Assembly: GCA_017427945.1 (NCBI GenBank)
Contig: JAFRRT010000017.1
Span: 39,879 to 103,878, forward strand
Origin: Muribaculaceae bacterium
GTDB lineage: Bacteria; Bacteroidota; Bacteroidia; Bacteroidales; Muribaculaceae
Length of the DNA: 64,000 bases
Direction: 5' to 3'
Shown here piece by piece: positions 1-64,000 of this stretch; position 1 is the first letter of the stretch; every line of letters starts with the position of its first letter. A program made the position numbers and the translations under genes. Under the pieces are notes generated by a model. That model was not told the origin of the DNA, made no database searches, and was given only the letters and a program-made list of their open reading frames with translations.

Positions 1-1759
1 TCACCTTCAGCGTTTGGCCGGTATAGATGTAACCAAAGTCGAATTTGCTGACCTTTTCGGGCTTCAGATAGACGTTGCCAACCTCATAGGTCTGGTTATC
101 AATGAGGTTGATGTAGGGATTAAGTTGCGGATAAGTGGGACGGGAAATCCTCCGCGACAGGCTGGACGACAGTTGCCAGGGCTTGCTGACGCGATAATTC
201 AGCACCAGGTTCGGCGCCACAAAATAGCAGTTGCTCGATTCGTCCAGTTTATCCTTCTTACCCCTCAGCGTCACATGGCTGTACTCCAGTCGAAGGCCCG
301 CCTTCATCGATAGCTTTTCATTGAGTTTTGACGAGTACATGGCATAGGCGGCTGGAATCAACTCACGGTGGCGCAGGTCATTGCTTAGAGGAAGCGACAG
401 CTGCCATGATTCCGTTGCCGCATCAAACTCGTACATTTTGTGGTCGATATTGTTATGTCGATAAGTCAATTTCACGCCTGTTTCCAACTTGCCACGGCCC
501 CAAGGTGTCATATAGTCCAGTTGAAGCGTGGGAATGCGCGGATGTCCTCCCGATTTGGAACGCTGCACCATTTGACCGTCCTCGTAATAGTACGAAGGAC
601 GGTGGCCGTTGATAGCCGAAAGCGATACCATCACATTGAACTCCCGTCGCCCCGGATCGAAAAGACGTTTGTAGCCCAGGGAGCCTTCCACCATTTCGCG
701 GTTGAAGGCGATGTCGGTCTGTCTCAACTTTTCGCTGGGGATGCCGTCATTGACGTAGTGGTTGTGCATCGTCTGGAAGTTGTTCATCCTCGGGAAGCCC
801 ACCTTCATGTCGAGTGTCATCACGTCCCTTTTTGTCGCCTTATAGCTGACGTTCAACCCGAGGTTGTGGCCGGTGGTCTTCTTCGAGGCGTCCACAATCT
901 GGTCCAAGCTACTGGCCGTCTTCAGGATGTGCCGATGCAGTTCACTTTCTATCCAGTCTTTTTCCAACTTCCCGTTGTAGTTCATTCTGATACCCCATCG
1001 CCCGACGTTGTAACTCATGGCCAGATTGCCGTTCAAGAAATGAGTGACCCCGTAGTTGACTGATGCCATTGCGGTGAATGCCTCTGGGGCCTGTTTCTTT
1101 GATATGACGTTGATGATTCCGCCTGTGCCTTCCGAATCATATTTCACATCGGGGCTGGTTACGATGTCAATGCTTTGAACATTGGCTGCAGGAATGGCGC
1201 CGAGGCCGTCAAGAGTTGTAGGTATGCCATCCACCAAAATGAGTACATTGCTGTTGCCGCGAATGGCCACTTGTCCGTTGCCGTCAACAGTGACGGCAGC
1301 AGAGCTCTTGAGCGCATCCAGTACGGATCCTGTAGCGGCACTCATAGATGAAGCGATGTTCACACGTGTTCTTTCCAGTGTCACAGACTTGTCAGCGGCA
1401 CGGCCTGTCACTACAACACCCTCAAGTTGCATTGCCTTTTCTGACAATACGATTTGACCGACATCATGTATCTTTCCGTCGTTTAACTGCAGTTCTTTCA
1501 AAACGTCCTCATAGCCTACAGCGCTGACCTTCAATTTGACATTGCCCTTAAACGGACCTTTCAATATGAAGATACCAGTTGTGTCGGTCAACACGCCTGA
1601 GGTGACTTTCCCGTTTTGTATTAAAGACACTGAAGCGTACATCACTGGCGTCCCGTCTTCCTCAATGACAACACCCTTGACCGTTCTCGCCTCCTGTTGA
1701 GCAAATATGGTCAAACTTGCTAATGCTATAAGTATTATCAGTATCAGACGTTTCAGCAT
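1..1759 (-). CDS. TonB-dependent outer-membrane receptor, 3' end outside window
   Basis: The reading frame starts at the ATG complement at 1757-1759 and runs open to base 1, so only about 586 N-terminal residues are present. The first ~20 residues are a signal peptide ending near FAQQ. Next comes a carboxypeptidase-regulatory-like beta-sandwich (about residues 26-105) and a plug domain with the segment VVVTGR, then VLILVDGIP and YDSEGTGGIINVI. This arrangement matches the outer membrane beta-barrel family often annotated as PF14905 rather than SusC. Such proteins import large or scarce ligands across the outer membrane using TonB energy; the ligand cannot be read from sequence. It lies 29 nt downstream of the GNAT gene on the same strand and may be co-transcribed. 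Confidence 0.85.
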   Translation of the reverse strand, partial: MLKRLILIILIALASLTIFAQQEARTVKGVVIEEDGTPVMYASVSLIQNGKVTSGVLTDTTGIFILKGPFKGNVKLKVSAVGYEDVLKELQLNDGKIHDVGQIVLSEKAMQLEGVVVTGRAADKSVTLERTRVNIASSMSAATGSVLDALKSSAAVTVDGNGQVAIRGNSNVLILVDGIPTTLDGLGAIPAANVQSIDIVTSPDVKYDSEGTGGIINVISKKQAPEAFTAMASVNYGVTHFLNGNLAMSYNVGRWGIRMNYNGKLEKDWIESELHRHILKTASSLDQIVDASKKTTGHNLGLNVSYKATKRDVMTLDMKVGFPRMNNFQTMHNHYVNDGIPSEKLRQTDIAFNREMVEGSLGYKRLFDPGRREFNVMVSLSAINGHRPSYYYEDGQMVQRSKSGGHPRIPTLQLDYMTPWGRGKLETGVKLTYRHNNIDHKMYEFDAATESWQLSLPLSNDLRHRELIPAAYAMYSSKLNEKLSMKAGLRLEYSHVTLRGKKDKLDESSNCYFVAPNLVLNYRVSKPWQLSSSLSRRISRPTYPQLNPYINLIDNQTYEVGNVYLKPEKVSKFDFGYIYTGQTLKV

Positions 1760-1788
1760 AATTTTCGTTTCTGTTGGCAGGGTGGATG

Positions 1789-2319
1789 CTATTTCATTCT
1801 TTTCTCAAACTGGAACAGGCCGTCTTCCTGGTCAAACTGCTCAGGCATGTTCGGGTCGGGGTGATGTTCGTTGAAGAACTCGACTGCATGAAAGCCGCAG
1901 CGGTTGATGTAGAAGTGGATGTTGCGGCGGTCGAAATACGGGGTGCATGTCTCCCACAGTTCAACCTCGGAATGCATCGCCTCAATGGCCTTCCAGATTG
2001 CCTGGCCAATGCCCTTGCTCTGTACCCCCACCTTCACATAGAGGAACGCCAACTCGCCTTCATGTGTCAAACTATCGATGGTAATGATGGCACCTCCCAC
2101 ACGCTGACCATCGGCATCGACAGCCTCGTAGGCTTCGGCGCCCTCAGCCCTCAATGACCTGTAAAAGTCCTCATCAGGCAGCACCTGCCACTGGTTGGGG
2201 TCTTTTCCATCGTCTTTATTATATGTCTGGAAACCATGCTGGAACGCTTCCTGCATTTCTTCCTTGAAGGCGATAGTGTGCTCCTCAGAGAGCCTCATCA
2301 GTTGTATTTCCTTTTCCAT
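1789..2319 (-). CDS. GNAT family N-acetyltransferase
   Basis: A 176-residue protein with the acetyl-CoA-binding motif A of the GNAT fold, QSKGIG at residues 100-105, preceded by the beta-strand FLYVKVGV. A later segment, NIHFYINRCGFHAVEFF, is the usual C-terminal GNAT strand-helix. Members transfer an acetyl group to an amine of a small molecule or protein; the acceptor is not predictable. The gene sits between an FKBP relic and a TonB receptor, all on the minus strand, with a start 11 nt after the relic's stop codon. Confidence 0.8.
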   Translation of the reverse strand: MEKEIQLMRLSEEHTIAFKEEMQEAFQHGFQTYNKDDGKDPNQWQVLPDEDFYRSLRAEGAEAYEAVDADGQRVGGAIITIDSLTHEGELAFLYVKVGVQSKGIGQAIWKAIEAMHSEVELWETCTPYFDRRNIHFYINRCGFHAVEFFNEHHPDPNMPEQFDQEDGLFQFEKRMK

Positions 2320-2330
2320 TTTATGTCATT

Positions 2331-2402
2331 TTAATTGATGGCGAGCAGTTCGATGTCGAAGATGTGGTTAATTAGTCCGACGGGTATAAGCCTTACGAGA
2401 CC
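2331..2402 (-). pseudogene. Relic of an FKBP isomerase gene (last 23 codons)
   Basis: Read on the minus strand, these 72 bases are 23 open codons plus TAA, ending IFDIELLAIN. The last 33 nt, stop codon included, match the end of the intact FKBP gene at 3383-3787 (IFEIELLAIN) with one base difference. The upstream residues IPVGL also resemble FKBP's IPGG. There is no start codon and no room for the rest of the domain, because the hydrolase stop codon abuts at 2403. I infer that a tandem copy, or a rearrangement, left this tail between the hydrolase and GNAT genes. Confidence 0.7.
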
Positions 2403-3296
2403 TCAATCCATCTCTTGCAGCCAATCGGTAAGCACCTCGCAATACTCCTCATGAGCATCTACGAAACACATATGGCGGGAATGGCGGAACAGATGCCAAC
2501 GGCTGTGAGGAATGTGCTCGTAGAGCGAGGCGGCGACAACGGGCGTACAGATATCCTGCGTACCACTACAAATCAGTGTCGGCTGGGATATCTGGCTCAA
2601 CTGGTCGGTATATTCAAAATCTTTCAGGCTGCCAAGCGGCTGATACTCATTGGGGCCCCAACCATAGAGGTAAGCCTCTGAACCTGCACGCTTCGGACGT
2701 CTGAGACACTCTGGAGAGTGTTCATCAACGCTGGTCACGTAAAGCTCAAAATAGTGCTCGTTGGCACGCAAGTAATCTGGATCATCCCATTTCCCTGTAG
2801 CTTCTGCCCGTCTGATAGCCTCCTGATCTTCTGCCGACAGATACTTGATGAGCCGGTGCTGTTCACTGGCCCACAGCGAACTGGAAGCATGACCAGACGA
2901 GAGAATCAGCGACTTGATGCCAGCAGGCTTCTGATCTATCGCATACGCAATAGCCTGCATGGCGCCCCACGACTGTCCGAGAATGTGAACGGCGTCCAGA
3001 TGAAGATGTTCACGGATGGCGATGAGTTCGTCAATCCATGTCTTCAATGTCCACAGTTCTGGATGCCCGTCGAGATAAGAATTGCCGCAGCCGATCTGGT
3101 CGTATGAGATGACTTGCCGACCTGAATCGGCGATGCAGTCGAGCACCTCGAAATAATTGTGTGTACTGCCCGGACCGCCGTGAAGCAGCAACAAGGGAGC
3201 CTTCTCTGAAGGTTCGCCTACGATACGATAGTAGGTCTGGTAACCCATAAAGGGCATATAGCCCTCAGTGATGCGATTGTTCATATTAATATTCAA
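2403..3296 (-). CDS. Proline iminopeptidase-like alpha/beta hydrolase (S33)
   Basis: A 297-residue cytoplasmic alpha/beta hydrolase. The oxyanion motif HGGPG (about residues 39-43) is diagnostic of the S33 proline iminopeptidase group. The nucleophile elbow is GQSWG (about residues 107-111), the acidic residue lies in SGTQDICTP, and the catalytic His lies near the C-terminus in the segment RHSRHMCF. Length fits the family. Such enzymes release N-terminal proline or related residues from peptides, although some members act on other amides. The gene follows the FKBP gene by 86 nt on the same strand. Several methionines lie near the N-terminus; the fifth codon is also a plausible start. Confidence 0.82.
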   Translation of the reverse strand: MNINMNNRITEGYMPFMGYQTYYRIVGEPSEKAPLLLLHGGPGSTHNYFEVLDCIADSGRQVISYDQIGCGNSYLDGHPELWTLKTWIDELIAIREHLHLDAVHILGQSWGAMQAIAYAIDQKPAGIKSLILSSGHASSSLWASEQHRLIKYLSAEDQEAIRRAEATGKWDDPDYLRANEHYFELYVTSVDEHSPECLRRPKRAGSEAYLYGWGPNEYQPLGSLKDFEYTDQLSQISQPTLICSGTQDICTPVVAASLYEHIPHSRWHLFRHSRHMCFVDAHEEYCEVLTDWLQEMD

Positions 3297-3382
3297 CGTT
3301 TTAGTTATCTTCCGTTTTAGGATGCAAAGATAGCGATTTCTCGCAACACACTTGTGCTGTTACTTTTTTTTGCCTCTTGCTG

Positions 3383-3787
3383 TTAATTGATGGCGAGCAG
3401 TTCGATTTCGAAGATGAGGGTGGAGCCGCCGGGGATGCCTGGTTGCGAGAATTTTCCATAGCCCATCTCGGCAGGTATATAGACTTCCCATCGGTCGCCG
3501 ATGTGCATTTGCTGCATGGCGATGATCCAGCCCTCAATGAGGTCGCGCAGTCGGCACGCCAGGGGCACGTCACCACGGCTGCTGTCGAATGTCGCCCCAT
3601 CGATGGTCTTACCCGTGTAATGGGCGGTGATCACGTTGCCGGGCGTGGGAGTCGCACTCGAGTGGTCTCCCTCGGCCAGCACCTTATAGTAAACGCCTTT
3701 AGGCAGTGCCATCACACCGTCCTCCTTTGACTTCGCCACCAGCCACTCCTTGTTGGCCTGCGCGTATTGATTTTTGTTCTTCTTCAT
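3383..3787 (-). CDS. FKBP-type peptidyl-prolyl cis-trans isomerase
   Basis: A 134-residue protein with a C-terminal FKBP domain (about residues 40-134): VTAHYTG-like strand, FDSS, a helix with LIEGW, YIPAEMGYG and the terminal LIFEIELL strand. It catalyses cis-trans isomerisation of peptidyl-proline bonds during folding. No signal peptide is visible, so it is probably cytoplasmic. The frame stays open to a methionine at 3820. I chose the start at 3787 because a -7 box lies at 3807-3814, inside that extension, and because MKKNKNQ is a more natural N-terminus. The gene heads a minus-strand set with the hydrolase. Confidence 0.85.
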   Translation of the reverse strand: MKKNKNQYAQANKEWLVAKSKEDGVMALPKGVYYKVLAEGDHSSATPTPGNVITAHYTGKTIDGATFDSSRGDVPLACRLRDLIEGWIIAMQQMHIGDRWEVYIPAEMGYGKFSQPGIPGGSTLIFEIELLAIN

Positions 3788-3806
3788 ATCAAAACCATTT
3801 TCACTG

Positions 3807-3814
3807 CAAAAATA
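3807..3814 (-). promoter_or_regulatory. -7 box of the FKBP gene
   Basis: On the minus strand these bases read TATTTTTG, fitting the Bacteroidetes -7 consensus TAnnTTTG. The box ends 20 nt before the chosen FKBP start at 3787. No convincing TTTG was found at the -33 position. Confidence 0.5.
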
Positions 3815-4114
3815 CAGCATATTATTCTAACCTAGCCAAGCAATATGCAAGAAAACCATTCTATGGCCCCTCAGAATGATCTCTACGGCCTGTTTTTACA
3901 CCTTTTTAGTCATGCCCAAAATAATAATCCCATGTTTTTGCTATTCTTGGGGCTATCGTTCTCGGTGTACATCTCGACACCGTCATTGGATAGGCAGGTA
4001 TTAAAGACAACAAAAAAAGAGTGCCTTATCGGCACTCTTTGGCTAAAAAATGGAAATGCACCTCACGGTAGCAAATCGCTTTTCTCTAAAAGTGTTACAC
4101 CTGAGTTTGGTGTG
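3815..4114. other. Intergenic region with terminator and a possible gene remnant
   Basis: This holds the terminator at 4016-4040. Between about 3920 and 4015 the minus strand has a short open stretch of roughly 35 codons with protein-like residues (NDGVEMYTEN) but no start in context. It could be the end of a decayed gene. The plus-strand frame running into the neighbouring gene at 3845-4234 is not convincing as a gene. Confidence 0.4.
4016..4040. terminator. Bidirectional intrinsic terminator
   Basis: A 10-bp perfect stem (AAAGAGTGCC with GGCACTCTTT, loop TTATC) with an A-rich run on one side and T-rich sequence read from the other strand. It lies 75 nt past the stop of the metallo-beta-lactamase/rubredoxin gene and is its likely terminator. 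Confidence 0.75.
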
Positions 4115-5056
4115 TTATGCTTTGTTGAACTTTTCCTTTCCTTGCTTGCAGCGGGGGCAGCGCCAGTCGTCGGGCAGGTCTTCAAAGGCTATGCCGTCGT
4201 GCTCGGCAGGGTCATACACATAGCCGCAGATTGAGCAGACATACTTGCCCGAGGCCTCCTTCTCAGAGAAGTCCACTTCGGCAAGCACTGTCGGCACAGG
4301 ATTGTCGAGGTCCATCACGCGCTTGGCTTCAAGGTTCTCATAGCCTTGCGGTGAATGGGTACTGCAATACACAGTGGGGTTATTACGAATGAACTCTCTC
4401 ACACGGTCAAGTGTCTCGCGCGCTGCGGGCAGGTCATCGAAGACTACCGAGAGTTTGTTCTCGTGCAAAGCTTCGTCGGCGTAGGTGATGTCACCATGAA
4501 GCATGTAGAACAGCCCGCCATCTTCCACCACGATGATACTGTTGCCATGGGTGTGACCCTTGGCCTTGATGAAGTAGATGCCGTCACATATCTTCTGCGA
4601 CTCGGGGAAGTTGTGGTAGGCTCCATCGGTAAAGGTTACAGGAACCAGATTGGTCAAGCCTTGCAGCTCATCGGCTCCCATCTCGTCGGCATTGACATAG
4701 ACCTTGGCGTTGGGGAAAGAACGCAACTCGCCTGAATGGTCGGCGTGCTTGTGGGTGAGCAGAATCTTGGTTACCTGTTCGGGACGGTAGCCCAAGGCGG
4801 CAAGCGCATCCATATAACTGCAGATGTCCTTGCCGGTGAAGGCCAGCGAGCTCTCGTCTGGGTTTTCCTCGGGTGTGCCTGCCGGAATTCCAGTATCAAC
4901 CAAAATCACCTCCGTGCCTGTGTCTATCAAAAAGTTCTGAAGACTGCCACGATAGCGGATGTTGTGGTCAAACTTTTCCATTCCCTCCTCGCCGCCGAAG
5001 ACGAAAGGTTGAGTATAAAACCCGTCACGTCTGAATTTAACTGCTTTGATTTCCAT
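4115..5056 (-). CDS. Metallo-beta-lactamase-fold hydrolase fused to rubredoxin
   Basis: A 313-residue two-domain protein. Residues ~1-240 are an MBL fold with H102, H104, D106 and H107 (THKHADH), further ligand candidates at GHTHG (168-171), D189 in HGDI and H234. This matches the lactonase-like, two-metal hydrolase group. Residues ~270-313 are a complete rubredoxin with the Fe(Cys)4 ligands C274, C277, C300 and C303 and the typical GYVYDP stretch. Flavorubredoxins pair an MBL-type diiron domain with flavodoxin and rubredoxin, but no flavodoxin domain is present here. I infer a redox-linked enzyme, or a hydrolase with its own electron carrier. The ZIP gene lies 26 nt upstream and may share its transcript. 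Confidence 0.85.
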
Positions 5057-5081
5057 TGTATTCTCTTTATTTATTATTGTT

Positions 5082-5861
5082 TTATCCTAACACTATATCG
5101 AGCACCATCATCAGCACAAAACCGATGGCAAAACCGATGGTGCCGAGGTTGCTGTGCTCGCCCTGTGAGGCTTCAGGGATGAGTTCCTCAACGACGACAT
5201 ACAGCATTGAGCCTGCCGCAAATGCGAGCAGGAAGGGCAATATGGGTTGCAGCGTAGAAGCCAGCAAAATGATTGTGATGCTCCCTATAGGCTCAACCAG
5301 TCCGCTGAGCGCGCCAATGGCAAAAGCTCTCTTGCGCGTGTTTCCCTCGGCTCTTAGGGGCATTGAGATAATCGCCCCCTCGGGTATGTTCTGAATGGCG
5401 ATGCCCAGCGAAACCGCCAGGGCGCTCGCCGCGGTCATATCGCAGACGCCCTGCAGCATGGTGGCGATTACCACGCCTACTGCCATCCCTTCGGGAATGT
5501 TATGGATGGTGACGGCCAACGCCAACATCGAAGTGCGCGACAAGTGACTTTGCGGGCCTTCAGGACTGCTGTCGCCGGGGTGGAGGTGGGGAATAAGCAC
5601 ATCAATCAAATACAGGAATCCCATACCCGCCAATAGGCCCGTGGCAGCCGGCGCCACCGAAGCAAAGCCGTCACAGCCCGCCATCTCAATGCTCGGCAAA
5701 AGCAGTGACCACACTGCCGCAGCGACCATCACACCCGATGCGAAGCCAAGAAGCGAGCGTTGCAGCCGCCCCGACATTGTGTCGCGCATCAGGAACACGA
5801 ATGCTGCGCCGAGCACTGTGCCGGCGAAGGGTACAGTAAGGGCGAGGGCAAGTCCGTCCAT
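5082..5861 (-). CDS. ZIP family divalent metal transporter
   Basis: A 259-residue inner-membrane protein with about eight hydrophobic segments. It carries the two family signatures in helices 4 and 5: HNIPEG (120-125) and QNIPEG (157-162), which form the metal path in ZupT-like proteins. A short His-containing loop (PHLHPGD) lies before them. Family members take up zinc, iron or manganese into the cytoplasm. It is followed closely by the MBL/rubredoxin gene and preceded by a terminator that separates it from the bacterioferritin pair. Confidence 0.88.
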
Positions 5862-5873
5862 ATCACTTATAAA

Positions 5874-5907
5874 ACGAAAAGGGCAACTATCAGAATGCCC
5901 TTTTCGT
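5874..5907 (-). terminator. Intrinsic terminator after the winged-helix gene
   Basis: A 12-bp stem (ACGAAAAGGGCA with TGCCCTTTTCGT) around a 10-nt loop, 16 nt past the stop of the small regulator gene. The stem carries its own A/T runs, so it could work on either strand. Confidence 0.7.
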
Positions 5908-5923
5908 AAAGAAGTCTAAATTG

Positions 5924-6103
5924 TTATTTTGCCGGTTCCCACTTGCAGCGGACGGGCGACACAATGGCGCCCTCTTTCTTCAACTCGGCGAATGCCTTGT
6001 CAACGACCTTGCGGTCAAGTCCCGCCAACTCGGCAACCTTGCCTGCGTTCAAAGGCACACCTGCCTTGCGCATCACTTCTAATACTTGTTCTTTTGCTTC
6101 CAT
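5924..6103 (-). CDS. Small winged-helix-like protein, 59 aa
   Basis: A 59-residue protein starting MEAKEQVLEVM and ending PVRCKWEPAK. The pattern is helix, then a helix-turn-helix-like section (LNAGKVAELAGLD, then KVVDKAFAELKKEG), then a short beta wing. This is typical of very small conserved Bacteroidales proteins annotated as transcriptional regulators; its DNA target is unknown. The start lies 11 nt after the bacterioferritin stop, so the two are very likely one operon, closed by the terminator at 5874-5907. Confidence 0.75.
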   Translation of the reverse strand: MEAKEQVLEVMRKAGVPLNAGKVAELAGLDRKVVDKAFAELKKEGAIVSPVRCKWEPAK

Positions 6104-6114
6104 CGTTGCTTGAT

Positions 6115-6570
6115 TTAGAGTTGCTTGATAAGCCAGTTCTGAAGTCCAATCATCTCGATGAGTTCAAGCTGTTCCTGTGACCAGTAGAGGTCTTCTTCCT
6201 CATCGGCGAGGTAGGCCTTCATGATGTCGTAGGTGGTGGGGTCGTCACGAAGTTCAGCCATGCACTTGTAGAGCATATCAACGCCTTTCTCCTGAATGGC
6301 GAGATCGGCCTTAATGTAGTCCACGGGAGCAGCAATGAGGTCGCGAGCCTTTGCGCCTTCAAACTTCACATCGCCGCCAAGGTCAAGGATGCGGTCAACG
6401 AATTTTTCAACCCAACCCATCTCCTCGGTGAAGTGGTTAATGTACTTGTCGCCCAATTGGCCGAAACCTTGCGCCTTGAAAAGTTGTCCTTGCAGTTTGT
6501 GAACTAAAGCGCCCTCGGTGAGGCCGGTAACGAAGAACTGTAATGCTTCAATTGTTTTTTTCTTATCCAT
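6115..6570 (-). CDS. Bacterioferritin / ferritin-like protein
   Basis: A 151-residue all-helical protein with spaced acidic ligands typical of ferritin-like four-helix bundles: EGALVHKLQGQ, HFTEEMGWVEKF, and the late YLADEEEDLYW segment. Annotated relatives are bacterioferritins that store iron or protect DNA in the cytoplasm. A haem-ligating methionine cannot be assigned with confidence. The gene has its own consensus promoter (6606-6636) and is divergent from an AraC regulator. The following small winged-helix gene probably shares its transcript. Confidence 0.85.
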   Translation of the reverse strand: MDKKKTIEALQFFVTGLTEGALVHKLQGQLFKAQGFGQLGDKYINHFTEEMGWVEKFVDRILDLGGDVKFEGAKARDLIAAPVDYIKADLAIQEKGVDMLYKCMAELRDDPTTYDIMKAYLADEEEDLYWSQEQLELIEMIGLQNWLIKQL

Positions 6571-6605
6571 TTTTGATACGATTTATAATAGTTTTATATG
6601 CACTG

Positions 6606-6636
6606 CAAAAATACTGCGATGCCACGATGCGGCAAA
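6606..6636 (-). promoter_or_regulatory. Bacteroidetes promoter of the bacterioferritin gene
   Basis: Minus strand: TTTG at 6636-6633, 19 nt spacer, TATTTTTG at 6613-6606. Both elements and the spacing match the known -33/-7 consensus. The leader to the ATG at 6570 is about 30 nt. Confidence 0.75.
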
Positions 6637-6687
6637 ATTTTCTGCGAACCAATGATTATCCCAAACGAAACATTAATACTTTTTTAC

Positions 6688-6695
6688 TATCTTTG
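6688..6695 (+). promoter_or_regulatory. -7 box of the AraC gene at 6719
   Basis: TATCTTTG, matching TAnnTTTG, 23 nt before the ATG. The start is about 75 bp from the divergent bacterioferritin promoter, so a regulator bound here could touch both. Confidence 0.6.
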
Positions 6696-6718
6696 CCTCG
6701 TCAAAGATTTTTAATGAT

Positions 6719-7591
6719 ATGTATAATCTTCAAGAATACTATAACAAGTTCGGCAAGGAACACTTGAATGAACTATGGAATGGCAAAATGGCCTGTGCCT
6801 TTTTCAATAACACGCGCGCATTGACAACCAATGAGATGACCGAATCGCTCAAGTGCTACTCATTCACTCTGATTATACAGGGGAAAATGACGCTCATGAA
6901 CGGTGACCATCAACTTTCATTTTCCGAGAACGACATTTACACTTACTATCCCGGCAGTTTGGTGCACATCATTGATGTAAGCGACGATTTCAAAGACATT
7001 TGTTTGTTTGTTGACGAACAGATGACCCACAACGCGCAAGCGTTCCGCAACCTGTTGAGGGCATCAATGATACCCCTGTCACAGTTCGGCAAATCAAAAT
7101 TGTCGCTGACAAAAGACGATGCGAGCAGGGTGCATTCGGTCATGATGCTGATAAGCGAGTACATATCACAGACTTTGTCGCTGAAAAATGAGATATTGGA
7201 AATGCTTTACTCCGTGTTCATTGACGATTTAATCAGTATCCAAGCGTTTGAAAAAACACGGTTTTCGATTTCGAAACAATCTGAGGAAATCTTCATTTCA
7301 TTTTACGCCTTGTTGCAGAAAAACTACATAGAGCAACATAACATCGGTTTCTATGCCGACTCATTGAATATCACCACCACCTACCTTTCCCGCATAGTGA
7401 AAACCATATCGGGAAGAACAGTGATGGAATATATCAACGAGATGCTGGCCATCGAAGCCACATGGCTCATTAAGTCAACTAATCTCACCATTGCCCAGAT
7501 AGCCGACCGACTGAACTTTTCAACATCGGCAGCATTTGATAAATTTTATAAGCGGATGCGTGGCTGCTCCCCGTTGACCTTGAGAGAATAA
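6719..7591 (+). CDS. AraC family transcriptional regulator
   Basis: A 290-residue cytoplasmic regulator. Residues ~20-110 form a cupin-like sensor (FTLIIQGKMTLMNG, then YYPGSLVHIIDV). Residues ~190-290 carry two helix-turn-helix motifs: IGFYADSLNITTTYLSRIVK and LTIAQIADRLNFSTSAAFDKFYKR, the latter ending with the family's SPLTLR. AraC proteins bind promoters when a small ligand is sensed. The gene is divergent from the bacterioferritin/winged-helix pair. The HAD gene downstream has its own promoter box. Confidence 0.88.
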   Translation: MYNLQEYYNKFGKEHLNELWNGKMACAFFNNTRALTTNEMTESLKCYSFTLIIQGKMTLMNGDHQLSFSENDIYTYYPGSLVHIIDVSDDFKDICLFVDEQMTHNAQAFRNLLRASMIPLSQFGKSKLSLTKDDASRVHSVMMLISEYISQTLSLKNEILEMLYSVFIDDLISIQAFEKTRFSISKQSEEIFISFYALLQKNYIEQHNIGFYADSLNITTTYLSRIVKTISGRTVMEYINEMLAIEATWLIKSTNLTIAQIADRLNFSTSAAFDKFYKRMRGCSPLTLRE

Positions 7592-7690
7592 ATCCGAAAG
7601 CCCCCGTGTCATCATTGTTCGCCTGTTACATGAACCGCCCTATGGGCGGGTATTTAAGCAATCCCCCACTCTGCTACTTTCGGATTTATT
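7587..7690. repeat. 12-bp inverted repeat around a small GC-rich hairpin
   Basis: AATAAATCCGAA at 7587-7598 is repeated inverted at 7679-7690. Inside lies a hairpin (CCGCCC/GGGCGG, 7636-7650). The left arm overlaps the AraC stop codon and the right arm runs to just before the HAD -7 box, so it may act as a terminator of the first gene or an operator of the second. No T-run follows either stem. Confidence 0.45.
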
Positions 7691-7693
7691 GAC

Positions 7694-7701
7694 TATCTTT
7701 G
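7694..7701 (+). promoter_or_regulatory. -7 box of the HAD gene
   Basis: TATCTTTG, 41 nt before the ATG at 7743. No clear -33 element is present at the usual distance. Confidence 0.55.
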
Positions 7702-7742
7702 TCCTATCTTGTAATCTGTAATCATTAAAACTGTCACTCTAA

Positions 7743-8348
7743 ATGATTAAGAATCTTATATTTGACTTCGGCAAGGTACTGGTGTGTTATGACTTCCCAG
7801 TATTTCTGAAGACCATCATTGACGATGAGGAGGAATGTCGCAGATTTGAGGCGCTTGTCTGCAGCGAGGAGTTTGTCAGTCGATGCGATTTGGGCAAGGA
7901 TTCATTTATCGATATCATTAGGGAGTGTCAGGAGAAATACCCCCACTGGAAAAACCAATTGCAGGAGTACTACGACAGGCAGCTTGACGTGGTAACCGTC
8001 GAAATGCCTGGAATGCGTGACCTGCTCACACGGCTCAAAGCCAACGGCTACCGCTTGTATGGCCTCACCAACTGGAGCAATGTGGTATATGACGTCATCG
8101 AGAAATTCGACATCCTGAATATGATGGATGACAGGCTCATCTCCAGCGAGGAACTATTGATAAAACCCGACGTGGCAATTTACGACCGCATGTGCGAAAA
8201 GTTCGGACTCATCAAGGAAGAGTGCCTGTTTACCGATGACCGACAAGCCAACATCGACGGTGCTAGGGCAGCAGGAATGCCTGCCGTGCTGTTTACCGAT
8301 GCACGCCAGTATGAAGAAGACCTAAAAAGATTGAAAATATCACTCTAG
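7743..8348 (+). CDS. HAD superfamily phosphatase (YihX-like)
   Basis: A 201-residue cytoplasmic hydrolase. Motif I is FDFGKVL with nucleophile D8; the +2 position is Gly, as in YihX-type enzymes, rather than the Asp of classical phosphatases. Motif II is LTNWS, motif III contributes the lysine of IKPD, and motif IV is FTDDRQANIDGA. An alpha-helical cap lies between motifs I and II. Relatives dephosphorylate sugar phosphates; the substrate here is unknown. Its last 9 bases overlap the end of the convergent cupin gene. Confidence 0.85.
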   Translation: MIKNLIFDFGKVLVCYDFPVFLKTIIDDEEECRRFEALVCSEEFVSRCDLGKDSFIDIIRECQEKYPHWKNQLQEYYDRQLDVVTVEMPGMRDLLTRLKANGYRLYGLTNWSNVVYDVIEKFDILNMMDDRLISSEELLIKPDVAIYDRMCEKFGLIKEECLFTDDRQANIDGARAAGMPAVLFTDARQYEEDLKRLKISL

Positions 8349-8813
8349 CTTGCCATACACCTCATCAGTGACGGGTTCCAGCCATTGATTAGAAGCTCCG
8401 TCCTGTACATCCTTGTGGCAGGTCAGGTGCTGGAACCATGAGTCCTTAGCTGCCCCATGCCAGTGTTTCGTCTCGGCAGGGATTGCGATGACGGTGCCAG
8501 GAGTCATTGCCACAGCCTCCTTGCCCCACTCCTGATACCACCCGCGACCGCTGACACAGATGAGCACTTGAACGGCCCCATGATGGATGTGCCAGTTATT
8601 GCGACAGCGGGGCTCGAAAGTTACATTCAAAATGTCTCCACCCATGTCGGCTAAATAACTGTTGCCAGTGAAATAGCGGGCATAATCGCTGTTCAGTTCG
8701 CCCTTTGGCCATACGGTAAAATCCACCGTGCCGATCCCTTCCTGTTTCGTGCTTGTCTGTGCATTAATGGCCATCATCATGATTGTCATTAAGATGGAGA
8801 TGAATCCCCTCAT
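8340..8813 (-). CDS. Secreted cupin-domain protein
   Basis: A 157-residue protein with a signal peptide (about residues 1-18) and a single cupin barrel. The metal-binding pattern is visible as NNWHIHHGAVQ, with a second His in KHWHGAA. Cupins bind a metal and act as small-molecule enzymes or sensors; many relatives sit beside carboxymuconolactone decarboxylase or hydrolase genes. The start lies one base after the stop of the lipoprotein hydrolase, so the two are surely co-transcribed. It may act with that hydrolase on the same compound in the periplasm. Confidence 0.8.
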   Translation of the reverse strand: MRGFISILMTIMMMAINAQTSTKQEGIGTVDFTVWPKGELNSDYARYFTGNSYLADMGGDILNVTFEPRCRNNWHIHHGAVQVLICVSGRGWYQEWGKEAVAMTPGTVIAIPAETKHWHGAAKDSWFQHLTCHKDVQDGASNQWLEPVTDEVYGKLE

Positions 8814-8814
8814 A

Positions 8815-9903
8815 TCACTTTAGGTTTTCCTTAAAGAATGAGTCCAGTTTGTCGAAGGGGATGACATTGCCCTTGCCTCCGTCGTAGAGGTCACAATGTG
8901 AGGCACCGGGGACGATGAGCAACTGCTTATTCTCAGGCACGGGATTTGGTTTTCCGATAAAGTTGTAGCCCTCGGCCTTGCCTTCCAGCATATACTTGTA
9001 AGCCGCCTCGCCGAAGTAGCGTGAATGGGCCTTCTCGCCGTGCATCACGAGGACGGCCGAGCGAATCTCATTGATGTAGTAGAGGAAGCGAGTGTTGGCG
9101 TAGGCTTGGGTTCCGATGGTGCGCCATCCATCGTTGCTGTTGCCCGAGCGAGCATGATAGCCACGCGGGGTTTTGTAGTAATCATAGTAGTCTTTGACGA
9201 ACTGCGGTGCATCATCGGGCAAAGGATCTACAACGCCACCAGCCATGGCCTTGGGGTCTGCCAGACGTTGTTTGGCCAGTGACTCACGGGCAACGTGTCG
9301 GGACTCCTCAGTGTCCTCACTATCGAAATATCCGTTGCCAGCAACGCGTGTCATGTCGTACATTGTACTCGCCACGGTCGCTTTGATGCGTGGGTCGGCA
9401 GCGGCGGCGTTCAGGGCGATGCCACCCCATCCGCAGATGCCGATGATACCTATCTTCTCGGCATCCACATTCTCAAGGCTTGACAGATAATCAACGGCGG
9501 CCAGGAAGTCCTCGGTGTTGATGTCGGGCGAGGCCGTTCGACGGGGTTCACCGCTACTCTCACCAGTGTATGACGGGTCAAAAGCCAGCGTCACGAAGCC
9601 TCGTTCAGCCATGCGAATGGCATAGAGTCCGCTCGACTGTTCCTTGATGGCTCCAAACGGGCCGCTAACTGCGATGGCAGCCAACTTGCCTTTGGCCTCT
9701 TTGGGTTCATAAAGGTCAGCGGCCAAAGTCAGACCGTATTGTGTTTTAAAAATCACCTTGCGGTGGTTCACCTTCTCGCTCAGCGGGAACACCTTGTCCC
9801 ACTCCTTCGTCAAATTCATGTTATCATTCATCTGTTCTTCATTTTGATTGCAAGCCATAAGCAGTAAACTCATGAGCACTACAGTGAATATACCGTGTTT
9901 CAT
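8815..9903 (-). CDS. Lipoprotein alpha/beta hydrolase with Cys nucleophile
   Basis: A 362-residue lipoprotein: the lipobox LMAC puts the acylated Cys at residue 18. The rest is an alpha/beta hydrolase of the dienelactone-hydrolase or YcjY type. The nucleophile elbow is GICGWG (155-160), so C157 takes the usual serine position, as in dienelactone hydrolase. The catalytic His is probably in GASHCDLY near the C-terminus. The substrate is unknown. It lies between a cyclophilin-like lipoprotein gene (64 nt upstream) and the cupin gene (1 nt downstream), suggesting one envelope-located pathway. Confidence 0.8.
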   Translation of the reverse strand: MKHGIFTVVLMSLLLMACNQNEEQMNDNMNLTKEWDKVFPLSEKVNHRKVIFKTQYGLTLAADLYEPKEAKGKLAAIAVSGPFGAIKEQSSGLYAIRMAERGFVTLAFDPSYTGESSGEPRRTASPDINTEDFLAAVDYLSSLENVDAEKIGIIGICGWGGIALNAAAADPRIKATVASTMYDMTRVAGNGYFDSEDTEESRHVARESLAKQRLADPKAMAGGVVDPLPDDAPQFVKDYYDYYKTPRGYHARSGNSNDGWRTIGTQAYANTRFLYYINEIRSAVLVMHGEKAHSRYFGEAAYKYMLEGKAEGYNFIGKPNPVPENKQLLIVPGASHCDLYDGGKGNVIPFDKLDSFFKENLK

Positions 9904-9967
9904 TATCTCTTTTTAATTACTAAATATTCTATATATGTTTGTACGATTATTCTTAGCCATGTTACTG

Positions 9968-10528
9968 TCAAACTTTATTACCGCGCCCCAACAGCATATC
10001 TATTAAAGCCGTCACATCGGCGATACTGACTTCTCCATCTTCGTTCACGTCGCCCAAAAGTGCTGTCGTTCCGGCAGGAAGCCACAGCATGACTTTAATG
10101 TTGCTCTCTCCCGCATGGAGGAAGGTACGCAGCTCGCTTTCCGTGAGTCCGTCGATATGGCCCAGACGTGTATAGCTCCATGAGTTTGAACCGTAGAACA
10201 AACAGATGTTACTGCCATTATAGAGAATGACATCGCCAGGTTGGGCGGTAATCTGCTCATTGTTTGTAGGCAGCGAGAAGCCTAACGACCCCCATATCTC
10301 AAAACCGCCACTTGCGTTCAATGTCACAGTGACCGGCGACTCTCGCAACCTTGCTACGAGCGCTTGAGCAGCCGCATTATCAAGCAGTGTCACCGATTGT
10401 GTCACTCCATCGATGGTTATGTTCATTTTCTGTGTCATCGTTTGTGCCATAACTTCATCATTGTCACTGGAACAGCCACTCATGATCAGGACGAATAGCA
10501 CCAGCATGTTTTTGATCATCGTTTTCAT
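9968..10528 (-). CDS. Cyclophilin-like lipoprotein with one dockerin-like repeat
   Basis: A 186-residue lipoprotein (lipobox MSGC, Cys19). Residues ~35-155 resemble the cyclophilin-like fold found in small bacterial proteins: a beta-rich domain containing PGDVILYNGSNICLFYG and YTRLGHIDGL. Residues ~159-183 form a single dockerin-type calcium loop and helix (GDVNEDGEVSIADVTALID). Other dockerin-bearing proteins in this window mostly have two repeats. The gene is divergent from an AraC gene and leads the hydrolase/cupin set. Isomerase activity is not implied; many such domains lack it. Confidence 0.75.
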   Translation of the reverse strand: MKTMIKNMLVLFVLIMSGCSSDNDEVMAQTMTQKMNITIDGVTQSVTLLDNAAAQALVARLRESPVTVTLNASGGFEIWGSLGFSLPTNNEQITAQPGDVILYNGSNICLFYGSNSWSYTRLGHIDGLTESELRTFLHAGESNIKVMLWLPAGTTALLGDVNEDGEVSIADVTALIDMLLGRGNKV

Positions 10529-10557
10529 AATCGTTTGTTCATTAATGTTTTCGTTTA

Positions 10558-10565
10558 CAAAATTA
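10558..10565 (-). promoter_or_regulatory. -7 box of the cyclophilin-like lipoprotein gene
   Basis: Minus strand TAATTTTG, 29 nt before the ATG at 10528. No TTTG at the -33 position was seen. Confidence 0.45.
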
Positions 10566-10659
10566 GATCATACCTATCCTGTGCCATGTACCTGAAATGG
10601 CTGAAAAACTACCCATTTTATATTTTATCATCAAAACTCCGTTTTTGAGGTAAAATATC

Positions 10660-10667
10660 TATCTTTG
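10660..10667 (+). promoter_or_regulatory. -7 box that fixes the start of the second AraC gene
   Basis: TATCTTTG ending only 9 nt before the ATG at 10677. The in-frame TTG at 10665 lies inside the box, so it cannot be the start. The mRNA leader must be very short or absent. Confidence 0.6.
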
Positions 10668-10676
10668 CAAGCGGAT

Positions 10677-11582
10677 ATGAAGAACCTCTTGTATATCAAC
10701 AAAGCGAATGACTTCGCTCTGGATGTAGGTGCTGATGTGTGGCATCCCATGGTGAGCGTCGTCCATTTCGACGAATTAGGTGAAATACGCCACTCTTTGA
10801 ACAAACTAGGAGTATACGCCATCTTTGTACAGGATAATTTTCCTACTGAATCGACCTACGGCATGGGTGGCTACGATACTTCTAAAGGTTCCCTCACGGC
10901 AGCCTCACCCGGACAGATTATCGGCAAAGCAGATGACGGTCACCGTGAGGTGTATCACGGGTGGGCGTTGCTGTTTGACGCCGAGTTCATGCGTGGAACG
11001 CTATTTGAGAAACGGCTTACCGACTATCACTTCTTTTCATATAATGTGAACGAAGCATTACACACCACCGAGGGAGAGAAACAAGTACTGTGGCAGATAA
11101 TGGACAGAATCCGCACATTCATCAGTCACAGGGAACAGACAGCGTTGACTGACCGCATCGTGCAAGACTACATTGTGCTCGTGTGCGACTACTGCCAACT
11201 TTTCTATCAACGGCAGTTCCAGACAACGTCGGCACAGCAAAGCGACTTGCTAGCCCGCTTCCAAAAAGTGCTTAAGGACTATTATGAGCGACAGTTGCAG
11301 CATCGCTATGGACTGCCCAGCGTGAAGTACTGCGCGTCTGAGCTGTGTCTCTCGCCAAGTTATTTCGGAGATGTTATTCGCAACGCCACTGGTGACAGTC
11401 CCACACGCGTTATCCAGGATTTCCTCATCGACCGGGCCAAGAGCCTAATGATCGGTGGCATGTCGGTATCACAAGTAGCTGATGAACTGGGATTTGAATA
11501 CCCACAACACTTCACTCGCTATTTCAAGAAACATGAAGGATTAACTCCCTCAAAATATGTTGCCTCGATAAAAAAGCAATAA
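10677..11582 (+). CDS. AraC family transcriptional regulator
   Basis: A protein of 301 residues from MKNLLYINKAND. The N-terminal half is a divergent ligand-sensing domain containing HGWALLFDAEF. The C-terminal ~100 residues have two helix-turn-helix units (VKYCASELCLSPSYFGDVIR, then SVSQVADELGFEYPQHFTRY) and end with the family's LTPSKY. The gene is divergent from the cyclophilin-like/hydrolase/cupin set, which is the natural candidate for its target. That regulatory link is inferred from position only. Confidence 0.88.
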   Translation: MKNLLYINKANDFALDVGADVWHPMVSVVHFDELGEIRHSLNKLGVYAIFVQDNFPTESTYGMGGYDTSKGSLTAASPGQIIGKADDGHREVYHGWALLFDAEFMRGTLFEKRLTDYHFFSYNVNEALHTTEGEKQVLWQIMDRIRTFISHREQTALTDRIVQDYIVLVCDYCQLFYQRQFQTTSAQQSDLLARFQKVLKDYYERQLQHRYGLPSVKYCASELCLSPSYFGDVIRNATGDSPTRVIQDFLIDRAKSLMIGGMSVSQVADELGFEYPQHFTRYFKKHEGLTPSKYVASIKKQ

Positions 11583-11677
11583 TAGCACTTTAAAAACCTT
11601 AATATATTCTCATCTTTTATGGCCCGATTTTTGCAGGAATAAATTGGACAAATTTATTGGCGATTTAGAAAATAATA

Positions 11678-11685
11678 TATCTTTG
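11678..11685 (+). promoter_or_regulatory. -7 box of the zinc-receptor operon
   Basis: TATCTTTG ending 4 nt before a GTG at 11690. If that GTG is the start, the mRNA has almost no leader. Confidence 0.5.
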
Positions 11686-11689
11686 CGGC

Positions 11690-12067
11690 GTGATAGGACG
11701 TGAAAAACTATTTTCAGAGCCCAGCCGACGTCAACAGTTCTTTGCCTGGGTAATGCTGTTGGTTTATTTGCCAATGGTGTTATCATCGTCGGTTCATGTC
11801 CACTCATTGCAGGAGTTTTCTGAATTAATAGACTGCCATCAGTGCCAAACGGGCCTGCATCATTGCGGCCACATCACGGCAGATTCACCTCATCATGACG
11901 AATGTCTGTTGTGCCGCTTCATAGGTACACAAGTCGTTGCCCCCGAGCAGCAAGAGCTTGACCAGGCCAACCAGCAGGTCGTCAAAGTGGAGTTTTGCCA
12001 AGTCACTGAATCGTTCTCACGATCTGTCGTCCACCCTTCACTGCGTGCTCCTCCTGTTTTGTTGTGA
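11690..12067 (+). CDS. Small Cys/His-rich membrane-anchored protein
   Basis: A 125-residue protein with a basic N-terminus, one hydrophobic helix (about residues 17-34) and an exported part rich in His and Cys: HVHSL, DCHQC, LHHCGH, SPHHDECLLC. These look like metal ligands. It precedes a ZnuD-like TonB receptor by 72 nt, so I infer a metal-handling partner, perhaps for zinc. The start is uncertain. GTG at 11690 gives a sensible signal-anchor but lies 5 nt from the -7 box; an ATG at 11753 would cut into the hydrophobic helix. Confidence 0.65.
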   Translation: MIGREKLFSEPSRRQQFFAWVMLLVYLPMVLSSSVHVHSLQEFSELIDCHQCQTGLHHCGHITADSPHHDECLLCRFIGTQVVAPEQQELDQANQQVVKVEFCQVTESFSRSVVHPSLRAPPVLL

Positions 12068-12139
12068 TTTTCCAAGTTCATAAGGCTTCAATCGTGGAGT
12101 CTCATTAACAAGTATCACAACAAAAACTATAATTACAGA

Positions 12140-14236
12140 ATGAGATCATTTTATTTGATTTTGTTGCTGTCGTGCATGACCACGATGGCGGCACAAGAAA
12201 CGGTCGTGCTTGACTCGACCGACGTGTTCTTTCGCCACATAGAACTCAAACAAGTGGTTGTCACTGGTCCCACCGGGGCCATCAAGATGGAGGACATGTC
12301 AATGCCTGCAGCCGTTATCGGCCGCAATGACCTACGTATGTCATCGGGCACAAATATTGTTGATGCCGTGAGCAAACTGCCGGGTATTTCACAGGTAACT
12401 ACAGGAGGTGGCATATCCAAACCCGTTATCCGCGGACTTGGATACAACCGCGTAGTAGTCGTTGCCGACGGTGTGCGCCAAGAGGGGCAGCAATGGGGCG
12501 ACGAGCATGGCGTCGAAATTGACGACAATGCAGTAAGCTCGGTCGAGGTGCTCAAGGGCCCCGCTAGCCTGCTCTATGGATCAGATGCCCTAGCGGGTGT
12601 CATGAAGCTCAATACCGACCCGGTAGTTCCATTGAACAAGATGCGCCTGAATGTGAACACCGAGTACCAGACGAACAACGGCCTATTCAATTACTCACTC
12701 AATTATGGCGGCAACAGGCAGGGCTTATCATGGAATATGCGTTACAGCGAAAAGATGGCGCATGCCTACAAGAACTCCGTTGATGGCTATGTGCCCAACT
12801 CACAGTTCAAGGACCGTTCCCTCACGGGTATGTTAGGCATCAACAAGGCGTGGGGCCACACACGGCTCTTGGGCTCTTATTATCAACTAACTCCAAGCAT
12901 TGCCGAGGGCGAGCGAGTCCCCGGGACAGGAATACTATTACGACATTTTGCCGGTGTCAAGACCTACCTGCATGGCTTGCCCTATCAACAGGTGTATCAC
13001 TACAAGGCAGTGCTTGACAACTCCTTTAATATCGGTAACAGCCGGTTGAATGCCGTGATTGCTTATCAGCAGAACCGCCGCCAGGAATATGAGGAACCCG
13101 ATGCTTATGGGCTGTATCTCAAGCTGCACACTGTCAACTACAACATTCATTACGTGACCCGCCGCCTGGGCGACGTACGTATCACGAGCGGTGTGAGCGG
13201 CATGTGGCAACGTTCGGTCAATGAAGGTGACGAATATTTGATTCCCGACTATAAGCTGTTTGACTTTGGTGTTTTCGCCACAGCGATCGCCGACTTGGGA
13301 CAGTGGGTATTTAACGGCGGACTGCGCTTTGACAACCGCCACCTGAACAGCCACGAACTGATGGATGACGGAGCGTTACGCTTTGACGCGTTTAAGCGTG
13401 ACTTCAGCGGTCTTACCGCCAGTTTGGGTGCCGTGTGGCATGCCACCGACAAGTTGGACCTCCGCGCCAATGCCGCCCGAGGATTTCGCGCGCCCAACAT
13501 CAGCGAGCTGGCCAGCAACGGCGTACATGAAGGCTCATTGCGCTATGAGGTGGGCAACCACGACCTCAAGCCCGAATTCAGCCTGCAGTTTGACCTCGGC
13601 CTGGAATACACCGATTCATGGATTGACGCACAACTGTCTTTATTCAGCAACCGCATTGACAATTACATCTTCATCCACCGCACGGGAGAGGTCATCGACG
13701 ACGAGTTCATGACCTACCGTTACGACAGCGGCGATGCACAGTTGCTGGGCGGTGAAGCCGCCATCGACATCCATCCCTGGCATTTCCTGCATGTAGGCAG
13801 CAGCTTCGGCTTGGTCAACGCAATACAACTGCATCAGCCCGAGGAAAGCAAGTATCTGCCGTTCACACCCGCACCAAGGTGGCAAGCCGACGTCAAGTGG
13901 GAAATCCTGCACGATGGCGAAATGCTCAACAATGCGTTTGTCTCGTTTGGGGTGGATTACAACTTTAAGCAGAATCATTACTATAAAGCCGATGACACCG
14001 AAACCGCCACGCCGGCCTACTGCCTGCTCAATGCTTCAATGGGTACCGACATCATGTACAAGGGTAACCGTGTGGCCTGTGTGAGCATCACCGGTAACAA
14101 CCTCACCGACAAGGCATACCAGAACCACCTGAGCCGACTTAAGTATGCCGACGTGAATCCTGTCACGGGTCGTCAAGGTGTTTTCAACATGGGGCGGAAT
14201 GTCATCTTTAAGATCACCTTCCCCATCGAATGGTAA
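12140..14236 (+). CDS. TonB-dependent receptor, ZnuD-like (probable zinc)
   Basis: A 698-residue outer-membrane receptor: signal peptide (1-18), a plug starting at QVVVTG (38-43), then a 22-strand-type barrel ending in the aromatic-rich KITFPIEW. The plug has QEGQQWGDEHG (114-124), a His/acid-rich signature seen in zinc receptors of the ZnuD group, and LKGPASLLYGSDALAG. There is no carboxypeptidase-like N-terminal domain, unlike the receptor at the left edge. Together with the Cys/His-rich gene before it, zinc import is the best guess, but copper or another metal cannot be excluded. Confidence 0.8.
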   Translation: MRSFYLILLLSCMTTMAAQETVVLDSTDVFFRHIELKQVVVTGPTGAIKMEDMSMPAAVIGRNDLRMSSGTNIVDAVSKLPGISQVTTGGGISKPVIRGLGYNRVVVVADGVRQEGQQWGDEHGVEIDDNAVSSVEVLKGPASLLYGSDALAGVMKLNTDPVVPLNKMRLNVNTEYQTNNGLFNYSLNYGGNRQGLSWNMRYSEKMAHAYKNSVDGYVPNSQFKDRSLTGMLGINKAWGHTRLLGSYYQLTPSIAEGERVPGTGILLRHFAGVKTYLHGLPYQQVYHYKAVLDNSFNIGNSRLNAVIAYQQNRRQEYEEPDAYGLYLKLHTVNYNIHYVTRRLGDVRITSGVSGMWQRSVNEGDEYLIPDYKLFDFGVFATAIADLGQWVFNGGLRFDNRHLNSHELMDDGALRFDAFKRDFSGLTASLGAVWHATDKLDLRANAARGFRAPNISELASNGVHEGSLRYEVGNHDLKPEFSLQFDLGLEYTDSWIDAQLSLFSNRIDNYIFIHRTGEVIDDEFMTYRYDSGDAQLLGGEAAIDIHPWHFLHVGSSFGLVNAIQLHQPEESKYLPFTPAPRWQADVKWEILHDGEMLNNAFVSFGVDYNFKQNHYYKADDTETATPAYCLLNASMGTDIMYKGNRVACVSITGNNLTDKAYQNHLSRLKYADVNPVTGRQGVFNMGRNVIFKITFPIEW

Positions 14237-14263
14237 TGCATAAGTGTTTAGACTAAGAATGAG

Positions 14264-14296
14264 GAGCGGATTCCCTTAATGGAAATCCGCTCTTTT
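14264..14296. terminator. Intrinsic terminator after the TonB receptor
   Basis: A 9-bp stem (GAGCGGATT 14264-14272 with AATCCGCTC 14284-14292) followed by TTTT. It sits 28 nt past the receptor stop and also lies past the end of the convergent SDR gene. Confidence 0.75.
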
Positions 14297-14325
14297 AATT
14301 GTCAATCAACGATGTTTCTTTTCAG

Positions 14326-15138
14326 TCAAAGGGCGTGGCCGCCGGAGACCTTGATGACTTGGCCGGTGAGCATCCTGGCCTGCTCACTTGCCAAAAACAG
14401 AATCGTTTCGGCAATGTCCTCAGGTTGGATTAATTGGCCCATCGGGATGATCGGAATTACGGCTTTCTCCAGTTCATCGTCAATCCATCCCGTTTGCGTT
14501 GGTCCTGGGGCGACACAATTTACGGTAATTCCATATTTTGCCACCTCGAGGGCGATACTGCGGGTAAGCGCTTCAAGCGTCGCTTTGCTTGCTCCGTAGG
14601 TGATTTGCCCGGCGAAGACCTGTGCCGCGTCGGTGGAGAGATTGATGATTCTGCCATAGTCGCCACGATGCTTCACGAATGCCCTCATCATCAGAATGCT
14701 GCCCCGGACATTGACCGCGAATGTGTCGTCAATCACACTTTGGGTAATGCTTTCGATGGTGTCAAGGCCATCCAAATCCCCATCGGCAGCATTATTCACC
14801 AGGACATCAACTCTGTCGAATCGTTCCAAGACTGCTGAATAGATTTCCTCGACGGCAGCCTCGTTGGAAATGTCGCTCTCGATGACGAGATAATCAGCAC
14901 CCATCTCCTTGAGTTTGCCTTCTACGATATCTGAATTGCCGGCATTGGCCTCGTAATACCTGTCGGCCCCGTTCCTGTCGGTCTTGTTCTTGTCATAGGG
15001 CCGAGGTATTCTCTTGTACACCAAAGCCACCTTTGCCCCCTCACGGGCAAAAGCCAATGCCGTCGTCGCACCAATTCCCTGCGGGTTGTTGGCACCCGTA
15101 ATCAGCGCCACCCTACCCTTTAATCCATAATCCACCAT
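14326..15138 (-). CDS. SDR family NAD(P)-dependent oxidoreductase
   Basis: A 270-residue short-chain dehydrogenase. The cofactor motif TGANNPQGIG (14-23) has an insertion typical of the enoyl-reductase-like or 'gluconate dehydrogenase' SDRs. The structural NNAAD motif is at 115-119, and the catalytic residues are S168, Y181 and K185. The C-terminal VAPGPTQTGW and ending VSGGHAL complete the family pattern. It reduces or oxidises a carbonyl or hydroxyl group; the substrate is unknown. The start lies 4 nt downstream of a -7 box, so the leader is very short. Confidence 0.85.
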   Translation of the reverse strand: MVDYGLKGRVALITGANNPQGIGATTALAFAREGAKVALVYKRIPRPYDKNKTDRNGADRYYEANAGNSDIVEGKLKEMGADYLVIESDISNEAAVEEIYSAVLERFDRVDVLVNNAADGDLDGLDTIESITQSVIDDTFAVNVRGSILMMRAFVKHRGDYGRIINLSTDAAQVFAGQITYGASKATLEALTRSIALEVAKYGITVNCVAPGPTQTGWIDDELEKAVIPIIPMGQLIQPEDIAETILFLASEQARMLTGQVIKVSGGHAL

Positions 15139-15142
15139 AACT

Positions 15143-15169
15143 CAAAGATATCTATCTCCCGCAAAGATA
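15143..15169 (-). promoter_or_regulatory. Two tandem -7 boxes before the SDR gene
   Basis: Minus strand TATCTTTG occurs twice, at 15150-15143 and 15169-15162, 19 bp apart. They cannot serve as -33 and -7 of one promoter, since the spacer is 11 nt, so they may be alternative promoters. The upstream one leaves a normal leader; the downstream one is almost leaderless. Confidence 0.5.
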
Positions 15170-15447
15170 ACCATTTTACTTGAAACAGCGAAAAGACCAT
15201 GTTGGCGTTCAATATTCATCCTACAGCCAAACAATATGATTGCAGCATATAAAACGTTGGTCCCCATTAGATATGTGCTCAATTAAACCGTCCCTTTGAA
15301 GCATTTTCCCATCGTGGCTTGAGGGTTCCATATCGAGAGCAATTAACCCACTAATATTCGTCATTGCTACAGAAAATCAGTGGGTTTATAATTTTGTTGT
15401 TAATCTTGATAATATGAATAAGACTTTATATACTGCCTATACGAAAA
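15170..15447. other. AT-rich gap with one hairpin
   Basis: No gene is recognised. AACCCACT at 15346-15353 pairs with AGTGGGTT at 15379-15386 across a 25-nt loop and could end transcription of the gene at 15448-16113. A 36-codon minus-strand frame exists near 15225-15335 but has nothing to support it. The sequence is AT-rich like the adjacent gene and may have arrived with it. Confidence 0.4.
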
Positions 15448-16113
15448 CTATCTATCCAATAATTTTTTTAGGAATTGTTTAGATTCCTTTTCGTCTATTA
15501 TATTGACAAATGGATCCTCTTTAAGTAATTCGTTAATGGTGTTACCGTTGAATTGAGCTGCACCTCTTGTGCCTTTACCTGCCCAATGATGTTGCAAAAG
15601 TGTGGTCTTCTGTAATTTATTGTGGAAAACAGAAGCTAACACTGTATTGACAATTCCTGTTTTATCAATTCCTACAAAGAAGAACATAAATACAGATTTA
15701 TCTTTACCCATGCACTTCAGGAATTTATCAACATTATACGCCTTAGGGTTAGAATCAAGATATAGAACTTTTGTTTTAATATCTGTGTATGAGTTAGAAT
15801 TTTTAAAACATCTGACATAGTCTCCTAAATCATTCTTTGTGTCGTAGGTCGGAAGAAGATGTTCAACCTCTCCTAAATTCCTTAATAGATGATCGCGCTC
15901 TTGTTGATTTGATGTGATGAGAACCTCAATCAGCCTGCCACGTATATTAACATTATCAATATGAGATGCGACTAAAATAGCATCCTTCACTTCTTTACAT
16001 CTGTTGCGCAAATCATCAAGGAGAGTATTATAATCCTCAGATTGAACAAAATTGATAGCTCTTTGTGGGGCTCTGAAAAGATTTTCTTGCTCTACTTTAT
16101 TGGCCGTGCTCAT
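15448..16113 (-). CDS. AT-rich orphan protein, possible restriction-type nuclease
   Basis: A 221-residue soluble protein, clearly richer in A and T than its neighbours. I do not recognise it firmly. Features that recall PD-(D/E)XK restriction enzymes are GRLIEVLIT (acidic residue on a helix), YTDIKTKVLYL (a D-x-K pair on a strand) and SNPKAYNVDKFL, followed by the hydrophobic strand VFMFFFVGID and a conserved-looking HHWAGKGTRGAAQF. No methyltransferase, specificity or helicase gene is nearby. It could be a solitary nuclease, a leftover of a restriction system, or something else. The composition suggests recent transfer. Confidence 0.6.
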   Translation of the reverse strand: MSTANKVEQENLFRAPQRAINFVQSEDYNTLLDDLRNRCKEVKDAILVASHIDNVNIRGRLIEVLITSNQQERDHLLRNLGEVEHLLPTYDTKNDLGDYVRCFKNSNSYTDIKTKVLYLDSNPKAYNVDKFLKCMGKDKSVFMFFFVGIDKTGIVNTVLASVFHNKLQKTTLLQHHWAGKGTRGAAQFNGNTINELLKEDPFVNIIDEKESKQFLKKLLDR

Positions 16114-16147
16114 CTATTCTGATTAAACCCGATGTGCGAAGGGTTAT

Positions 16148-16188
16148 GCCGCCTGCCGAGAATGAAATGCGCTCTCTCGGCGGGCGGC
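16148..16188. repeat. Strong GC-rich hairpin
   Basis: A 14-bp stem with one G-T pair (16148-16161 with 16175-16188) and a 13-nt loop, without a T-run. The core TGCCGAGA...TCTCGGC also occurs in the hairpin at 58422-58458. It may be a small dispersed repeat or part of a transcript end. Confidence 0.55.
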
Positions 16189-16216
16189 TTCGTTATCCTA
16201 TAGTCTGCACACAAAG

Positions 16217-16257
16217 AAAAACAGAAGCCGCTGAAAAATTCAACGACTTCTGTTTTT
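16217..16257. terminator. Bidirectional terminator at the end of the 16273 gene
   Basis: AAAAACAGAAG (16217-16227) pairs with CTTCTGTTTTT (16247-16257), 15 nt past the stop codon, with A- and T-runs that serve both strands. Confidence 0.75.
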
Positions 16258-16272
16258 TCTCAGTATATCAAT

Positions 16273-16836
16273 TTAATGACGTTTCTTGTCCAGTTCCAGG
16301 CCTTTGCGCAGGAACTTGAGTGATGACTTGTCCAAATCGGCTTCGGCGTTGTGCTTGCCGCTGACGAAATAGAAACGCAGGAATTTGCCCTTGAGGAATT
16401 TCTTTTTCACGACACAGGGGATCGTCGTGGGGGCTTCCAGTTGCCCGCTTCCTGTTGTCAAACGACCCTGAAACTCTGTTTGAAAATCGACATCTTTGTC
16501 ATACAAGGCAAGCATCGCATCAAGCGTTTTCAATGCTTTATCGACGGTCGATCCCAAGTACAAGCCTACTTCATCAATATGGGTCACGCTGAGCGTGCCA
16601 CCGAGGATTTCGTAACCGAACACCTCAGAAGGGTCAAACTCTTTGCCGACTCCCATGTAGTAGCCAACAGCGCCGCCCTTTTCCTGATAGGTGAAGATCG
16701 AGAACTGGTTGTCATTGTTATCGGTTTCGACGATTTCCAATTTCATTCCCAAAGCCTTGTCCTTTGCCGAAGCGGTGAAGGTATCCAGGGTCAACGTGAA
16801 TACGGCGACAAGCGCCAACATCAATAATTTTTTCAT
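16273..16836 (-). CDS. Exported protein of unknown function, 187 aa
   Basis: Residues 1-24 are a clear signal peptide ending TASAKD. The mature part is mixed and has no motif I recognise: it contains FSIFTYQEKGGAVGYYMG, then a helix (TVDKALKTLDAMLALYDK) and a C-terminal run rich in Lys ending LELDKKRH. There is no lipobox, so it is periplasmic or secreted. It stands alone between the terminator at 16217-16257 and a GNAT gene 124 bp upstream. No function is proposed. Confidence 0.75.
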   Translation of the reverse strand: MKKLLMLALVAVFTLTLDTFTASAKDKALGMKLEIVETDNNDNQFSIFTYQEKGGAVGYYMGVGKEFDPSEVFGYEILGGTLSVTHIDEVGLYLGSTVDKALKTLDAMLALYDKDVDFQTEFQGRLTTGSGQLEAPTTIPCVVKKKFLKGKFLRFYFVSGKHNAEADLDKSSLKFLRKGLELDKKRH

Positions 16837-16960
16837 TGTTCTTTATTATTTTCTATCAATGATTTGTAAATAAAACTGCTACTTTTGACACTAAAACTCC
16901 CTGATGGTTTAATTGCACATCGCAAAGTCATGGCATTGCCTGCAATGCCACGCAGGAGTT

Positions 16961-17422
16961 TCACAAAACGAGCTCCATGGTGGTCTTTTGCACCTGCATT
17001 CCCATGTTTTCATAAAAACAGTATGCAGCCTCGTTTCCCTCCCACACATTGAGCGTGATGTTGCGACAACCTATAGATGAGGCATACTCACGAACATAAT
17101 CAAACAGGGCCTTACCCACGTGCTTGCCCCGCGCTTTCTCATCAACGCATATATCATCGATATACAGCGTTTTGGTGTCCTGCAACAACAGGTCGTCCCT
17201 GATCTCGGTAATCTGGCAAAATGCATAGCCCAGGACCAATCCGTCGTCATAGACAAATACAGGCTTATGCACATCGTTTAACAACGCCTGCAGCTCTTGC
17301 CAGTCATACTTGGTCGTATCGGGCTTGAACAGGTCGGGACGTATCCTGTAATGCACCATGTTCACCTGGTGCAAAAGTTCAAGAATACGCTTGATGTCGC
17401 AATTATTTGCTTTCCTTATCAT
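16961..17422 (-). CDS. GNAT family N-acetyltransferase
   Basis: A 153-residue protein with the GNAT layout: N-terminal IRKANNCDIKRI, central strand TLYIDDICVDEKARGKHVGKAL (motif A, R/K-GKHVGKAL form), then NITLNVWEGNEAAYCFYENMGM (motif B), the hallmark of RimI-type and small-molecule acetyltransferases. Cytoplasmic. The acceptor is unknown. It is divergent from the lipoprotein gene at 17724. Confidence 0.85.
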   Translation of the reverse strand: MIRKANNCDIKRILELLHQVNMVHYRIRPDLFKPDTTKYDWQELQALLNDVHKPVFVYDDGLVLGYAFCQITEIRDDLLLQDTKTLYIDDICVDEKARGKHVGKALFDYVREYASSIGCRNITLNVWEGNEAAYCFYENMGMQVQKTTMELVL

Positions 17423-17723
17423 AAGTAATTAAAAACCAAAACAATACTTCTTCTCTTTGCTTATTTCCATCACTCTAAGCACTGTCACCTGATCATGAAT
17501 GACAGGGCAAATATACACAATTATCGCAAAATTATCGCGCAACTCTTCTATGATTTGATTTTCTTTAGTTCTTATGTTTATTGGCAGTAGTATTGTGGCT
17601 ATTGTGAAAAAGTAGTACCTTTGCGGCAGTATTCGGCACCTGTTGCGTATGCTCAACGACCAATTTCTGCCGTAATTCTTATGATTGCAACTAACTAATA
17701 ACAAATTACTTAACACCACAACT
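17423..17723. other. Divergent intergenic region with a promoter for the 17724 gene
   Basis: It separates two divergent genes. At 17616-17623 is TACCTTTG (plus strand), a good -7 box, with ATTG 20 nt upstream as a weak -33 match. This gives a leader of about 95 nt for the lipoprotein gene. No clear promoter was found for the GNAT side. Confidence 0.5.
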
Positions 17724-18236
17724 ATGAAGAAATTCTTTATCATTGCTGCTCTGATGCTTGCAACCACCATCGCGCTCACGGCATGCGGTGACGACGAGCC
17801 AAAAGAGAAGACCAAAGTCACTGCTACCTACACCATGACTTTTTCTCAAGATCTGCTTGACGCGTGCAACGTTTTCATCACCTATAAGGCCGAAAACGGG
17901 CGCAATGTGATGGAATCGGTCACGGCGCCCCAGTGGACCAAGACAGTCACAAGCGACAAGTTCCCCGCCGAGTTTGGCGTGCAATACGTCTTCAGCACCA
18001 AGAGCGAGGCTGAACTCACCAAGGAAAAGTATGACCTGAAATGCGACTTCAACTTCAAATACGTCACAACCAAAGGGGCCAGCTTTGCCAACAGCAGCAC
18101 AATCTTCGATAGCCAGGGCCTTGCCAAGAACAAAGTGGTTGAATACCTGAAGAAGTACAGCGGCAAGTCAACCGGTTACAAGGTGACCGAAGACGGCAAC
18201 ATGACACCGGCAAACAATCTGAACTACAATAATTGA
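17724..18236 (+). CDS. Lipoprotein of unknown function
   Basis: A 170-residue protein from MKKFFIIAALML; lipobox LTAC, acylated Cys near residue 20, followed by an acidic GDDEPKEK surface-export-like stretch. The mature part has alternating strands and no known motif. A frame extension to 17685 exists, but the MKK start gives a proper signal peptide. The acidic residues directly after the Cys fit the lipoprotein surface-export signal known in Bacteroidetes, so it may be displayed outside the cell. No operon partners. Confidence 0.75.
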   Translation: MKKFFIIAALMLATTIALTACGDDEPKEKTKVTATYTMTFSQDLLDACNVFITYKAENGRNVMESVTAPQWTKTVTSDKFPAEFGVQYVFSTKSEAELTKEKYDLKCDFNFKYVTTKGASFANSSTIFDSQGLAKNKVVEYLKKYSGKSTGYKVTEDGNMTPANNLNYNN

Positions 18237-18289
18237 TGCGTTGACTTGCGGCATACACGGCTAATGGACAACGGTTTCATTTGTTTGCC

Positions 18290-18308
18290 AACAAACGCTA
18301 ACAAACGC
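18290..18308. repeat. Two AACAAACGC direct repeats with 10-bp phasing
   Basis: AACAAACGC occurs at 18290-18298 and 18300-18308, one helical turn apart and about 18 bp upstream of the -33 element of the next gene. This is a plausible operator for a regulator of the large surface protein gene. Confidence 0.4.
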
Positions 18309-18325
18309 AAACGATTGTTAAATGA

Positions 18326-18357
18326 TTTGATTAATACTGATACTTTCAGTAATTTTG
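18326..18357 (+). promoter_or_regulatory. Consensus Bacteroidetes promoter of the 18487 gene
   Basis: TTTG at 18326-18329, 20-nt spacer, TAATTTTG at 18350-18357. Both elements match fully. The transcript would have a leader of about 120 nt, which is very A/T-rich before the ATG. Confidence 0.8.
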
Positions 18358-18486
18358 CCACATTATTATATGTGACTACCCATCGAACCGTATCAGAATA
18401 TTAACATTCAACACTTAAGCATAACAACTAAAAGCGTTATAACTTTTTATTAATCTTTTTATTAACCAATTAATTTATTCTGTTTT

Positions 18487-20694
18487 ATGAAGAAATTATC
18501 AGTACTTTTGGTTGCAGTTGCAGTTGCCCTGAGCGCATCTGCAGGTGTAAGCAAGCTCGTGAAAAGCAACGTGAATGCCCATGAGGCAAAGGCTAAGAGC
18601 GAGCTTCGTCACCAGAATCTCAACCTGCGTGGTGGTGAGGCCTTCCAGGGCATGCAGCTCCAGGCTTTTGACGCTACCGCACGCCCCAAGACCAACCACG
18701 CCCTGAAGAATGGCAACACCTTGTTCTGGGACTTTGAGGATGAGGCTTCGGTAAATGACTGGACCGTTTGGGACGAAGACGGTGACGGCTACAGCTGGGA
18801 ATGGACTTACAGCGAGGAAGGTGGCATCAAGACCCACAGTGGTTATGGTTGCATGGCATCTGCCAGCTACATCAATGACCTTGGCCCGCTTTATCCCCAG
18901 AACTGGTTGGTATCGCCTTGGATTGAACTGGGTGGCACCCTCGGCTTCTATGCTTGTGGCCAGGATCCCAGCTATGCTGCTGAGGTGTTTACTGTTTATG
19001 TATTTGTAAACGGTGATTACATCCAGATCTCTGAGGACATCACTGCTACCGGCAGGATGAAAGCCTACTCATTTGACCTGAGCGCTTTTGAGGGCCAGGA
19101 AGGTTGCGTATGCATCGTTCACTACAACGTTACCGACATGTTCCGTCTGAACGTCGATGACATCACCATCGGTGAGTTTGAGCCCGAGCCCGAGCCCGAG
19201 CTTCCCACTGCTATCACTGAGATTCCCGAGGGTTGCCAGGTTTACACCTACAGCCGCAACAGTGCTTGCGTTTACGTAAGCTGGCTTGGCATTGGCGAAA
19301 CCACTACCGACGGTAAGATCAATGTTGCCTTCGACATGACCAACGGCGACGTTTACGTACAGAACCCCTCATGGTGGCATGACAGCTTCGGCACCTGGGT
19401 AAAGGGTACCTATGACTGGATGACTGGTATCATCACCATCCCCACCGGCCAATACTTGACTTATTATGACGACTATGGTTATGGTATCGTCCTCGGTTGG
19501 GGTTCCACCTATGTTTACGAGGAAGAAGGTGAATACTACTTGGGCTATGAGCTTGATGACCGCACCACCGAGATCCAGCTGATGATCGACGACGATTGCC
19601 TGTATCTGCTGGGTTGCGCTGGCGACGTTTACGCCGAGTTCCCCGAGAGCTACAATGCTACTGGTCTGATGACTTATTACAGCGATGACTTGAGCATGAC
19701 CTCTCTCGAGTTCGCTAACCGTGACGAGTATGGCTATGCACTGCCTTGGGGCAGGATCCTGAACATCGTTCCCGCCGTTCCCGCTGATCCTACCGCTGAC
19801 GACTGGTATGACTGTGGTGATGAGAGTGGCTACTCGAGGTTCTACTTCACTCTGCCCAACACCGATGTTGATGGTAACCCCATCGATCTCGAGCACATCA
19901 GCTATAGCCTCTACATTGACAATGGCAATGGCCCCGAGCTGTTCCACTTCACTGGTGAGGATTACTACTTCGACCTCAATCCCGATGAGGACATCACTGA
20001 GGTTGACTACGCACTCTTCTCGAACGCTGTTGACTTTAGCGCAAGTGGCGTTTACATGTATGGCACCAACATGGAGGGTTACGAGCCCCTGTTCACCGAG
20101 AACATCGGTGTCCAGGCATTCTATACCGTTGATGGCATCAAGAATGCAAGTAAGATTGCTTGGCTCTATGAGACTCCCGAGCCCGAGGATCCCCACATGA
20201 CCGGTTACTGGTTGGTAATGGTACAGGCAGACGGCACCGAGGATTACCTCGAGCTGCAGATGGGTACCAATGGTGACTTTGTCAACCTGGTTGATGTAAC
20301 CTATCCCACCTTCATGAACATTGGTAACTTCTACTTCTTGATCGACGGCGTTGCTTATGGTGCTGCTGAGGAAGGCACTGCTGCTTATCTCGGCGATGCT
20401 GACGAGAACCCGCTTACCGAGGGTAACAACACCTACTTCGTTGAGAACGGTTACAGCTACGTACTCGGTATCCACCTCATCATGGACGAGAACACTGGTG
20501 ACCTGGTAGGCTACAGCGCATATGCTGCTCGCGGCGGTGCTGTTGACGTTGAGGAGATGAACGCAGGCAAGACTGTTGCCAGCGAGCGCTACTTCAACGT
20601 AGCTGGTCAGGAGATGGCTCAGCCCGAGGGCTTGACCATCAAGGTGACCACCTACACCGACGGTACCACCAGCACCGTTAAGGTTGTGAAGTAA
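18487..20694 (+). CDS. Large acidic exported protein with choice-of-anchor J-like domain
   Basis: A 735-residue protein with a signal peptide (1-20). Residues ~80-235 look like a cleaved-adhesin/choice-of-anchor J jelly-roll (LFWDFEDEA, NWLVSPWIELGG, VDDITIGEF). A short EPEPEPELP linker follows, then two or three beta-rich regions unusually rich in Asp, Glu, Tyr and Gly. The C-terminus (ERYFNVAGQEM, ending STVKVVK) resembles the short tail seen on many secreted Bacteroidales proteins. Codon choice is much more uniform (GAC, AAC, GGT, ACC) than in neighbours, which with the perfect promoter and strong terminator suggests very high expression. Function unknown; a surface or secreted structural or binding protein is likely. 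Confidence 0.75.
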   Translation: MKKLSVLLVAVAVALSASAGVSKLVKSNVNAHEAKAKSELRHQNLNLRGGEAFQGMQLQAFDATARPKTNHALKNGNTLFWDFEDEASVNDWTVWDEDGDGYSWEWTYSEEGGIKTHSGYGCMASASYINDLGPLYPQNWLVSPWIELGGTLGFYACGQDPSYAAEVFTVYVFVNGDYIQISEDITATGRMKAYSFDLSAFEGQEGCVCIVHYNVTDMFRLNVDDITIGEFEPEPEPELPTAITEIPEGCQVYTYSRNSACVYVSWLGIGETTTDGKINVAFDMTNGDVYVQNPSWWHDSFGTWVKGTYDWMTGIITIPTGQYLTYYDDYGYGIVLGWGSTYVYEEEGEYYLGYELDDRTTEIQLMIDDDCLYLLGCAGDVYAEFPESYNATGLMTYYSDDLSMTSLEFANRDEYGYALPWGRILNIVPAVPADPTADDWYDCGDESGYSRFYFTLPNTDVDGNPIDLEHISYSLYIDNGNGPELFHFTGEDYYFDLNPDEDITEVDYALFSNAVDFSASGVYMYGTNMEGYEPLFTENIGVQAFYTVDGIKNASKIAWLYETPEPEDPHMTGYWLVMVQADGTEDYLELQMGTNGDFVNLVDVTYPTFMNIGNFYFLIDGVAYGAAEEGTAAYLGDADENPLTEGNNTYFVENGYSYVLGIHLIMDENTGDLVGYSAYAARGGAVDVEEMNAGKTVASERYFNVAGQEMAQPEGLTIKVTTYTDGTTSTVKVVK

Positions 20695-20744
20695 TTAAAG
20701 CTATACGCTATAGCAATTAGGCTTTAGCTTTAATATTTGAACAG

Positions 20745-20778
20745 GTAGAGACGCAAGAATTTGCGTCTCTACTTTTTT
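20745..20778 (+). terminator. Strong intrinsic terminator
   Basis: A perfect 12-bp stem (GTAGAGACGCAA with TTGCGTCTCTAC), loop GAAT, followed by six T. It closes the transcript of the large acidic protein. Confidence 0.9.
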
Positions 20779-20844
20779 GTTAACAGGAATGGTGAGAGAG
20801 GACAATTGTTTGGGGAAATTGTTGTGAGAGTTGGCTTTTTTTTG

Positions 20845-20852
20845 TAATTTTG
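20845..20852 (+). promoter_or_regulatory. -7 box of the fRMsr/rarA/yraN set
   Basis: TAATTTTG, 6 nt before the ATG at 20859. It shows that the in-frame TTG at 20850, inside the box, is not the start. Confidence 0.5.
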
Positions 20853-20858
20853 TGGGGT

Positions 20859-21341
20859 ATGGAAAAAGAAGTAACTTATCAATTGCTGGTCAAGCAGGTG
20901 GCAAGCCTGATTGAGGGAGAGGACAACCTGATTGGACAACTCGCCAACGCCGCAGCACTCATTCATGAAACCATGGGTTGGTGGTGGACAGGATTTTATC
21001 TGGTCAACGACGGAGTGTTGCAGTTAGGGCCGTTCCAGGGCCCAGTAGCATGCTACCGCATCAAGCCCGGCCGAGGGGTATGCGGCACGGCATGGCAAGA
21101 GAACCGCACCATCGTTGTCCCCGACGTTGAACAGTTTCCGGGTCACATCGCCTGCAGCAGCTTGTCGCGCAGCGAGATTGTCGTTCCCCTGCATGATGCC
21201 GACGGGCAGGTAGTAGGAGTCCTGGACATCGACAGCAAAGACTTGGCAACCTTTGACGAGGAAGATGCCCGCTGGCTCGAAGCCATCGTCCGAGAGATTG
21301 AACGCCACGCCATCAATTGCCCACTAAAAACTAAACCCTAA
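20859..21341 (+). CDS. msrC: Free methionine-(R)-sulfoxide reductase (GAF domain)
   Basis: A 160-residue cytoplasmic GAF-domain protein. It has the fRMsr signature: WWWTGFYLV, GPVACYRIKPGRGVCG, and HIACSSLSRSEIVVP, with the three conserved cysteines of the family. It reduces free methionine-R-sulfoxide using a dithiol relay. It ends 6 nt before rarA and these are probably co-transcribed with yraN, combining oxidative damage repair and replication maintenance. Confidence 0.88.
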   Translation: MEKEVTYQLLVKQVASLIEGEDNLIGQLANAAALIHETMGWWWTGFYLVNDGVLQLGPFQGPVACYRIKPGRGVCGTAWQENRTIVVPDVEQFPGHIACSSLSRSEIVVPLHDADGQVVGVLDIDSKDLATFDEEDARWLEAIVREIERHAINCPLKTKP

Positions 21342-21347
21342 AAACTC

Positions 21348-22649
21348 ATGAGTTACGAACCTCTTGCTGAACGGTTGCGTCCACGGACGCTTGACGACTA
21401 CATAGGGCAACGCCACCTGGTGGGTGAGGGAGCCGTGATACGCCGCATGATTGAAAGCGGCAACATCTCCTCATTCATCTTGTGGGGACCTCCGGGCGTG
21501 GGCAAGACGACGCTGGCACGCATCATTGCCGAACAGACTCAGGTGCCGTTCTACACGTTGAGCGCTGTGACGTCGGGAGTGAAAGACGTGCGCGAGGTGC
21601 TGGAACGCTGTCAAGCCGATGCACGCAGCGTATTCTCCAAGGGTCGTCCCATCCTGTTCATCGACGAGATTCACCGTTTCAACAAGTCCCAACAGGACTC
21701 GTTGCTGGGTGCTGTGGAGCGCGGTACGGTGACGCTTATAGGAGCAACAACCGAGAATCCGTCGTTCGAAGTCATCCGTCCCCTACTCTCCCGCGCCCAG
21801 GTATATGTACTCAACCCATTGGATCGCGATGACCTGCTGCAACTGCTGGACCACGCCCTCAAGAGCGACAAGATGTTTGAAGGGCGCGAGGTTCGTGTCG
21901 AGGAGACCGAGGCGTTGCTGCGCTTTGCAGCTGGAGACGCCCGCAAGTTACTCAACATTCTGGACCTGATTTCACAATCGCTGCAAGAGGGAGAGTCTTT
22001 TATCATCAACGATGAGATTGTCACCAATCGGTTGCAGCAAAACCCGTTGGCGTTTGACAAAGGAGGCGAACTGCACTATGACATCATCTCGGCCTTCATC
22101 AAGAGCATCCGCGGCAGCGACCCCGATGCGGCTGTCTATTGGCTGGCACGCCTCATCGCCGGTGGTGAGGACCCCAAATTCATTGCACGCCGCCTGTGTA
22201 TCCTTGCCGCCGAAGACATTGGACTTGCCAATCCCAACGCGCTGCTGCTTGCCAACGCCACGTTTGATATCATCAATAAAATCGGCTGGCCCGAGGGACG
22301 CATTCCCTTGAGCGAGTGTGCCATCTACCTTGCCACCAGTGCAAAAAGCAACAGCGCCTACCTTGCCATTGACGATGCCCTGTCGATGGTGGAGCAGACT
22401 GGCAATGCACCCGTACCCCTCCACCTGCGCAACGCCCCGACGGGGCTGATGAAACAGCTGGGCTATGGCAAGGACTACATGTACGCCCATGACTTCCCAG
22501 GGCACTTCGTCAACCAGGAATACATGCCCGAGGAGCTGCATCACCCGCAACTGTGGCATCCGCAGGACAATCCTGCTGAAATCCAAATGACAGCACGTCA
22601 AGAGAGCCGTTGGGGCAAGAACGCCGGCCACGGCCCGAAGAAGGAATAG
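21348..22649 (+). CDS. rarA: Replication-associated recombination protein A (AAA+ ATPase)
   Basis: A 433-residue AAA+ ATPase of the clamp-loader-like RarA/MgsA/WRNIP1 family. N-terminal PLAERLRPRTLDDYIGQ, Walker A GPPGVGKTT (47-55), Walker B LFIDEIHRF, sensor 1 IGATTENPSFEV, and the C-terminal tetramerisation part with DPDAAVYWLARL and AEDIGLANP. It acts at stalled replication forks in the cytoplasm. Length is standard. Confidence 0.95.
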   Translation: MSYEPLAERLRPRTLDDYIGQRHLVGEGAVIRRMIESGNISSFILWGPPGVGKTTLARIIAEQTQVPFYTLSAVTSGVKDVREVLERCQADARSVFSKGRPILFIDEIHRFNKSQQDSLLGAVERGTVTLIGATTENPSFEVIRPLLSRAQVYVLNPLDRDDLLQLLDHALKSDKMFEGREVRVEETEALLRFAAGDARKLLNILDLISQSLQEGESFIINDEIVTNRLQQNPLAFDKGGELHYDIISAFIKSIRGSDPDAAVYWLARLIAGGEDPKFIARRLCILAAEDIGLANPNALLLANATFDIINKIGWPEGRIPLSECAIYLATSAKSNSAYLAIDDALSMVEQTGNAPVPLHLRNAPTGLMKQLGYGKDYMYAHDFPGHFVNQEYMPEELHHPQLWHPQDNPAEIQMTARQESRWGKNAGHGPKKE

Positions 22650-22682
22650 CCCGACTGGCACACCAGACTAACACAATCGGTC

Positions 22683-23063
22683 ATGGCACAACACAACAAA
22701 CTGGGAAAAGAAGGAGAACAAGCAGCACGAGATTTCCTCATCAGCAAAGGTTTCACTGTGCGTGAAACCAACTGGCGCATGGGGCATTTCGAAATCGACA
22801 TTGTAGCTCACGACCCCAAGACCAACCGTCTGCACATCATCGAAGTGAAAACACGCAGCAGCGACACACGCTATGATCCCTTGCAGTCCATTACAGCCAA
22901 GAAAATCAATAACTTGGTGAATGCCACCAATGGTTACATCGGTTTTTACCGCCTGGCTATGGCGGTGCAATATGATGTGATGGTGATGATTGGGCAGGCA
23001 CCCAACTTTGAGATACGCTACTACCCTAATGCCTTTCAGCCACGGCTGCGCTCTATACGCTAA
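22683..23063 (+). CDS. YraN family (UPF0102) nuclease-fold protein
   Basis: A 126-residue protein with the restriction-like fold pattern of the family: LGKEGEQAARDFL, then E37-x-D39, then E54-V-K56 in HIIEVKTR. The family is thought to bind or cut DNA, but activity is poorly defined. The start lies 33 nt after the rarA stop. Confidence 0.88.
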   Translation: MAQHNKLGKEGEQAARDFLISKGFTVRETNWRMGHFEIDIVAHDPKTNRLHIIEVKTRSSDTRYDPLQSITAKKINNLVNATNGYIGFYRLAMAVQYDVMVMIGQAPNFEIRYYPNAFQPRLRSIR

Positions 23064-23078
23064 CCGCTCACTGAAGAT

Positions 23079-24524
23079 TTAATCTTCCATGCTCTCGAAA
23101 AGATGGCACAAGAACGTGCCTATCTGTTCCCTGATGCTCGCCTGTGAACAAGTGAAGTTATTCACCAGCACTGCAAAGGCATACTGCGGCTCATCGGCAG
23201 GATAATAACCTACATAGCACTGCACATGGCGCATGCTGCCCGATTTGAGTACAATCTTGTCGCTCAACGGATTGGCTTTAAGAGTCTTGCCCGCTCGGCC
23301 GGAAGCCTTAGGCATCAAGTCACACAGGCGTACACCGTCAAAACGGCGATGCGCCATCATCGACAGCATATCTCCAAAGAAGTTCACCGATGCCTTGTTG
23401 GCCCTTGCAAGTCCGCTGCCGTCACGCATGAACAATGGCTCTGTGTCAACGCCTTGCAATTCCAGCCAGTGCTTCACGGCAGCAACGCCAATGACATCAA
23501 GGTCAGACGGCATGGCCTCCAGGCCCTTCGTCTCATAGTCGCGGGCACCGATGGCACGCAAGAGGGCATGGGCAAACATGTTGTCGCTGCGGTCGAGCAG
23601 TGAGGTGATGATTTCGGTCAGTTCGGGGGACTTGTGCAGCGCCAGCAGCACGGTCTCGGCATGGTCAAGATTGTCACGTGTGTACAGGTCCTGATGATAA
23701 TGGATGCCACTGGCCTTGATAGCACGCTCCAGGCTATCGACCAGCATGGGAGCCGGGGTGGGATTCGCATAGGTATCATTGAAAGACCTTGCAGCCGTCT
23801 CTCCGGTAAAGACCAGGGCCGGCACGCTGTAATCCAAATAAGCCGTAACGGCATTGCGGCCGCGACTGGCACGGCAACGGCTGAGGACCTTCAAGCCCGG
23901 CACGGGCGGAGTGATAGTGGATTTCGACACACGACCACGGGAATCCATGGTGCAGTTAACCGTCATGAGATTATCATGGAAACTCAAGGCATGAACCGCT
24001 GCGCCATAGTCAAAGGCTAAGTCACCCACGTCCCAATCCTCGTCAAAATAGGGGAAGCAGTAATAGCCATCATCACCGATGACTGCCCCTTCCACCTTGC
24101 GGATGCCCCACTCGTGCAGGGCATTGACCACCTCGGTCACGATGTTTGCCTGATCGGGCAGGAACACAGAGCCCAACGTGGGGTCTCCAGTGCCACGAAT
24201 GATGATGTTGCCCTTAAAGCAGCCGTCTTTGAGCTCACCGTCAAGATAGACGGGGGTCTCGAACCTGAAGTGGGGACCCAACAAGCCTAATGCTGCTGAT
24301 GAGACCACAGTCTTCATCGTCGAAGCTGTGATGTTGGCCTGCTCGGGGCGGTAGCTGGCAACCGAACGCATCGAGTCAAGGCTGATGAGCTGCACGCCAA
24401 CCGAAGCATAGCGCAACGAGGGATTGGCAACAAATCTGTCGATGGCCTCCTGCGGGCTTAAGGTTGCCGAAAGATGAGAGGCGATGGCAACAGCCATCAT
24501 TATAAATAATGTGATTCTTTTCAT
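23079..24524 (-). CDS. dacB: D-alanyl-D-alanine carboxypeptidase (PBP4, S13)
   Basis: A 481-residue periplasmic enzyme with signal peptide (1-20). The three penicillin-binding motifs are present: S68-T-M-K71, SDN in the segment DRSDNMFAHALLRAIG, and KSG in LKSGSMRHVQCYVG. The large inserted domain between the first two motifs is typical of PBP4/DacB. It trims or opens peptidoglycan cross-links. Its ATG overlaps the stop of the upstream HERIH protein gene (ATGA), so translation is coupled. Confidence 0.92.
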   Translation of the reverse strand: MKRITLFIMMAVAIASHLSATLSPQEAIDRFVANPSLRYASVGVQLISLDSMRSVASYRPEQANITASTMKTVVSSAALGLLGPHFRFETPVYLDGELKDGCFKGNIIIRGTGDPTLGSVFLPDQANIVTEVVNALHEWGIRKVEGAVIGDDGYYCFPYFDEDWDVGDLAFDYGAAVHALSFHDNLMTVNCTMDSRGRVSKSTITPPVPGLKVLSRCRASRGRNAVTAYLDYSVPALVFTGETAARSFNDTYANPTPAPMLVDSLERAIKASGIHYHQDLYTRDNLDHAETVLLALHKSPELTEIITSLLDRSDNMFAHALLRAIGARDYETKGLEAMPSDLDVIGVAAVKHWLELQGVDTEPLFMRDGSGLARANKASVNFFGDMLSMMAHRRFDGVRLCDLMPKASGRAGKTLKANPLSDKIVLKSGSMRHVQCYVGYYPADEPQYAFAVLVNNFTCSQASIREQIGTFLCHLFESMED

Positions 24525-24877
24525 ATACTATTGTTTTTGGGTTGATGACGACGTTTTTTGTCACTCATGTAGTGACGCCAGGAATACATGGGGCGGTGGC
24601 GCAGATAATTCATGTTGCGCTGATTGGCGTAGGCCTCGCGCTCAAACGAGATGTTTCGATAGGCATTGCCGCGCATGGGCAACCTGATGAGCCATTCAAT
24701 AAAATAGGCAAGAAAGAAAAACACAAAGAGCATCTCACGCTGTTGCGCCGAGTGGATGCGCTCATGGTTCATCATCTCGTTGCTCAGGTAAACCCCTGGG
24801 TGCACAAAAAGCACTCCCAACAGATTGATGGCAGTGAATCCCCTGAATGGCAATATCGAAGTGCGTACTATTTTCAC
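24521..24877 (-). CDS. Membrane protein with HExxH-type motif
   Basis: A 118-residue protein with a hydrophobic N-terminal part, MNHERIHSAQQ (a zinc-protease-like H-E-R-I-H), a transmembrane helix (LFVFFFLAYFIEWLIRL) and a basic C-terminus with AYRNISFEREAY. This arrangement is common in small conserved Bacteroidetes membrane proteins of unknown role. Peptidase activity is possible but unproven. Translation is coupled to dacB by a 4-bp overlap. Confidence 0.72.
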   Translation of the reverse strand: MKIVRTSILPFRGFTAINLLGVLFVHPGVYLSNEMMNHERIHSAQQREMLFVFFFLAYFIEWLIRLPMRGNAYRNISFEREAYANQRNMNYLRHRPMYSWRHYMSDKKRRHQPKNNSI

Positions 24878-25062
24878 TGCTGCAAATATACACAGAAAAT
24901 CTTGAACACGGGAGCAAAACGGGAAAAGAAAAAGGATTTCGACGTGTAGTCACATCTCTTGTGAACATCGCCAAAGAACTGCAAAACAGAGCATAAAACG
25001 CTCCCCAAACAGCTAAAAACATACCGAAAACCATGGCAAAACATCAAATAGCAGATTTTTCT

Positions 25063-25094
25063 TTTGGTGTTATTGGGAATTTGACTTAAATTTG
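25063..25094 (+). promoter_or_regulatory. Consensus promoter of the 25129 gene
   Basis: TTTG at 25063-25066, 20-nt spacer, TAAATTTG at 25087-25094. Both elements match. The leader is about 28 nt. Confidence 0.75.
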
Positions 25095-25128
25095 CGGTTT
25101 ATAGTAACAAATTTGACCCTACGACAAA

Positions 25129-25725
25129 ATGAATCAGATACCAAAATACTTGCTTTTAGTAGTGGCATACGTGCTGGCGTTGTTTGCTGTTGAATGCTTG
25201 GGATTCTTCCACCCCTTCGCATGGACCTATAGCGCAGTTTTCGCTGCAGTTCTAGCAGCTTGGCCCTATTTCAAACTGTGCCAGCGTTTCCCAATGCCCG
25301 GTGTCGCAATCTTGTGCGCCATTGTGTTACTGCTGTTCAACTACCTGATTGACCAGGGTCATGAGTATTTCGCCGTGGGTTGCGTAGGATTCGGATGCAT
25401 CGCCGAGATGTTGCGTAAGTTTTTCGGAAATTACCGAGGCCGCAAGGGCGTCATCGCCAGCTATGCCGTGATGTCCCTGATTCCGTTCTCAAAGAGCATC
25501 GTCCTGTGGGTTGACTATGAAACGGCCATGGAATTGGTTATCAGCCGCATGGGTGACATTTATGCAGCCGTAATGGGCCGCATGCTCTCTAAATACATGT
25601 TACTTGCAATGATTATCCTCACGCTCGTGTTCGCCGTGACAATCATGTGGCTTCTCACCCAAAACTGGAGACCACGCGAGAGCTACAACGTGTACCGCGT
25701 TGAAGATGAGGAATACGAAGAATAA
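25129..25725 (+). CDS. Putative ECF-transporter S component (MptD/Trep_Strep type)
   Basis: A 198-residue inner-membrane protein with five or six hydrophobic helices, few charged loops and a cytoplasmic tail ending in acidic residues (EDEEYEE). The layout, with the conserved-looking GYL/GVIASYAVMSL region between helices, fits the MptD family of putative ECF substrate-binding subunits. Such subunits bind a vitamin or metal and work with a shared energising module encoded elsewhere. The substrate is unknown. No A or T component is in the window. Confidence 0.6.
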   Translation: MNQIPKYLLLVVAYVLALFAVECLGFFHPFAWTYSAVFAAVLAAWPYFKLCQRFPMPGVAILCAIVLLLFNYLIDQGHEYFAVGCVGFGCIAEMLRKFFGNYRGRKGVIASYAVMSLIPFSKSIVLWVDYETAMELVISRMGDIYAAVMGRMLSKYMLLAMIILTLVFAVTIMWLLTQNWRPRESYNVYRVEDEEYEE

Positions 25726-25733
25726 TTGATGAC

Positions 25734-25749
25734 GATGCCGCCCGGCATC
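25734..25749. terminator. Hairpin between convergent genes
   Basis: GATGCC (25734-25739) pairs with GGCATC (25744-25749) around GCCC. It lies just after the ECF-like gene and touches the stop codon of the convergent capD-like gene. No T-run follows, so terminator function is tentative. Confidence 0.35.
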
Positions 25750-27751
25750 ACTCGGCTGTAGGCTGGCCCGGATTAACCGTTTCGGTCTGCAATGGGCTGC
25801 TTTCCAAGCCCTCTATCTCCTTGTCGATAGATTCATACTGACTGTGCTGACTCTTATATTCAGGCACAAACTCCTTCATGGCATAGATCATGCCGTGAAC
25901 ATCGCCCTGTGCTGCCAAGGCAATAATCTTGTCGATATTGACACATACATCCTTATAATTATAGGTCCTTACCTTGGCAACCATGATTTTCTTGTTGACA
26001 GTGGCTGTCGTCTTTTCCTTGTCATTAAGCAGCTCCTCATAGAGTTTCTCGCCAGGACGCAGGCCCACCTCCACAATCTTGATGTCCACATCGGGTTTGA
26101 GGCCGGCCAGAGAAATCATGCGACGAGCCAAGTCATAAATCTTGACCGGTTCTCCCATGTCAAAGATGTAAATCTCGCCACCATTGCCCATGCAACCCGC
26201 CTCAAGAACGAGTGAGCAAGCCTCAGGGATGGTCATGAAGTAACGGATGATTTCCTTATGCGTCACGGTAACGGGACCGCCAGCGGCAATCTGTTTGCGG
26301 AACAACGGAATAACTGAACCATTGCTGCCGAGCACATTACCAAATCGGGTGGTGATGAACTTGGTCTTCTTGCCCATGCGCTGAGCGTCATAATAAAGTG
26401 ACTGGCAATAAATCTCGGCAAGACGCTTGGTACAACCCATCACGTTGGTAGGATTGACCGCCTTGTCGGTGGAAATCATCACAAACTTATAAACGTCATA
26501 CTTGAGCGACAAGTCAGCTACATTGCGCGTACCCATCACGTTGGCAAGGATGGCCTCGGTGGGGTTGATCTCCATCATGGGTACATGCTTGTAGGCAGCG
26601 GCGTGGAAGACATAACGAGGACGGAATTTCTTGAATGCCTCTTCGAGCCTGTCACGGTTGCGCACGTCACCCATGAACAATTCGATGTGAGCACGGGGAT
26701 TTGACTTCATCTCCAGCGAGATGTCATGCATGGGCGTCTCAGCCTGGTCGTAAAGCACCACCTTGCTGGCGCCATAGTTCACCACCTGGCGCACGATTTC
26801 GCTACCGATAGAGCCGCAAGCGCCGGTAATGAGCACACATGATCCCTTGATTTGCTCACTCACCATGGGATTATTGAGCACAATAGGATCACGTCCCAGC
26901 AAGTCCTCGATCTGGACCTCCTTGACGAATGTAGAGATACCTTTATCGGTATCCTTATCCTGCTCAAACTCAGCCACCTGGTTCATGGCCAACAGGGCGA
27001 TATCGTTCTTGATGAAGTAATCGGCAAAGCCGCTGCTCATCAGGTTGTTGCTCTTTGAATCAAAAATCAAGGCATCGATATTGTTTTTCTCGAACATCTC
27101 GGCCATCGTTGCGGGATCAAACTTATAAACCTTGAAGCCATTGATTTCGGGGTTATCTTGTCCTCCCTTGATACTGAGCAGTCCAACTGGCAGGTACTTT
27201 CCGCCAATTTCACCCTTAAGTGCGTTAGCAAGGAATACCGAGGAGAATGATGTTCCCAATACGAGGACCCGCTTACGACCCTCAGTGGCGCTGTTCATGC
27301 GCATATACAAATACTTGATACACAGGCGCTCAATCATCATGATTGAGAATGCCAAGGCACCAATGATGAGGATATCCCAGTACTTGAGGAAAGGTTTTCC
27401 CGTCAACGCCATCTTCACGACATTAAAGCCGAACAACAGCAACGTCGAGAAAACGATTGCCATGAAAATGCGGTACAGGTCCTCAATTACCGACAAACGG
27501 ATAACACAAGTATAACTCTTTGAAACATAGGTAACTACAAAATATACAGCAAGAACAAGGAAACCATTGAGAAGGATAGTCTGGGGAGGTATCACCATGT
27601 GCATCGAATAGATGCCGGCTACAACAGTCGCGATGTAGCAAGCGATGACAATGAGCATGTCAAGAAGGAGCACTATCCACCGCGGCGTCGTTTTCACCTT
27701 AAACGACCTGAAGAGCCGCAGGTCAAAGAGTCTATTAACAAGTCTTTCCAT
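25748..27751 (-). CDS. CapD/FlaA1-type sugar-nucleotide 4,6-dehydratase
   Basis: A 667-residue protein: four transmembrane helices in the first ~150 residues, a first Rossmann-like domain, then a catalytic SDR domain with TGACGSIGSE (NAD site), DVRNRD, HAAAYKHVP, and STDKAVNPTNVMGCTKR. The usual SDR tyrosine is replaced by Met (M-x3-K), as in the WbpM/PglF/CapD dehydratases. It makes UDP-4-keto-6-deoxy-sugars for surface polysaccharides. I chose the start at 27751 (MERLVNRLFDL), since the frame extension to 27805 has no homologous look. Confidence 0.88.
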   Translation of the reverse strand: MERLVNRLFDLRLFRSFKVKTTPRWIVLLLDMLIVIACYIATVVAGIYSMHMVIPPQTILLNGFLVLAVYFVVTYVSKSYTCVIRLSVIEDLYRIFMAIVFSTLLLFGFNVVKMALTGKPFLKYWDILIIGALAFSIMMIERLCIKYLYMRMNSATEGRKRVLVLGTSFSSVFLANALKGEIGGKYLPVGLLSIKGGQDNPEINGFKVYKFDPATMAEMFEKNNIDALIFDSKSNNLMSSGFADYFIKNDIALLAMNQVAEFEQDKDTDKGISTFVKEVQIEDLLGRDPIVLNNPMVSEQIKGSCVLITGACGSIGSEIVRQVVNYGASKVVLYDQAETPMHDISLEMKSNPRAHIELFMGDVRNRDRLEEAFKKFRPRYVFHAAAYKHVPMMEINPTEAILANVMGTRNVADLSLKYDVYKFVMISTDKAVNPTNVMGCTKRLAEIYCQSLYYDAQRMGKKTKFITTRFGNVLGSNGSVIPLFRKQIAAGGPVTVTHKEIIRYFMTIPEACSLVLEAGCMGNGGEIYIFDMGEPVKIYDLARRMISLAGLKPDVDIKIVEVGLRPGEKLYEELLNDKEKTTATVNKKIMVAKVRTYNYKDVCVNIDKIIALAAQGDVHGMIYAMKEFVPEYKSQHSQYESIDKEIEGLESSPLQTETVNPGQPTAE

Positions 27752-27862
27752 ATATTGTATGTGGTCCTGGTCAAGTTCAGTTATGCCCAAATGCCCTGCA
27801 CACAATGGAGTACCTCAAATATGAAGGTCATCCTCATGTGGCAGAGACAATATTCAAGCGCA

Positions 27863-27870
27863 CAAAATTA
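27863..27870 (-). promoter_or_regulatory. -7 box for the capD-like gene
   Basis: Minus strand TAATTTTG. Transcription from here would give a leader of about 105 nt to the start at 27751. No TTTG is found at the -33 position. Confidence 0.4.
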
Positions 27871-28057
27871 GTGATTTTATCTCAATAAACAATATCATTA
27901 CAGAAAAATTCGCCATAAAGCTTTGCTTTATCCTTTATAGAAGGTTCACCCACCGTGTGAACATTTCATCCTAAAAATCTTGAAAATAGCAATAATGCCC
28001 CTATTTTCCTTAGAGTTGAGCCCTGTTGAGTAGCAAAAAAACGTTATTTTTTTGACA

Positions 28058-28156
28058 CTCTGCTCGGCTTGCATTACGTTGCCTAACGGCTAAGGTAACG
28101 GCGCCTCGAGATAAAAAAAGATTAAAATCTTTTGTTCTCTGCTCGGCTTGCATTAC
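28058..28156 (+). repeat. 20-bp direct repeats CTCTGCTCGG...CATTAC, 79 bp apart
   Basis: The identical 20 bp occur at 28058-28077 and 28137-28156. In each, a TTTG precedes and a TA starts the -7 box. The first copy continues TACGTTGC, one base off the consensus; the second continues TACCTTTG. Confidence 0.75.
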
Positions 28157-28161
28157 CTTTG
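28131..28161 (+). promoter_or_regulatory. Promoter of the PCMD/barrel/calycin operon
   Basis: TTTG at 28131-28134, 19-nt spacer, TACCTTTG at 28154-28161. Both match the consensus. The leader is about 25 nt to the ATG at 28192, which rules out the earlier in-frame start at 28132 inside the promoter. Confidence 0.75.
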
Positions 28162-28191
28162 CAGGCTGGAAAAGACAAAAGAACGATAGCA

Positions 28192-29358
28192 ATGCGGCAA
28201 AATATTGGAAATCATGTGGCCATTTGGGCCTCTGCCATTGTGTTGATACTACTGAACACATCATGTTTTGGCAGCGAACCCGATGGTTGTGAAGCAGATA
28301 TCGAGACGGTGACGCTGCAAGTGGATGATCCCGCGCAGTTCTTCTTCCAACCCACCGACTCCATCCAAATCGTCTTCTCGACCGACAGCGTCATCACCTT
28401 TGCGGTGCGTGGCGATGCCGACGTGAGCGCTTTATCGCCGGTTCTTACCCTGTCACCCGGCGCAACAGTATCGCCTGCCAGCGGCACCACGCATGACTTC
28501 AGCCAGGGCCCTGTAACCTATACCGTCACCTCTCAGGATGGCCATTGGCAGCGTCATTACCGCGTGAATGTGGTGCCTACGATGGTCGTGGTAGCCGACA
28601 CCCTATGCTATAACTTTGAGCACTATGAGCTCGAGCCGTCAACCATGCGCTACTACATGTGGCACAACACCCTACCCGACGGCACGCTGGGCAATGATTG
28701 GGCGACCGCCAACGCGGGATACCGCATCTCGATGGGTTCGGCTCTGCCCGAAGAGTACCCCACGACCCCATTGGTCGAGGGTTATGACGGTGCTGCAGTG
28801 TGTCTGACTACGCGCGATACCGGTCCATTTGGCAGGATGGCCAACAAACGTCTGGCAGCAGGCAACATGTTCCTGGGTACTTTTGACATCAGGATTGCGA
28901 TGAGCGATCACCTGCATGCCACACGTTTTGGCCTGCCGTTTACCAGCCATCCCGCTCGCTTTACGGGCTATTATACCTATGAACCCGGACCCACGGTTCA
29001 AGACTTCTATGGCAATCCCATCGAGGGCCGCGTTGATTCGGCCGACGTGTATGCGGTCTTTTACCGTAACCATGACGCCGAGGGTAACGAGGTGGTGCTT
29101 TACGGCGACGACGTGCTGTCGAGCAATCAGATCGTGGCCATTGCTAACCTGGGATATTACAAGCCCACCACGACGTGGACAGCCTGGGATGCTGAATTTG
29201 TTTATCAAGGAACTATCGACGAGCAGTTGTTGGCCAACCGCGGTTATAGCCTTGCCATCGTCTTCTCCTCGAGTCGACGGGGTGGCGATTTTGTCGGTGC
29301 TATCGGCAGCCGGTTATGTGTGGATAAGGTGCAGCTCATCTGCACCCATGAGGAATAG
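28192..29358 (+). CDS. PCMD domain lipoprotein
   Basis: A 388-residue exported protein with a lipoprotein-like N-terminus (ILLNTSC, Cys25; the -3 residue is unusual). Residues ~30-140 hold an Ig-like domain resembling the DUF4493/BACON-type N-terminal parts of PCMD proteins. Residues ~145-385 carry the PCMD pattern: YNFEHYEL, AAVCLTTRDTG, KRLAAGNMFLGTFDI, GLPFTSHPARFTGYYTY, and SLAIVFSSSRRGGDFVGAIGS. PCMD domains are jelly-roll-like and thought to bind carbohydrate. It opens an operon of four exported proteins. Confidence 0.8.
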   Translation: MRQNIGNHVAIWASAIVLILLNTSCFGSEPDGCEADIETVTLQVDDPAQFFFQPTDSIQIVFSTDSVITFAVRGDADVSALSPVLTLSPGATVSPASGTTHDFSQGPVTYTVTSQDGHWQRHYRVNVVPTMVVVADTLCYNFEHYELEPSTMRYYMWHNTLPDGTLGNDWATANAGYRISMGSALPEEYPTTPLVEGYDGAAVCLTTRDTGPFGRMANKRLAAGNMFLGTFDIRIAMSDHLHATRFGLPFTSHPARFTGYYTYEPGPTVQDFYGNPIEGRVDSADVYAVFYRNHDAEGNEVVLYGDDVLSSNQIVAIANLGYYKPTTTWTAWDAEFVYQGTIDEQLLANRGYSLAIVFSSSRRGGDFVGAIGSRLCVDKVQLICTHEE

Positions 29359-29382
29359 ACCTACTGACAAGAGAGAAAGCCA

Positions 29383-30132
29383 ATGAGTATCAACAAGATA
29401 ATAACAACCATCCTGCTTACCGCCAGCATCATGTGCATGAACGCGACGGTACTTGACTCTCTAAAGGTCGATATTCGGGGAGGACTTGTAGTGGGTGGTA
29501 CATTGCCGACGCATCTCAACAACAAGGTACGCCACATTAATAATTTTGACCCTGGTTTCAACTATTCGTTAGGTGTTGAGGCTACTTTACCGATCAACGA
29601 ACGCTGGTCGCTGCATTCAGGATTGCGCTATGAGCTGGGCAGCATGGATGTGGACAGTCGTGTCAAGAACTACGACATCGAGGTAGTACGTGGCGATGAA
29701 TCTCTGAGCGGCATCTTTAACGGCAACGTCCGCATCAAGAGTGCCCAACGACGTTTCACGCTCCCCGTGCAAGCAGTGTTCACACCTTGGGACAAGGTGC
29801 AGCTGCGCGGCGGTCTGTTCATGGGTCTGCTTACACAACGTCGTTTCTGGGGATGGGCCTACGACGGTTACCTGCGCGAAGGGTCACCCATCGGCCCCAA
29901 GATTGAAATGGGTACCGCACCCGGTGAGCGTGGCGACTTTGACTTTGACACCAGCATGCGCAAGTTCCAGTGGGGCATCGATGTGGGTGTCGACTGGCAA
30001 TTCCACCCCAAGTGGGGCATGTTTGCCGAACTTACCTATGGACTCAATGGACTGTTCAAGAGCAATTTCCATTCAGTCCAGCCGCTGCATCCCATGTACG
30101 GCACATTGGGCTTCACTTACCGCATCAAGTAA
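29383..30132 (+). CDS. Outer-membrane beta-barrel protein (PorT/OmpW-like)
   Basis: A 249-residue protein with signal peptide (1-22). It is built of alternating strands with aromatic girdles (NFDPGFNYSLGVEATLPI, WSLHSGLRYELGS, MFAELTYGLNGLF) and ends with FTYRIK, a typical barrel terminal strand. Such eight-strand barrels are small outer-membrane proteins of uncertain function. It lies 24 nt after the PCMD gene. Confidence 0.78.
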   Translation: MSINKIITTILLTASIMCMNATVLDSLKVDIRGGLVVGGTLPTHLNNKVRHINNFDPGFNYSLGVEATLPINERWSLHSGLRYELGSMDVDSRVKNYDIEVVRGDESLSGIFNGNVRIKSAQRRFTLPVQAVFTPWDKVQLRGGLFMGLLTQRRFWGWAYDGYLREGSPIGPKIEMGTAPGERGDFDFDTSMRKFQWGIDVGVDWQFHPKWGMFAELTYGLNGLFKSNFHSVQPLHPMYGTLGFTYRIK

Positions 30133-30165
30133 AAAACAACAAAAATCAGATAATTTACTAAAGTA

Positions 30166-31644
30166 ATGAAAAGATTGTTTTTATCATTTATTGCGACATT
30201 GTTTGCCGTTATGGCAGTCAATGCCGAATCATTTAGTGGCAACATCGTCATCACCCGCAATGGGCAATCCTACAACCAGCCTGTTACAGTGACGGTGACC
30301 AAAGACAACAAAGGACTGAATACCTTCGTGCTCAACATGGCCATGTTCGGCAGCATCACGATGTATGACGTGCCCTCGACCACGACGGGTGACCTTACGG
30401 TTTACAGCGCCGAAAAAGATGTTGACACTTTCCTGGGAACAATGCGCACAACACTGTTTGCCCGCACCATCAACGGAATGATGGCAGCCGACGTGGCCAT
30501 TCCCGCCCAGAATACCACAATGTGGTTCAATACCGTTGATGACCACTTCCAGATGCCCAACAGCGACATGGAGGCTTGGACCTCCGACAACGGCGAGCCC
30601 GACCGCTGGCACGGCTTCAAGACCGCAGGCGGCTCGTTCGCATCATATTCAGCTGGCATGGTCAAGCTCGAAAAGAGCAACGACATCCACAGCGGCTCCA
30701 CTGGCTCGCATAGTGCCGTAATGACCGCCGGTTCCATCTTTAGTATTGTTGCCAACGGCACCATGACCAATGGTCAGCTCATGGCTGGTTCTATGAGCGC
30801 TACCAGCACCTTGAACCACGCCGAGATGGACAAAAGCAAGGGCACCGACGATTTCTATATGCCCCTGTATGCCAAGCCCGACAAGTTCAACGTGTGGCTG
30901 AAATATACCCAGGGCACTGCCAATGCCAACAACAAGGCTAGTGTCAGTGTGAAGACCTTTGACGGCACCTATTATCAGGAGCCCGTTGACAAGACCTACA
31001 CCAACCTGTCAGGCAGCATCGTGGGCGGATCGATCGCAGCATGTGACTGGACACATTTCACATTTGACTTCGACTACGACAGCTATGCAGCCAACAATGC
31101 CGCAACCGAGGCAATCTTTGTCACCTTCTCGACCAACGGCAATCCGGGCCAAGGTAGCGGTGGTGACGCCCTGTATGTTGACGACATGGAACTGGTTTAC
31201 CTGGGCAACATGACCGACCTGCGCTACCAGGGTGCCACTATCGCTGGTTGGAATCCCGCTGTCACTGAATACAGCATGGAATTCAACAGTGAGCCTAACC
31301 TTGATGACTTCACCGCCACCATTGAGGGCGCCAGCGCCGTGCTCACCAAGTCGATGGAGCAGAATGCCGATGGCAGCTACCGCATCGCCATTTGCGTCGT
31401 TTCAGGCGACTTGCAGACTGCTACCGCCTACATCATCAACGTGACGGTTCCCAATGTTAAACGTGGTGACGTGAATGGTGACGGCAACGTTACTATCGCC
31501 GACGTGACCGCACTTATCGATTACCTGCTGACTGGTAATGCCAGCGCCATCAACCTTGCCAATGCAGATGTTAACAATGATGAAGGCATCAGCATTGCTG
31601 ACGTGACCGCACTCATCGACATGTTACTGACAGGTGCAGTTTAA
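30166..31644 (+). CDS. Calycin-like/PCMD protein with C-terminal dockerin pair
   Basis: A 492-residue secreted protein. Signal peptide (1-20); residues ~21-125 are a calycin-like (lipocalin-type) barrel; residues ~130-350 are PCMD-like (SDMEAWTSDNGEPDRWHGF, ALYVDDMELVY); residues ~355-425 form a small beta domain; residues ~430-492 hold two dockerin-type repeats (GDVNGDGNVTIADVTALID and DVNNDEGISIADVTALID). Ca2+ ligands of the loops are intact. Ligand unknown. It shares its module order with other surface carbohydrate- or lipid-binding proteins of Bacteroidales. The following calycin gene starts 36 nt later. Confidence 0.78.
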   Translation: MKRLFLSFIATLFAVMAVNAESFSGNIVITRNGQSYNQPVTVTVTKDNKGLNTFVLNMAMFGSITMYDVPSTTTGDLTVYSAEKDVDTFLGTMRTTLFARTINGMMAADVAIPAQNTTMWFNTVDDHFQMPNSDMEAWTSDNGEPDRWHGFKTAGGSFASYSAGMVKLEKSNDIHSGSTGSHSAVMTAGSIFSIVANGTMTNGQLMAGSMSATSTLNHAEMDKSKGTDDFYMPLYAKPDKFNVWLKYTQGTANANNKASVSVKTFDGTYYQEPVDKTYTNLSGSIVGGSIAACDWTHFTFDFDYDSYAANNAATEAIFVTFSTNGNPGQGSGGDALYVDDMELVYLGNMTDLRYQGATIAGWNPAVTEYSMEFNSEPNLDDFTATIEGASAVLTKSMEQNADGSYRIAICVVSGDLQTATAYIINVTVPNVKRGDVNGDGNVTIADVTALIDYLLTGNASAINLANADVNNDEGISIADVTALIDMLLTGAV

Positions 31645-31680
31645 ATAAAGACTTATCAACCCAATAATTGAATTAAGAAT

Positions 31681-32229
31681 ATGAAAAAGATAATTGCAAT
31701 GCTTGCAGCCGTGAGCTGCTCTTTGGCACTGAGTGCTACTTCCTATATGTGTCACCTTAAGGTGGTCATCAATGACGTTGCCACCGAGCAAGACCAAGTC
31801 CAGGTTGATGTCACCAAAGAGAACGGTGCTTATAACCTGAGCCTGAAGAACTTCTGCCTTGTGGCCGACGGCGTTACCCTGCCCGTGGGCAACATCTCTG
31901 TAGAAGGCGTTGAAGGCGTTAACGAGTACGGTTACACCACCATCACTTTCAACGCTCCCATCAACATCACTGCTGGTGATGATCCCAACTATGGAGAAGG
32001 CGACTGGACAGGTCCCCTGTTGGGTGAAGTACCCATCGACCTGACTGCCCGCTTCATTGGAACAGCCTTGGATGCCAACATCGACATTGACATGGTAGCA
32101 ATGCTGGGACAGGTCATCAAAGTCTCCATCTTTGGTGTTGCTCCCGTCTTGAAGGGAGACGTCAACAATGACAACGAGGTCAATATCGCTGACGTGAATG
32201 CCGTCATCGATGTCATCTTGGGCAACTAA
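31681..32229 (+). CDS. Calycin-like protein with a single dockerin repeat
   Basis: A 182-residue secreted protein: signal peptide (1-20), a calycin-like barrel (about 22-150) and one dockerin-type repeat (GDVNNDNEVNIADVNAVID, about 159-177). It looks like a short paralogue of the upstream protein's ends without the PCMD middle. Last gene of the operon, closed by the hairpin at 32269-32297. Confidence 0.75.
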   Translation: MKKIIAMLAAVSCSLALSATSYMCHLKVVINDVATEQDQVQVDVTKENGAYNLSLKNFCLVADGVTLPVGNISVEGVEGVNEYGYTTITFNAPINITAGDDPNYGEGDWTGPLLGEVPIDLTARFIGTALDANIDIDMVAMLGQVIKVSIFGVAPVLKGDVNNDNEVNIADVNAVIDVILGN

Positions 32230-32268
32230 GTCGTTTTAACGGCTCTTTGAGCAGACAAAATAAAGACT

Positions 32269-32297
32269 GCGGGCGTGCTCTCGAAAAGCACGCCCGC
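32269..32297. terminator. Terminator hairpin between convergent operons
   Basis: Perfect 11-bp GC-rich stem (GCGGGCGTGCT with AGCACGCCCGC), loop CTCGAAA. It serves the calycin operon and perhaps the convergent C10 gene. T-runs are weak on both sides. Confidence 0.65.
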
Positions 32298-32330
32298 GGT
32301 CATTTATTGCGGTTTACTGTCGTACGATGA

Positions 32331-35300
32331 TCAGTTACCCAGAAGTTTGTCGATGAGCGCCGTCACATCGGCGATGCTCACATTGCCATCATCACTCACA
32401 TCGGCACAAATCACGCACGCGCCTTCATTAGTACCCAGCAGGTAATCGATGAGTGACGTCACGTCGGCAATGCTCACCTTGCCATCGTGGTTCACGTCGC
32501 CCACCTCAAAGTCATGGGCTTGCTCCTCGAGCAGAGTCACTTGCTCAATGTTGCTCTGAGCGTGGCTTCCGTCGATGTAATTGGCAACAACATAGTATTC
32601 GTAGGTTTCGCCTGCGGTAAGACCCTCAACCACATAGTGCTTGTCGGTGATTCCGGTGATGATACGATAGTTCTCGTCACCAGTCTCGCTCACAGCCTTA
32701 ACGAAGCCGCCGCTGTAGATATCCACGCTATACAGATAGTAGCGCTGACGGCTGCCACTGCTGGTGATGGTCACATACTGACCGGCAGCAGCTTCCGACA
32801 TCTCGAGCGTAAGCGTATATTCCTGAACCTCATTGGTCAGCACTATGGTCTGACTTGCACTGCCACAAGAAACTGTGAGCGTAGTGACATCGGTGCCGTA
32901 GTTCTTGGCTTTCAGCACCACAGTGGCAGCGCAACCGCTGTTGGTCATGTCCAGTTCAGGTGAAACCAGCGTGCCGCCGTTGCTCGCGTTACCGAACTTG
33001 AGGCCACCGCCGCCAGCCTGATAAATGTAGGAACCCGTCCAACCTGCATTGTCGCAGTAGTCATCAAGCGAGTTGTCGATACGCGTCGTGCCGTCGTTCT
33101 CGGCCGTCACTCCACCAAAGGTCTCCCTTATTAACAGTTCGAGGCCTCCGATGGTTCCCACTTCATTAACATATAAAGTGTAATCCTGAACGTAGGCCGC
33201 ATTGGTCTCGTCGGTCCAGTCAGCGCGGAAGGAACTGGTAGTAATATACTCCTCATCAGCAGGCAACATCACAAGTTCGCCCAGCGGCATAGTTGCGATG
33301 CCGTTCAGCGAAACGGTGACATCCTCAGCCCCTTCGCTCGAGATAGTAACTGTCGCAGCATGGCTGCCGGCGGCAGTCGGAGCGTAAGTAACTGTCACGG
33401 TCGCACCTTCTTCGGCATCAGCAATGCTGATGGTGGTGGGATTGACTGTGAACATGCCGCTCTCATCAGTAAGCGTGATGGTCACGTTACTCGTCAGGTC
33501 GGCACCCAGGATGTCAAAGGTCTCAGTTTCCGTCTCGCCCACGTTGGCAGTCATTGCGAAGCCATTGGGTTCAACAATCAGCTCAGGATCGGGAACCACA
33601 GGAGCGTCCTTCAGAGTCACCTGCTCGGTGTTGCTCTGGACAGAGCTTCCGTCGTTGTAGTTGGCAATAACGTAGTACTCATAGGTGGCGCCAGCGGTCA
33701 AACCCTCAACAACATAATACTTGTCGGTGATACCGGTAATCATGCGCTGGGTAGCGTCGCCGCTCTCACTCACTGACTTAACGAATGCACCATTATAGAC
33801 CTTCACGTTGTACAGGTAGTAGCGCTGACGGCTTCCTGTGCTTGAGATGGTCACATACTGGTCAGCAGCCGCAGCCACGTTTTCAAGCACAACGGTATAC
33901 ATTACTGCTTCATTTTGTAGGGTGACAGTCTGGCTGACATCACCACAGGAAACGTTGAGCGTGGTCACATCGGTGCCATAGCTCTTGGCGTTGAATTCAA
34001 CGGTGATCGCGTTTCCGCAGTCGGAGATGTCGAGGGCGGGTGTAGTCAGCGTGCCACCGTTAGTCGAGTTGCCGAACTTCAGGCCACCGCCTCCTGCCTG
34101 ATAAACATAAGAGCCCGTCCAACCTGCATTGTCACAGTAGTCGTCAAGCGAGTTGTCGATACGCGTCGTGCCGTCATTCTCAGCAGTCACGCCACCGAAC
34201 GTCTCATTAATCAGCAAATCACCAGGCATAGGTGACTGGCCAGAGAGGTTCACATACAAGGTGTAATCCCGAACGTAGGAAGAATTGGTCTCGTCGGTCC
34301 AGTCGGCGCGGAACGAACTGGTGGTGACATATTGCTCATTAGCGGGCAACATCACAAGATTACCCAGCGGCATTGTGGCAGTGCCGTTGATAGTCACGGT
34401 TACAGCCTCGGCACCCTCGCTGGCGATAGTTACGATAGCATTGTGGTTGTCTGCCGTTGTAGGTGCATAGGTCACAGTGACGGTTGCACCATTCTCGGCA
34501 TTGGTCTTGCTGATAGTCGTAGGATTGATGGAGTAAACACCATTGGCATCGGTCAGCGTCAAGGTCACATTGCCAGTGAGATCAGCGCCTAAGATGTCGA
34601 AGGTTGCCGTTGAGGTCTGTCCCACGTTAGCTGTCATCGTCAATGTTTCAGGATCAACGACCAATTCAGGAGTGGGAGCCACACTACCCTCAAGGGTAAC
34701 TGTCTTGACATTAGATTCCTTGGTGGTACCATCGGAATAGTTAGCCACCACATAGAATTTGTAGCTGCCACCAGCCGTCAAGTTGCTGACGGTGTAGTTC
34801 TTAGCGGTAATACCCGTGATAACACGGCTGTTGGCATCACCGGTTTCGCTGGCATTGAGCTTAGCGCTGTTGCCACCTGACGTTATCTCAACGTTGTACA
34901 GGTACCAGCGCTTCTTGCTGCCACTGCTTGCAATTGTCACCTTTTGGCCAGCAGCTGCGGTCACACCACTCAGGACTACAGTATAGTCGGTTGCTGTGCT
35001 GGAGAGCGTAATAGTCTGGCTGGCATTGCCGCACGAGATTGTCAGAACGGTTGCATCGGTGTTGTAGGTTTTGGAATTAATTTTCACGGTGATGGTGCCA
35101 CCAGTAGAACTCAAGTCAAGAGCGGGAGTTGTCACGCTGCCGCCATTGCTCGAGTTACCCAACTTGAGGCCACCGCCACCAGCCTGATAGACGTATGATC
35201 CCGTCCAACCGGCATTGTCACAGTAATTATCAAGAGTGTTATCGATGCGGGCCGTGCCGTCGTTGGTAACGGTAACACCGCCGAAAGTCTCGGTCAACAA

Positions 35301-36575
35301 CGTCTGGCTATTGGGGTCATAGGCCTGCACATAGAGGGTGTAGTCATTCACATTCTCGCTGGGTGTCTGATCGGTCCAAGTAGCCTTGAACGAAGTGGTA
35401 CCCACATTGCTGGCATCGGCCATCACGGGAGCATAAGTCTCAATCACAGAGCCCTCAGGGAAGACCTGATAGAGCATCTGCTGATAGGACGAGAAAGTAT
35501 AACCGTCAACGCTGAAGGCATCAAGAGCAAAATAGTCGTCACCATCGCCGCTCCAGCCCCAGTTGATGTGATACTTGCTGCCATTGTAACCGTCCACCAC
35601 AAAGGCATGACCGCCTGCCCAGTAGTCATTACCGGCATACAAAATAGGCCTACCCGCTGCCAGATCTTCCTGCATCATGGCATTCCATGCACTTGCGCTA
35701 TAGTTATCACGGTCGATGCAAGTGGCACCCGAATTGTAACCAAACAACTTCATGCCGTCGAGCTGATCCTCACAATAGGCACCGCTACCACCATTATTGG
35801 CGTTGTCATAGTCCATCTTGCAGGACTGACCACAGTAGCGCATCAGCGTAGCAACAGCACTCTTTGCGGCTGACGAAGATGAGTTACTGTAAGTATCGGT
35901 CATGCTGTTCCAGTCAAGAGTCGTAGCAGGAAGCGCTGACAACGAGATGTGACGTGTACTCGTGGTGTAAGCTGCAAGAGCCGGAGCCTGGGCTGGATAT
36001 TTCCAGTAATACATCACCTGTGCCATCGCAGTAGCCACACAACCTGTCAGGCAGGTTGAGCCACCATAGGTCGGACACTGGTTCCAATAGGGAGACTCCT
36101 GATCCCACTTGCAGGTGAGCAGCGGAGAAACCGTGAGCCTCAATTTACCAGCATTGAGTTCAGTGGGGGTAACCACATCCAGTTCAGGATGCTGCTGCAA
36201 ATATTCAATCTGTTTCCTGTACTGGTCAATCCACCAACGCATATTGCTGGGAATGATATCCATGTCAAGCGCATGGTCTCCATAGGCAAGAATCTCCTCG
36301 GCACGGTCTTCACCTGAAACGATGACAAACGAACTGCCGTCTTTGGAGTTAAACACATAGAACACATTCACCTGTGCATCTACAGATGATTTCTCTGTAT
36401 ATGCCAGTTCAAGTGTCGAAGATGACGCCATGAACCTGGATCCAGGTTGTGCGTTCAAGAATTGGACCGCTTTGTTCAAAGCGACCGTTGCGTCCACATT
36501 GGATGCCGTCATGTTGACCGCTGCAAGGGCAAACATCACAAGCATCAATGATTTCACGTAATTCATGATTTTCAT
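32331..36575 (-). CDS. C10 cysteine protease (streptopain-like) with repeated modules and dockerin
   Basis: A 1414-residue secreted protein. Signal peptide (1-24), propeptide (~25-150), peptidase C10 domain (~150-365) with catalytic C179 in TGCVATAMAQ, H323 in GGHAFVVDGY and the NWGW loop at 338-341. Then three near-identical jelly-roll modules (~425-600, ~778-960, ~1143-1330; each with YCDNAGWTGSY and QAGGGGLK), separated by Ig-like choice-of-anchor-D and fibronectin-III domains. Two dockerin repeats end it (~1360-1414). C10 enzymes degrade host and food proteins after self-processing. The start may be the fourth codon instead. Same strand as the other two proteases. Confidence 0.88.
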   Translation of the reverse strand: MKIMNYVKSLMLVMFALAAVNMTASNVDATVALNKAVQFLNAQPGSRFMASSSTLELAYTEKSSVDAQVNVFYVFNSKDGSSFVIVSGEDRAEEILAYGDHALDMDIIPSNMRWWIDQYRKQIEYLQQHPELDVVTPTELNAGKLRLTVSPLLTCKWDQESPYWNQCPTYGGSTCLTGCVATAMAQVMYYWKYPAQAPALAAYTTSTRHISLSALPATTLDWNSMTDTYSNSSSSAAKSAVATLMRYCGQSCKMDYDNANNGGSGAYCEDQLDGMKLFGYNSGATCIDRDNYSASAWNAMMQEDLAAGRPILYAGNDYWAGGHAFVVDGYNGSKYHINWGWSGDGDDYFALDAFSVDGYTFSSYQQMLYQVFPEGSVIETYAPVMADASNVGTTSFKATWTDQTPSENVNDYTLYVQAYDPNSQTLLTETFGGVTVTNDGTARIDNTLDNYCDNAGWTGSYVYQAGGGGLKLGNSSNGGSVTTPALDLSSTGGTITVKINSKTYNTDATVLTISCGNASQTITLSSTATDYTVVLSGVTAAAGQKVTIASSGSKKRWYLYNVEITSGGNSAKLNASETGDANSRVITGITAKNYTVSNLTAGGSYKFYVVANYSDGTTKESNVKTVTLEGSVAPTPELVVDPETLTMTANVGQTSTATFDILGADLTGNVTLTLTDANGVYSINPTTISKTNAENGATVTVTYAPTTADNHNAIVTIASEGAEAVTVTINGTATMPLGNLVMLPANEQYVTTSSFRADWTDETNSSYVRDYTLYVNLSGQSPMPGDLLINETFGGVTAENDGTTRIDNSLDDYCDNAGWTGSYVYQAGGGGLKFGNSTNGGTLTTPALDISDCGNAITVEFNAKSYGTDVTTLNVSCGDVSQTVTLQNEAVMYTVVLENVAAAADQYVTISSTGSRQRYYLYNVKVYNGAFVKSVSESGDATQRMITGITDKYYVVEGLTAGATYEYYVIANYNDGSSVQSNTEQVTLKDAPVVPDPELIVEPNGFAMTANVGETETETFDILGADLTSNVTITLTDESGMFTVNPTTISIADAEEGATVTVTYAPTAAGSHAATVTISSEGAEDVTVSLNGIATMPLGELVMLPADEEYITTSSFRADWTDETNAAYVQDYTLYVNEVGTIGGLELLIRETFGGVTAENDGTTRIDNSLDDYCDNAGWTGSYIYQAGGGGLKFGNASNGGTLVSPELDMTNSGCAATVVLKAKNYGTDVTTLTVSCGSASQTIVLTNEVQEYTLTLEMSEAAAGQYVTITSSGSRQRYYLYSVDIYSGGFVKAVSETGDENYRIITGITDKHYVVEGLTAGETYEYYVVANYIDGSHAQSNIEQVTLLEEQAHDFEVGDVNHDGKVSIADVTSLIDYLLGTNEGACVICADVSDDGNVSIADVTALIDKLLGN
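32520..35310 (-). repeat. Three tandem ~1.08-kb coding repeats in the C10 protease gene
   Basis: The stretch encoding TRIDNSLDDYCDNAGWTGSY plus the glycine-rich turn recurs near 33000-33130, 34075-34190 and 35160-35265, about 1.08 kb apart. Copies 1 and 2 from the 3' end are closest in DNA. This length of near-identity is prone to recombination and to assembly collapse. Confidence 0.8.
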
Positions 36576-36772
36576 TGTGAATGATAATTAAAATGTTGAT
36601 TATGAAACGAATTAAATATACGTCTTGGAAGTTTATAATGGTTGAAGGCTCCTATGCAGCACAGCAGCCACAAAAGAGCCCTCAAAGTTAACAAAATCGT
36701 TATTTATCAGCAACTATTTTAGACTAATCGTTGGATTAAATCAATCAATAGTATTGCGCACCCCAACATGTC

Positions 36773-39358
36773 TCATGGATTGAGGATGATGTCGATGATT
36801 GCATTCACATCGGCAATGTTCACTTCGCCATCACCATTCACGTCACAGGCAGCGTTTCCGCCTGCCAAGAGGATGTAATCAATGACGGAGTTGATGTCGG
36901 CAATATTCACCTCGTGGTCTTTATTCACGTCACCAATGATGCCATCGACATCGACGCCCACCATATTCTTGAACCATGGCCAGATTCCACTGTTCTTATA
37001 TTCATGATAAGACGCCTCAGGCACACGCAACATGGCCTTGTTATAAATGGTACGGGTGAAGCAGTCAGGATTGGGAGTCTCAGGAGGCACAAGAGAACGG
37101 CACGTCACCACAGTAATGTTGGGACAACTATGGAACACTTCTATTCCCAAAGTGCTGACCGAAGAGCCCAAGGTCAAATTCTTCAGGCTTTCGCACTTTT
37201 TGAAAGCCTGATACCCGAGATCGGTAACTGCATCAGGAATAACCAAACGAGTCAAAGAAGTGCAACCTGAGAAGGTCTTCTCGGCAATGGCCTGCAGCGA
37301 GTTGGACAATGTGACAGTCCGCAAGGCGGTGCAACCCTGGAAGGCACTGACACCCATCGAAGTGACAGTGTTAGGAATGATTACATTCTGTAACGAGGAG
37401 CAGCCGTTGAACACATTCTTGCCCAACGAAACGACACCCTCAGGAATTGACACACTGGTCAGAGCCGTACAATTCGTGAACAAACCGTCGGGCAAGGCTG
37501 TTACACTGGCAGGAATAGAAACACTTGTCAGTGCACTGCAGCCGCTAAAGGCCTGCTTTTCAAGCGTTGTCATGCCCGCAGGCAAGGTCAGCGACGTGAT
37601 GCCCTCACAACTGGCGAATGCCGATTCCTCCACAGCGGTAACGCCGTTCTGTATCGTAACAGACTCCAAACCATGACATTGAATGAAAGCGAAGTGTTTT
37701 ACCTTATTGACCGTTGAGGGAACCTCCAAGTTAACGACCTCCTGGCCATCGATGCTCAGATGATGGGCATTGCACAACGGATTGGCATACTGGTCAACGA
37801 AATCGATATTGAGCCATGCTTCCAGACTGGCTGCCCCTACATGAGTCATACCCTGGCACTCAAAGAATGCCTGCTTACCTATCCTGGTTACCGAAGCGGG
37901 CAAATCAATGCCTGTCAAGTTCACACAATTGACAAAAGCCTGATTTCCCAAACTGATGATGCCGTCAGGCAGCGTTACCGATGTCAGCCCGATGCAGTTC
38001 CTGAAAGCCCTTTCACCGATGGTGGTCACAGTTGCAGGAATCTGTATCGATGTGAGTCCCGTGCAGTCTCTGAAGGCATCTTCGCCAATGCCGATAACAG
38101 GCAAGGTCTCTCCGTCATAGGTTACCTCGGTTGGAATGACAACATTGCCGTTATAGCTATCAAATCGCTTGTCTCGATAAGATACAATAACATTGTTGCA
38201 CTCCTCGTCATACACATAGTAAATACCGTCTTTTTCAAAGTCATGGCCACCCTCAGGCTCAATTTCCTGACGCGGACAGATGTGGTGCAATATCTCCTGA
38301 GAATCCAGGAACGAGTAACCCCTCACGACAAGGCCGTTAAGCCTGAAATAGCCGTTTCCGGTGCCTGCCCAGCCCCAGTTGAGATGGAACAAGCCGTCAT
38401 AATAGCCATCAACAACGAAGGCGTGACCGCCTGCCATGGGGTCAGTTCCCGAATAGAGCACAGGGCGGCCTGCCGTCAAATCCTCAAGCACCAGGGCTTC
38501 CCATTCCTCGAGGGAATAATTGCTACGCTGCAACATTGAAGCATGGGTGCCATAGCCGAATGATGACATACCCTGGAACTGCTGATAAACGTAAGCGCCA
38601 CTGCCATTGGGGCTATAGTCCATTCTGCTGGACTGACCGCAATAGCGCATGAGCTTGGCGACAGCGTCGGCCTGCTGGCTGGTGTAATCGCTAATATAGG
38701 AGTCAATCATGTTGTCCCAGTCCAGATGAGTGGAAGGCAAGGACGACACATTGATTCTGAGGCTTCGTGTCGTGTAACCTGACAACGCGGGCAATTGATC
38801 GGGATATTTCCAGTAGTACATCACTTGAGCCATCGCCGTGGCGATACAACCCGTCACGCTGCGCTCTCCTTGATAAAGCGGGCACTGGTTGTAGTAAGGC
38901 TCACTCTGGCTCCAAAGGCACGATAGCAATGGCATGACCGTGGTCTCAGAGCGCGTTTGACGAATGACCTGAGCTGTAGGCGTGGCATACAGATATTCCA
39001 TCTGCTTCTTAAAGTCATTAAGCAGCCACTGCATACCACAAGGAATGTCGTTCATGTCAATGGGCCCCTCGCCATAACCAATGACGTCGCCCACACGGTC
39101 ATCACCGGCAATAATGACGAAGGCCTTGTTGTCGCTGGCATTGAACACATAGTAATCGGCCATGTCGGCCTTGACCGATGAGATCTCGGCATGCGACAGA
39201 CGCATGGCAGAGTGACTTGCGTTCAACTTGGTCCCCGAAGGCCCCGAGAGGAACTGTTGCGCCATTCTCTGTGCAGTCGTCACATCAATCGGCGCGGCAC
39301 TCGCCCCTGTCGATATCAAGGCGAGGGTTACAATAATAAAATACTTTTTCATTATCAA
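36773..39358 (-). CDS. C10 cysteine protease with BspA-type LRR and dockerin
   Basis: An 861-residue secreted protein. Signal peptide (1-22), propeptide, C10 domain with catalytic C171 in TGCIATAMAQ, H312 in GGHAFVVDGY and NWGW at 327-330. Residues ~375-790 are LRR_5/BspA repeats (GIGEDAFRDCTGLTSIQIP and similar 23-residue units). Two dockerin repeats end it (~804-861). LRR_5 repeats often bind host matrix or other cells, so this may be a protease targeted by adhesion. The third codon (MKKYF) is an equally likely start. It shares domain order with the 1414-residue protease next to it. Confidence 0.9.
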   Translation of the reverse strand: MIMKKYFIIVTLALISTGASAAPIDVTTAQRMAQQFLSGPSGTKLNASHSAMRLSHAEISSVKADMADYYVFNASDNKAFVIIAGDDRVGDVIGYGEGPIDMNDIPCGMQWLLNDFKKQMEYLYATPTAQVIRQTRSETTVMPLLSCLWSQSEPYYNQCPLYQGERSVTGCIATAMAQVMYYWKYPDQLPALSGYTTRSLRINVSSLPSTHLDWDNMIDSYISDYTSQQADAVAKLMRYCGQSSRMDYSPNGSGAYVYQQFQGMSSFGYGTHASMLQRSNYSLEEWEALVLEDLTAGRPVLYSGTDPMAGGHAFVVDGYYDGLFHLNWGWAGTGNGYFRLNGLVVRGYSFLDSQEILHHICPRQEIEPEGGHDFEKDGIYYVYDEECNNVIVSYRDKRFDSYNGNVVIPTEVTYDGETLPVIGIGEDAFRDCTGLTSIQIPATVTTIGERAFRNCIGLTSVTLPDGIISLGNQAFVNCVNLTGIDLPASVTRIGKQAFFECQGMTHVGAASLEAWLNIDFVDQYANPLCNAHHLSIDGQEVVNLEVPSTVNKVKHFAFIQCHGLESVTIQNGVTAVEESAFASCEGITSLTLPAGMTTLEKQAFSGCSALTSVSIPASVTALPDGLFTNCTALTSVSIPEGVVSLGKNVFNGCSSLQNVIIPNTVTSMGVSAFQGCTALRTVTLSNSLQAIAEKTFSGCTSLTRLVIPDAVTDLGYQAFKKCESLKNLTLGSSVSTLGIEVFHSCPNITVVTCRSLVPPETPNPDCFTRTIYNKAMLRVPEASYHEYKNSGIWPWFKNMVGVDVDGIIGDVNKDHEVNIADINSVIDYILLAGGNAACDVNGDGEVNIADVNAIIDIILNP

Positions 39359-39385
39359 TATATACTCAAATGGGTTTATTTGTTT

Positions 39386-41104
39386 TTAGCTCAGTATCAA
39401 GTCAATGACCGCATTCACGTCGGCGATATTCACTTCACCGTCGCCGTTCACGTCTCCGTCATAATAAGAATTGCCTCCCAAAATGATGTCAATTAACGCA
39501 TTGATGTCAGCGATGTTCACCTCGCCATCACGATTCACGTCACCACGCAGGTATTTCGCCTTCATATACCAGAAGGCAGCCGTATGAGATTGAGTATCAA
39601 CAGTCATGCCTGTCAGCGGCTTGTTCATGTATTCACCAGCATATACTCTGGCAGCCGGCGTGGAGTTGTTGGTCAGCGAGTCAAGGGCTCCCTGAGGCCA
39701 CAGGTCATACCTGTTAGTGGACCCTGACAACACATTATCGGCAGGAATGATAGTCATGCGGGGATGAGTGGCAATGTTGTTGGGAGTATTATCATCCCAA
39801 GCAGTTTTATCATAATCTACGTGGATTATCATAATGCCCTCGGCAGGCAAATACTCGTCCCATCCCGTCTTGACACGGTACTCGAGCAGGTAATACTCAT
39901 CAGGGTTGGCATCATTGGTCACCTTGACAGCCGTACCGTCATCGGTGTTAAGCGGCGACATGACATAGCGCGTATTCTCTTCAGGGTCAATGAGGTCCAT
40001 CCACCCCATGAAATGACGCTCATAGGAAGTGTAGCCTGCAGGACGGTAACCGTTGTTGAGGTAACAGCCATGGTCCATGATATCCCATGAGTTCATGCCA
40101 TAGTAGTAAGCGCCATTGGTGGGATAAAAGTCAGGCAGGCCCAAGCAGTGACCAAACTCGTGGCAGAAGGTTCCCACACCGTCGATAAACGTGCTGGCAT
40201 TGGAGGAGCCCTCCAACTCGTTGAACACGGCATAGCGGTCAATCGTGACGCCGTCAAGCTGGAATGGCCCGATGGTGCTGCAGCCCCAATCATAAGACTC
40301 CTGCATGTCCCACTGGCAAGGCCAAACCGATTCAGGCACAGTACTCCAAGCTTGAGCCTCGCCCACACCGGCATAGAGGACTACCACAACATCGACAAAA
40401 CCATCGCCATCGTTGTCATAGTCCGAGAAGTCCACATCATCAGCAATGCCCGTACAAGCATCATATATCATCGTACCCAACTGTTGATCCAGTTCCATGC
40501 CGTAATTCCAGATGTTCGCTCCATAGAATTCACGTGTTTGAGGAAGCTGAACAGGGCCCAAAATTTCAAAACGAGGCGAAAATTTGCCACGGGACTGGGA
40601 CTCAAAATAGTGCAGGCAGCTGTAGTCCATCTCGTTGAACTGATTCTCAAACGTGGCGACGGGGTCTTCATCAATAAACTGAACATCAGAGTAGTTGACA
40701 AGAATGATGGGGATACGCGGTGAGCCCATAGTGGGCACTTGAGGCGACGTGTTCTCATCAGCACGGCGCGGCATACGGTGCATGCCAATGAGCGTCATCT
40801 GGTTACGGTAGGCGACAACAAAGGCCTGCTCCTCAATACTTCGATGGCCCTTGTCATGGGCACGCACATCGCTCATCGAACCACGCACTGTGTAGTAATA
40901 GTCTCCGTTCATAGCACGGGCGACCGTCAAGCCGTCAAGCGTCATCAGCGAGTGGTTGAACTCCCCACCCTGCATGACCAGGGTCACCGTCGTGCCGTCG
41001 CTTTGCTGGTAGGTGAAGGGAACCGACTTGGCGGGCACGGCCTGTATTATAGTCCAGGCAGTTATCACAAGCACTATGGCCAGTATTATTCTTCTCATCG
41101 TCAT
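39386..41104 (-). CDS. M6 family metalloprotease with dockerin pair
   Basis: A 572-residue secreted metalloprotease. Signal peptide (1-22), propeptide, catalytic domain with H315-E-F-G-H319-C-L-G-L-P-D325, the gluzincin-type zinc site of immune-inhibitor-A/M6 peptidases. A calcium-like DYDNDGDGFVD lies at ~228-238. Two dockerin repeats end it (~516-572). M6 enzymes cut host or bacterial proteins. It lies 27 nt upstream of the LRR C10 gene and follows the DUF3828 gene with a 5-nt gap, so these may form one transcript. Confidence 0.9.
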   Translation of the reverse strand: MTMRRIILAIVLVITAWTIIQAVPAKSVPFTYQQSDGTTVTLVMQGGEFNHSLMTLDGLTVARAMNGDYYYTVRGSMSDVRAHDKGHRSIEEQAFVVAYRNQMTLIGMHRMPRRADENTSPQVPTMGSPRIPIILVNYSDVQFIDEDPVATFENQFNEMDYSCLHYFESQSRGKFSPRFEILGPVQLPQTREFYGANIWNYGMELDQQLGTMIYDACTGIADDVDFSDYDNDGDGFVDVVVVLYAGVGEAQAWSTVPESVWPCQWDMQESYDWGCSTIGPFQLDGVTIDRYAVFNELEGSSNASTFIDGVGTFCHEFGHCLGLPDFYPTNGAYYYGMNSWDIMDHGCYLNNGYRPAGYTSYERHFMGWMDLIDPEENTRYVMSPLNTDDGTAVKVTNDANPDEYYLLEYRVKTGWDEYLPAEGIMIIHVDYDKTAWDDNTPNNIATHPRMTIIPADNVLSGSTNRYDLWPQGALDSLTNNSTPAARVYAGEYMNKPLTGMTVDTQSHTAAFWYMKAKYLRGDVNRDGEVNIADINALIDIILGGNSYYDGDVNGDGEVNIADVNAVIDLILS

Positions 41105-41109
41105 TGAAA

Positions 41110-41667
41110 CTATTGATTAACATTCTTTTCTGCCAGATATTCCTTCATACCGGCTTTCCAATTGACATCGTACTTGACATCTATAAAATTATCTATCCGC
41201 CACAAACCATTTTCCATCACCATTTCCAGACGAACGGGGGTTATGGTGCCGCAGTTGTGCAAATTGAGTTCTACAGTAGCGGTCGAGTCTGACAAGTCAA
41301 TCACTCGGATATCGCTTACCGACAAGTCTTGCCAGTCCTGACCCATAATCCAGTAATCGGCATCAAAGAAACCCATCATGCCGTCTTCCTCATGCTGGCG
41401 GTCAAAGTCGTTGACACGGGCCACCCATGCATTCCAGTCGGCCGAGCAATAGAGGGAATCAATGTTTTCCAGGGAACTTAAATCAGAAGTTGCTGATACT
41501 TTTCCGTAAAGGTCAAACACCTGTGTATAGATATCATTAACGCGTTGAATCACCGCCCCGGTGTCAAGGCTTCCGTCCGTGGCTCCTTCCACACCAGCCC
41601 GGGGTGAACAGGCACCCAACACGGCAACTGCCACTGTCATCACTATCCAATTCATTATCGTTCTCAT
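41110..41667 (-). CDS. DUF3828 lipoprotein
   Basis: A 185-residue lipoprotein (lipobox LGAC, Cys20). One NTF2-like DUF3828 domain: QRVNDIYTQVFDLYGK, YCSADWNAWV, FDADYWIMGQDWQDLSVSDIRV, and MVMENGLWRIDNFID. The function of the family is unknown. A 5-nt gap separates it from the larger two-domain paralogue upstream and from the M6 protease gene downstream, suggesting one operon. Confidence 0.8.
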   Translation of the reverse strand: MRTIMNWIVMTVAVAVLGACSPRAGVEGATDGSLDTGAVIQRVNDIYTQVFDLYGKVSATSDLSSLENIDSLYCSADWNAWVARVNDFDRQHEEDGMMGFFDADYWIMGQDWQDLSVSDIRVIDLSDSTATVELNLHNCGTITPVRLEMVMENGLWRIDNFIDVKYDVNWKAGMKEYLAEKNVNQ

Positions 41668-41672
41668 CTTGT

Positions 41673-42590
41673 TTATTTATTGTTCTTGGCTCTATGATTA
41701 TTTTGTTTTACATATTCTTGCATTTCTTTTTTACAATCCTTGCCTGCCTCGTCTATGAAAGTGTCAATTTTCCAGGTGCCGTTTTTTTTCACCATGATGG
41801 CACGCACAGATTGTGTCGAGCCAGAGTTATGTAACTGGAACTCCACGTCAGCTTTTGTATAGTCATAGTCCATTTCCTCGACTTCGTCACTTGACAGATC
41901 CACGTAAACCACGTCATCATCTTTTGTTTTATTGTCATAGTCCGCTGCCACGACCTTTTCGTCACTGATTGACAAATTGTGCCAGTCTTGCTCCATAGCT
42001 TTCCTAAATTCGTTGAGAATGCTGTGAATCTCATTGACATGAGAATAGGTACTTTTTATAATTCTTTGCATTTCTTTTTTCCAATCATCATTTGCCTGGT
42101 CTATGAAAGTGTCAATTTTCCAGATGCCGTTTTCTTTCACCATGATGACACGCACGGGTTGCACGGGTAGTGCCGAGTCAGAGTTATGTAACTGGAACTC
42201 CACGACAGCCTTATCCTCGTCCATTGATACGACCTTTATGTCACTGATTGACAAATTGAGCCCCAACCCGTCTCCCATGATCCAATAGTCGCGTTCCCAC
42301 CAGCCGTTGAGTAGTCTGTGAATCTCTTCAACTTTGTTGAAAGCCTCATTCCACTCTGTGCTGCAGTAAAGGGCGTTGAACTCGTTACGGCGCTCATCCG
42401 GTAAACCCAGGTTGTCCAATGAGCCTTCCTCGTTATATACCTTAAAAACTGCCCCGTAGATTTCCTCCACGCGTTGGATCACAGCCGCAGTATCCAACTG
42501 CTGATCCTTCGTAGCGTTACTAACATCACCACGATTGGAACAAGCAACCAGCGCAACGACAATGACAGACAATAACAGCAATTTCCTCAT
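41673..42590 (-). CDS. DUF3828 lipoprotein with internal duplication
   Basis: A 305-residue lipoprotein (lipobox LVAC, Cys17). Residues ~32-176 form a full DUF3828 domain. Its second half (~111-176, with VEFQLHNS and WKIDTFID) is repeated at ~204-296 with the same motifs. The DNA of the two copies (near 41745-41850 and 42065-42210) is still very similar, so the duplication is recent. The N-terminal YCSTEWNEAF part is not duplicated. It leads the possible DUF3828/M6/C10 transcript from the promoter at 42621-42628. Confidence 0.8.
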   Translation of the reverse strand: MRKLLLLSVIVVALVACSNRGDVSNATKDQQLDTAAVIQRVEEIYGAVFKVYNEEGSLDNLGLPDERRNEFNALYCSTEWNEAFNKVEEIHRLLNGWWERDYWIMGDGLGLNLSISDIKVVSMDEDKAVVEFQLHNSDSALPVQPVRVIMVKENGIWKIDTFIDQANDDWKKEMQRIIKSTYSHVNEIHSILNEFRKAMEQDWHNLSISDEKVVAADYDNKTKDDDVVYVDLSSDEVEEMDYDYTKADVEFQLHNSGSTQSVRAIMVKKNGTWKIDTFIDEAGKDCKKEMQEYVKQNNHRAKNNK

Positions 42591-42620
42591 TTTTCATTTT
42601 TTATTTCTTACTCAATGTGG

Positions 42621-42628
42621 CAAAGGTA
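42621..42628 (-). promoter_or_regulatory. -7 box of the DUF3828 operon
   Basis: Minus strand TACCTTTG, 30 nt before the ATG at 42590. The -7 box of the divergent lysO gene lies only 12 bp away, so the two promoters overlap. Confidence 0.6.
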
Positions 42629-42640
42629 GTATTTTTTCCT

Positions 42641-42648
42641 TAATTTTG
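42641..42648 (+). promoter_or_regulatory. -7 box of the lysO genes
   Basis: TAATTTTG ending 7 nt before the ATG at 42656; a very short leader. Confidence 0.6.
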
Positions 42649-42655
42649 CAGCGAT

Positions 42656-42937
42656 ATGCTCAAGATTGTTGCCATTATGTTAAGTGGGATGGCTGTCGGG
42701 TTTTTGTTAAGGAAACGGCGGCTGCGGGTGGTGCCTCACATGGTGACGGTGCTCATTTGGTTGTTGCTGTTCTTCCTGGGCGTGGAAGTTGGCGAGAATC
42801 CTCAAGTGATTAACGGTATCAGCCATCTGGGTCTGGAAGCCCTGTGGCTATCGTTGGCAGGACTCGCGGGCACGGTGCTGTTCTCATGGGCGCTATGGCG
42901 ATGGGTATCAAGCAAGAAAGGAGGTGACGGCAAATGA
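42656..42937 (+). CDS. Lysine exporter LysO, N-terminal part
   Basis: A 93-residue membrane protein with three helices. It matches the N-terminal third of LysO/YbjE-type lysine exporters (formerly DUF340). Its last codons overlap the next gene by ATGA. In E. coli both parts are one chain; here they are two proteins, as seen in some Bacteroidetes. The join is a clean overlap without a frameshift signal, so the split looks genuine. Confidence 0.8.
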   Translation: MLKIVAIMLSGMAVGFLLRKRRLRVVPHMVTVLIWLLLFFLGVEVGENPQVINGISHLGLEALWLSLAGLAGTVLFSWALWRWVSSKKGGDGK

Positions 42938-43536
42938 AAGGAAGCCTCATCATCGTGGGCTTTTTCGTGCTCGGTATCGTGTGCGGCGTGATGCACTGGC
43001 TGCCCGACTTGAACGCTTATGGAAACGTGAGTTTCATGACTTTGTGTGCGCTGCTGTTTTGCGTGGGCATGACCGTGGGCAACAACACTACCCTGCTGAA
43101 GTCGTTCACCAAGTTGAATCCCCGCCTGATGCTGTTGCCGCTGATGACCATTACCGGCACGCTTGCAGCCACAGCCATCGCTTCGCTCGGTTTGCCGGGA
43201 CGTAGCCTGACGGACTGCCTGGCAGTAGGTTCAGGCTTTGGCTACTACTCCTTGTCGAGCATTCTCATCACCCAATACCGTGGTCCCGACCTGGGCACTG
43301 TCGCCCTGCTGGCGAACATCATCCGCGAGGTCTTCACTCTGCTGGGCGCGCCGTTATTGGTACGCTACTTTGGGCCGTTGTCACCGATTTCGTCGGGCGG
43401 TGCCACAACGATGGACACAACGCTGCCCATCATCACTCGCACCAGCGGCGATGACTTCGTGCTGTTATCATTGTTCCATGGTTTCCTTGTGGACTTCTCG
43501 GTCCCCTTCCTCGTCACTTTCTTCTGCTCACTTTAA
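42934..43536 (+). CDS. Lysine exporter LysO, C-terminal part
   Basis: A 200-residue inner-membrane protein with about five to six helices and the family's conserved GSGFGYYSLSSILITQ, NIIREVFTLLGAPLLV and the segment SSGGATTMDTTLPII. It acts with the first part to export lysine or toxic analogues. It ends 3 bp from the convergent mtgA stop. Confidence 0.88.
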   Translation: MKGSLIIVGFFVLGIVCGVMHWLPDLNAYGNVSFMTLCALLFCVGMTVGNNTTLLKSFTKLNPRLMLLPLMTITGTLAATAIASLGLPGRSLTDCLAVGSGFGYYSLSSILITQYRGPDLGTVALLANIIREVFTLLGAPLLVRYFGPLSPISSGGATTMDTTLPIITRTSGDDFVLLSLFHGFLVDFSVPFLVTFFCSL

Positions 43537-43539
43537 CCG

Positions 43540-44232
43540 TCATTGCGCACAGGCGTCACGCGGGAAAGTATCAATCTGCTTCATGCGTTTGAGGACCGTG
43601 TTGTGCATCTTGCGCATCTTGGCCGTGGGATGGGCGCTGTCACGCTGCAAGGGATTAGGGAGCGAAACAGCGATATAAGCGCATTGATCCTTGGTCAATT
43701 TGGCGGGGGAAGTCTTGAAATTGATGCGGGCAACAGCATGGGCGCCATATATGCCCTTTCCCATCTCAATAGAGTTGAGATAGGCTTCCATGATGCGCTC
43801 CTTGCCCCAGATTTTCTCTATCAGGAAAGTAAAATAGGCTTCCAGTCCCTTACGCAGCCATGAACGCTTTTGCCACAGGAATACGTTGCGGGCGGTCTGC
43901 TGACTGATGGTGCTGGCTCCGCGTTGGCGTTTGCCCTCCTGCGCCTCGATTTGCGCCTTTTGAATCTGCTCGAGGTCAAAGCCGCTGTGTTTCAGGAACA
44001 GGTTGTCCTCGCTTGCCATCACCGCCTGCGGCAGATTGTGGCTGATTTCCTCCAGCGGCACCCACCGGTGGTTGATTTCGGGAGTCTCGCCCTTGATGAC
44101 CGCCTCGACCGAACGAATGAGCATCAAGGGGGTGATATAAACAGGAATGTACTTGAGTATCACCACCGACAGGATGGTCGAGGTGAAAAAGAAAATCAAT
44201 ATGTTGCGCAACCAGCGTGATAGTTTTTTCAT
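43540..44232 (-). CDS. mtgA: Monofunctional peptidoglycan glycosyltransferase
   Basis: A 230-residue protein from MKKLSRW: one N-terminal membrane helix (~10-30) then a GT51 domain with the catalytic segment ASEDNLFLKHSGFD, and GASTISQQTARNVFLW, KERIMEAYLNSIEMG. It polymerises lipid II into glycan strands on the periplasmic face. No transpeptidase domain is present. It is the last gene of the run that contains the Fur-type regulator; the frame extension to 44271 overlaps that gene and is not favoured. Confidence 0.9.
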   Translation of the reverse strand: MKKLSRWLRNILIFFFTSTILSVVILKYIPVYITPLMLIRSVEAVIKGETPEINHRWVPLEEISHNLPQAVMASEDNLFLKHSGFDLEQIQKAQIEAQEGKRQRGASTISQQTARNVFLWQKRSWLRKGLEAYFTFLIEKIWGKERIMEAYLNSIEMGKGIYGAHAVARINFKTSPAKLTKDQCAYIAVSLPNPLQRDSAHPTAKMRKMHNTVLKRMKQIDTFPRDACAQ

Positions 44233-44255
44233 AATCAAGTAGTCACAAATAATTA

Positions 44256-44693
44256 CTAATTCCTGGTGCAATCAGGGCAAAGACCCTTGAGTACATAATT
44301 GATGCTGTGAACCTGAAAATTGCCAGGCAGGGCAACCAGCGGCACCTGAGTTGTTTGCAAGCAGAACGTGCGACCGCACTTCTCGCAGTTAAAATGAGCA
44401 TGCAGGTGATCGATGGTATCGTCATCCTCGCCGCAATGGCAATCGGGGCTGCACACGGCATACTTGAACATGCCCGTGCCGTCATCGATGGCATGGATAA
44501 TATGATGAGTCAAGAACAAGGTGATGGTACGGTAAATGGTTGACTTGTCCACCGTTTCCAACTCATCTTCAAGGCTCTGGAGCGAGAAGGCATCGTCATG
44601 CGCCATCATCGTGCGCAACAACAGGATGCGCAGCGCCGTGGGTTTCACGTCGTGCTGTTCCAGCCGGGTGATATATCTACTCTCGTCTTTCAT
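44256..44693 (-). CDS. Fur family transcriptional regulator (Zur-like)
   Basis: A 145-residue metalloregulator. N-terminal winged helix (KPTALRILLLRTM, TVDKSTIYRTITLF), then the metal-binding part with HLHAHFNCEKCGRTFC and the C-terminal CPDC, giving two CxxC pairs for structural zinc, plus a Cys/His-rich VCSPDCHCG insert. The mix fits Zur or a general Fur. It lies between susD (36 nt) and mtgA (23 nt) on the same strand and so may control the SusCD pair or act elsewhere. Confidence 0.88.
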   Translation of the reverse strand: MKDESRYITRLEQHDVKPTALRILLLRTMMAHDDAFSLQSLEDELETVDKSTIYRTITLFLTHHIIHAIDDGTGMFKYAVCSPDCHCGEDDDTIDHLHAHFNCEKCGRTFCLQTTQVPLVALPGNFQVHSINYVLKGLCPDCTRN

Positions 44694-44729
44694 TTCTCTT
44701 CTTTACCTTAAACGACTCATGGCCCCTCT

Positions 44730-46370
44730 TTAGTATCCAGGATTCTGGGCGCAGCCACAAGCGCTGAGCGTCTCACCGGGAATGGGGAACACGAGGGTGT
44801 AGCCGTGGCGGTCGGCATCGGTCTGGGGTCGGTCGGTATAGGGTCGTGTGAACAGACCGAAGCGGATGAGGTCGTTGCGGCGCCATCCCTCCCATGCCAG
44901 TTCCAGCATACGTTCCTCGAGCACGTTGTCGAGGGTAGCAGTGCGCGATTCCATGCGGGAACGGGAACGTACCTGATTGAGCAAGGCGTCGGCCTCGGCA
45001 CCAGCCCTGCCGTCACGCAGCATCGCCTCGCACTGCATCAGCAGCACATCGGCATAACGGAACAAAACGATGTCGTTGCGGCGCAACTGGCCGTCACTCA
45101 TCGAAGCCAGGTCAATCTCATATTTGCGCATCCTCGCTCCTGCTGTCTTCTCATAAGGGTCATTCGAGAGGTCAAGTTTCACAGCCAGCGGGTAATAAGT
45201 CAGCGGTGAACCATCATCAAGCGTGACAACCGCACCCGTCTCGTCGTGGAAGATATTACCATAATAGTAGGTCCAGAACAGGCGTGTATCGGCATCAACT
45301 CCCTTGCTGTAGCCGAAGGTGTTCATTGCCTCGATGGTGGCGCACGGGCCATTCTCGCCATTCAGACCCAAAGCCGATGCATGGTTGTAATGCAGCGAGC
45401 GGAACTGCTGGGTGAAGCGGTTGGAGTAGTCGTAGATATCCATCGGGATGGTGAAAATCAATTCGGGTGACTCCTCGTTGCTAATGTCGAAATTATCTTT
45501 GAATTCAGCAGCCAGCGAATATCCACTGGCCGAAACAAAGACGCAGTAGCGCTCCACAGCCTTCCAGGTGTTCATCATATTCCCCTCGACATTCCACATC
45601 ATTGTGCTGCCATCGGGGCGCTTGTCATCGGTCCAGTCATCATCGGCATAGACTTCGGCATTCAACAACACCTTGGCCAATAGGAAGTCCACCACGTTAC
45701 GAGTCATGCGTCCGTAGTACTCTCCAAACCTGGGACTGCGAGCCACAGGAAGGTCATCCTCCACAGCCTGCAATTCACCGACGATGTGCTTGAAGGCGAC
45801 CGAGCGGTCCTGCAATTTCATTTCCTGCACCGTGGGACTTGAACTCATGAACAGGGGAACTCGTCCGTAAAGGTCCATGGCATAGAACAGGAACATGGCA
45901 CGCAGGGCCCGAGCCTCGGCACGCAGACCTGATACATCATCGGCAGGATGAAGGGCAGCATAGGCATCGATGCGTTCTATGGCTCGATTGCACGCCAGCA
46001 CCTCCTTGAACAGGTAATTCCACGTGTCGCCAGTGAAATCGACGTTGCCAAAGCGATGCAGAAAAAGGTTCTGCCAGATGCCGCCATCATACCAGTCGGT
46101 GCCGCGGGTGGGGATTATCGCCTCATCGGTTGAAAAGGTGTTCAAGTCCCACACGCCACGGGCGGTACCCTGCAGACCTTGGGAGTTTGCACTGCCACCG
46201 ATATTCAGGTAAATCGCACCCAACGCATTGTGCCGCAGGTCATCGATTGTTTTGTAGGCCTCGGAATCCGGCAGACGGTCGGTGGGAGTGTCTTCCAAAA
46301 ACTTGTCACACGAAACGAGCGACAAGGCCGCGGCAATCAGAAACAGGCTATATGCGATATATTTTTTCAT
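44730..46370 (-). CDS. RagB/SusD family outer-membrane lipoprotein
   Basis: A 546-residue SusD-like protein: lipobox VSC at ~19-21, then DKFLEDTPTDRLPDSEAYKT, the usual SusD N-terminus, TPR-like helices (RAEARALRAMFLFYAMDLYG) and the C-terminal RNDLIRFG segment. It binds the nutrient on the cell surface and works as a lid on the SusC partner. The pair's substrate is unknown; no glycoside hydrolase is adjacent. 15 nt after susC. Confidence 0.92.
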   Translation of the reverse strand: MKKYIAYSLFLIAAALSLVSCDKFLEDTPTDRLPDSEAYKTIDDLRHNALGAIYLNIGGSANSQGLQGTARGVWDLNTFSTDEAIIPTRGTDWYDGGIWQNLFLHRFGNVDFTGDTWNYLFKEVLACNRAIERIDAYAALHPADDVSGLRAEARALRAMFLFYAMDLYGRVPLFMSSSPTVQEMKLQDRSVAFKHIVGELQAVEDDLPVARSPRFGEYYGRMTRNVVDFLLAKVLLNAEVYADDDWTDDKRPDGSTMMWNVEGNMMNTWKAVERYCVFVSASGYSLAAEFKDNFDISNEESPELIFTIPMDIYDYSNRFTQQFRSLHYNHASALGLNGENGPCATIEAMNTFGYSKGVDADTRLFWTYYYGNIFHDETGAVVTLDDGSPLTYYPLAVKLDLSNDPYEKTAGARMRKYEIDLASMSDGQLRRNDIVLFRYADVLLMQCEAMLRDGRAGAEADALLNQVRSRSRMESRTATLDNVLEERMLELAWEGWRRNDLIRFGLFTRPYTDRPQTDADRHGYTLVFPIPGETLSACGCAQNPGY

Positions 46371-46385
46371 GATGATTGCAGATGT

Positions 46386-49088
46386 CTAAAAGGTGATATT
46401 AACTCCTAAATAATAGGAACGGGTGACAGGATACACGTTCTTGTCGTCAACGCCCAGGGTACCGCCAGCCGATGAACTGTTGATCATGGGCGTCAAACCG
46501 GAGTAACCGGTAATGGTGGCCAAGTCGCCGATGGTCAACGACAGACGCAGGCGGCTGATGGTGCGCTGCGCCTTGGCCCCGAGTGGCACGTTCCAACCCA
46601 CCGTCAGGTAATCAAAGTTGATGTAGTCACCGCGTTCGAGCCAATAGTCGGTTGCCGTCTGATCCTTGATGTTGCGTTCGGGAGCATCTGCCAGAACGTT
46701 ATAGCCTGGCAACGAGTTCATGTTCATATAGGTAAGCGCCGTGCCATTGTATATCTTGTGGCCGAAGGCACCGTTGATCTGCAAGGTAACATCCCACTGC
46801 TTGAAACGGTAGTTGATGTTGCTGCCCAGCAGCACCTTAGGCATGGCCTGGCCACATACGCGGCGGTCCTTGCCGTTGGCGATGCTGATATCACCCGAGC
46901 CGTCAAGGTCGGCGATGTCATACACATAGCCACCCTGCCCGTCACTCTTTAGACCCGTGCAATGCGGCAGGTAGAACACACCCAGCGGTTGACCCACCAT
47001 CTGATAAACAATGTGGTTGTTGCCGCCGTGGAAGCCCGCTCCGTTCAGGTTCACGAGATCGACCTCACCAGGTGCTTCAAGCCAGTAGTCCTTGTAATAA
47101 CCGCTCAGCGAGAGCAGTTTGTTGTACTGGTAGGCGACATTGGCATTGACGTTCAGTTCCATGTCACGGGTCGTAAGGGGCGTAAGGCCCAAGGCCAACT
47201 CAACACCGCTATTGCGCATCGAGCCCAGGTTATCGAGCAGTTTGTTGTAGCTGAATGGAGGCACGCCCACATTATAGAGGTAGAGCATGTCGGTCGTCTT
47301 GGACGTATAGAAATCGAGTGCGGCGATAATGCGGTTGCCTAGGAAGGCGGCGCTTAGGCCGGTGTTGAAGCTGCGTTTCACCTCCCACTTGAGGTCGGGA
47401 TTGGCGTTGACCAACTGGTCGAGCGTCACAGCCAGGGACTCACCCATGGCAGCAATGCCTGCAGGCGTCAGTAAGTTCTGTGCCATGTAACTGTCCACAC
47501 CACCCAAGTTACCGGCCAAGCCGTAGCCGATGTTCCACTTCAAGTCATCAAGCCAGGTAACGCCCTGCAAGAAGGTCTCGTTGCCCAAATTCCACGATGC
47601 AGAGATCGAGGGGAAAAAGCCCCACTTGTTGCCCTTGGAGAACTTGGACGAGCCGTCGGCACGCGCAGCGACCGTCAGTGAGTAGCGATTGCCAAAGTCA
47701 TAATTGATACGTGCCAAGAATGAGGCCAACGACGGCGCATTGCGGTAACTCCCTGTACCATCCCAAATGGTCACAGCGCCAGCCTGGATGGCATCAATGC
47801 CGATGTCATTGTTAGAGTATCCCGTCGTTGTGGTATAGAATCCGGTATGGGTGTCTCGCTCAACCTCGGCAAGGCCCCTCACATTGACGTGATGCATACC
47901 CCATGTCTTGTCCCACGTCACCGTAGCATTGCCTAACAAGGACTCGGTCTTGGCGCTGCTACGGTAGCCCTTGCCACCGCTCCAAATGCTTGTCGGCAGG
48001 AACTGCGAAACCTCGACCTCGTTGTGACTGTATGCGCCGAAGATGGACAGCGTCCAGTCCTGCGTCAGGTTAAAAGTGAGTTTGGCATGGGTGCTCAGGT
48101 GGGTTGTCTTATCGCGGGTGCGGTTGTCCATAAGCGCCATAGGGTGATTTATCTGGTTGGCGTAGGTAAAACCGTCCCATCCCCCACCGCTGTTGCGCAG
48201 GGTACCGAAAGTCGGGTTCCATGCCTGGGCAGAGTAGAAAGTCTTCTGGACATCATAAACGGCGGTCTGCTGGTTCTGCACGTTGCCAAACATGCCCACC
48301 TCGATGGCCAACAGGTCCCCGAACATGCGCTGGTGCATATTCATATTGCTCGTCAGGTTGCGCAACTTGTCGTGCAGGATAACCCCGTCATGGTCCATGA
48401 AACCCAGCGACACACGGTAGCCCGAACGGTCACCGCCGCCCATGAAGGCAATATGATGGTCCTGCAAAAAGGCGGTCTGCTGGATTGCCTTCTGCCAGTT
48501 GGTACTATAGCCCTTGTCAATGAGCATGCCGCCCTGACTGCTGACTGCCTTGCGATAGCTGTCGGCATCCAGCATCTTGAGGTTGCGGATTACATGCGTG
48601 ACGCCCACACTGCCGTTATAGGTTACGGTAGCCCGGTCGGCGGCTCCTTTCTTGGTCACAACCTCGATAACACCCGAGGCTCCTCGTGAGCCGTACTGTG
48701 CCGTCTCACTCGCATCCTTAAGAACCGTGAAGCTCTCGATATCAGACGGATAAATCGATGACAAGGTGCTCAAATCGCCAAACACACCATCGATAATAAT
48801 CAACGGGTCGTTGCCTCCGGTGATGGACGTAGTGCCTCGAACACGCACAGCACTCATCGCGGCAGCACCATTGTTGCTCTTCTGGATAGTCACACCTGCC
48901 ACACGGCCGTTGATGGCCTCCAAGGGGTTGGTGACCTGCTGCTGGCTCACCTGATCGGCGGTAACCACCGTGGGCGACAGCACGTGTGCAAGTGTGTCGG
49001 TCGGTGCCGAGCGTTGCGCGGTAAGGGGCAACCCCGTGGCAAGCAGGGCGGCGGCAAGGAGTTGCCGCCAAGGGTGATGGTTTTTCAT
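46386..49088 (-). CDS. SusC/RagA family TonB-linked outer-membrane protein
   Basis: A 900-residue receptor. Signal peptide (~1-25). The plug (~40-155) begins directly with SPTVVTADQVSQQ; the usual carboxypeptidase-like N-terminal domain and TonB-box segment of SusC proteins are missing, so this is a short form. It has SITGGNDPLIIIDGVFGD, LKDASETAQYGSRGASGVIEV, and the barrel ending RSYYLGVNITF. It imports the substrate bound by the SusD partner. The ATG overlaps the rsmD stop (TAATG), so it is translated together with an rRNA methyltransferase, an unusual context. Confidence 0.9.
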   Translation of the reverse strand: MKNHHPWRQLLAAALLATGLPLTAQRSAPTDTLAHVLSPTVVTADQVSQQQVTNPLEAINGRVAGVTIQKSNNGAAAMSAVRVRGTTSITGGNDPLIIIDGVFGDLSTLSSIYPSDIESFTVLKDASETAQYGSRGASGVIEVVTKKGAADRATVTYNGSVGVTHVIRNLKMLDADSYRKAVSSQGGMLIDKGYSTNWQKAIQQTAFLQDHHIAFMGGGDRSGYRVSLGFMDHDGVILHDKLRNLTSNMNMHQRMFGDLLAIEVGMFGNVQNQQTAVYDVQKTFYSAQAWNPTFGTLRNSGGGWDGFTYANQINHPMALMDNRTRDKTTHLSTHAKLTFNLTQDWTLSIFGAYSHNEVEVSQFLPTSIWSGGKGYRSSAKTESLLGNATVTWDKTWGMHHVNVRGLAEVERDTHTGFYTTTTGYSNNDIGIDAIQAGAVTIWDGTGSYRNAPSLASFLARINYDFGNRYSLTVAARADGSSKFSKGNKWGFFPSISASWNLGNETFLQGVTWLDDLKWNIGYGLAGNLGGVDSYMAQNLLTPAGIAAMGESLAVTLDQLVNANPDLKWEVKRSFNTGLSAAFLGNRIIAALDFYTSKTTDMLYLYNVGVPPFSYNKLLDNLGSMRNSGVELALGLTPLTTRDMELNVNANVAYQYNKLLSLSGYYKDYWLEAPGEVDLVNLNGAGFHGGNNHIVYQMVGQPLGVFYLPHCTGLKSDGQGGYVYDIADLDGSGDISIANGKDRRVCGQAMPKVLLGSNINYRFKQWDVTLQINGAFGHKIYNGTALTYMNMNSLPGYNVLADAPERNIKDQTATDYWLERGDYINFDYLTVGWNVPLGAKAQRTISRLRLSLTIGDLATITGYSGLTPMINSSSAGGTLGVDDKNVYPVTRSYYLGVNITF

Positions 49089-49642
49089 TATGATTCGGGA
49101 TTATCGTTATTGATTTCAAACAGGGAAAAATTGACTTTGCCATAGACGCGCTGTTGCGAGAAATGGGGCAAGGTGCTGAAGTCGTGTTCGCGCGGATGCT
49201 CCATAATGAACAATGTGCCGTCATGCACCAGCGGGGAATCGAGTACCAGTTTGGGGATATCGGCAAAGCGCGGCAAGTCATAAGGCGGATCAGCGAAGAT
49301 GACGTCAAACGACTGACGACACGAGGCGACGAACTTGAACACGTCATCACGAACCAACGTGAGATTGGGGTCGCCAAGCTGTTGCTGCACCTTCTTGATA
49401 AACTCAGCCTGGGTGCGCGCCTTCTCCACCGCGGTGACGTGGGCACAGCCCCGCGAAAGAAACTCAAAACTCATCGCTCCTGTTCCTGCAAACAGGTCGA
49501 GCACCGTCTTGTCCTCCAAGTCAATGAGATTTCCCAATACATTGAACAGGTTCTCGCGCGCCATGTCGGTCGTGGGGCGTGCGGTGATATTCGTGGGCAC
49601 GTCAAAACGACGGCGTCCATATTTTCCGCTGATTATTCGCAT
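49088..49642 (-). CDS. rsmD: 16S rRNA (guanine966-N2)-methyltransferase
   Basis: A 184-residue cytoplasmic methyltransferase: N-terminal GKYGRRRFDVP and ARENLFNVLGN, SAM-binding DLFAGTGAMSFEFLSRG, and the catalytic FADPPYDLP (D/NPPY). It methylates G966 of 16S rRNA on the nascent subunit. The start overlaps the DUF3822 gene by 10 nt, a usual neighbour in Bacteroidetes. Confidence 0.93.
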   Translation of the reverse strand: MRIISGKYGRRRFDVPTNITARPTTDMARENLFNVLGNLIDLEDKTVLDLFAGTGAMSFEFLSRGCAHVTAVEKARTQAEFIKKVQQQLGDPNLTLVRDDVFKFVASCRQSFDVIFADPPYDLPRFADIPKLVLDSPLVHDGTLFIMEHPREHDFSTLPHFSQQRVYGKVNFSLFEINNDNPES

Positions 49643-50442
49643 AAGGCAAGTAATATCAGTTCGAGTGGTGCCTGTAACGCATTGCGCCCCAACCGCATGG
49701 CAGCAGCAGGAAATTCGGCAGGCATCACATTTTTCACAAACTCACGCAGCTCGGGTGTCATCTCGGCACGCATCGCGTCATCACCCATGAGCTGCAACCT
49801 GTCATGCAATTGATCCATGCCGTGAGTGCGCCATACATTCAAGGCATAATAAACTGCATCTTGAACATTGGAGAAGGAGAAAGTGTTGACACACTGGATT
49901 TTACCATCACGATAAGCGACTGCATCCATTGCATCGGGTAACATATTGAGGAACATCTGTGAGCCGTCAGTACCTTCAGAGCTCTCTTTGCAATGCTCGA
50001 CAACAGGAACCAGACGATGGCAAACCGACGGATAATTGAACGTGCGTCCCAAAAACGCCTGCAAACCATGAGGCAACAAATAGGCGATTTTCACGCCATT
50101 GTGCGGCATGTGGCTGACGGCGGCATCACCGTCATCGCCAGGGAAAGCATGGCGTACAAGAGCCATACAATCATCATCGCTGGTATCCTCAGGAAGCAGG
50201 ATAAAATGACGGGAGTTGACAACCACCCTGATTCGCTTGTACTCATTCAGCAGTTCGGGCGTGTCATAGATGGCATCCTCGAGTGCGCGCAACGTATCCT
50301 CGGTCCTTTCCACATGGCCCATGATGAGTGAATTAGCAACATGGGGAGTGAAGAGGATGTAGCTCACCTGGCGGTCCTCAATCGAGACGAGCAGTTCCCA
50401 TGCCTCGGGGTGTTGTATGTCTATCTTACTGTTTCCTTCCAT
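49633..50442 (-). CDS. DUF3822 family protein
   Basis: A 269-residue cytoplasmic protein of the DUF3822 family, regularly found just upstream of rsmD in Bacteroidetes. It resembles an actin/ASKHA-like fold: paired segments WELLVSIEDRQVSYILF and MDAVAYRDGKIQCVNTFSF. The role is unknown. It overlaps rsmD by 10 nt and leads the run that continues through susC, susD and the Fur-like gene. Confidence 0.82.
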   Translation of the reverse strand: MEGNSKIDIQHPEAWELLVSIEDRQVSYILFTPHVANSLIMGHVERTEDTLRALEDAIYDTPELLNEYKRIRVVVNSRHFILLPEDTSDDDCMALVRHAFPGDDGDAAVSHMPHNGVKIAYLLPHGLQAFLGRTFNYPSVCHRLVPVVEHCKESSEGTDGSQMFLNMLPDAMDAVAYRDGKIQCVNTFSFSNVQDAVYYALNVWRTHGMDQLHDRLQLMGDDAMRAEMTPELREFVKNVMPAEFPAAAMRLGRNALQAPLELILLALCE

Positions 50443-50584
50443 TATCGCGCAAAATTACACAAAATTTTGCGCAAGCCGTACGCAAAAAGGCATAAAATGT
50501 GTTTTTGCTCAGGCGCAGCCAAATTTCTCAAAAAAAACAGACCGAATATTACTACATTATTATGAAACGCACCGTTTTTTTGCT

Positions 50585-50592
50585 TAATTTTG
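50585..50592 (+). promoter_or_regulatory. -7 box that fixes the start of the 50673 gene
   Basis: TAATTTTG. The box is inside the extended reading frame (open from 50499), so the start must be downstream; ATGs at 50664 and 50673 fit. Confidence 0.55.
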
Positions 50593-50672
50593 CATCTACG
50601 TTTCTTCCCTCCTACAGAGAGAAACTCCGACCACTGGTTTTACCAAACAATGATACTATCCAAATGACAATA

Positions 50673-51725
50673 ATGAGAAAGACTTTCATCCCTACCCTAT
50701 TGCTGACCGCCATTGCTGTCATCGTGATGCTGCCTGGCTGCCGCAGCGGCAATGAGTCAATGCAACGACAGTTCGCATTCCTTGACAGTCTGGGCGTCAC
50801 ACTCACCGATGACCTGCTGCTGGGCGACAGCCTCGCATTGCCCGACATCTATTGCGGCGACAGCAAGCAAAAGAACAAGATTCCCGGCACAGGGCTGAAC
50901 AGGAAACAGTATGAAGCACTGCTCAAACCCGCCGGCGACAGATTTGCCAACGAGATGGGTTTGTGGCAACTGCTCGGTGTGCGTGATGCTGGTAACGGGA
51001 ACACCTTGGCGGTTTATTATACCTGCGATAATGTGGGCTATTGCGTCAACCTGATTACCTATGACGCGCAAGGACGTGTCCTTGATGCCATCAACGCCCG
51101 CGAGTTGCACATGGTGTGGCGCGTCAACCTGGGTGACCCCGATGACAACAGCGCCTTCACACTCGACAGCTATCTCGCCTTCGATGGCAACCGCGTGACC
51201 TTGCACCGCACTATGGGCCGATGCCTGATGGACTTTGACAAGGACTTGAAGGGCACTGAACAATGGCAGCAGGAATGGGAGCAGGACTACATCATTAACA
51301 ACAAGGGATACTTCATGCTTCAGCAACAACGCGTAACGGGTCAGAAAGGCGATGTAGATTACTACTCAGCCATGGACATCAAGTCGTGGGACATGCTGGT
51401 GTGCTCGATGCATGACCCTGGCATCATGGATACCTGGAATGAGTTCGCCTCACAGGTAGATGAAACCTACGACCCCGACTACCAGTACAATCCATTCCCG
51501 TGGGACGTGGCACAACTCTACCAAATGAATCCGCAGCGGTTCTTGAGGTGGATTTCGGCGCCCACCAACAGGGGGTCGAGACTGTTGCGCTACTTCAAGC
51601 TGCCAACCGAAGACCGTCCTGCGCTCAAGCAGGAAATTGACCGTATCGAGGACGCCGATGCGCGGCAGTGGCTCAATGCCATTGTCAACTCATGGGACTC
51701 TCAACCCCTGACCAAACACCTTTAA
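50673..51725 (+). CDS. Lipoprotein of unknown function (paralogue 1 of 3)
   Basis: A 350-residue lipoprotein (MRKTFIPTLLL..., lipobox LPGC). The mature part has the shared pattern of three genes around ettA: a middle WQQEWEQDYII-NNKGYF segment comparable to WRVEWDDNYEI-TADGHF in the 51747 protein, and a C-terminal helical tail with ALKQEIDRIEDADARQWL. No family is recognised. It starts 21 nt before the second paralogue, and the promoter box at 50585-50592 probably drives both. Confidence 0.75.
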   Translation: MRKTFIPTLLLTAIAVIVMLPGCRSGNESMQRQFAFLDSLGVTLTDDLLLGDSLALPDIYCGDSKQKNKIPGTGLNRKQYEALLKPAGDRFANEMGLWQLLGVRDAGNGNTLAVYYTCDNVGYCVNLITYDAQGRVLDAINARELHMVWRVNLGDPDDNSAFTLDSYLAFDGNRVTLHRTMGRCLMDFDKDLKGTEQWQQEWEQDYIINNKGYFMLQQQRVTGQKGDVDYYSAMDIKSWDMLVCSMHDPGIMDTWNEFASQVDETYDPDYQYNPFPWDVAQLYQMNPQRFLRWISAPTNRGSRLLRYFKLPTEDRPALKQEIDRIEDADARQWLNAIVNSWDSQPLTKHL

Positions 51726-51746
51726 AGATTAACTATTCGCATCTAT

Positions 51747-52406
51747 ATGAAAACGATTATAACTCTTGTAGCAAGCATTTTGCTGACCGGTTGTGGCGGC
51801 ATTAATACCGCAAAGCAAATCAACAACCTCCCCGCACTCCCTGACGAGGTGCAACTGGGACACAATATCCTTTCGCGAGACAGCATCCCCGCCTTTGGCT
51901 TTCCCGTGATTACCGAAGAGCAATGCAAGGAATTGGGTGATGCCGTTACTAAAAACACACAGGTCATCGGCGTGCGTGAAATTGACGGCAAACTCACTTT
52001 GGAAGCCTACCTGGTGCCGTTAAGCGAAGACCCCAACGATTTCAAGGTATATATGATGACTCGCGGCAAAGACGGCCAACGCATCCACAGCATTGACCTG
52101 GGCCGGTTCCACACCAGCGAGCACCAAGGTCCCATGCGCTTCGGCGGCAACCGTTTCTACACCACCGATGCTGAAATCACCTTCGACGGGGCACGTCGCT
52201 TCACCGTTCACCGCGTGATGACGCTTACCAGCCTCTTCCTCAAGGACCACACACTCACCGAGATGTGGCGTGTTGAGTGGGACGACAACTACGAGATAAC
52301 CGCTGACGGACACTTCAGTTTCATGGGCCAACAAGAAACCTATCGCACCGAGGGCCTTGAAGACCCCGCTATCGAAGAGTTCAAGTCCCGCTTCATCTCC
52401 AAGTAA
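51747..52406 (+). CDS. Lipoprotein of unknown function (paralogue 2 of 3)
   Basis: A 219-residue lipoprotein (MKTIITLVASILLTGC, Cys16). It is shorter than the other two and lacks the C-terminal helical tail. Shared features with them: an early HNILSRDS-type segment (compare HHILSMDT in the 54212 protein), a central enzyme-like repeat of strands and WRVEWDDNYEI. No function is proposed; an envelope or surface location is certain from the lipobox. Confidence 0.72.
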   Translation: MKTIITLVASILLTGCGGINTAKQINNLPALPDEVQLGHNILSRDSIPAFGFPVITEEQCKELGDAVTKNTQVIGVREIDGKLTLEAYLVPLSEDPNDFKVYMMTRGKDGQRIHSIDLGRFHTSEHQGPMRFGGNRFYTTDAEITFDGARRFTVHRVMTLTSLFLKDHTLTEMWRVEWDDNYEITADGHFSFMGQQETYRTEGLEDPAIEEFKSRFISK

Positions 52407-52442
52407 TGCTTGGCATGCCTTGTGCAAGTGGAAACTTTTGAT

Positions 52443-52450
52443 TACCTTTG
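52443..52450 (+). promoter_or_regulatory. -7 box of ettA
   Basis: TACCTTTG, 29 nt before the ATG. A CTTG about 20 nt upstream is a weak -33 match. Confidence 0.5.
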
Positions 52451-52479
52451 CAATCAGGAAATAAATCGACAAGACTAAT

Positions 52480-54174
<1,695 letters not shown>

Positions 54175-54211
54175 TTAATAGAGAATAGTTAATAGCTTTT
54201 CAGTCAAGACG

Positions 54212-55219
54212 ATGAAACATTTATTGACAATATTAATGGCACTTGCCATCGTGTCGTGTACGAGCAAATGGCAGCCAGGCGACAAAATCAACAACGGGCG
54301 CGATTTCCTGTGCAGTGTGGGTATCTGCGATGACTCGCTGAACGTGGCCAACGACATTAACTTCAATGACGATGGTGCCAATTTGCCCCATCATATCCTT
54401 AGCATGGATACCTGTATTGCCTTAGGGCTTGACAAGGTGATGGGAGTGGACACAATCACCAGCGTCATTCGCGTATGGGGCGTGCGTTATAACCCCGACA
54501 ATGGCATTGCCCTGTTGCTGGGCGAGTCCTATTATGGTGACAGCCGCACATGCTGGTTGGCAACCTACGGGAAGAACGGCATGTTGGACTTCATGCGCTT
54601 GGGCGAATGTGGCGGCATGAATCTGTCTTACTGGGACGAGAACGATGAGCATACTCGCCTTGTGGGCATTGACTCAATGCGCATGGTGATGCCCGACAAG
54701 TTCGGAAAACCCATGCATGTGAGCCGTTGGATTTCCTATAATGAGCAACGTGACGGTGTGGATACCGATTCCACCCTGTGGTTCATCCACCACGAGTTGC
54801 CTGTCACCATTGGTAAGGATGGTAACTTCTCGGTGGGCAAGGTCGGTATCGTTTATAGTTCCGACACTACGCTGCTCAACAATTACTGGCGCTACAAACG
54901 ACAACTGGAGGTATTCTCCTGGACACCCCTGAGCGATGGCACATTTTATGACCGTTTCAACGCTCTCCTCGTCGAGGCTCAAGGCGATATTACTGATCCC
55001 ACCCAATTGCAGGGTGACTTCCACATGCTGGTTGCAGGACGTATGTTCAGCGACACCGAGAAGTTAATGCGGTGGTGCTGCGACCATCCTGATAGCCAAC
55101 TGACGCAAGGCATGTTGAAAGTCCTCAAGGAAGTCAATCCCGAGTGGATCCTAAACGATTTCAAGAAAATCAAGGACCCCGACCTGGTGACCCGCAGCAG
55201 ACAACTCATGGGGCTGTAA
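54212..55219 (+). CDS. Lipoprotein of unknown function (paralogue 3 of 3)
   Basis: A 335-residue lipoprotein (MKHLLTILMALAIVSC, Cys16). It has the family's HHILSMDT near residue 68, a long central strand-rich part (LVGIDSMRMVMPDKFGKPMHVSRW) and a C-terminal helical tail as in the 50673 protein (LTQGMLKVLKEVNPEWILNDFKK). Separated from its paralogues by ettA, which has its own promoter. Ends at a strong terminator. Confidence 0.72.
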   Translation: MKHLLTILMALAIVSCTSKWQPGDKINNGRDFLCSVGICDDSLNVANDINFNDDGANLPHHILSMDTCIALGLDKVMGVDTITSVIRVWGVRYNPDNGIALLLGESYYGDSRTCWLATYGKNGMLDFMRLGECGGMNLSYWDENDEHTRLVGIDSMRMVMPDKFGKPMHVSRWISYNEQRDGVDTDSTLWFIHHELPVTIGKDGNFSVGKVGIVYSSDTTLLNNYWRYKRQLEVFSWTPLSDGTFYDRFNALLVEAQGDITDPTQLQGDFHMLVAGRMFSDTEKLMRWCCDHPDSQLTQGMLKVLKEVNPEWILNDFKKIKDPDLVTRSRQLMGL

Positions 55220-55242
55220 AATCCTGTGACCGATACGTAACA

Positions 55243-55285
55243 AAGAAGGACAATACACTGATTGGTATTGTCCTTCTTTTCTTTT
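55243..55285. terminator. Strong bidirectional terminator
   Basis: A 14-bp perfect stem (AAGAAGGACAATAC with GTATTGTCCTTCTT) followed by TTCTTTT; it serves the third lipoprotein gene and the convergent YbjQ-like gene. Confidence 0.85.
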
Positions 55286-55301
55286 CCTTGCCTTAAAACC
55301 G

Positions 55302-55595
55302 TTAGAACAGGTTGTGGTCGGTGTTGGTGTAGTCGGGGACCTCAGGCAGTTCAGGTGCCGGATGGCTCTTAGGCCTAATGACCACAGCGTCGGCATACAT
55401 GACATGATAGCCATAGCCTGCCGTCTGCTGTATGTTGACAATCGCATTACACCCTAACTCCTCAGCCTCAACGACAAGCTTTTTCAGCTTGCCTTCGGCC
55501 GTCTTGAAGGATGAACTCTCCTGGATAATTCCCTTTGTCTCCACAATTTCATATCCCGGGATTTCCTTCAATGTCGAAATAAATCGTCTTTCCAT
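55302..55595 (-). CDS. YbjQ/UPF0145-like small protein
   Basis: A 97-residue cytoplasmic protein. Residues ~5-75 have the pattern of the YbjQ (heavy-metal-binding-like) family: IPGYEIVETKGIIQ, then a helix with KKLVVEAEELGCNAIVNI, then VMYADAVVI. The metal role of the family is uncertain. A Pro-rich tail (SHPAPELPEVPDY) follows. Minus strand, next to the sigma-factor set. Confidence 0.65.
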   Translation of the reverse strand: MERRFISTLKEIPGYEIVETKGIIQESSSFKTAEGKLKKLVVEAEELGCNAIVNIQQTAGYGYHVMYADAVVIRPKSHPAPELPEVPDYTNTDHNLF

Positions 55596-55634
55596 TATAT
55601 TCGGTTATTATCTGTTGTTCTTGTTGTTCGCAAG

Positions 55635-55952
55635 TTACACGTCAGCGGCGTGGATAAACGAGGCGACAGTCTGCCACAAGACGGTGATGGTCACTACGCC
55701 CATCATCACGTTGTAAAGGACATCACGCACAGTGATGACACCCCAGTCCTGGCCTCGCCACATCATCAGCCAGCAAATTACACATGCCACAAGGGCGATG
55801 GCATAGACCACTGTAGTCGCCCACGAGCCGTGCGTCCGCTTCTCGGGCAGCTTGTTCAGCACGCGGCGGGTGAACCAGGGGTTCTCTCCCGGGTCATGCG
55901 CGCCCTGCTTGAGCATCTGCGCCAGTTTTTTGTCTTCTTCGTTGGTATTCAT
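55635..55952 (-). CDS. Small two-helix membrane protein, candidate anti-sigma
   Basis: A 105-residue protein: a polar N-terminal ~42 residues (EEDKKLAQMLKQGAHDPGENPWFTRRVLNKLPEK), then two membrane helices. It starts 14 nt after the ECF sigma stop. The size, topology and position fit a membrane-bound partner or regulator of the sigma factor. No anti-sigma domain family is recognised, so this is inference. Confidence 0.6.
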   Translation of the reverse strand: MNTNEEDKKLAQMLKQGAHDPGENPWFTRRVLNKLPEKRTHGSWATTVVYAIALVACVICWLMMWRGQDWGVITVRDVLYNVMMGVVTITVLWQTVASFIHAADV

Positions 55953-55966
55953 ATCTTTCTAACGGT

Positions 55967-56497
55967 TTAATTGTCTATAAATTGTCTCATTTTGGCCTTT
56001 CCACGATGAATCAATGACTTGACCGAGCCTTCAGGCATATCCATGATTTTCGACACCTGCTTCAACGGCTGGTCCTCGATATAGAAGAGAGTGATGGCGA
56101 CACGCTCATTGTCATTCAGCCGTGTCAGCGCCTCCTGAACTGTCATCGATGCATCGATGGCATCACTGGCAGCGGTACTCACATCACCCAAGCGAGAAAT
56201 GTCCTCGACATGTTCCTCGCTGTGCTTGCGGGTTTGGCTGTAGAATTCGTTATAGGCGATGCGGTAAAGCCAGGTGCCGAATGACGACAGGCCCTTGAAT
56301 CCGCGAATGCCCACATAGGCCTTGATGAACGTTTCCTGTGCCAGGTCGTCGGTCAGCATCTCATCGCCCATGGTCAGGTTCAGCAGGAACCGTCGCACAC
56401 GCGGCTGATAGGCTTCGACCAACCTGCCGAATGCGTCCCGGTTGTCGGCCAGGGCGCATTGCGACAGCAGTCTTATTTCATCAAGTTTGGATAACAT
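55967..56497 (-). CDS. ECF-type RNA polymerase sigma-70 factor
   Basis: A 176-residue sigma factor with region 2 (DAFGRLVEAYQPRVRRFLL, DDLAQETFIKAYVGI, FGTWLYRIAYNEFY) and region 4 (TRLNDNERVAITLFYIEDQPLKQVSKIMDMPEGSVKSLIHRGK). It directs RNA polymerase to a stress or envelope regulon. It lies between the two-helix membrane gene downstream and a larger membrane-protein gene upstream, all on the minus strand. Confidence 0.92.
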   Translation of the reverse strand: MLSKLDEIRLLSQCALADNRDAFGRLVEAYQPRVRRFLLNLTMGDEMLTDDLAQETFIKAYVGIRGFKGLSSFGTWLYRIAYNEFYSQTRKHSEEHVEDISRLGDVSTAASDAIDASMTVQEALTRLNDNERVAITLFYIEDQPLKQVSKIMDMPEGSVKSLIHRGKAKMRQFIDN

Positions 56498-56556
56498 TTC
56501 CTTTTTTGCGCCATTGGCGCGTTAGTTAGATGAACGGTGTAAAGTGGTTGAGAGGA

Positions 56557-57432
56557 TTAATAGGGCTGATAGGGATTGTTGTCATCCTCCTTGTAGTCGT
56601 CATCAAGGGGCGGCGGCACGGGGATGCCTTCGCGCATGGACTGACGGGGCTGCGTTTGCTGTGCATGCTTCATTGCTTCCTGCAGCGACTGCTGCTCCTT
56701 GTAGAGGATAAAACCTTTGATCAAGCCCACGCACATCAGCGCCACACCAACCACCGTGAACGGATCATTACCGCCAGCGACAAAGATTCCGAATAATAAG
56801 AGGAACAGTCCCCACCCGAACACTCTGATACCAGGCATCAAAGCACGCCAGTTAAACACATTGCTCACCACGATGGGATTGTCGGGAGTTTGGCCCTGGA
56901 TGGGCGTTCCCACGGGCACCTGTCCGGGTTGCTGCGGAGCGGCGGCCCTGACAACAGGCTGCTGAACATAGATGGCGCTACGCTTGGCGTCGTTAAACGA
57001 GAGGTCATTGAGCGGATAATTGTTCTCGATGGCACGCTCCATGACACGGTATTTGTTGCGGCGGTTCAGATAACGGAACAGCAGTACAAGCAATACCAGA
57101 GCCAACAGGCCTGCGATTGAAGCGTAGCCCATCTTCTTGACCACTTCGGCCCACTGGGCGCTCATTTGCAGCATGTCTTCAGCCGTCAGGTCGTTTTCAC
57201 CACCAATGCCTATACTGCCCATGCTACCCGTCGTGAGAGTGTCGTCGAGGGCCTCGTTGATTTTCTCGCGCACCTTTTCCATTTCCTCGGCAGTGGATGC
57301 CATCACCGAGTCACTCTTGAATTGCACTGCCTGCTTAACCGGATTTACCGGCTTTACCGGAGCGGCCTGTACCTCTTGAACCGCCATTGCGGCCATCAGT
57401 ACCATCACAAGTGCTAAAATCGTCTTTTTCAT
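56557..57432 (-). CDS. Membrane protein of the sigma-factor operon
   Basis: A 291-residue protein with signal peptide (1-23), a periplasmic helical part (~25-105, EEMEKVREKINEALDD), one membrane helix (~106-124), a basic cytoplasmic stretch (RNKYRVMERAIENNYPL, GQVPVGTP), then two more membrane helices and a Gln/Pro-rich tail (PPPLDDDY). It resembles DUF6249-type proteins next to ECF sigma genes, but I am not certain. It starts the minus-strand set; the sigma gene follows 60 nt after. It could be a sensor or partner for the sigma factor. Confidence 0.65.
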   Translation of the reverse strand: MKKTILALVMVLMAAMAVQEVQAAPVKPVNPVKQAVQFKSDSVMASTAEEMEKVREKINEALDDTLTTGSMGSIGIGGENDLTAEDMLQMSAQWAEVVKKMGYASIAGLLALVLLVLLFRYLNRRNKYRVMERAIENNYPLNDLSFNDAKRSAIYVQQPVVRAAAPQQPGQVPVGTPIQGQTPDNPIVVSNVFNWRALMPGIRVFGWGLFLLLFGIFVAGGNDPFTVVGVALMCVGLIKGFILYKEQQSLQEAMKHAQQTQPRQSMREGIPVPPPLDDDYKEDDNNPYQPY

Positions 57433-57617
57433 TTTCTTATTGTTTTAGTTGTTTGTAATTGCTTTTGTTAACGGCTTAGAGCTTATCGCTAGAAGCCCGT
57501 TTTCATGCATTAGATGCACCAACACATCAAAAAAGTTGCACAAAGTTGAAAAAAAATTGTGGCAATGAATGAAATTCACCTCAAAAAGCTATGCCTTTCA
57601 AAGCATTTCGAGTGGAT
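57433..57617. other. Gap left of the transposon-like element
   Basis: No gene. It holds the upstream region of the 56557-57432 gene, where on the minus strand CAACTTTG near 57536-57543 is one base off a -7 box, and small A/T-rich palindromes. Nothing else is supported. Confidence 0.4.
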
Positions 57618-57736
57618 TGCATCGAAGATGCATGACGGGTCGAAGGCCCGGCTTTATTGAGAAATACCATGCAAGTGGGTTGAAAACCCACGCAGCTTGG
57701 TGCAAAACCAGCTACATTGCATGTGCCTCGAAGAGG
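57618..57736 (+). repeat. Left hairpin arm (H0-H3) of the tnpA element
   Basis: Four hairpins read on the plus strand: H0 57618-57632, H1 57636-57650, H2 57675-57691, H3 57726-57736. All four have the loop GAA. Stems are 6, 6 (one wobble), 7 and 4 bp. Spacers of 3, 24 and 34 nt separate them. Conserved spacer words are GAGAAA, ACCATGCAA, GCAGCTTGGTG and ATGTG. ACCA before H2 can pair with TGGT after it, forming an outer stem. The arm ends 4 nt before the tnpA stop codon. Confidence 0.85.
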
Positions 57737-57740
57737 AACT

Positions 57741-58184
57741 TCAAGTCAATCTATTATCATTCCACTCTATTCCCGACATCTCAACCATAGCCTTATACTC
57801 GTCCTCGAATGTTTTCGCCTTATGGTGTTCACGCTGATTGATGATATAAGCGGTGATTACGTCTCTATCACGGCAACTGCATGAGAATGCGCCATATTCC
57901 TTACCCCAGCCACTGAATTGAGGGAAATAAGCTTGTTGCTTGGCCCACTTACTGCTACCTTGCTTAATATCACGCACAAGGTCACTTAATGCGACAGTAG
58001 GCGCTAACTCAATGAGCATATGAACGTGGTTGCCAATACCATTAATGCGATACAGTTTGCAACCTCGGCTCTTGACAATCGACCAAATGTAACGATACAT
58101 ATGTTCGCTCGTCTCGTTAGGAATGGTCATTTGACGACGGTAAGTGTTGATAACAACATGATACATTGAACTGACAGCACTCAT
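57741..58184 (-). CDS. tnpA: IS200/IS605-type Y1 transposase (TnpA)
   Basis: A 147-residue HUH nuclease. Metal-binding HVH at H53-V-H55, the SSKW helix (~77-80), a WGKEYGAFS segment (93-101; WQEGYGAFS in many relatives) and the catalytic Y113 with Q117 in the AYIINQREHH helix. All active residues look intact. Such enzymes act on single-stranded DNA hairpins, cutting with a 5'-phosphotyrosine link. It has a clear promoter (58219-58250) and no TnpB. The stop codon lies within the conserved arm sequence (AACTTCA). It may be an immobile domesticated enzyme that acts on the arm hairpins or on dispersed copies. Met7 is an alternative start. Confidence 0.92.
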   Translation of the reverse strand: MSAVSSMYHVVINTYRRQMTIPNETSEHMYRYIWSIVKSRGCKLYRINGIGNHVHMLIELAPTVALSDLVRDIKQGSSKWAKQQAYFPQFSGWGKEYGAFSCSCRDRDVITAYIINQREHHKAKTFEDEYKAMVEMSGIEWNDNRLT

Positions 58185-58218
58185 TTTTTAAATAAACCTA
58201 ATGTTTTATATTGAATTG

Positions 58219-58250
58219 CAAAGATAACGCAAAATACTCTAAACCACAAA
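58219..58250 (-). promoter_or_regulatory. Consensus promoter of tnpA
   Basis: Minus strand: TTTG at 58250-58247, 20-nt spacer, TATCTTTG at 58226-58219. Both elements match. It lies between the right arm and the gene, so transcription starts inside the element and leaves the right arm out of the mRNA, while the left arm would be in its 3' end. Confidence 0.8.
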
Positions 58251-58269
58251 TGTCTTGCGAGGTGAAGTT

Positions 58270-58389
58270 CGTCTTCGACGCACATTCCTTGTTTGAGTTC
58301 TTTACACCAAGCTGCGTCCATCTTCGATGGACTTGCATGGTGTTTCTCATTGAAATCGGGTCATCGACCCGATTGGTCACTTCGTGACC
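58270..58389 (-). repeat. Right hairpin arm (H3'-H0') of the tnpA element
   Basis: Read on the minus strand, the order outward-in is H0' 58389-58375, H1' 58374-58354, H2' 58332-58316, H3' 58280-58270. Loops are GAA, GAT, GAA, GAA. Stems are 6, 9, 7 and 4 bp. The H1'-H2' spacer is 24 nt when H1' is counted as its six inner pairs, as on the left, with 19 of 24 positions identical; H2'-H3' is 35 nt. The stems of H0', H2' and H3' differ from the left arm yet pair perfectly. Confidence 0.85.
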
Positions 58390-58421
58390 TTATCAGCAAT
58401 TCGAGATAACGACGACACCTC

Positions 58422-58458
58422 TTGCCGAGAAAGCGGCGAAGTTGCTCCGTCTCGGCAA
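58422..58458. repeat. Nested hairpin next to the right arm
   Basis: Outer stem TTGCCGAGA (58422-58430) with TCTCGGCAA (58450-58458). Inside, GCGGC (58433-58437) can pair with GTTGC (58441-58445) around a GAA loop (58438-58440). The A-run after the stem does not make a terminator in the plus direction. The outer stem core is shared with the hairpin at 16148-16188. Confidence 0.6.
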
Positions 58459-58474
58459 AAAAAGATTGTTTTTC

Positions 58475-58505
58475 TTTGTTTTGCTCTCGACTTTTCGTAA
58501 CTTTG
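58475..58505 (+). promoter_or_regulatory. Consensus promoter of the GH10-like gene
   Basis: TTTG at 58475-58478, 19-nt spacer, TAACTTTG at 58498-58505. The leader is about 40 nt to the ATG at 58552. Confidence 0.8.
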
Positions 58506-58551
58506 TCGCAATCAACTAAAAAACAATCCAAAACTACTAAAAAACAATAAA

Positions 58552-61221
58552 ATGATGATGAAACGATTTTTGTTGCTGCTCATCGCCATTGCTGTGACAG
58601 CAGGCATCAATGCCAATGCCGACGAGGCACAGAAGCGTGAGATGCGTGCCGCGTGGATTGCCACCGTCTATCGCATCGACTGGCCCACGACAACCAACAA
58701 CGTCACCGCTCAAAAGAACGAGCTTAACGCATATCTGGACAATTTCAAGGCCCAGAACTTCAATGCGGTGTTCCTGCAGGTACGCACGATGTGCGATGCC
58801 TTTTATCAGTCCAGTTACGAACCCTGGTCCAGCTATCTGACCGGTACGCGCGGCAAGAATCCGGGCTATGACCCGCTGGCCTATGCTGTAGAGCAGTGCC
58901 ATTCCCGCGGCATCCAGTGTCACGCCTGGGTCAACCCTTACCGCTGGAGTACCGGCACCAACTGGAACACCCCGCAAGACCAGGAACTGAAGAACTCAGG
59001 CATGCTCCTGTCCTACAACAACGGCAGCACGACCTACACCATCCTCAATCCCGGTCTTCCCGCCACGCGCGAGCGCATCGTCAATGTCATCCGCGAAATC
59101 ATCACCAACTATGACGTGGACGGTGTTGTGTTTGACGACTACTTTTATCCCAACGGCATACCCACCAACAGCAGCGCCGAGGACTACAACCTGTGGAACA
59201 ATTCTGGCGTCGACATGACCTTCGCCGACTGGCGTCGCAACAACGTCAACATGATGGTCAGGGATGTCTATAATATGATACAGGAGACCAAGCCCGAGGT
59301 GCGCTTCGGTATCAGTCCTGCCGGTGTAGCTGGAACCGCCGCCACATCGGCGGCACAGCATGGTGTCACCCCCTGCCCCAAGGGCAGCGACTGGCAATAT
59401 AACGGCATCTTCAGCGATCCGTTGGCATGGCTGGAACAAGGCACCATCGACTACATCTCGCCCCAGCTTTACTGGAAGACCAACCATTCGACGAACCCCT
59501 TTGGTCCGTTGACCGACTGGTGGAGCTATATCGCCAAACACTACGGACGCCACCACTTCGCCAGCCACAGCATCACGTTCCTTGCCGAGGGCAGCAACAC
59601 AACCAGCGGCTGGGCCGAAGTCGTCAAGCAAATCAACTATTCCCGCCAATATACCGAGAACAATGCTCCAGGCGCTGTACTCTATAGTGCCAAGAACATC
59701 AATGGCAACAATGGCGGCGTCAGTGGTCTGGGCAATTACCTGCTCTCTAACGAATTCCAGCATCCGGCCATGATTCCTGCCGTGACATGGAAGACCGCAC
59801 CAGGTTACAATGCCCCAGCCAACCTTGCCCAGGAAGGCACCAGCCTCACTTGGAGGGAGCAGGAAGGTACTCTGGTCAAGTATTCGGTCTATGCCGTGCC
59901 TGCCGACTTGAGCATTGAAGCAGCCAAGAGCACTGCCTTTGACGGAATCAAGAGCGACTACTTGCTTGGCATTACCTATAAAAATGAATACATAATCCCC
60001 ACCGCCTATCAGAGCGGCTACTGGTATGCCGTCTGTGTCATCGACGGTTACGGAAACGAAAGCCAGCCTGCCTATCTGGGCATTAATGAAGACCCCGAGG
60101 ATCCAAACCAGCCCACCCCTGTTACCTATAACATCGAGAAGGTGTGGGAAATCAGCAATGTCAGTTTCCTCAACACTGCCGATGCACGTCAAGGCTTCGG
60201 CATGAACGGCAAGTTCTACATCAATGACAAGGGCACAAGCACCATCCTTGTGGTGGACCAGAACGGATTGACGGGTGAGACCTTTGAGGGTGGCCAGAAT
60301 TCGGCCTTCTCTCGCGACCAAGCCGGTAACCTCGTTGTCAGCGACGCCAAGTTCCCTGATCCCTGGAATAGCAGTTCCCCTGTCATTAAGGTCATCAATC
60401 CTTCGACGGGCCAAGTAAAGACATATATCCTGCCGGCCGGGGTGACCGACTTCGGGCGCAGCGACAACATGGGCTTCCCCAAAGGCAACCTGATGGAAGA
60501 CGGCGAACTCTACCTCGTGGGCGCCAACAGCAGCACCTCGGTCAGCCGCATCGGCTTCAGCGATGGTGAACTCGACACCGATGCCACTTATCTGGCCTCC
60601 TGCGACGGCGTGGGTCCCAACAGCGGAACGGTGCTCAACTATTACACCGACCTGAATGGCAATGACGCCATTCTTTATGTCAATCGTTCCAGTACGCCCA
60701 AGAAACTCGCCTTCGCTGGAGACAACTTTATCGCAACCGAGATCAGCCTGCCCAACAAGGGTAACAGCAACGGCGCCTTCCCCTTCATTTGGGACCGTAA
60801 AGAACTGGTGGTATATCCCACGATGAGCAACTACCTCGACGGTTTTGCCGTGGCCGAAGTCAATGCCACTGAACCCCTCGCCTACGTTGAGCAGACCGCT
60901 ACGGCCAACGCCAACACCTACCAGGCCAACTGGCTCAATGCCGAGGTCGTTGGACCGCGCGAGGTTATCATCTACCAGTACTATCCCGGCGGACACATCA
61001 CCATGTGGAGGCTTACCAAGCAGGGCGGCTTGCTGCGCGGCGATGCCAATGAAGACGGCAACGTCACCATCGCCGATGTCACTTCACTCATCGACTATCT
61101 GCTAAGCGGCAACACCGACCTCATCAACACCGACAACGCCGACTGCAACCTCGACGAGAACCTCTCCATCGCCGACGTCACCGCGCTCATCGACTACCTG
61201 CTCAGCCACAGCTGGAATTAA
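58552..61221 (+). CDS. GH10-like (DUF187/GHL10) secreted protein with dockerin pair
   Basis: An 889-residue secreted protein. Signal peptide (1-24). Residues ~30-400 are a family 10-like glycosyl hydrolase TIM barrel (EMRAAWIATVYRIDWP, FNAVFLQVRTMCDAFYQS, VDGVVFDDYFYP, RFGISPAGVAG, IDYISPQLYWK). Fibronectin-like and beta-propeller-like regions follow (~425-825), then two dockerin repeats (~840-889). The family includes enzymes acting on cell-wall or capsule glycans, with uncertain substrates. The third codon (MKRFLLLL) is an alternative start. Confidence 0.85.
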   Translation: MMMKRFLLLLIAIAVTAGINANADEAQKREMRAAWIATVYRIDWPTTTNNVTAQKNELNAYLDNFKAQNFNAVFLQVRTMCDAFYQSSYEPWSSYLTGTRGKNPGYDPLAYAVEQCHSRGIQCHAWVNPYRWSTGTNWNTPQDQELKNSGMLLSYNNGSTTYTILNPGLPATRERIVNVIREIITNYDVDGVVFDDYFYPNGIPTNSSAEDYNLWNNSGVDMTFADWRRNNVNMMVRDVYNMIQETKPEVRFGISPAGVAGTAATSAAQHGVTPCPKGSDWQYNGIFSDPLAWLEQGTIDYISPQLYWKTNHSTNPFGPLTDWWSYIAKHYGRHHFASHSITFLAEGSNTTSGWAEVVKQINYSRQYTENNAPGAVLYSAKNINGNNGGVSGLGNYLLSNEFQHPAMIPAVTWKTAPGYNAPANLAQEGTSLTWREQEGTLVKYSVYAVPADLSIEAAKSTAFDGIKSDYLLGITYKNEYIIPTAYQSGYWYAVCVIDGYGNESQPAYLGINEDPEDPNQPTPVTYNIEKVWEISNVSFLNTADARQGFGMNGKFYINDKGTSTILVVDQNGLTGETFEGGQNSAFSRDQAGNLVVSDAKFPDPWNSSSPVIKVINPSTGQVKTYILPAGVTDFGRSDNMGFPKGNLMEDGELYLVGANSSTSVSRIGFSDGELDTDATYLASCDGVGPNSGTVLNYYTDLNGNDAILYVNRSSTPKKLAFAGDNFIATEISLPNKGNSNGAFPFIWDRKELVVYPTMSNYLDGFAVAEVNATEPLAYVEQTATANANTYQANWLNAEVVGPREVIIYQYYPGGHITMWRLTKQGGLLRGDANEDGNVTIADVTSLIDYLLSGNTDLINTDNADCNLDENLSIADVTALIDYLLSHSWN

Positions 61222-61270
61222 TGCTCGCTGTGCTCGCAGTTTAAAGTTTAAAGGATAGAGTTTAAAGAGG

Positions 61271-61303
61271 CATCCGCGCTCGTTGCAGTGCGGATGTTTT
61301 TTT
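61271..61303 (+). terminator. Intrinsic terminator of the GH10-like gene
   Basis: CATCCGC (61271-61277) pairs with GCGGATG (61290-61296), followed by seven T. Confidence 0.85.
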
Positions 61304-61475
61304 ACCGTGCTGGCGCACGGGAAATTAAACGAAAATAATTTAAAAAATCAATTTGTTGAATTTCCGCAAGCAGAGCGAGCGTGATAATCATTCTTAGCCG
61401 CTAAGCGTGGGGCTGGTGCATCAGCCTCAAATGCCAAAAAATCTTCGATTATTCCCCTTTTTTCCGAAAATTTCT

Positions 61476-61483
61476 TATATTTG
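61476..61483 (+). promoter_or_regulatory. -7 box of the BspA-type gene
   Basis: TATATTTG, 30 nt before the ATG at 61514. No TTTG at -33. Confidence 0.5.
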
Positions 61484-61513
61484 CACAAAATATTAACTTT
61501 AAAACTAAAGAAT

Positions 61514-64000
61514 ATGAAAAATCCTACATTTTTTATTCGAATTGTCGCCCTGGTGGCGGCCATGATGTGCGCCCTGGGCATCCAGGCGGCCGAGGCCTAT
61601 GCCAACTACACGCCGTCGAACACGACACTGACGTTCTACTACGATGACCAGCGCAGCAGCCGCCCGGGCACGACCTACGACCTGAACACGGGCAGCAACG
61701 ATCCCGGTTGGTTGGTTGATCCTGAAGAGGGGACCTCTCCTGTCACTAAAGTGGTCTTTAACTCCTTGTTTGCTGATGCCCGCCCGACGACTACCTATTC
61801 TTGGTTTTATGGCATGGAAAACCTTCAATCCATCACGGGCATCGAGTATCTGAACACCAGCGAGGTCACTAATATGGGTTGGATGTTCGGTAACTGCACA
61901 GAATTGACGAGCCTTGACTTGAGCCACTTCAACACATCCAAGGTGACCGAAATGGGCGCGATGTTCTATTGCTGCAGCAGCCTGACGAGCCTTGACTTGA
62001 GCAGCTTCAACACGTCCAAGGTGACCAGAATGCCCACCATGTTCAATAGATGCACTAATCTGCGGACTGTCTATGTGAGCAATAGCTGGAGCACTACTGC
62101 CGTGACGTACTCAGCTAATATGTTCTCCGACTGCACCAGCCTGGTGGGTGGCAAGGGCACAACCTACAGTTCCTCGAACCCGACGGATAAGACCTATGCC
62201 CATATCGACGGCGGCACGAGCAACCCGGGCTATTTCTCCGAGAAGCCGAAGGAGTCCTACGCCTGCTACACGTCGTCGAACATGACGCTGACGTTCTACT
62301 ACGACAACCTGCGCAGCACCCGCACAGGCACGACCTACGACCTGAACACAGGGACTAACGTTCCCGACTGGGTCAACGACCACAATGCCATTGTGTTCAA
62401 GGTTGTCTTTGACTTCTCGTTCGCCAATGCCCGCCCGACGAGCACCAGCTGTTGGTTCGTTGATATGCAATATCTTCAAACAATTACGGACATGAACTAC
62501 CTGAACACCAGCGAGGTGACCGATATGTCAAATATGTTTGCTCTTTGTCCAGAATTGACTAGTCTTGACTTGAGCAACTTCAATACGTCCAAGGTGATTG
62601 ATATGACTGGCATGTTCAATGGCAGCACTGGGCTAACACGTCTTGACTTGAGCAGCTTCAACACATCCAAGGTGACCTATATGACATTTATGTTCCAAGG
62701 CTGCAGCAATTTGCGCACCATATATGTGGGCTCTGGTTGGACCACTGCGGCTGTGACCTGGTACTACGATGATATGTTCACTGGTTGCACCAGTCTGGTG
62801 GGCGGCCAGGGCACGACTTACGATGCCAACTACGTTGACAAGACCTACGCCCACATTGACGGTGGCCCCAGCAATCCGGGCTATTTCACCGAATTCAAAG
62901 AGGCCTATGCCTGCTACACGTCGTCTAACACGACGCTGACGTTCTACTTCGACAGCCAGCGCAGCAGCCGCCCGGGCACGACCTACGACCTGAACACGGG
63001 CAGCAACGATCCCGGTTGGTGGACCGACGGCACCTATGCCAACGTCACCAAGGCGGTATTTAACTACTCGTTTGCCAATGCCCGCCCTACAAGTACCTGC
63101 CTTTGGTTTTATAACATGAAAAACCTGCAATCCATCACGGGCATGCAGTACTTAAACACTAGTGAGGTGACCGATATGTCTTGGATGTTCGCCGATTGTG
63201 TGAAACTGGAAAGTCTTGACGTGAGCCATTTCAACACCACCAAGGTGACCGCCATGAACTACATGTTCAGAGGTTGCAAACTCTTGACGAGCCTTAACGT
63301 GAGCAACTTCAATACGGCCAAGGTGACTACGATGGAATCTATGTTCGGTGATTGCAGCGGCCTGACGAGCCTTGACGTGAGTAACTTTAACACGGCCAAC
63401 GTGACCAATATGAGTATTATGTTCAGTGGTTGCAATAGTTTGACGAGCCTCGACTTGAGCAACTTCAATACGGCTAAGGTGACCGATATGAGTCACATGT
63501 TCCGTTGCAAAGCTTTGACAAGCATTGACCTGGGCAGTTTCAACACGTCCAGCGTAACCAATATGGGTTATATGTTCTATACTGGCAATGCGTTGACAAG
63601 TCTTGACTTGAGCAGTTTCAACACGTCAAAGGTAACTGATATGTGGCTGATGTTTGGTGATTGTCTTCAACTGAAAACCATCTATGTGGGTGACGGTTGG
63701 AGCACTGTTGCTGTGACGGGTTCTGATTATATGTTCTATGATTGCAGTAATTTGGTTGGCGGCAAGGGTACGACCTATGACGCCAACCATGTGGATAAAG
63801 CCTATGCTCACGTGGACGGCGGTCCCAGTGATCCTGGCTACTTCAGCTCGCATGTGACATTCCTGCGTGGTGACGTGAACGGCGACAACAACGTGAGCAT
63901 CGCCGATGTGACGGCCCTGATCGACTACCTGCTCAGTCACGATGCATCGTTAATCAATGTTGGCGCCGCCGACTGCAACCTCGACAACAACGTGAGCATC
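61514..64000 (+). CDS. BspA-type (DUF285) leucine-rich repeat protein with dockerin, 3' end outside window
   Basis: Open from ATG 61514 to the last base, 829 codons so far. Signal peptide (~1-25). It then has three tandem modules (~28-240, ~247-455, ~460-775). Each starts with YTxSNxTLTFYYD and TTYDLNTG, followed by DUF285 repeats of ~24 residues (LTSLDLSSFNTSKVTDM, MF...C), and ends VGGKGTTYD and PGYF. The third module has more repeats than the others. A dockerin pair begins near residue 790 (GDVNGDNNVSIADVTALID) and is cut at the edge. Such surface repeats serve adhesion or host/partner binding. Confidence 0.88.
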   Translation, partial: MKNPTFFIRIVALVAAMMCALGIQAAEAYANYTPSNTTLTFYYDDQRSSRPGTTYDLNTGSNDPGWLVDPEEGTSPVTKVVFNSLFADARPTTTYSWFYGMENLQSITGIEYLNTSEVTNMGWMFGNCTELTSLDLSHFNTSKVTEMGAMFYCCSSLTSLDLSSFNTSKVTRMPTMFNRCTNLRTVYVSNSWSTTAVTYSANMFSDCTSLVGGKGTTYSSSNPTDKTYAHIDGGTSNPGYFSEKPKESYACYTSSNMTLTFYYDNLRSTRTGTTYDLNTGTNVPDWVNDHNAIVFKVVFDFSFANARPTSTSCWFVDMQYLQTITDMNYLNTSEVTDMSNMFALCPELTSLDLSNFNTSKVIDMTGMFNGSTGLTRLDLSSFNTSKVTYMTFMFQGCSNLRTIYVGSGWTTAAVTWYYDDMFTGCTSLVGGQGTTYDANYVDKTYAHIDGGPSNPGYFTEFKEAYACYTSSNTTLTFYFDSQRSSRPGTTYDLNTGSNDPGWWTDGTYANVTKAVFNYSFANARPTSTCLWFYNMKNLQSITGMQYLNTSEVTDMSWMFADCVKLESLDVSHFNTTKVTAMNYMFRGCKLLTSLNVSNFNTAKVTTMESMFGDCSGLTSLDVSNFNTANVTNMSIMFSGCNSLTSLDLSNFNTAKVTDMSHMFRCKALTSIDLGSFNTSSVTNMGYMFYTGNALTSLDLSSFNTSKVTDMWLMFGDCLQLKTIYVGDGWSTVAVTGSDYMFYDCSNLVGGKGTTYDANHVDKAYAHVDGGPSDPGYFSSHVTFLRGDVNGDNNVSIADVTALIDYLLSHDASLINVGAADCNLDNNVSI

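Follow-up and report, generated by a model that had tools for sequence, protein, structure and literature searches.

The window analysed here, a 64,000-nt stretch of a Muribaculaceae genome, carries on its minus strand a gene for a Y1/HUH transposase, tnpA, set between two inverted arms of four hairpins each. Its immediate neighbours encode a GHL10 protein, a sigma factor and a protein with a sub-cut-off match to DUF6249; none of these is a TnpB, in keeping with the first-pass annotation, which had noted the lack of one. The features are as follows, with hairpins numbered H0 to H3 and loops in brackets.

58375..58389, minus strand: H0 of the 5' arm, GGTCAC[GAA]GTGACC, from the sequence
58354..58374, minus strand: H1 of the 5' arm, AATCGGGTC[GAT]GACCCGATT, from the sequence
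58305..58342, minus strand: long core stem of the 5' arm, CACCATGC..GCTTGGTG, which encloses H2, from sequence and covariation
58316..58332, minus strand: H2 of the 5' arm, GTCCATC[GAA]GATGGAC, from the sequence
58267..58283, minus strand: H3 of the 5' arm, GTG-CGTC[GAA]GACG-AAC, from sequence and covariation
58219..58250, minus strand: candidate tnpA promoter, TTTG (58247-58250), 20 nt, TATCTTTG (58219-58226), placed by eye between the 5' arm and the gene
57741..58184, minus strand: tnpA, Y1/HUH transposase of 147 aa, from a Y1_Tnp match, an IS200 model and alignment to solved TnpA
57723..57739, plus strand: H3 of the 3' arm, GTG-CCTC[GAA]GAGG-AAC, from sequence and covariation
57665..57702, plus strand: long core stem of the 3' arm, which encloses H2, from sequence and covariation
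57675..57691, plus strand: H2 of the 3' arm, GTGGGTT[GAA]AACCCAC, from the sequence
57636..57650, plus strand: H1 of the 3' arm, CGGGTC[GAA]GGCCCG, from the sequence and relatives' arms
57618..57632, plus strand: H0 of the 3' arm, TGCATC[GAA]GATGCA, from the sequence
57525..57558, plus strand: left target copy, both-sided in 11/15 occupied relatives, coordinates by eye

The protein matches Y1_Tnp (PF01797) at 9.5e-22 and scores 61.8 bits with the IS200 model, whose cut-off is 55; the NCBIfam REP-transposase model gives it 24.4 bits, far under the cut-off of 80. Its HUH motif reads NHVH and its tyrosine motif YIINQREHH, the HUH and Y-x3-Q regions align to the solved TnpA structures 2f4f and 2xm3, and the Y1 HUH transposase motifs of IS200/IS605 enzymes are present. 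Judged by sequence, it carries the signature of TnpAY1 subclass 1.2, Y-x3-Q-x2-HH, which is found in 99 of the 100 relatives that have a stop codon, as is the HUH motif (also 99/100). The first-pass annotation had cited RAYT enzymes beside IS200/IS605-type TnpA; the protein does not have the class-2 RAYT signature, Y-x3-NP being absent and Y-x3-Q standing in its place. Median dN/dS of tnpA is 0.04 (37/91 pairs unsaturated at synonymous sites, 54/91 saturated), and the gene is under strong purifying selection. A third tnpA of the same genome, on contig C21, is 44% identical, with weak flanking similarity.

All eight hairpins sit where the first-pass annotation had placed them. The two window arms are inverted repeats of each other with an identity of ~75%, comprising 57636-57706 with 58301-58371 (pair I1, 71 nt, 77% complementary) and 57714-57743 with 58263-58292 (pair I2, 83% complementary). 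A longer stem that contains a T.T mismatch, [CT]ACCA-T-GC ... GC-T-TGGTG (57665-57702 and 58305-58342), ends in H2, and GNA triloops cap seven of the eight hairpins, the loop of the right H1 being GAT. Folded as single-stranded DNA, the right arm (minus strand) reaches its minimum in the four-hairpin design (z -7.0, 0/200 shuffles as good); the left arm (plus strand) reaches z -4.3, again with 0/200 shuffles, and its minimum re-pairs part of the spacer. Fold energy alone cannot pick the strand, because the complements of the right and left arms come close to them (z -6.0 and -4.6). With the structure written from the right arm, 11/32 stem pairs differ between the window arms and all 11 stay standard pairs, nine of them with both letters changed; the stems thus differ yet remain paired, as originally described, with an unpaired change at none of the differing pairs. 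The arm is also, as claimed, larger than a classical REP of 20-40 nt, being ~125 nt long with H0 to H3 and a bulged core stem, the outer stem around H2, and arm pairs measure ~307 bp.

Compensating changes keep the arms as shapes across relatives. In 54 subfamily-A arms (alignment A1), scored on a structure that we specified, 96.2% of 1715 stem cells pair against 81.2% when shuffled, both sides have changed at 21/32 pairs, and the covariation score of 0.379 compares with 0.122 for shuffled and 0.04-0.08 for slid alignments, shuffling being a control that does not remove relatedness and sliding one that keeps it. Columns 70/108, the outer pair, read C-G in 31 arms and G-C in 22. The rows of A1 were picked by the core pattern CCATGC..GCTTGG and the end pattern A[AC]TT, so that six outer-stem positions per side are invariant by construction, and the pattern leaves free the outermost two pairs, H0, H1, H2 and all loops, with H3 bounded by its end only; the core is present in 61/64 arms of the set that preceded A1. 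Near-identical duplicates, L042, L047, L086, L049_5 and the short L089_5 were left out, as were L043_3 and L088_5, in which the core is missing or cut off. At the window locus, 28 arms from 14 species (13 with both neighbours seen, L034 with the left neighbour only) pair in 870/887 cells against a shuffle maximum of 807. Subfamilies B1 and B2 have the same arm plan in different letters; in B1, 98.4% of 1276 cells pair and double changes number 183 where shuffles reach at most 66, figures that lean towards pairing since the structure was predicted from the B1 alignment itself. Covariation is strong with the 54 sequences of A1 aligned, which bears out the proposal that selection on shape has kept the arms.

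Relatives comprised 41 loci from named genomes, some very distant, together with genomes of the genus, 79/101 of which match the window protein at E 1e-15 and from which 60 stretches were taken; most genomes used are draft assemblies. Among 90 members with at least 200 nt on each side, which include same-locus orthologues and are not independent, the inverted-repeat flank score exceeds 37 in 86 and 53 in 82, clear arms being missing by this scoring in eight. The control genes of the window score at most 37 in 44/46 cases and at most 53 in 45/46; the two highest (53 and 128) align a coding repeat common to neighbouring genes. Such a repeat is shared by the facing coding ends of 31451-32518 and 32115-36896 in the window, a false positive in flank-repeat scans, and looks like a dockerin end. 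Arms adjoin proteins down to 25% identity (L062), and all five tnpA groups examined are flanked by them, whatever their outer ends. Three relatives are on plasmids: the two from Cytophagales have inverted flanks (Persicobacter, 66 vs 31; Bernardetia, 96 vs 48), and the one from Skermanella is without them (28 vs 45), its protein ending in Y-x3-Q-x2 without HH and adjoining a gene annotated as a transposase. The phage collection yielded one distant Y1 relative, MT835494.1 41871-42290 (28.6%, without the HH signature), which is without inverted arms (26 vs a shuffle maximum of 49).

Some loci are more elaborate. A tnpA-less arm pair (L048, 1513-1934) abuts and slightly overlaps the 5' arm of a tnpA-bearing element, and in L044 long arrays of a unit like CTACTGTGGTTCGAAGACG, with a GAA spacing that resembles the arm loops, lie upstream of tnpA and beyond the 3' arm. 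In L131, L136 and L099 arm-like sequence occurs within long direct duplications beside tnpA (alignment scores 154-236).

The GNA loop is found in 193/216 hairpins of A1, in both arms. In the 5' arm it is the coding strand that carries the GNA loops, in the 3' arm the opposite one, so that a single transcript could not present the GNA form of both. The segment 58219..58250 we take, by the Bacteroidota consensus, to be a promoter. Position relative to the arm was tested in 31 close members, and in 27 of them TANNTTTG lies between H3 and the start codon; a -7 box of the Bacteroidota type was sought within 110 nt of the start and occurs in 72/97 members against 3.7 expected from shuffled sequence, accompanied by an upstream box in 32/97. 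A search against Rfam gave no match at E 1. With GNA loops on opposite strands and a promoter between the 5' arm and the gene, DNA is likely the folded molecule; the earlier wording, "structured DNA (or RNA)", holds as to structure, and these two observations favour DNA over RNA. GNA and GNNA loops closed by at least two G-C pairs form extraordinarily stable DNA mini-hairpins (PMC4686876), and TnpAREP enzymes use loops, bulges and foot motifs to recognise one particular strand of a REP (PMC8266576).

The history of the locus could be followed through its neighbours. With the left neighbour as probe, 59/101 genus genomes match, and the analysis covers the 30 matches listed; the right neighbour is also seen at 27 of these, and the three loci without it were set aside. 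Among the matches listed, 13/27 loci hold tnpA and two arms (intergenic distance 1022-1149 nt), two hold one arm (G071 and G082) and 12 are empty (164-210 nt). A 15-nt core, AAAAGTTGCACAAAG, allowing up to three mismatches, occurs once in 12/12 empty sites and on both sides in 11/15 occupied sites against 0/12 empty ones, G066 having a third copy; the window and three other occupied sites retain the left core copy only. The best-kept target copies measure 50 nt (G015), 49 (G066), ~46 (G067) and 39 (G099), the others being shorter or diverged, and left and right copies are near-identical (0.89-1.0) in five of 11 species and 0.54-0.72 in six. Recent re-insertion in each species was rejected, left and right copies being no closer than copies between species (p 0.24). 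The tnpA distances follow those of the neighbour genes (Mantel r 0.58, 0/2000 permutations, 13 species), and filled and empty species are intermixed on the neighbour tree. In 12 relatives the site of the unit is empty; the unit itself is now inherited for the most part. Because tnpA distances track the neighbour genes, the reading we prefer is that the unit inserted long ago, with a long duplication, and has since been mostly inherited and repeatedly lost, the loss perhaps occurring by slippage between the target repeats. A conserved CATGCATTAGAYG stretch, not part of the element, precedes the left neighbour gene both at window positions 57504-57518 and in the 12 empty sites.

Across the wider set, 22/87 members have direct repeats beyond the arms that score above 30, the highest value among the controls, which include homologous loci. 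Five of these are at the window locus (L035, L036, L038, L030 and L039), and two lie near the outer arm ends elsewhere (67 nt in L149, 56 nt in L128), with no empty site for comparison. In L110 one repeat copy is 492 nt from the start, and the other 14 appear by eye to be tandem arrays or reiterated arm or hairpin sequence. Further window-locus repeats fall under the control maximum (38 nt in L037, 34 in L032, 26 in L027 and 18 in L028).

The search proposed by the first-pass annotation, for arms in relatives and for arms without tnpA, gives such copies in the genus and not in the window genome, where the covariance model finds only four arms, those of the two closest tnpA genes, and one candidate beyond them at E 3.4. 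Among the best candidates of each genome (at most 32), arms match the model at E 1e-8 in 83/101 genus genomes. The tnpA-less arms often come as inverted pairs with a spacing of 29-33 nt, or of 82 nt in one G016 family, and inverted pairs are the layout of REPINs (PMC8049555). Counted among the same best candidates, the median is 11 arms in the 28 genomes that have a tnpA of at least 67% identity and two in the other 73 (p 9e-8, relatedness uncorrected). At least eight arms are nevertheless held by 16 of the 73 genomes without a close tnpA, and six of the 16 (G071, G061, G065, G006, G082 and G034) have no window-protein match at E 1e-15 and 10-25 arms among their best 32 or fewer candidates.

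Where ends of tnpA-less copies can be defined they are of two DDE kinds. The IS4-type end, ATTRGTGTCCGG, is shared with a 1,321-bp element of the window genome (L283 1501-2821, contig C35), an IS4-family IS with ends ATTAGTGTCCCG, a 9-bp repeat ATATAGGAT and a 387-aa transposase that scores 250 bits with the IS4 model. Thirteen IS4-type end pairs at 12 loci were tested, and five have perfect 9-13 bp repeats above every control pairing: L193, L288 and L306, which have arms, L299, which has no arm match, and the IS itself. IS4-type ends with no arm match occur in other genomes at L286, L293, L296, L299 and L304, some of them with other palindromes. The ISAon1-type tip is GGG[AT]CACCTGCAAAA, and a 33-aa coding end beside it in G035 matches ISAon1 at 2.6e-12 (46.5 bits, the whole-protein cut-off being 250). 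Repeats of 8-9 bp, one with a mismatch, flank five of 16 tested elements of this type, not all of which have full arms; one (L043) bears tnpA. Another locus, L262 376-2128, has two ISAon1-type tips whose outer flanks are inverted repeats, not direct ones, and between them a gene whose protein reads by eye like a formylglycine-generating enzyme. Neither the IS4-type nor the ISAon1-type tip was seen by eye at the window element or at its 12 same-locus relatives. DDE elements thus spread some arm pairs, at least partly, as cargo. Scattered copies had been considered as proof of Y1-driven movement; because several lie in DDE-type ends, they no longer prove Y1 activity and the argument was dropped.

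We regard the unit as probably a REPtron-like element, in which a Y1/HUH transposase with the subclass 1.2 signature lies between inverted four-hairpin recognition arms. It resembles the REPtrons of class-2 RAYTs in having a Y1 HUH gene flanked by inverted folded repeats, in its tnpA-less inverted pairs, in inheritance at one locus and in higher copy numbers where the gene is present. It differs from them in that the protein is class 1, with Y-x3-Q rather than Y-x3-NP, and in that no conserved unpaired GT[AG]G foot was seen by eye in A1. With TnpAY1 subclass 1.2 it shares Y-x3-Q-x2-HH, a length of ~148 aa, few copies per genome and occurrence in Bacteroidota. However, inverted arms flank 82/90 members here, in a subclass that the table of Quentin 2018 lists as "no" under REP and that is described there as generally without typical terminal IS200 structures (PMC6006769); the "no REP" entry records an absence and does not define the subclass by a motif. 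The TIRYTs or TIRtrons likewise hold a RAYT-like gene between long inverted repeats, some self-complementary and some repeated in the genome (PMC3733652), yet the 26 TIRYTs counted by Quentin belong to subclasses 2.1, 2.2 and 2.5, with none in 1.2 (PMC6006769), and no GGGGWSAS motif was noticed in the present unit. From IS200/IS605 elements, with which it has a Y1 HUH enzyme and subterminal hairpins in common, the unit differs in several ways: its arms are inverted, whereas the hairpin ends of IS200/IS605 are on the same strand; most of its occupied sites have a second target copy, where IS200/IS605 insert without duplication; and it has no TnpB neighbour and is kept at one locus. Some arm pairs lie within ends like those of IS4/ISAon1 MITEs, with 8-9 bp repeats, but neither end is seen at the window element. 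Searches of the open-licence literature in PMC turned up no description of such arms for subclass 1.2, so a REP-like partner for this subclass appears new, TIR-flanked relatives being already known (PMC3733652).

On sequence grounds, then, the arms would be the substrate of TnpA. When a strand becomes single, for example as lagging-strand template, the arm could fold into its GNA-capped hairpins. TnpA would bind the core stem, with its constant ACCATGC/GCTTGGT and changeable H2, on the GNA strand only, and would cut and join near the arm, as TnpAREP does with REPs. The inverted layout would put one usable arm on each strand, and this could account for target nicks that lie far apart and for duplications that are long. 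It is conceivable, although we would not bet on it, that insertion proceeds by two separate single-strand transfers, one per arm, on opposite strands with nicks tens of nucleotides apart. If so, two-transfer insertion would leave long duplications of variable length (39-50 nt at this locus, 67 nt in L149 and 56 nt in L128), a third outcome beside the IS200-type one, without duplication, and the DDE type, with short fixed duplication.

Other explanations share parts of this evidence. Arms and tnpA might be passengers of IS4/ISAon1 ends, spread by the transposases of those elements, with the hairpins serving miniature elements and not the Y1 enzyme. The perfect 9-13 bp repeats at five IS4-type end pairs, the 8-9 bp repeats at 5/16 ISAon1-type elements with the ISAon1 match of the G035 coding end, and the abundance of arms in some genomes that have no tnpA match all agree with this. 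We nevertheless think it unlikely, as no such tip is seen at the window element and its 12 relatives, the best-kept target copies run to 39-50 nt, the five tnpA groups are flanked by arms regardless of outer ends, and tnpA is under purifying selection. A neutral, diverged inverted duplication, which the ~75% identity of the window arms might suggest, is scarcely credible: it is contradicted by covariation both in the 54 A1 arms and in the same-locus arms, and by retention of the arms over saturated synonymous divergence.

The arms could alternatively act in cis, as an operator or a site of chromosome structure, with TnpA as its own regulator. The 5' arm does lie directly upstream of the tnpA promoter and the element is fixed at one place in 13 species, but stem letters change with pairing kept, which a duplex operator does not need, the 3' arm is inverted, and tnpA-free arm copies exist elsewhere, so that we give this little chance. 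If the arms were instead leader and trailer structures in the tnpA mRNA, this would account for structure with compensating changes, and leader control has been reported for the ISPpu9 transposase (PMC8450116). With the promoter between the 5' arm and the gene, GNA loops on the non-coding strand in the 3' arm and no Rfam match at E 1, an RNA element is very improbable.

With the REPtron-like reading, a transposase subclass published as lacking terminal structures gains a likely DNA partner, together with a covariance model that finds it. Bacteroidota would have a REP/REPIN-like system whose arm is several times the size of a REP, many of the relatives being rumen genomes. Because orthologous sites in 27 species are occupied, single-armed or empty, the gain and loss of the unit and the duplication of its target can be tested directly. 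The GNA-capped stems, for their part, are a clear example of how selection acts on the shape of single-stranded DNA.
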